NCBI GenBank assembly: GCA_016928995.1
Contig: JAFGJS010000064.1
Location: forward strand, 1-5,741
Origin: Candidatus Sumerlaeota bacterium
Lineage (GTDB): Bacteria; Sumerlaeota; Sumerlaeia; JAFGJS01
DNA: 5,741 nt
Direction: 5' to 3'
Below, piece by piece: positions 1-5,741 of this stretch. Each line of letters starts with the position of its first letter. Position 1 is the first letter of the stretch. The notes beneath the pieces are model-generated. The model had not been told where the DNA came from. It was given only the letters and a program-made list of their open reading frames with translations, and did not search any database. A program made the position numbers and the translations under genes.

Positions 1-26
1 AAGGCCAAAGCATCCCAGGCTGGCGG

Positions 27-47
27 GATTTTTGCCCCGCAAAAATC
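27..47. repeat. Short perfect inverted repeat with an overlapping alternative stem
   Basis: GATTTTTGC (27-35) and GCAAAAATC (39-47) form a perfect 9-bp stem with a CCC loop. A competing 5-bp stem, GCGGG (23-27) with CCCGC (36-40), uses overlapping bases, so both cannot form together. There is no T-tract after either stem on the plus strand, so it does not look like a classical terminator of a gene entering from the left. Its role is unknown. It may be the tail of an upstream unit lying outside the window. Confidence 0.4.
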
Positions 48-118
48 ATGACAGCCGTTTGGGGGCGTTCGTAGCTGAAAAGAGTTGCGCCCTGGAGTTT
101 TTTTGCGGCTTTCTTTGC

Positions 119-148
119 TTGACAGATTCAGCCAAAAACGAATTGAAT
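119..148 (+). promoter_or_regulatory. Candidate sigma70-type promoter of the response regulator gene
   Basis: A perfect -35 hexamer TTGACA (119-124) is followed after 18 bases by TTGAAT (143-148), a 4-of-6 match to TATAAT. It lies 36 bases before the chosen response-regulator start at 185, which supports that start over the in-frame ATG at 32. The -10 is weak, so this is a plausible promoter and not a firm one. Confidence 0.35.
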
Positions 149-184
149 GAATCACCGGAAAAAAACTCAACTTCGGAGCGAGAG

Positions 185-598
185 ATGGGCAATCCAGTGA
201 AGGTGCTGGCGGTTGACGACGAAAAAGACGTGCTGTTCATCGTATCGGCGGCGCTCAAGGCCGAAGGCTACAGCGTGGCCACGGCCTCAAACGGTTTCGA
301 GGCGCTGGAGCAAGCCTCCAAGGAGTGTCCCGACATTATCGTGCTGGATGTGATGATGCCCAAGATGGACGGCTTTGAGACGCTGGTGAAATTGCGCGAA
401 ATGGACGCGACGCGCAACGTCCCAGTGGTGATGCTGACCGGACTTTCCGAACGCGATAAAAAACTCGACGCGATCGATCACGGCGTGCAGCACTACATCG
501 TCAAGCCCTTTGAGGTGCACGACCTGATCGCCAAGCTGCAAAACGCCCTGGCTGAATCCAAACGCGCGGAAGAAGAATTGCCGGATTTCGACGAATAA
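185..598 (+). CDS. CheY-like single-domain response regulator
   Basis: The 137-residue protein is a lone receiver domain with no DNA-binding or enzymatic output domain. It would be phosphorylated by a histidine kinase and would act through protein-protein contact or as a phosphorelay intermediate in the cytoplasm. Visible receiver hallmarks are the acidic pair D11-D12, the phospho-acceptor D55 in IIVLDVMMPKMDG, T85 in VVMLTG, and K107 in the VKPF motif. The last 14 residues form a charged, Glu-rich tail beyond the domain. The reading frame is open upstream to an ATG at 32, but the ATG at 185 is preferred. It has GGAG at 175-178 with a 6-base spacer, the receiver fold starts right after it (VKVLAVDDE), and a TTGACA promoter lies between the two ATGs. 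No kinase gene is nearby, so the partner cannot be named. The next gene is 243 bases away and probably not in the same operon. Confidence 0.9.
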   Translation: MGNPVKVLAVDDEKDVLFIVSAALKAEGYSVATASNGFEALEQASKECPDIIVLDVMMPKMDGFETLVKLREMDATRNVPVVMLTGLSERDKKLDAIDHGVQHYIVKPFEVHDLIAKLQNALAESKRAEEELPDFDE

Positions 599-841
599 TC
601 CCGCCCAACTCCGCCGCACATCAATCCTGTCACTGCATATCACAGCAAGAAAAACCGCCAGCAAGGCGTCCATTTCGCGTTTCTCCGATCTTTCCCCTTG
701 CGCCGCGAACCCCATTGCGTGCATACTATAAGTGCCGGATAGGCCGGTTTTTCATTTTGCGTTCACGCTCCCGTTCTGCCGCCCGCTCATTCCAGTGAAG
801 GCGGCGCTGCTCCCGCGAACGCCAAACGAGGTGCATGTTAT

Positions 842-2164
842 ATGGCTCCATCCAAGAAGGTCTTCTTTCTCGACACGAATGTCATCCTTCACGACAGCTC
901 CTGCCTTTACCGTTTTCATGAACATGATATCATCCTGCCCATCGCCGTGCTTGAGGAACTTGATAATTTCAAAAAAGGCAACGAATCGATCAACTATCAC
1001 GCGCGGGAGTTCGTGCGCATCCTCGATTCGCTCAGCGGCGACAAGCTCTTCAACGGCGGAGTCCGCATCGGTCCGGACAAAGGGCGCGTGGCCGTGAAAC
1101 TCGAGCGCCGCATGGACGAAGCGCTCAGCGAGAACTTCACGCCGCAAAAGATGGATCATCGAATTCTCAATGTCGCCTTCATTTACGCCAAAGAACACCC
1201 CAAGGTGCAGACAATCCTCATCTCCAAGGACGTCAACCTGCGGCTGAAAGCCAAGGCCATCGGCCTGCTGGCGGAGGACTACAAGACCGACCAGGTCAAG
1301 GACATCAACACGCTGTACCGCGGCTGCCGCACAATGCAAGACGTGGACGCCGAGTTGATCAAAACGCTGTATAACGTTCCCTACGAGTTCGAAGCCGGAC
1401 AGCTCCAGCCGGAAAGTCCCCTCGTGCCCAATGAGCATTTGATCCTGCGCAATTCGCGCTCGTCCGCCCTGGCGTATTACTGCGACGCGGAGCAGAAAAT
1501 CAAGCGCGTGGACAAAGTGCCGGCCTACGGGATCATGCCGCGCAACGCCGAACAGACCTTCGCGCTCAACGTGCTGATGAACGACGACATCAAACTCGTC
1601 AGCCTGACGGGCAAGGCCGGCACGGGCAAAACCCTGCTGGCGCTTGCCGCCGCGCTCCAGCGCCGCAAAAACTACCGCCAGATTCTCATGGCGCGCCCCG
1701 TTGTGCCGCTGAGCAACAAGGACATCGGCTACCTGCCCGGCGACATCCACGAAAAACTCGAGCCGTACATGCAGCCGTTGATGGACAACCTGGGCGTGCT
1801 GCGCATGGTGAACAACGACACGGAAAAGAAACGCATCGAAAAGTTCCTCGAAGACGAGAAACTGGTCATCGCGCCGCTGGCCTACATCCGTGGCCGCAGC
1901 CTGGTCAAACTGTACTTCATTGTGGACGAGGCGCAAAACCTGACGCCCCATGAGGTGAAGACGATCATCTCCCGCGCGGGCGAAGGGACCAAGATCGTGC
2001 TGACCGGCGACATCTTCCAGATCGACCATCCCTATCTGGACAGCAGCAGCAACGGCCTGAGCTACCTGATCGAGCGCATGCAGGGTCAGCCGCTCTACGC
2101 CCACATCAACCTGGAAAAGGGCGAGCGCTCCGACCTCGCGGAACTGGCCAGCGATTTGTTGTAG
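842..2164 (+). CDS. phoH2: PIN-PhoH family protein (PIN ribonuclease-like domain fused to PhoH ATPase)
   Basis: The 440-residue cytoplasmic protein has two domains, the layout of YlaK and of mycobacterial PhoH2, which in the latter case has been described as an RNA helicase and ribonuclease. The N-terminal PIN domain (about 5-150) shows the acidic metal-binding residues D11 (FLDTN), E38/E39 (VLEELD), D105 (MDHRI) and D130 (ISKDVNLR), so nuclease activity is plausible. The PhoH ATPase domain (about 232-440) has Walker A GKAGTGKT (257-264), Walker B LYFIVDEAQN (357-366), a sensor-like LTGDIFQID (387-395) and an arginine-finger-like GERSDLAE (427-434). Length is normal for the fusion. The start is supported by GAGGTG at 828-833, 8 bases before ATG. 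No antitoxin-like small gene precedes it. It is convergent with the membrane protein gene. The family assignment is firm, but the physiological role is not settled by the sequence. Confidence 0.93.
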   Translation: MAPSKKVFFLDTNVILHDSSCLYRFHEHDIILPIAVLEELDNFKKGNESINYHAREFVRILDSLSGDKLFNGGVRIGPDKGRVAVKLERRMDEALSENFTPQKMDHRILNVAFIYAKEHPKVQTILISKDVNLRLKAKAIGLLAEDYKTDQVKDINTLYRGCRTMQDVDAELIKTLYNVPYEFEAGQLQPESPLVPNEHLILRNSRSSALAYYCDAEQKIKRVDKVPAYGIMPRNAEQTFALNVLMNDDIKLVSLTGKAGTGKTLLALAAALQRRKNYRQILMARPVVPLSNKDIGYLPGDIHEKLEPYMQPLMDNLGVLRMVNNDTEKKRIEKFLEDEKLVIAPLAYIRGRSLVKLYFIVDEAQNLTPHEVKTIISRAGEGTKIVLTGDIFQIDHPYLDSSSNGLSYLIERMQGQPLYAHINLEKGERSDLAELASDLL

Positions 2165-2181
2165 TAACTTTTCAGATTACT

Positions 2182-4050
2182 TTACTGCGGCTCCGCAGGA
2201 GTATTTTCCACACGATGCAATGCATCGTCCAAACGCAATCCCAACGCATCTTGCGGATTGCGCGCCAGCAGATCGTCCGCGGATCGCCGCACGAGATCGA
2301 AGCGCCTCAAGGCGTAAAAAACATTCGCCCGGCGGTAGACGTAAGTGGAATACGTCAGCCATGCCTCTTCCGACGCCGCTTGTTCCGGATCCAGCACGAG
2401 AAAACGCTGCAACTCGTCCGGCGGGATGATCCGTTCACTCAGATTCTGTCTTTCCAGGCTCGCGGTCCGCATCCAAACCGTCGCATACGGTCCGATGTGG
2501 ATCATCGCCCAATCCTCCCGGTCCGCCAGGATGCGCATCAGCGCCGCATAACTCCAGGGCACGACCGCGCCATCAATAGGATATTGCGCTTCGAAACGCT
2601 CCAGCGCGGCCGCATCGCCGCGAAAAATCGCCGCCAATGCCTGCGAAAGCGGCGGCGGAAACGGCGCGGTGCGTCCATCTTCGGCCACCTTGATCTTCGG
2701 CCAGCAATTCCAGATCAAATAATCCCCGTCGTCCCAGGGATTCAGAAAATTGCCCTCGATCCCCGCCTCGCGCAGCATCCGCGCCGCCGAAACCGGAAGT
2801 TCGCTGGTGATCACGCCGCCGCCGAAACGCCGCAGTTCCTTCTGCCAATGGTAGTACCGGTTGGAGCCTACGGCCCATAATAAAATCAAGAGCGCGCAAA
2901 CCGTAAAACCCGCGAACAAATTCATCTGCCTATCACGCGACCGGTAAAACTCGCGCGCGCTCCAGCCATTTTCCATGGCGGCGAAAATCGAGATCAACGC
3001 CATCGGCGCAACGAAGCGCAAGGAACGCAAGCTCAGCGCGCAAAAAAACAGGAACAGCGCCAGCCGCGCCAAAGATAAGGACTTCCGGGAGATGACAAAC
3101 GTGGCCGCCGTCGCTCCGGCAAGAGCGAGCCAGGCGAACCAGGTCAGCGGCGCGGCATAGCGCCAAAGCGCCTGCCATTCGATCGAGACTGGACGCAATC
3201 CCACCAGCTGCGCCTCTTGATAGATGCCAAGCAGCAATTCCCAGCCGAATGGATTCATCAGACAACATAGCGCCATCAGGGCGAATCCACCGCATTGCCG
3301 TGCCGCATAATGACCCCATCGCTCAACGCCACGCTCGCTCCAAAGTCCTTCCGCTACATATGCCGCGGCGATCAGCAAACCCCAGAAAAATTCGCCATGC
3401 AGGTTGACCCAGGCGATTTGAAGCAGCCATAGCGGCGACCAGGCGCTCCAGAAAGCTCGCTCCGGCTGCTTGAGCCTCTCCCCTAATCGCAAACACGGCG
3501 CATAAAGCCAGTAACCCAGCCAGTAGCCGCGCGGCCCCATGCGCAGTTCCAGCAAAATCAACGCCGGGAGTGAAAGAACGATCAGCAACGCGATGGGCTG
3601 ACGCCGGATTGAAAAACCTGTCGCGAGCAAGCAGCCGAAAATCAGGACGAAACGCAGCAATTCAATGCCGTTCCAGCCCAGCATGCGATAAAGTCCATAC
3701 GCCAGGCATTCGAAAAACCAGTATTTATCCAGATAAGGTTCGCCGGCGATGGTGAAGGTGAACAAATCCGATGAGATCAAGCGCCTATGTTCAAGTATCC
3801 ATTGCCCATGCGCCAATTGCCACCAGATATCATACGGCACAAAAGCATGCCAGCACATCGCGGCAGCACATAAGAACAATATAATAATCCAAAGCAGCGC
3901 CAAAAAACGCGAGCATCGTCCAAAAGACAAAAGAAACGGCCGTTGACCGGCGTCAATTGCTGTATTCCCCGCATGATTCGGTTCAGGCATGAGTTGATGT
4001 AAACCTTGATTCATTCGCTGCTTACAGCATGAGCATCTCGGATGATCCAT
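2182..4050 (-). CDS. Polytopic GT-C-like membrane protein with TPR-like C-terminus
   Basis: The 622-residue integral membrane protein has about ten hydrophobic segments between residues 47 and 395, then a soluble C-terminal part. The first segment (about 47-69) is followed by YDIWWQLAHGQWIL (73-86) and then SSDLFTFT, with an acidic residue in the first loop as in GT-C glycosyltransferases. Further family-like motifs are WVNLHGEF (214-221), MNPFGWE (265-271) and SLRFVAP (343-349). The soluble part contains NPWDDGDYLIW (437-447) and EDGRT (457-461). Residues 562-607 (YRRANVFYALRRFDLV...NPQDALGL) resemble one TPR unit. I infer transfer from a lipid-linked sugar donor to an envelope substrate, but neither donor nor acceptor is visible. 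The start is uncertain: no good Shine-Dalgarno precedes Met1 (4050), Met13 (4014) or Met21 (3990). The Cys-rich first 12 residues (CSCCK) look unlike the rest, so an internal start is likely. The gene is transcribed away from the pilins. Confidence 0.8.
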   Translation of the reverse strand: MDHPRCSCCKQRMNQGLHQLMPEPNHAGNTAIDAGQRPFLLSFGRCSRFLALLWIIILFLCAAAMCWHAFVPYDIWWQLAHGQWILEHRRLISSDLFTFTIAGEPYLDKYWFFECLAYGLYRMLGWNGIELLRFVLIFGCLLATGFSIRRQPIALLIVLSLPALILLELRMGPRGYWLGYWLYAPCLRLGERLKQPERAFWSAWSPLWLLQIAWVNLHGEFFWGLLIAAAYVAEGLWSERGVERWGHYAARQCGGFALMALCCLMNPFGWELLLGIYQEAQLVGLRPVSIEWQALWRYAAPLTWFAWLALAGATAATFVISRKSLSLARLALFLFFCALSLRSLRFVAPMALISIFAAMENGWSAREFYRSRDRQMNLFAGFTVCALLILLWAVGSNRYYHWQKELRRFGGGVITSELPVSAARMLREAGIEGNFLNPWDDGDYLIWNCWPKIKVAEDGRTAPFPPPLSQALAAIFRGDAAALERFEAQYPIDGAVVPWSYAALMRILADREDWAMIHIGPYATVWMRTASLERQNLSERIIPPDELQRFLVLDPEQAASEEAWLTYSTYVYRRANVFYALRRFDLVRRSADDLLARNPQDALGLRLDDALHRVENTPAEPQ

Positions 4051-4072
4051 TCAAGTAAATACTGCTACACTA

Positions 4073-4097
4073 CGATTCGAGCGGAATCGAGGATTCG
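4073..4097. promoter_or_regulatory. Cluster of GATTC/GAATC inverted half-sites upstream of the membrane protein gene
   Basis: CGATTC (4073-4078) and GAATCG (4084-4089) form a perfect 6-bp inverted repeat around GAGCG. GAATC (4084-4088) pairs again with GATTC (4092-4096) around GAG. The cluster lies 22 to 47 bases upstream of the most distal possible start of the minus-strand gene, where a regulator could act. No matching regulator is known to me, so operator function is an inference. Confidence 0.3.
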
Positions 4098-4154
4098 AAA
4101 CCGCCCTGAGCGCCGAATGGCCGTGAACGAACCATCCAAGTTTGGGTAAATTCG

Positions 4155-4182
4155 GTTACACCTCGCGTGTAACGCATTACAC
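4155..4182. promoter_or_regulatory. Candidate enhancer (UAS) for a sigma54 activator upstream of pilin 1
   Basis: GTTACAC (4155-4161) and GTGTAAC (4167-4173) form a perfect 7-bp inverted repeat around CTCGC. A third half-site, TTACAC, follows at 4177-4182. The centres of the three half-sites are 11 and 10 bases apart, about one helical turn each. The cluster lies about 200 bases upstream of the predicted transcription start of pilin 1, within the usual range for bacterial enhancer-binding protein sites. Binding by a PilR/NtrC-class activator is inferred from position and symmetry. It could also serve the divergent gene. Confidence 0.5.
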
Positions 4183-4269
4183 ACCGTCCAGATTTCGGAC
4201 AGATCATTTTATGGAATTATTCAGCGCCGACGTCCCGCAGCTATCTTAAATCGATTCCAACATTTTTAA

Positions 4270-4282
4270 TATCAATGCTTTA
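4270..4282 (+). promoter_or_regulatory. IHF-type binding site
   Basis: TATCAATGCTTTA matches the consensus WATCAANNNNTTR at every defined position. It sits in an AT-rich stretch between the palindromic cluster and the sigma54-type promoter, centred about 83 bases before the predicted start. This is where IHF commonly bends DNA so that a distant activator can touch sigma54 polymerase. Whether this organism has IHF or another bending protein of the HU family is unknown. Confidence 0.5.
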
Positions 4283-4332
4283 TATAAGTAGGGCTGATAT
4301 ATCCCGAAGGTCTCTGGGTTCATGACTGCGTG

Positions 4333-4348
4333 TGGCACACAAGTTGCT
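4333..4348 (+). promoter_or_regulatory. Sigma54 (RpoN) promoter of pilin 1
   Basis: TGGCACACAAGTTGCT fits the -24/-12 consensus TGGCAC-N5-TTGCW. The invariant GG (4334-4335) and GC (4346-4347) are separated by exactly ten bases. The predicted transcription start is near A4359, giving a leader of about 68 bases before the pilin ATG at 4427. Sigma54 control of the major pilin gene is well known in Pseudomonas, Geobacter and Myxococcus. The full match in the correct orientation makes a chance hit unlikely. Confidence 0.8.
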
Positions 4349-4426
4349 GACTGTCCATACAATAGAAAAAGCCTAACAAGGCAAAAAGTCAAAACCACAC
4401 AACCAACATCCATTTGGAGGTGCATT

Positions 4427-4792
4427 ATGCAAAAGTACCGCGTTAAGGGCTTCACCCTCGTGGAAATCATGATCGTCGTGGCGATCATCGGCATTATCAT
4501 CGCGATCGCGATCCCAAGCTTCATTCGTGCTCGTGAAACCAGCCGTGGCCGCGCTTGCCAGGAAAACCTGTCCAAGATCGACGGCGCCAAGGAACAGTAC
4601 GCGCTGGATCACAACCTGGGCGAAGGCGATACGATCACGGGCGACATGGCCACGCTGGTCGGTCCGACGAATTACATCAAATCCACACCGACGTGTCCCG
4701 CTGGCGGCACCTACACCGTGAATGCAGTGAGCACCGATCCGGTGTGCGACTACACCGCGCCGACTTGGGCTCCGCAACACGTGTTGCAGTAA
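4427..4792 (+). CDS. Type IV prepilin-like protein (pilin 1, canonical N-terminus)
   Basis: The 121-residue precursor has a short basic leader, MQKYRVKG, ending in Gly8. Prepilin peptidase would cut before Phe9 and N-methylate it. The mature protein of 113 residues begins FTLVEIMIVVAIIG with Glu5 needed for assembly, Gly14 and Pro22, all canonical for type IV pilins and pseudopilins. After the helix come RGRACQENLSKIDGAKEQYALDH, then TCPAGGTYTVN with Cys90 and Cys107 (precursor numbering) able to form a C-terminal disulfide loop, and the ending WAPQHVLQ. It would be assembled into a pilus or pseudopilus at the inner membrane. The start at 4427 is chosen over the open frame to 4322 because GGAGG (4416-4420) lies 6 bases upstream and the leader is then of normal length. 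A sigma54-type promoter, an IHF-type site and a possible enhancer precede it. A strong terminator follows, so it is probably monocistronic. Major pilin versus type II secretion pseudopilin is not decided. Confidence 0.9.
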   Translation: MQKYRVKGFTLVEIMIVVAIIGIIIAIAIPSFIRARETSRGRACQENLSKIDGAKEQYALDHNLGEGDTITGDMATLVGPTNYIKSTPTCPAGGTYTVNAVSTDPVCDYTAPTWAPQHVLQ

Positions 4793-4877
4793 CTGAAAAA
4801 AGTGCGCACTACACCGGCGCCGGCCTGATTCGCCTAACAAAAGATGATGCGCTGGCGTGAGGGGGGAAGCGTGAGAG

Positions 4878-4924
4878 GGGCGGCAAAACTAAGCAAAAAG
4901 CCGGGTTTTGCCGCCCTTTTCTTT
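4878..4924 (+). terminator. Rho-independent terminator after pilin 1
   Basis: GGGCGGCAAAAC (4878-4889) pairs perfectly over 12 bp with GTTTTGCCGCCC (4905-4916) across a 15-base loop. TTTTCTTT (4917-4924) follows directly. It lies 85 bases after the stop of pilin 1 and 54 bases before pilin 2, so it should separate most transcription of the two genes. There is no T-tract on the opposite strand, so it is directional. Confidence 0.88.
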
Positions 4925-4978
4925 GACTGAAAGACTCACAAAGGAGATAGCGGTCGTTACTCAGAAGGGGAGCGCAAA

Positions 4979-5377
4979 ATGAAAGCTTTGAATTCGGCAA
5001 TCAACAATTTGCGTCCATGCAATAAGGGCTTTACCATGATTGAGATCATGGTCGTCGTCGCGATTATCAGCATCGTCATCGCCATCGCCCATCAAACCTG
5101 GTTGAGACAACGCGAATTTGCCCGCGCCCGCGCATGCCAGGAAAACCTGGCCAAGATCGACGGCGCCAAAGAGCAATACGCATTGGATCATAAACTCGGC
5201 GACGGCGAACCAGTTGGCTCGGGAGCATTAGAGGATCTAACCAGCGGAGATGCGCCGTATCTCAGACACGGACCGACGTGTTCCGCAGGCGGATCATATA
5301 CCGTGAATGTTATCGGTCAAAACCCGGCTTGCTCCTATGAAGGACGCGAATGGGCGCCTCAACATGTACTGCAATGA
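4979..5377 (+). CDS. Type IV prepilin-like protein (pilin 2, atypical helix)
   Basis: The 132-residue precursor has a longer leader of 17 residues ending in NKG, then the mature start FTMIEIMVVVAIIS with Glu5 present. The mature form has 115 residues. It is a clear paralogue of pilin 1: in mature residues 32-59, 24 of 28 positions are identical (RACQENL.KIDGAKEQYALDH.LG.G), both have TCxAGGxYTVN and a second Cys, and both end WAPQHVLQ. Differences fall in the helix: Gly14 is Ser, Ile21 is His and the usual Pro22 is Gln (AHQTW in place of AIPSF). This puts polar residues where the helix normally kinks. The start is supported by GGGGAG (4967-4972), 6 bases before ATG. No sigma54 promoter precedes it, so expression may depend on terminator read-through or a weak own promoter. 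It could be a minor or initiating pilin, a pseudopilin, or a degenerating duplicate. Confidence 0.85.
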   Translation: MKALNSAINNLRPCNKGFTMIEIMVVVAIISIVIAIAHQTWLRQREFARARACQENLAKIDGAKEQYALDHKLGDGEPVGSGALEDLTSGDAPYLRHGPTCSAGGSYTVNVIGQNPACSYEGREWAPQHVLQ

Positions 5378-5459
5378 CGATAGCGGCATTGCGCGCTAAA
5401 GGCCTTTCAAAGACGCAACGGGATGCATGCATGGTTGAAAAATACATCCGCGATGAACA

Positions 5460-5549
5460 CGGCGAAAATCCGGAACTCGGATTTGCGCCGATGATGGGGA
5501 TGAAGATAATAAATCGCGGGGGAGAGGATTGATCATCGGCGCAAATCCG
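5460..5549. repeat. Three-block inverted repeat able to form two exclusive hairpins
   Basis: The segment 5478-5495 is perfectly complementary over 18 bases to 5532-5549, with a 36-base spacer. Part of the same segment (5478-5490) also pairs with 5460-5472 over 13 positions with a single A-G mismatch and a 5-base loop (GAACT). The middle block can therefore join either the upstream or the downstream block but not both. No T-tract follows the right arm, and I see no target-site duplication at the outer edges. The complementarity is seen directly. Function as an RNA switch, repeat element or protein-binding site is not determined. Confidence 0.7.
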
Positions 5550-5577
5550 CGCTTCGCATCACCAAGCGACCATCCAC

Positions 5578-5595
5578 ACCGGCGACAGCGCCGGT
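5578..5595. repeat. Small GC-rich hairpin
   Basis: ACCGGCG (5578-5584) and CGCCGGT (5589-5595) form a perfect 7-bp stem with the tetraloop ACAG. No T-tract follows it. It lies between the alternative-hairpin block and the terminator-like hairpin. Confidence 0.5.
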
Positions 5596-5620
5596 CGTCA
5601 GACAAGCGATTTATTCAAAC

Positions 5621-5664
5621 GCGGCGTTTTGCTCAAGCAAAGCAAAACGCCGCATGCTTATTTT
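5621..5664 (+). terminator. Terminator-like hairpin downstream of pilin 2
   Basis: GCGGCGTTTTGCT (5621-5633) pairs perfectly over 13 bp with AGCAAAACGCCGC (5641-5653) across a 7-base loop. The tail ATGCTTATTTT is T-rich but interrupted. The tail bases also take part in a second small hairpin, GCTTA-TTTTG-TAAGC (5656-5670). It probably ends transcription from the pilin 2 side, 243 bases after that stop. The imperfect tail lowers confidence compared with the terminator after pilin 1. Confidence 0.55.
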
Positions 5665-5741
5665 GTAAGCCTTTAGCCAAATGTTGCAAAGGGTGGCCGG
5701 GCTATGGTTCGGGCGGCTGCGCGGGGGGCAGGGGCGGCAGG

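Follow-up and report, generated by a model that had tools for sequence, protein, structure and literature searches.

A predicted sigma54 control region with tandem activator dyads upstream of the main type IV-type pilin gene of Candidatus Sumerlaeota

Results

Analysis of the DNA upstream of a tandem pilin pair in a Candidatus Sumerlaeota genome revealed two activator dyads, an IHF-like site and a sigma54 -24/-12 promoter, and it is highly likely that these elements, with a candidate activator and a candidate kinase encoded elsewhere in the genome, form one circuit that controls the main pilin, a protein of type IV type. In 26 of 39 class genomes, an orthologous pilin had both elements: the sigma54 promoter lay 57-115 bp ahead of the ATG and the dyad 101-181 bp farther upstream. 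The promoter, the dyads, their conservation, and the orthology and pilin linkage of the activator were established by sequence comparison. An enhancer-dependent sigma54 promoter of a type IV-type pilin gene, as proposed in a first-pass annotation of this DNA, was supported by the presence of rpoN, about 20 sigma54 activator genes, an activator orthologue, and conservation of the GG and GC elements.

The pilin locus

The window, that is, the whole stretch of 5,741 nucleotides that was analysed, was the entire contig C107 of a 4.55-Mb genome (G000). A PVC-type organism had been proposed from the pilin C-termini; the organism is instead a Candidatus Sumerlaeota bacterium and lies outside PVC, as NCBI taxonomy files this phylum under the candidate phyla and outside PVC. 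The features of the control region and its genes were as follows.

4144-4161, forward strand: distal activator dyad GGGTAA-N6-TTACAC, weaker and imperfectly spaced; the second-best dyad in relatives
4155-4173, forward strand: 7-5-7 palindrome of the first-pass annotation, the junction of the two dyads by alignment with relatives
4166-4183, forward strand: proximal activator dyad with the core GTGTAA-N4-TTACAC (4167-4182), unique in the genome and conserved in relatives
4270-4282, forward strand: IHF-like site TATCAATGCTTTA, a probable DNA bend, 9/9 to the consensus WATCAANNNNTTR
4333-4348, forward strand: sigma54 -24/-12 promoter TGGCAC-ACAAG-TTGCT (TGGCACACAAGTTGCT) with GG-N10-GC, the sole exact match in the genome
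4427-4792, forward strand: first pilin gene, the promoter's putative target, 121 aa, with a prepilin N-terminal motif and Pfam N_methyl
4873-4921, forward strand: terminator-like hairpin between both pilin genes, -33.4 kcal/mol, z -5.8, T-rich on the 3' side
4979-5377, forward strand: second tandem pilin gene, 132 aa, Pfam N_methyl

The ATG of the first pilin at 4427 was preceded by GGAGGT, and orthologues of this pilin were found throughout the class. The two tandem pilins shared 60% identity. Because the strong hairpin separates the two genes, the first pilin is probably the main gene served by the promoter. Many PilB/PilT-type ATPases were encoded in the genome.

Other genes of the window were also inspected. 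Encoded divergently from the pilin (2182-4050, reverse strand) was a membrane protein of 622 aa that matched no Pfam or NCBIfam model. A stand-alone response-regulator receiver gene (185-598, forward strand), followed by a PIN-PhoH gene, gave no sign of a tie to the pilin circuit. Additionally, pilin-like sequence was found within larger proteins. A protein of about 515-525 aa with a weak DUF3352 match was encoded on contig C25 of the same genome (L122:5999-7573, reverse strand), and its C-terminal segment was 65% identical to the window pilin, without the leader motif. Comparable C-terminal pilin-core segments of larger proteins (L143, L144, L159, L166, L168, L176, L192, L197, L205, L212, and L214) spanned Sumerlaeota, Kiritimatiellae, Lentisphaerae, and Verrucomicrobia.

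The sigma54 promoter

The -24/-12 promoter that had been read as TGGCAC-N5-TTGCT with GG-N10-GC upstream of the pilin was confirmed at 4333-4348 and was unique in the genome: pattern searches, from which all genome-wide motif counts were taken, found TGGCAC-N5-TTGCW once in the whole 4.55 Mb, and the relaxed TGGCAY-N5-TTGCW six times versus four for a reversed-pattern control. The predicted transcription start was A4359; at promoters of this type, the start is expected about 12 bp downstream of the GC. The sigma54 gene rpoN, which the first-pass annotation had suggested looking for, was found on contig C31 (PF04552, E 7.6e-62).

To assess conservation, a simple matrix for -24/-12 sites, with weights set by hand, was applied to the region upstream of the pilin that matched best in each genome of a set of 30, the window's own among them. 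A score of at least 11.5 was reached by 18 of the 30 regions, versus 2.2% of background 250-bp stretches, and the sites clustered 57-114 bp before the pilin ATG. Several apparent failures arose because a different pilin from the same genome had been scored; the pilins that adjoined the activator gene in G006, G009, G016, and G034 did have the promoter. The GG and GC elements were conserved in the orthologous pilin promoters of most relatives.

Tandem activator dyads

The 7-5-7 palindrome reported earlier was composed of GTTACAC (4155-4161), a spacer (4162-4166), and GTGTAAC (4167-4173), with an extra half-site TTACAC at 4177-4182. Its sequence and place were real, but comparison with relatives showed that the phase and the number of dyads had been misread. 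The conserved unit in the aligned pilin upstream regions was TGKGTAA-N4-TTACMCA, and the palindrome spans the junction between the distal and proximal dyads, pairing the right half of the former with the left half of the latter. The centre of the distal dyad was located 22 bp upstream of that of the proximal dyad, which in turn lay 158 bp before the -24 element. The tandem dyads were therefore placed in the range of about 100-200 bp upstream of the promoter, as the enhancer (UAS) of a bEBP requires, and this placement was conserved.

A first look at 24 sigma54 pilin promoters found the dyad in 23, most with a shuffle p of 0.002, the minimum of the test; the dyad scores used hand-set weights and the relatives were phylogenetically non-independent. 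The dyad centre in these 23 was 102-171 bp upstream of -24, and three more genomes had the dyad at 160, 172, and 181 bp when the first pilin of the tandem was used. The invariant positions were G, G, and A in the left half and T, C, and C in the right half. A second, weaker dyad was present 21-24 bp farther out in about 18 of the 23 relatives.

The dyad was also rare. In the window's genome, GKGTAA-N4-TTACMC had a single exact occurrence; when one mismatch was allowed, the count was three, versus 35 for a control pattern, and the other two one-mismatch dyads (contigs C6 and C83) had no sigma54 site downstream. Across the 39 class genomes, the exact core appeared at most twice per genome, and wherever it was followed within 260 bp by a -24/-12 site scoring at least 11, the downstream gene was always a pilin. 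At lower scores, a -24/-12 site of 10.2 after an exact core in G024 also preceded a pilin, and one of 10.9 on contig C282 of G035 had no pilin downstream. Exact dyads near genes of FHA-type appearance in G002 and G011 had no promoter. Because the exact core with a -24/-12 site nearly always preceded a pilin, the dyad looks, from its sequence distribution, like an operator that serves little more than one target.

In long sequences, words of such length that fit a consensus do turn up by chance, and the elements might in principle be such matches, with the pilin transcribed from a sigma70-type promoter. This explanation is very improbable: the promoter and the dyad were each unique in the genome, their position and sequence were conserved in many families of the class, and a simple scan found no sigma70-like promoter between 4000 and 4427.

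Two further ideas about the dyads were not retained. Helical phasing of the dyad-promoter distances was striking in five clusters (p about 0.006) with a moderate per-genome signal (R about 0.6); it was blurred by the three later genomes at 160, 172, and 181 bp and is not claimed. An analogy to a ZraR-type GAGTAA half-site found no support in the literature searched.

A separate observation was made at locus L121 of an incomplete genome (G033). The pilin there, at minus-strand offset 9299, had a consensus -24/-12 promoter; the palindrome that lay about 77 bp upstream was of another sequence, TGTGTA-CAGG-TATACACA, and an activator orthologue was not found in this genome. The L121 palindrome may show activator and operator changing together.

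The IHF-like site

The first-pass annotation had also reported an exact IHF match between enhancer and promoter. The match was exact in the window, with a chance probability of about 0.007 for such a word within the 148-bp spacer, but only a mild positional preference was seen in relatives. The mean best match to the consensus was 7.26 in relatives versus 6.83 in shuffles, and the best IHF-like words gathered 48-68 bp before -24 to a degree that none of 300 permuted versions of the consensus reached. Three proteins of the HU/IHF family were encoded in the genome, and their best NCBIfam models were IHF-alpha, IHF-beta, and HU-beta (one each). For the IHF subunits, a search for which had been suggested, the genome offered as candidates the two HU-family proteins that scored best to IHF-alpha or IHF-beta, but none of the three passed the NCBIfam cut-offs.

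These data are weakly suggestive of an IHF site at 4270-4282. It is also quite plausible, if short of probable, that the promoter works without IHF, with an AT-rich stretch that is intrinsically flexible or with the help of an HU-type protein, and this would be compatible with the rest of the main explanation. The weak consensus in relatives and the sub-threshold scores of all HU-family proteins favor such an arrangement, whereas the exact 9/9 site in the window, the positional preference that exceeded all 300 permuted controls, and the best matches of one protein to IHF-alpha and another to IHF-beta speak for IHF.

Candidate activator and kinase

Candidates for the regulators were located on two other contigs of the same genome.

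About C80:59598-60998, reverse strand: candidate activator gene, receiver-AAA+-Fis-HTH
C73:81164-82669: candidate kinase gene, orthologue of the pilin-linked kinase, 320 bits (next best 113)

By its domains (Pfam PF00072, PF00158, and PF02954), the C80 protein is an NtrC-type activator, and a GAFTGA loop was present in its sequence. Its gene had orthologues directly adjoining the pilin in nine genomes, which belonged to several families (G002, G003, G006, G007, G009, G016, G021, G030, and G034). For the five linked activators first compared, the best match in the window's genome was always the C80 protein, with 49-54% identity, and the next-best full-length activators had about 40-46%. In a tree with the activators of this genome, the C80 orthologues formed one clade with a support of 1.000, and the recognition helix LLGISRKSLHNKM was shared by the C80 protein and most orthologues. 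The best NCBIfam matches of the C80 protein were AtoC and NtrC, all below cut-off. A search for a PilR-like activator had been suggested; the candidate is the receiver-AAA+-Fis-HTH protein on C80, an orthologue of the pilin-linked activators, for which no NCBIfam equivalog cut-off was reached that would give it the name PilR.

Matching of the HTH revealed activator orthologues in 31 of the 39 class genomes, and outside the class none were found above weak scores. A hand tally of the 39 genomes gave 25 with both the activator and a dyad-bearing pilin promoter, 6 with the activator only, 1 with the dyad only, and 7 with neither; the Fisher p of 0.0007 is indicative only because assembly completeness feeds the empty cells and because the genomes share ancestry. 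The dyad-only genome was G035, an incomplete assembly with no clear activator orthologue. Among the six activator-only genomes, G034 had a strong -24/-12 site and a dyad score of only 8.4, and the others included fragmented assemblies.

In the window's genome, neither the activator nor the kinase was near the pilin. This lack of linkage, the roughly 20 activator genes, and the dyad of G035 without a clear orthologue could be explained if the sigma54 promoter were real and the dyads were bound by another of these activators, or by a repressor or co-regulator, instead of the C80 protein. Such a regulator is unlikely, since only the C80 protein was orthologous to the pilin-adjacent activators of the nine relatives, within the single fully supported clade, and the presence of its orthologues tracked the dyad across genomes. 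Taken on orthology and co-occurrence, the C80 protein very probably switches on the main pilin through the dyads.

The clusters of G002 and G003 also encoded a histidine kinase with HAMP, PAS, HisKA, and HATPase domains, and a TPR-containing membrane-type protein lay between kinase and activator. It is only a guess that these TPR-containing proteins, or the 622-aa membrane protein of the window, are tied to pilin modification. The linked kinase and its C73 orthologue had two predicted TM helices each. The C73 gene adjoined neither the pilin nor the activator and lay outside any pilus operon; a PilB-type ATPase and prepilin-like genes were located a few kb away. The sensor PilS has six TM helices, and the half-site known for PilR is of a TGTC type, different from the Sumerlaeota half-site. 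Unlike PilS, the candidate kinase had two TM helices with HAMP and PAS, and it was not a six-TM sensor kinase beside the activator.

In the proposed circuit, a membrane histidine kinase (candidate C73) would phosphorylate an NtrC-kind response regulator (candidate C80), which would bind both tandem dyads at 4144-4183 and form a hexamer with AAA+ ATPase activity on them. Looping of the DNA that separates dyads and promoter, with a bend at 4270-4282 that an IHF/HU-type protein probably imposes, would let the activator remodel the sigma54 RNA polymerase waiting at 4333-4348. Transcription would begin near 4359, read the first pilin, and mostly end at the hairpin before the second pilin.

Pilin promoters beyond the phylum

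Pilin relatives in Armatimonadota had no dyad and, with the isolated exception of L195, no strong -24/-12 site. Seven pilin loci, mostly from Verrucomicrobiota (L171, L178, L186, L189, L190, L201, and L217), lacked the GTAA-N4-TTAC dyad and carried a -24/-12-like site whose distance upstream of the ATG varied rather little (117-131 bp). At L216, from Lentisphaerae, a complete receiver-AAA+-HTH activator gene (3322-4700) was located directly upstream of a pilin near 4912; this pilin had a -24/-12 promoter without the Sumerlaeota dyad, and the recognition helix of the activator differed, which makes L216 an independent case within PVC. Sigma54 control of pilins in PVC bacteria, which had been suggested for the window, was in part supported by these loci, several from Verrucomicrobiota and one from Lentisphaerae, that have their own sigma54 promoters, but not by the window, whose organism is outside PVC.

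Discussion

The type of sigma54 switch described here is already known from Proteobacteria, and the phylum is new. The operator appears to be new as well; we know of no described operator of the sequence GTGTAA-N4-TTACAC. The literature search found no paper on pilus regulation in Sumerlaeota, and cross-phylum sigma54 papers mention pili in general terms (PMC3162934, PMC12316311).

In Geobacter sulfurreducens, the RpoN-dependent pilA has pilR as its immediate upstream neighbour (PMC2725144, citing Juarez et al. 2009). The PilR-RpoN-pilA system described there resembles the present one in its two-component AAA+ activator, in the -24/-12 promoter of the pilin, and in the activator gene directly next to the pilin, as in nine Sumerlaeota genomes. 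It differs in phylum and in that the activator gene of the window's genome is unlinked; the likeness was judged from parts and gene order. In commensal Neisseria, pilE is under the control of Nps/Npa, IHF, and RpoN and is the only one of the tested pilus genes to be so; the IHF site lies between the activator site and the promoter (PMC6528607). The order of parts is the same in the window, with dyads, an IHF-like site, and -24/-12, and the regulator likewise would act on the pilin gene and not on other pilus genes, as judged here from motif uniqueness; the phyla are unrelated, and the roles of IHF and activator were assigned by mutants in Neisseria, whereas they are inferred here (PMC6528607). 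The PilS/PilR-pilA system of Pseudomonas aeruginosa also combines a receiver-AAA+-Fis-HTH activator with sigma54 at the pilin gene (PMC6058289). DVU2114 of Desulfovibrio vulgaris is a sigma54 response regulator with a motif upstream of pilin genes that is conserved in a few relatives; unlike in Sumerlaeota, its targets are a Tad/Flp-type pilin and assembly operon (PMC3333781).

The idea that sigma54-pilin logic extends to a little-studied group was supported in that promoter and dyad were conserved across the Sumerlaeota class, but the group is not PVC. We suggest, tentatively, that Sumerlaeota and parts of PVC may each have evolved or kept a sigma54 activator of the main pilin whose operator changed along with it, and that sigma54-pilin control may be ancient or repeatedly evolved, well outside Proteobacteria. 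Together with the Verrucomicrobiota and Lentisphaerae cases, the findings support the view that control of the cell exterior is a general role of sigma54 (PMC3162934). For a candidate phylum, they provide a complete, testable circuit of kinase, activator, operator, promoter, and target, with an activator-operator pair in which recognition helix and half-site are both conserved. If the proposal is true, the Sumerlaeota activator would regulate almost a single target throughout the class and would have a recognition code of its own, in which LLGISRKSLHNKM reads GKGTAA.
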